This document shows, piece by piece, positions 1 through 6,785 of a stretch of 6,785 bases of DNA; the stretch's first letter is position 1, and every line of letters begins with the position of its first letter. The translations under genes and the position numbers were made by a program. The stretch is from an uncultured Erysipelotrichaceae bacterium. Its GTDB lineage: Bacteria > Bacillota_I > Bacilli_A > Erysipelotrichales > Coprobacillaceae. The DNA is taken from contig CAMFRJ010000065.1 of the NCBI GenBank assembly GCA_945981915.1, forward strand, positions 1 to 6,785, read 5' to 3'. The notes under the pieces are model-generated. The model worked only from the letters and a program-made list of their open reading frames with translations, did no database searches and was not told the DNA's origin.

Positions 1-65
1 ATGTAGAAAAAAACAGTTTTTATTTTTTGAACAATAGTTTGTTAAAGACAGAATAACCAATGTCA

Positions 66-94
66 TTGTTTGTTTTCTTGATATCATGTAAAAT
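66..94 (+). promoter_or_regulatory. Probable sigma-70 promoter of the rRNA methyltransferase operon
   Basis: TTGTTT at 66-71 and TAAAAT at 89-94 are separated by 17 bases, the ideal spacing for a housekeeping sigma-70/SigA promoter. Transcription would begin near base 101, leaving a leader of about 20 bases before the ATG, with the ribosome binding site at 107-112. No operator or riboswitch is visible in the leader. The first 65 bases hold only A/T tracts and no gene. Confidence 0.5.
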
Positions 95-120
95 AAACCT
101 TGAAATAGGGAGTGACAATG

Positions 121-1329
121 ATGAAAAGAAATTATTCTGAAATAGTGATATCTCATGAGGGAGAATCATGGTTAGATAAAGGTCAAATGTGGATGTATCG
201 AAATAATTTAGTAAAATGCGATGATGATATTCGAAATGGTGAGTTAGTTGATATCGTCAGTGAAGAGCATCGATATTTAGGAACTGGTTTTCTTTCTAAA
301 GAGAGTCATATTACAGTGCGTATTTTATCTAAAAATAGAAATGAAATGATTGATGAAGAATTCTTTTTACAAAGAATTCAACAAGCTTATGAATATAGAA
401 AAACTGTTGAATTTCATAATTTGACAAATTGCAGACTGATTTTTGGAGAAGCTGATTTTTTACCTGGATTAACTGTTGATCGTTATAATGATATTCTTGT
501 ATGTCAGATCAGTTCTTATGGTCTTGAACAAAGAAAAGACATGATCTATGAATTATTATTAAAGGTATTAAGAGATGATGGTCAAAAGATTCAGGGAATC
601 TATGAAAGAAATGATATTCAAGTAAGAAGTAAAGAAGGGCTTTCTTTATATAAGGGCTTTTGGAAAAATGCAAAGATGTCGACAACAACTGTCATTAATG
701 AAAATGGTTTATTATTAAATGTTGATGTGGAAAATGGCCAAAAAACAGGATATTTTTTAGATCAAAAATCAAATCGTGTTTTATTAAGACATATGGCACA
801 TGGAAAAAAGGTTCTTGATTGTTTTAGTCATACTGGTGGTTTTGCATTAAACGCCGCTTATGGTCATGCTAGTCAGGTTGTTGCCGTTGATGTCTCAAAA
901 ACTGCATTGGATCAGGGATATCGAAATGCTAAGTTGAATCATCTTGAAAATAAGATTACTTTTGTGCAAGCTGATGTATTTGATTATTTAGATCAATTAA
1001 AAGAAAATGAATTTGATATTATTGTATTAGATCCGCCAGCTTTTACCAAATCTAGAAAAACAGTGAATAAAGCTTATCATGGATATAAAAGAATTAATTT
1101 ACAAGCTATGTCGGTATTAAAAAATGGTGGTTATCTGATAACATGCAGTTGTTCACGTTTTATGGAAACGACGCATTTTGAACAAATGTTAAAAGATGCG
1201 GCTATGGAAGCAGGGGTCGTTTTAAAACAGGTTGCAGTTACTCAACAAAATAGTGATCATCCTATTTTGTGGAGCATGCAAGAAACATCATATTTAAAAT
1301 ATTATATTTTCCAGATATGGTCTCGCTGA
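121..1329 (+). CDS. rlmI: RlmI-like class I SAM-dependent 23S rRNA methyltransferase (PUA + Rossmann domains)
   Basis: This 402-residue protein has the length and motif order of the RlmI/YccW (COG1092) family. E. coli RlmI makes m5C1962 in 23S rRNA using S-adenosylmethionine; the same position is likely here but unproven. Residues 1-75 or so form a PUA-type RNA-binding domain. The family signature GQKTGYFLDQ is at 207-216, SAM-binding motif I (DCFSHTGGF) at 233-241, the motif II acid at D257, motif III at D285, and motif IV LDPPAF at 303-308. Motif VI, TCSCSR at 341-346, supplies the cysteines expected of an m5C enzyme. I start at ATG 121, eight bases after AGGGAG (107-112). In-frame ATG 118 is almost as good, and GTG 112 lies inside the ribosome binding site. 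It is the first gene of an operon, and its TGA overlaps the next ATG. Cytoplasmic. Confidence 0.9.
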   Translation: MKRNYSEIVISHEGESWLDKGQMWMYRNNLVKCDDDIRNGELVDIVSEEHRYLGTGFLSKESHITVRILSKNRNEMIDEEFFLQRIQQAYEYRKTVEFHNLTNCRLIFGEADFLPGLTVDRYNDILVCQISSYGLEQRKDMIYELLLKVLRDDGQKIQGIYERNDIQVRSKEGLSLYKGFWKNAKMSTTTVINENGLLLNVDVENGQKTGYFLDQKSNRVLLRHMAHGKKVLDCFSHTGGFALNAAYGHASQVVAVDVSKTALDQGYRNAKLNHLENKITFVQADVFDYLDQLKENEFDIIVLDPPAFTKSRKTVNKAYHGYKRINLQAMSVLKNGGYLITCSCSRFMETTHFEQMLKDAAMEAGVVLKQVAVTQQNSDHPILWSMQETSYLKYYIFQIWSR

Positions 1330-1973
1330 TGAATATCCAACTTAAGAATTATTCTATTGATATTTTTCATGAAGAACATCATGACAAGATGATCATCTGG
1401 TTAAGTGGGCAACATGAATTCGCTTTTCGAAACTATCTTGTCGAACAGGTCAATTGTTGTCTGGTTATTGTTAATATACAAAATTGGAATGAACAACTTT
1501 CACCTTGGCAAGCATCAGTTTTTAAAAGCAATGATTTTTCAGGAGGTGGGCAACAAACCTATGATTTTTTAATCAACGATTTGGTACCTTATTTAAAAAA
1601 TCATTTTCTTTTCCAAGAAGTATACGTAGCTGGTTATTCGCTAGCAGGGTTATTTGCACTTTATGTGCTTAGTTTAGATACTGACCTATCAGGAGCAATT
1701 TGTTGCAGTGGCTCTTTATGGTTTCCACATTTGATTGATTTTTTAAAAAATCATCAAGTAAGAGATAAAAAGATATATTTATCTTTAGGAAATAAAGAAC
1801 ATCAAACAAAACATCATGTGTTGTCAACAATTAAACAAAAAACAGGGCGAGTCTATCGATTCTATCAAAATAATAATATTTGTTTTTATCAGCTTCATCA
1901 GGGTAATCATTTTCAAGATGTACAAGAAAGATTGCTTGCTGGAATGAAGTGGATAGAGAGGGGGAGTCAATGA
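1329..1973 (+). CDS. Small alpha/beta-hydrolase-fold esterase-like protein
   Basis: A 214-residue cytoplasmic protein of the alpha/beta-hydrolase fold. The nucleophile elbow is GYSLAG with Ser104 at its centre. A C-terminal GNHF supplies the likely catalytic His194, and GNKE with Glu157 sits where the acid is usually found after strand 7. A WN..LSPW segment (residues 52-60) followed by a GGG turn is characteristic of a small family of uncharacterised Firmicute hydrolases distantly related to the enterochelin-esterase group (PF00756). No signal peptide or membrane segment is seen. The substrate is unknown. The reading frame is open back to 1269 inside the methyltransferase gene, but ATG 1329 forms a TGATG stop/start overlap with it, so translation is probably coupled. 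ATG 1317 is the other possible start. No good Shine-Dalgarno precedes either, which supports coupling. Confidence 0.75.
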   Translation: MNIQLKNYSIDIFHEEHHDKMIIWLSGQHEFAFRNYLVEQVNCCLVIVNIQNWNEQLSPWQASVFKSNDFSGGGQQTYDFLINDLVPYLKNHFLFQEVYVAGYSLAGLFALYVLSLDTDLSGAICCSGSLWFPHLIDFLKNHQVRDKKIYLSLGNKEHQTKHHVLSTIKQKTGRVYRFYQNNNICFYQLHQGNHFQDVQERLLAGMKWIERGSQ

Positions 1974-2782
1974 TCATGAAAATTGTAGCACTTATGGAAG
2001 ATACAAAAGGAAATGAACTTTGTATGTATGAACATGGATTATCTTTGTATATAGAAACTCAAAAACATCATCTTTTATTTGATACAGGAGCAAGTGAGAA
2101 AACCATCAAAAATGCACAACAACTTGGCATTGATCTTCGTCAAGTTGATACAGTCATCTTAAGCCATGGACATTACGATCATGCAGGAGGTATCATACCT
2201 TTTTCTAAAATCAATCCATCTGCTAAAATATGGATGCAAAAAAAAGCGAATAAAGATTATTATCATGGTCAAAAATATATTGGTATAGATAAACAGATCA
2301 TGAAATTACCACAGGTTCAAACAATTGAAGGAAATCAGATCATAGATGAAGAATTATTTTTGTTTACACATATCACGGGAAGACAATATTTCTCTGCTAG
2401 TAATTTAGAACTCACAGAAAAAATAGCAGGAAATGATGTTCTCGATAGTTTTGATCATGAACAATGTTTAGTGATCAATGAAGGACAAAAACACATTCTT
2501 TTATCCGGATGTGCACATAATGGTATCATGAATATCATAGAGACATATAAACAGTTATTTCATGGCTATCCTGATGTGGTCATCAGTGGTTTTCATCTCA
2601 GTCAAAAAACGACTTATACACATCAAGAAGTTAAAAATATACAAGATCTAGCTCATGATTTGAAGCATTTACCAACTCAATTTTATACAGGACATTGTAC
2701 AGGGCAACAAGCTTATTTGATTATGAAAGATATTATGAAAGATAAGCTTCACTATCTTCATTGTGGTGATATACTTTCATAA
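1970..2782 (+). CDS. Metallo-beta-lactamase-fold metal-dependent hydrolase (COG1237 type)
   Basis: A 270-residue MBL-fold protein. The metal-binding HxHxDH motif is intact in SHGHYDHAGG (H66, H68, D70, H71). Further ligand-type residues are in GCAHNG (H183), ISGFHL (H209) and TGHCTG (H242). This set, with LFDTGAS near residue 37, matches COG1237, whose archaeal members are annotated as 7,8-dihydropterin-6-methyl-4-(ribofuranosyl)aminobenzene-5'-phosphate synthases. In bacteria the substrate is generally unknown, and I do not assign that reaction here. The purine-rich ribosome binding site at 1957-1966 suits ATG 1970, which overlaps the esterase stop as ATGA; ATG 1976 is equally well spaced. 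It is the last gene of the first operon, and its TAA opens a terminator-like hairpin. COG1237 genes often lie near NifX/DUF134 genes in anaerobes, as here, which suggests a link with the next gene. Confidence 0.85.
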   Translation: MIMKIVALMEDTKGNELCMYEHGLSLYIETQKHHLLFDTGASEKTIKNAQQLGIDLRQVDTVILSHGHYDHAGGIIPFSKINPSAKIWMQKKANKDYYHGQKYIGIDKQIMKLPQVQTIEGNQIIDEELFLFTHITGRQYFSASNLELTEKIAGNDVLDSFDHEQCLVINEGQKHILLSGCAHNGIMNIIETYKQLFHGYPDVVISGFHLSQKTTYTHQEVKNIQDLAHDLKHLPTQFYTGHCTGQQAYLIMKDIMKDKLHYLHCGDILS

Positions 2783-2800
2783 GGCTTGTGCCTTTTCTTT
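2781..2800 (+). terminator. Weak rho-independent terminator of the first operon
   Basis: AAGGC (2781-2785) and GCCTT (2790-2794) form a five-base-pair stem with a four-base loop, followed by a T-rich run (TTCTTTT). The stem starts inside the stop codon of the MBL gene. The stem is short, so termination may be partial. Read-through RNA would then enter the large palindrome just downstream, which could itself fold into a long A-U-rich hairpin and help termination. Confidence 0.5.
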
Positions 2801-2841
2801 TATAGTTTTATTATTGACATATGTCAATAATAAAACTATAA
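2800..2841. repeat. Perfect 42-bp spacerless palindrome
   Basis: The two 21-base arms are exact reverse complements about the axis between 2820 and 2821, with no mismatch and no spacer. I checked every pair; symmetry stops at 2799/2842. It lies wholly between genes and encloses the -35 element and almost all of the -10 element of the promoter for the DUF134-NifX gene. A two-fold symmetric site over a promoter is the usual form of an operator for a dimeric repressor. Because transcription from that promoter starts downstream of it, the symmetry acts on DNA for this gene, and only read-through RNA from upstream would carry it as a hairpin. Confidence 0.95.
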
Positions 2842-2842
2842 T
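2814..2842 (+). promoter_or_regulatory. Fully consensus sigma-70 promoter for the DUF134-NifX operon
   Basis: TTGACA at 2814-2819 and TATAAT at 2837-2842 match consensus at all twelve positions with the optimal 17-base spacer. Such a strong promoter normally needs a repressor, and it is embedded in a perfect palindrome. By symmetry the minus strand carries TTGACA (2827-2822), 17 bases, then TATAAA (2804-2799), so the element could also fire backwards as an antisense promoter into the MBL gene. The plus-strand start would fall near 2849, giving a leader of only about 10 bases before ATG 2859. Confidence 0.8.
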
Positions 2843-2858
2843 CAAGATGGTGATGATC

Positions 2859-3536
2859 ATGAGACAAAATAAATCAAAAAAAATAGGAAAGATGCCTGAA
2901 TATAAATATTTTTATAGTGGAAAAGAAAACTGTTTAAAGATTATTTTATCTTTAGAGGAATATGAGACAATCAGATTAATTGATTATTTAGGGTATAATC
3001 AACAAAAATGTTCTGAAGAAATGGGAGTATCAAGAAGTACAATTGTTTCTTTGTATAATACAGCAAGAAAAAAATTGGCTCGTTTTTTAATTGAAGGGCA
3101 TTATATGAAAATAGAGGGAGGTCATTATCATTTACAACAAGAAAAAGGAGAGAGAAATATGAAAATTGCTGTGACATGTGTGAATGGACAAGTTTTTCAA
3201 CATTTTGGTCATTGTCCAAGTTTTTTAATATGTGATGTTGAAGATGGGAAAATAGTATCAACAAATTTAGTCGATTCTTCTACATCAGGATGTGGAGCAC
3301 TAGCAGGTTTTCTTGCTAGTCAAGGTGTTGATGTCGTTATTTGTGGAGGTATTGGAGCAGGTGCGAAAAATCATTTGGCTGCTTCAGGACTACAAGTTTT
3401 ACCAGGAGCAAGTGGAGATGCTTTAGGGCAAGTTGAAAGCTTTATTGCAGGAACATTAAATTATGATCCTGATTGTGAATGTGATCATCATGATCATGAT
3501 GATCATCATTGTCATGGGCCTCATCAATGCCACTAA
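2859..3536 (+). CDS. DUF134 (UPF0251) helix-turn-helix protein fused to a NifX-type metal-cluster-binding domain
   Basis: A 225-residue two-domain protein. Residues 1-95 are DUF134 (COG1342): LSLEEYETIRLIDY is followed by a sigma-region-4-like helix-turn-helix (about 46-75, with MGVSRSTIV), then ARKKLARFLIEG and an IEGGHY strand. Residues 101-200 are a NifX/NifB C-terminal-like domain (COG1433, Fe-Mo cofactor binding family) with HFGHC at 115-119, Cys145 in SGCGAL, and CGGIGAGA at 162-169. The tail from about 206 is rich in His, Asp and Cys and probably binds metal. The fusion architecture is known in Firmicutes. No nitrogenase gene is near, so a sensory or metal-handling role is more likely than nitrogen fixation. 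ATG 2859 is chosen because GGTGAT (2849-2854) pairs with the 16S tail; the frame is open upstream to 2763, through the promoter. A strong internal start lies at 3159. It probably regulates its own palindromic promoter (inference). Confidence 0.88.
   Translation: MRQNKSKKIGKMPEYKYFYSGKENCLKIILSLEEYETIRLIDYLGYNQQKCSEEMGVSRSTIVSLYNTARKKLARFLIEGHYMKIEGGHYHLQQEKGERNMKIAVTCVNGQVFQHFGHCPSFLICDVEDGKIVSTNLVDSSTSGCGALAGFLASQGVDVVICGGIGAGAKNHLAASGLQVLPGASGDALGQVESFIAGTLNYDPDCECDHHDHDDHHCHGPHQCH
3145..3161 (+). promoter_or_regulatory. Internal ribosome binding site and in-frame start for a free NifX domain
   Basis: AAGGAG at 3145-3150 is followed, after eight bases, by ATG 3159-3161, in frame with the DUF134-NifX gene. 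It is the best Shine-Dalgarno/start pair of that gene and better than the one at 2859. It falls exactly at the domain boundary: the new protein would begin MKIAVTCVNG, which is how stand-alone NifX-family proteins begin, and would be 125 residues long. In the fusion these bases encode a Lys/Glu/Gly/Arg linker. Either two proteins are made from one gene, or this is the relic of two formerly separate genes. Confidence 0.65.
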
Positions 3537-3551
3537 TTTTGAGGAAAACTT

Positions 3552-4043
3552 ATGATTGATTTGATTTTAGAAAAAATGATTTGTGAAAGTCAGGGTAAAT
3601 ACAAGAAAACTGATATTGCGCACTTTTTAAAGGTGCATAGTTATGCGCATTTGATTGGTAAAAAAGAAAAAATAGATGAAAGAACACAATTGATTTTAGA
3701 AATTGCTGCAATCGTTCATGATATAGCCTGTCCACTGTGTCGAGAAAAATATGGAAACAGCCAGGGACATTATCAAGAATTAGAAGGACCAAAACTTGTT
3801 CGCTCATTTTTAGAACAATTCCATTTAGATAATGATATAGTGACAAGAGTCGCTTATCTTGTTGGACATCATCATACTTATCAAAATGTTGATGGATTAG
3901 ATTATCAAATTTTATTGGAAGCAGATTTTTTGGTTAATGCAGATGAAATGGATCTTAATAAAGATGCTATTTTAACGATGAAAGATCGTGTTTTTCAAAC
4001 AAAAACAGGGAAGTTATTGTTAAAGACTATTTATGATCTATAA
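3552..4043 (+). CDS. HD-domain phosphohydrolase
   Basis: A 163-residue single-domain HD-superfamily protein. The metal ligands are visible in order: H29 in KVHSYAHLI, the H56-D57 doublet in AAIVHDIA, histidines in GHHHTY (106-108) and D125 in LLEADFLVNADEMD. Between them is a segment with a cysteine pair, ACPLCREKYG (C60, C63), followed by GHYQELEGP, a conserved loop in this small group of Firmicute HD proteins. Members are predicted metal-dependent phosphomonoesterases or nucleotide phosphohydrolases; the substrate is unknown. The start is secure: GAGGA at 3541-3545 lies six bases before ATG 3552. The gap to the DUF134-NifX stop is 15 bases, so the two are almost certainly co-transcribed from the palindromic promoter. 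Cytoplasmic, with no membrane segment. Confidence 0.85.
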   Translation: MIDLILEKMICESQGKYKKTDIAHFLKVHSYAHLIGKKEKIDERTQLILEIAAIVHDIACPLCREKYGNSQGHYQELEGPKLVRSFLEQFHLDNDIVTRVAYLVGHHHTYQNVDGLDYQILLEADFLVNADEMDLNKDAILTMKDRVFQTKTGKLLLKTIYDL

Positions 4044-4048
4044 AAAAT

Positions 4049-4056
4049 GTTATAAT
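4049..4056 (+). promoter_or_regulatory. Possible extended -10 promoter just after the HD gene
   Basis: TGTTATAAT (4048/4049-4056) reads as an extended -10 (TG-n-TATAAT), starting only a few bases after the HD stop codon. No good -35 lies 16-18 bases upstream. Transcription would begin near 4063 and run at once into the GC-rich patch at 4061-4076 and the hairpin at 4078-4106, so any product would be a very short RNA unless it reads through into the HAD gene. It may be chance in AT-rich DNA. Confidence 0.3.
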
Positions 4057-4077
4057 GAAAGTCCTTGGCAGGGGCGT

Positions 4078-4110
4078 AAAAAGGAAAATGTGATGTTTTC
4101 CTTTTTCCTT
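4078..4110 (+). terminator. Terminator hairpin after the DUF134-NifX/HD operon
   Basis: AAAAAGGAAAA (4078-4088) and TTTTCCTTTTT (4096-4106) form a perfect 11-base-pair stem around a seven-base loop. The downstream arm supplies the U-rich run. Only two G-C pairs are present, so the hairpin is weak for a terminator, but its place between the HD stop (4043) and the next promoter fits that role. The near symmetry of A and T tracts means it could also slow transcription from the other side. Confidence 0.55.
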
Positions 4111-4123
4111 TGTAGAAAATAAT

Positions 4124-4152
4124 CTTTGTTTTTTTAGGAGTTTTGATATAAT
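4124..4152 (+). promoter_or_regulatory. Extended -10 promoter of the HAD phosphatase gene
   Basis: TGATATAAT at 4144-4152 is a perfect TG-n-TATAAT extended -10. The hexamer 17 bases upstream (CTTTGT, 4124-4129) is a poor -35, as is usual for extended -10 promoters. Transcription would start near 4159, about 22 bases before ATG 4181, leaving room for the ribosome binding site at 4168-4174. Confidence 0.55.
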
Positions 4153-4180
4153 GTTGATAACAAAAGTAAAGGAGATTCGT

Positions 4181-4996
4181 ATGTATAAATTAATTGCGTT
4201 AGATTTAGATGGAACTTTAACTGATAAAAATAAAAATATTTTAGAAGAAACAAAACAAGAATTAATTAAGTTAGCGAATAAAGGGATTGTTATTGTATTA
4301 GCTTCAGGTAGACCAACAGCTGGTATTTTTAAAGAAGCCAAAGAATTGACATTAGATAAAGTAGGGGGATATTTATTATCTTTTAATGGAGCACGAGTTT
4401 TGGATTATCAGACAAATGAAGTTGTTTATGAACAGACTTTATCTCCAGAAGTTGCACATGAAATGTATGATCGTGCAAAATATTTTGGTTTATCTCCATT
4501 AACTTATAATCCTACAGAAATTATTAGTGAAGACATAGGTGATCATTGGATTCAATTAGAAAGTTTTACAACAAAAATGAATATTCATCATGTCCATGAT
4601 TTTAAGTCCTTTGTGGATTTTCCAGTCAATAAAGTCTTAATTACCGGAGAACCTGATTATGTTGCAACAATTATTGATGAATTCAAAGCACCATATGAAG
4701 GAAAGATGTCTATTTACCGTTCTGATCCGTATTTCATAGAATGTATGGCCAATGGCATTGATAAGGCAGCATCTTTAGACGTTTTATGTAAAAAATTAGG
4801 AATTAAGCAAGAAGAAACGATTGCTTTTGGTGATGGTTATAATGATTTATCTTTAATAGAATATTGTGGTTATGGCGTAGCTATGGAAAATGCGGTTGCT
4901 GAAGTCAAAGAACGTGCAGATTATATTACATTATCTAATAATGATAATGGAATTGCTTATTGTTTGAAACAATTAGAAGAAAAAGGATTGATTTAA
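4181..4996 (+). CDS. Cof-type HAD-IIB family phosphatase
   Basis: A 271-residue HAD-superfamily hydrolase with all four motifs. Motif I is LDLDGTLTD (nucleophile D8, acid/base D10), motif II is ASGR (S42), motif III is the lysine of GIDKAASL (K195), and motif IV is GDGYND (D218, D222). The C2-type cap lies between about 85 and 185. Length, the NG(A) segment near 69-71 and the closing NAVAEVKERADYIT match the Cof/YidA group. Members dephosphorylate small sugar phosphates, nucleotides or cofactors such as flavin or pyridoxal phosphate, often with broad specificity; the substrate cannot be read from the sequence. The start is ATG 4181, six bases after AAAGGAG (4168-4174). The frame is open to ATG 4151, but that lies inside the -10 element. 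It is a single-gene unit between its own promoter and terminator. Cytoplasmic. Confidence 0.93.
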   Translation: MYKLIALDLDGTLTDKNKNILEETKQELIKLANKGIVIVLASGRPTAGIFKEAKELTLDKVGGYLLSFNGARVLDYQTNEVVYEQTLSPEVAHEMYDRAKYFGLSPLTYNPTEIISEDIGDHWIQLESFTTKMNIHHVHDFKSFVDFPVNKVLITGEPDYVATIIDEFKAPYEGKMSIYRSDPYFIECMANGIDKAASLDVLCKKLGIKQEETIAFGDGYNDLSLIEYCGYGVAMENAVAEVKERADYITLSNNDNGIAYCLKQLEEKGLI

Positions 4997-5030
4997 TAAA
5001 AAAACAGAAGAGTCTTCTGCTTTTTTATTA
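4995..5030 (+). terminator. Rho-independent terminator of the HAD gene
   Basis: CAGAAG (5005-5010) and CTTCTG (5014-5019) form a stem with a three-base loop, followed by C and six Ts. An A-run before the stem can pair with the T-run and lengthen the helix, so the structure may work in both directions and also stop transcripts coming from the minus-strand genes to the right. It starts at the TAA of the HAD gene. Confidence 0.85.
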
Positions 5031-5120
5031 TTTATTTTCAATAATTAAGATAATGATATCGACAAAGATGTTGATAAAATTTCAATACAATTTTAAAGCA
5101 CAAATGAGAGCACATCCTTC

Positions 5121-5580
5121 TCACATGTCTTTATGACAATGTTCATCAATTCTATTGATCTTTTTCATGTCATATAAAGTAAATCCTAGAAAAATAATCA
5201 GATCAATCATGACGACAATATAATAAAGAACTGGTGCATGAAAAAAAATAAAACAAGATAAGCAACTATAAGAATTGGCAATGCTGATAGACAAAATTGA
5301 CCAACACCAATAAACTCAGCTGTCGTATTTTTAAAAATAATATACAAAATCTCAAATAAAACAGCTGTTATGAAAAAAGCAATTGCTAAGATACCAGGTC
5401 CTACTAAAGATAAGAAAAAGGATAATGTTATACCATTGAAAACAGAATAAATGAAGAAATAAACTTTTGCTTGATAAAAATTGAGCTTTTCTACTTTTTA
5501 TGCAAAAACCAATTCAATAATTAAAAACAATGATAATAGATAAATCATCATCAGATAATAGTGTTGGAATGTGAAAGATT
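5121..5580 (-). pseudogene. Decayed Bax inhibitor-1/YccA-family membrane protein gene
   Basis: On the minus strand from about 5580 down to the TGA at 5123-5121, a hydrophobic protein can be followed through two lesions. The first part reads YYLMMIYLLSLFLIIELVFA, then a TAA stop at 5500-5498, then KVEKLNFYQAKVYFFIYSVF and NGITLSFFLSLVGPGILAIA. It continues through further membrane segments to LIVAYLVLFFF, where a run of eight T (plus-strand A8, 5241-5248) shifts the frame by one. The next frame resumes with HAPVLYYIVVMIDL and ends GFTLYDMKKINRIDEHCHKD-M. The YSVFNGITLS and YDxxKI elements are typical of BI-1/YccA-like multi-pass proteins. The N-terminal region with the first membrane helix is missing, so sequencing error alone does not explain the damage. 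Family assignment is by pattern recognition. Confidence 0.8.
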
Positions 5581-5592
5581 TCCAACACTATT
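5557..5592. repeat. 13-bp perfect inverted repeat with a 10-base loop
   Basis: AATAGTGTTGGAA (5557-5569) and TTCCAACACTATT (5580-5592) are exact reverse complements around ten bases. Neither side has a T-run, so it is not a typical terminator. It lies at the point where the recognisable BI-1-like reading frame (minus strand) begins and the unassigned frame upstream ends, so it may mark a rearrangement joint or be a small mobile-element remnant. Confidence 0.75.
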
Positions 5593-5782
5593 GAAGTCAT
5601 CGATGTAATGGATAAGGTTAGTCATTTCATCATTTTTGAAAAAACTGGTGATATGATAAATGTGAATTTATTGGATAATCACTTCACCATGACTTTCTTT
5701 TATTTCATTATTAAAAACGATATAAAATACAATGAAAATGAAAGACTTAAATATGTATTGTTTTTTATATCATAATGGTTCA
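5593..5782 (-). other. Unrecognised broken reading frame between the glycosyltransferase and the BI-1 relic
   Basis: One minus-strand frame is open here except for a single TAA. It gives a hydrophobic stretch (IFKSFIFIVFYIVF), then NNEIKESHGEVIIQ, the stop, then IHIYHITSFFKNDEMTNLIH and YIDDFNSVGNL, closing at a TGA near the inverted repeat. It looks like one membrane helix plus a polar segment, perhaps the ruin of a small membrane-anchored protein or a gene fragment. I do not recognise it. No ribosome binding site precedes it. The opposite strand also has an open frame (5608-5775, 55 codons) without a ribosome binding site. Either or both may be non-coding. Confidence 0.35.
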
Positions 5783-6718
5783 TTATATTTTCTTGTTACT
5801 GTCTTTAATGATGTAAATAGGTCTTTGTTTGCTTTCGAAATAACATGATGAACAATATTGACCAAGGATACATACAAAAATCATTTGTATACCACTTAAA
5901 AATAAAATGAGACAACTTATTGGAAAATATTGAGCAATTTGATCATGAAAAAACAACTCATTTACTAATAAATAACATCCTAGTAAAATTGATATGATCA
6001 TTAAGAATCCACCTATAAATCCTGCAATCGTAATTGGTGTTGATGAAAAGGAAAAGATTCCTTCAAAAGCGTATGAAAATAAACTATGAAAAGACCATTT
6101 GGTATGTCCAGCAACGCGTTGAACGTTATGATATTCAATCCATTTTGTATCAAATCCAACAAATGAAAACATACCTTTCATATAACGATTGTATTCTTTG
6201 AGTTCTAAAATCGCATCAACCATTTGACGAGTCATCATTCTAAAATCTCCAGCACCATCTGACATATCCATTTTTGTCATTTTTTGAATGATTTTATAAA
6301 AGATATGAGATAAGATATTTCTTATTTTTCCTTCTCCATCTCTATCTATTCTTTTTCCTGCACAACAGTCATAACCCTCATCTTTTAAAGCATGATACAT
6401 ATCTTTTAAGAGGTGAGGTGGATGTTGTAAGTCTGCATCCATGATGACAACGTAGTTTCCTGAAGCATGTTCTAAGCCGGCATACATCGCTGCTTCTTTT
6501 CCGAAATTTCGAGAAAATGAATAATAGAAACAATGATGATTTCTTTTTGCGAGTATTTTTAAAATATCTTCACTATGATCATGACTACCATCATTGATAA
6601 AAAGAATCTCATAATCAATGTCTTCTATTTCATGTAAACACGTTGTCACTTCATGATAGAAAAGTGGCAAAACATCTTCTTCATTAAAACAAGGGACGAT
6701 AATACTCATTTTATCCAT
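5783..6718 (-). CDS. Polyprenyl-phosphate glycosyltransferase (GT2, GtrB/DPM1-like) with two membrane helices
   Basis: A 311-residue GT-A-fold family 2 glycosyltransferase. The N-terminus MSIIVPCFNEE and the INDGSHD segment (41-47) bind the nucleotide sugar. The metal-binding DxD is in MDADLQHP (D94, D96). GDFRMM at 157-162 and HTKWSF near 205-210 are typical of the GtrB/Dpm1/PglC-like group. Two C-terminal membrane helices (about 230-255 and 264-288) anchor it. Such enzymes move a sugar from UDP or GDP to undecaprenyl phosphate for later modification of teichoic acid, polysaccharide or protein. The usual LGEYLGRxY after the last helix is altered here to LGQYCSSCYF, with two extra cysteines. 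I start at ATG 6718, six bases after AGAAGGTG (6732-6725); ATG 6709 is possible, and GTG 6727 overlaps the ribosome binding site. No GtrA-type flippase gene follows; the next sequence is decayed DNA. It is convergent with the HAD gene. Confidence 0.9.
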   Translation of the reverse strand: MDKMSIIVPCFNEEDVLPLFYHEVTTCLHEIEDIDYEILFINDGSHDHSEDILKILAKRNHHCFYYSFSRNFGKEAAMYAGLEHASGNYVVIMDADLQHPPHLLKDMYHALKDEGYDCCAGKRIDRDGEGKIRNILSHIFYKIIQKMTKMDMSDGAGDFRMMTRQMVDAILELKEYNRYMKGMFSFVGFDTKWIEYHNVQRVAGHTKWSFHSLFSYAFEGIFSFSSTPITIAGFIGGFLMIISILLGCYLLVNELFFHDQIAQYFPISCLILFLSGIQMIFVCILGQYCSSCYFESKQRPIYIIKDSNKKI

Positions 6719-6736
6719 GAATAACACCTTCTTCTT

Positions 6737-6765
6737 TAAATATTTTGAATTGACACAACAAGTAA
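6737..6765 (-). promoter_or_regulatory. Weak candidate promoter of the glycosyltransferase gene
   Basis: On the minus strand TTACTT (6765-6760) and TATTTA (6742-6737) are 17 bases apart, ahead of the AGAAGGTG ribosome binding site (6732-6725). Both hexamers are far from consensus, so the true promoter may lie elsewhere or beyond the window edge. On the plus strand the same gap carries TTGACA (6750-6755) with TATGAT (6771-6776) only 15 bases downstream, a possible divergent promoter. Confidence 0.25.
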
Positions 6766-6776
6766 TTGCTTATGAT

Positions 6777-6785
6777 CTGTCTCTT
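6777..6785. other. Possible Nextera mosaic-end remnant at the sequence end
   Basis: The last nine bases, CTGTCTCTT, equal the first nine bases of the Tn5/Nextera mosaic-end read-through (CTGTCTCTTATACACATCT), and they fall exactly at the end of the window. If the window ends where an assembled contig ends, these bases may be untrimmed library adapter and not genome. The match is short, so chance is possible. Confidence 0.5.

Follow-up and report, generated by a model that had tools for sequence, protein, structure and literature searches.

A conserved palindromic element at DUF134 promoters: the predicted operator of a hardly studied regulator family

The window analyzed here is a stretch of 6,785 nucleotides that makes up the entire contig C65 of a genome assembly of 1.49 Mb, with a listed completeness of 73%. 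An MBL-fold hydrolase gene (1970–2782, plus strand, assigned by Pfam), relatives of which adjoin DUF134 genes in other genomes, is followed by a terminator-like hairpin (2781–2794, plus strand, from a promoter/terminator scan), a palindrome, and a plus-strand gene for a predicted repressor of 225 aa (2859–3536, from the ORF list and Pfam), a DUF134-NifX fusion. The start codon at 2859 was our choice; the ORF list begins at an earlier in-frame GTG, at 2763. Residues 2–91 of the protein matched DUF134 (PF02001, UPF0251; 2859–3131) at 72.7 bits against a curated Pfam-A cut-off of 27, and a Nitro_FeMo-Co domain of the NifX/ORP type (PF02579; 3186–3446), a predicted metal-cluster sensor with solved relatives, matched at 74.8 bits against a curated cut-off of 26.3. 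The His/Cys-rich tail CECDHHDHDDHHCHGPHQCH (3474–3533) is predicted from its sequence to bind metal, and its Cys208 was conserved in at least 90% of 63 aligned sequences. The helix-turn-helix within DUF134 (about 2955–3077) resembles sigma region 4 by fold (1ku7, 2h27, 6jhe) and by modest alignment, and scored 19.6 bits for Sigma70 region 4 (PF04545), below the Pfam-A cut-off of 24.1. A structure model of the fusion reached a pTM of 0.53. Among named genomes, the closest DUF134-NifX proteins (within the best 80 of 568 confirmed matches) were those of [Clostridium] spiroforme and Massilimicrobiota. Further along the window, about 780 bases between a HAD gene and a glycosyltransferase gene (5000–5780) hold no ORF of at least 60 aa and may represent a decayed gene.

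Positions 2800–2841 form a perfect 42-bp palindrome, TTATAGTTTTATTATTGACATATGTCAATAATAAAACTATAA, with arms of 21 nt (2800–2820 and 2821–2841) that are 100% complementary and have a 0-nt spacer, as found by inverted-repeat listing and single-stranded DNA folding. The earlier note had recognized these arms and placed the palindrome at 2800–2842; base 2842 lies outside it and is the final base of a −10 box. At the base composition of the window, a 21-pair arm has a chance probability of ∼4e-12 per position and 3e-8 for the window, and single-stranded DNA of 2790–2851 folds at −16.3 kcal/mol (z −8.1). The window had no Rfam match at the gathering threshold, on which ground a described RNA element was rejected as its identity, and a plasmid search with 2700–3000 returned no match.

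The palindrome overlays TTGACA (2814–2819, plus strand) and all but one base of TATAAT (2837–2842, plus strand), directly before the DUF134-NifX gene. With their 17-nt spacing, the two hexamers are the sole 12-of-12 promoter match in the window, in agreement with the note; the promoter scan as a whole ran at chance level (46 matches vs. 42.7 ± 7.1 in shuffles). The −35 hexamer doubles as the left half-site of the candidate operator, an arrangement that recurs in other loci, and the −10 hexamer has five or six of six matches in six of seven relatives. The core of the candidate operator, TTATTGACATATGTCAATAA (2811–2830), has perfect arms of at least 10 in all seven relatives compared. The minus-strand sequence TTGACA-17-TATAAA to which the note also pointed is present (2827–2822 and 2804–2799), its last base again lying beyond the palindrome; it is absent from the scan listing because its sixth −10 position lacks the T that the scan requires. 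Downstream, GGTGAT (2849–2854, plus strand) is a likely ribosome-binding sequence, identical in four relatives (L002, L003, L004, and L225). Only 6 nt separate it from the end of the −10 box (window 2837–2861), so the mRNA would begin almost at GGTGAT; a transcription start ∼7 nt past the −10 box would give a leader of ∼10 nt, and such a very short leader seems to be kept in the same four relatives.

Of 60 relatives, 23 yielded DUF134 in a protein search, and many of the upstream regions in these 23 carry CATATG-centered palindromes, among them TTATTGACATATGTCAATAA in L002, L003, and L005 and TAATTGACATATGTCAATTA in L004; L010 (genome G027) has a one-base variant. No CATATG-centered palindrome was seen close upstream of the DUF134 match in L006, L007, L009, L023, and L024; in L007, two sites lie further upstream, before a DUF5320 gene. 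A wider set comprised 80 loci from named genomes, the best 80 of 568 confirmed matches; five of these had already come up among the relatives (L003/L050, L004/L052, L012/L074, L019/L104, and L225/L051), so the two sets are not independent. One of the shared loci, L019 (G030:C28), has a translated DUF134 match with one in-frame TAA, and L104, the same stretch, matches residues 4–225.

In 69 of the 80 loci, the 250 bp ahead of DUF134 contain the core GACATATGTC, searched as the pattern [AG]ACATATG. Five of the 11 others carry variants (L068, L077, L111, L120, and L128), three have a site about 0.9 kb upstream of DUF134 (L088, L105, and L110), L073 is cut by N, L086 meets a contig end, and L108 has none. 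Across this set, 74 core sites fell in the 20,599 bases just upstream vs. 5 in 588,606 other bases, four of the latter being those ∼0.9 kb upstream of DUF134 in L088, L105, and L110. From 81 upstream regions, 14 were removed (13 near-duplicates, and L086 because of its short length), leaving 67 dereplicated loci, and a motif-free count then returned CATATGTC as the 8-mer common to most of them (59/67), where a first-order Markov null expects core words in 0.4 loci of 67. By both counts the palindrome is conserved at the regulator's own promoter, and the homologous loci thus have the symmetric upstream element that the note had proposed to look for. Taken together, these sequence comparisons make GACATATGTC a conserved feature of the DUF134 family that turns up ahead of its genes in many gut bacteria. 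The idea that the palindrome is a mobile or scattered repeat lying here by chance was rejected and has a negligible probability: the 20-bp core occurs in a single 0-mismatch copy in the window's own genome (73% complete) and is therefore not a scattered repeat in that genome, and its position relative to DUF134 is fixed across genera.

The full length of the palindrome is another matter. Perfect arms measure 21 nt in the window, 13 in L002, 15 in L003, 16 in L225 (the same sequence as L051), 13 in L004, 10 in L005, 12 in L226, and 10 in L227, so that the seven relatives keep only 10–16 bp per arm and the part beyond 16 is unique to the window; in the wider set, the best arms were 3–8 in 55 of 60 loci having a site. 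These lengths do not support the suggestion that selection keeps all 42 bp. Covariation of the arms was assessed in the 42 sites whose left half differs from TTGACA, with tests that ignore kinship. Symmetry exceeded permutation at arm positions 4 (32 vs. 22.6) and 6 (35 vs. 20.6; p ≤ 0.0005 each), weakly at position 7 (p 0.03), and not at positions 5, 8, 9, 10, and 11 of these sites; within the clade, position 9 differs symmetrically from the window in L004 and L225, and position 11 does so in L226. The covariation that the note had proposed to look for thus holds for positions 4 and 6, weakly for 7, and within the clade for 9 and 11, but fails at 5, 8, and 10.

Right-arm positions 14–21 hold most of the −10 box and are mirrored by the left arm only in the window. 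The backward −10, TATAAA (2799–2804, minus strand), is likewise found in the window alone, the seven relatives having three or four of six matches to a −10 at that place. With both the outer arm and the backward TATAAA confined to the window, the proposed antisense effect on the MBL gene finds no support, and we rejected the backward promoter with its antisense RNA because the minus-strand −10 is not conserved in the seven relatives. Nothing points to the antisense RNA that the note had envisaged. The terminator-like hairpin lies between palindrome and MBL gene. A link between MBL and DUF134 genes nevertheless exists, since MBL relatives directly follow DUF134-NifX on the same strand in six loci (L072, L091, L101, L111, L120, and L128); the gene lies upstream of DUF134-NifX in the window and downstream in those six.

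Eight further arm pairs beyond position 13 have a chance probability of ∼5e-5, a figure that templated copying could explain. The outer part of the 21-nt arms may be a local extension, perhaps one in which the right arm served as template for the left, and such templated correction of an imperfect palindrome would account for it without selection for backward transcription; the outer arms may also be an assembly error in a single metagenome-style contig. A reading in which binding is confined to the core, the outer arms acting as DNA structure (a cruciform) or having arisen as a by-product of mutation, appears doubtful but deserves some weight: the window is alone among the relatives compared in having arms beyond 16. 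It leaves the conserved core unexplained and is compatible with the core being an operator.

Placement of the core relative to the promoter follows a standard scheme. Among 86 sites in the 67 dereplicated loci, 48 supply the −35 hexamer through their left half, 16–18 nt from a −10; another 20 follow a −10, and 18 were unclassified. Two sites occur in 26 of the 67 loci, most commonly spaced by 33 bp (14 of 31 spacings are 32–35 bp), and 13 loci have a clean pair with a −35 site and a +1 site on both sides of the −10. The core thus either covers the −35 with its left half or directly follows the −10, or it occupies both places, ∼33 bp apart. The half-sites differ accordingly: TTGACA forms the left half in 47 of 48 −35 sites (a class that requires at least five of six matches in that half) and the right half in only 7 of 48, as compared with 3 and 6 of 20 in the +1 sites. 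This bias suggests that the protein requires roughly TGACATATGTCA and that the left-half TT is presumably added by sigma. Five loci with a −10-like sequence upstream of the site (L015, L016, L020, L021, and L022) have lost the TT and retain ACATATGT.

Sites on the −35 box or just after the −10 normally block polymerase. This placement bears on whether DUF134, once on the palindrome, might activate transcription or switch between activation and repression, for instance through contact with sigma or polymerase at the −35. Touching RNA polymerase is conceivable for a sigma-4-like protein, and in 9 of the 67 loci the sole site belongs to the −35 type alone; the blocking positions of the sites and the clean pairs flanking the −10 argue the other way, and we regard activation as improbable. 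Most likely, the palindrome at 2800–2841 is the operator at which the DUF134-NifX protein represses its own transcription, a reading to which we assign a probability of roughly 85%. As a prediction, the earlier proposal of a DUF134 operator lying over a strong promoter is supported by the conserved core and by arms that covary at some positions. A DUF134 dimer would sit with its sigma-region-4-like helix-turn-helices on two inverted half-sites, of which the left would be the −35 box itself, so that the bound dimer would keep sigma-A off. Binding would then change when the NifX domain or the His/Cys tail loses or gains a metal or an Fe-S cluster.

Which protein reads the palindrome can be approached through the archaeal family of the L116 genome, where DUF134 exceeded the cut-off in 11 of 15 genomes. 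Five DUF134 loci (L261–L265) encode the helix SRRSFW, and these, together with L272, in which DUF5320 follows DUF134, carry a different palindrome, TTGCTCAATTGAGCAA, at about −43 of DUF134 (with one mismatch in L261). Two members of the family with bacterial-type helices carry GACATATGTC instead, at −28 in L260 and −295 in L268. In L258, L259, L266, and L267, no clear palindrome was found within 130 bp upstream of DUF134. A half-matching second palindrome lies near −12 in L264 and L265. A match with one mismatch to the archaeal palindrome in L277 was taken as chance, as it falls within long reading frames of a genome without a DUF134 match. The five SRRSFW loci are close kin, two of them nearly identical, and so represent one or two events. 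Within that scope, a palindrome that differs with the recognition helix points to direct reading by DUF134.

The reach of the element was examined in 296 genomes of the class, 53 of which had DUF134 over the Pfam cut-off. The exact 13-mer TTGACATATGYCA occurred in 34 of these 53 vs. 21 of the 243 others, which include four genomes with weak DUF134 matches. In the remaining 19 DUF134 genomes the exact 13-mer is missing; of seven examined, five had a CATATG-centered variant and two, with shorter loci (L146 and L156), had none, and an eighth, G027, is the one whose locus L010 has a one-base variant. Scans with the 13-mer or with two mismatches contain many chance matches, so the regulon count was taken from perfect 14-mers only; among the matches listed, several exact 13-mers are non-palindromic and lie inside genes, as does the 20-mer match L042 of G010. 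The perfect 14-mer TTGACATATGTCAA occurs at 16 places in the 296 genomes, 14 of them, the window's included, ahead of a DUF134 or DUF5320 gene that usually belongs to a NifX/Fe-S-ATPase operon. Seven lie at the head of DUF134 genes or operons (G000, G029, G109, G148, G154, G156, and G175), and seven lead DUF5320 genes away from DUF134 (G148, G154, G166, G195, G237, G299, and G303), where NifX and ATPase genes follow DUF5320 in all except G299. The motif-bearing operon of L190 has genes for DUF5320, for a protein of the NifX type, and for two ATPases that combine Fer4 motifs with a ParA/CbiA fold. The two exceptions among the 16 are L196 and L201. A phylum sample of 392 genomes, overlapping the first, gave 12 places, of which L232, L236 (the L201 place), and L237 are not beside such genes. 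Around position 1502 of L237, the same core is part of a long palindrome, AAAAATTTGACATATGTCAAATTTTT, which follows what by eye is a pyruvate kinase-like gene and is not beside DUF134. Flavin-reductase-like genes (Pfam) near a core site or a DUF5320 gene (L024 2515–3066 and L207 2109–2639) are possible further members of the regulon.

Such sites bear on whether another regulator, for example of the Crp/Fnr type, binds the palindrome and has DUF134 as one of its targets. The PrfA box TTAACA-N2-TGTTAA, bound by a Crp/Fnr-type protein, has the same 6-2-6 geometry; perfect sites lie away from DUF134 and DUF5320 genes (L196, L201/L236, L232, and L237), and sites precede DUF5320 in G195 and G299, in which no DUF134 was detected. 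Against this, the core co-occurs with DUF134, the palindrome varies with the DUF134 helix in one archaeal family, and the bacterial core reappears there beside bacterial-type DUF134 (L260 and L268). We therefore consider a different regulator very improbable, even more so than activation. With DUF134 as the reader, the palindrome is likely, judging from these sequence patterns, a switch by which the protein governs its own gene and others with a predicted role in handling iron-sulfur clusters.

In autoregulated operators, a palindrome covers the −35/−10 or +1 region of the regulator's own promoter, often with two operators. The DUF134 palindrome is similar in overlapping its regulator's own promoter, often at two sites, and differs in having the −35 hexamer itself as half-site and a sigma-region-4-like fold in the domain predicted to bind it. 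The likeness to sigma region 4 on −35 DNA (1ku7, 2h27, 6jhe) covers the helix-turn-helix fold and the half-site TTGACA. Unlike sigma factors, DUF134 proteins are small or NifX-fused, only their helix-turn-helix being recognized as sigma-like, and unlike sigma region 4, DUF134 would act as a dimer on inverted half-sites.

No description of a DUF134 operator was found in the open-licence literature, in line with the earlier note, and among the papers listed as containing GACATATGTC or TTGACATATG, none was on DUF134, judging by title. DUF134 itself is mentioned in two papers, both times in passing: the available text of PMC7565180 names DUF134 and a DUF5320 protein as being of unknown function, DUF134 appears in one table row in that of PMC8347963, and the corresponding parts of PMC7970244 and PMC10434189 are about other DUF numbers. 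The closest described pathway found, going by the available portions of the papers, is the ORP system of Desulfovibrio. In D. vulgaris it comprises two divergent operons with a sigma-54 promoter and cognate regulator (PMC6345978, PMC3897727), Orp3 and Orp4 having two [4Fe-4S] motifs each and Orp8 being related to Mo-Cu cluster proteins (PMC6345978). The NifX-type protein and two Fer4 ATPases of L190 recall these operons (the ferredoxin-motif proteins Orp3/Orp4, Orp8, and MrpORP) through domain resemblance only. In contrast to sigma-54-dependent ORP, control here is predicted to be exerted by DUF134 at sigma-A-type promoters.

A broader view, to which we give slightly less than even odds, is that DUF134 proteins are sigma-4-like repressors that hold inverted −35 hexamers (TTGACA-TA-TGTCAA), with a NifX/ORP domain as sensor, and that they serve in Bacillota as the master switch of an ORP-like pathway for Fe-S or other metal clusters (DUF5320, NifX, twin ferredoxin-ATPases, and MBL), re-specified in methanogens. 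More narrowly, the comparisons indicate that the predicted conserved operator of this hardly studied regulator family is real, with repression and metal sensing as its predicted functions. An uncharacterized regulator family of bacteria and archaea thereby gains a candidate operator along with a standard promoter layout and a predicted set of target genes. If true, this would tie an ORP-like Fe-S pathway of gut anaerobes to the sensing of metal clusters, and it would offer a clear-cut example of a repressor whose half-site is at the same time the −35 box of sigma.
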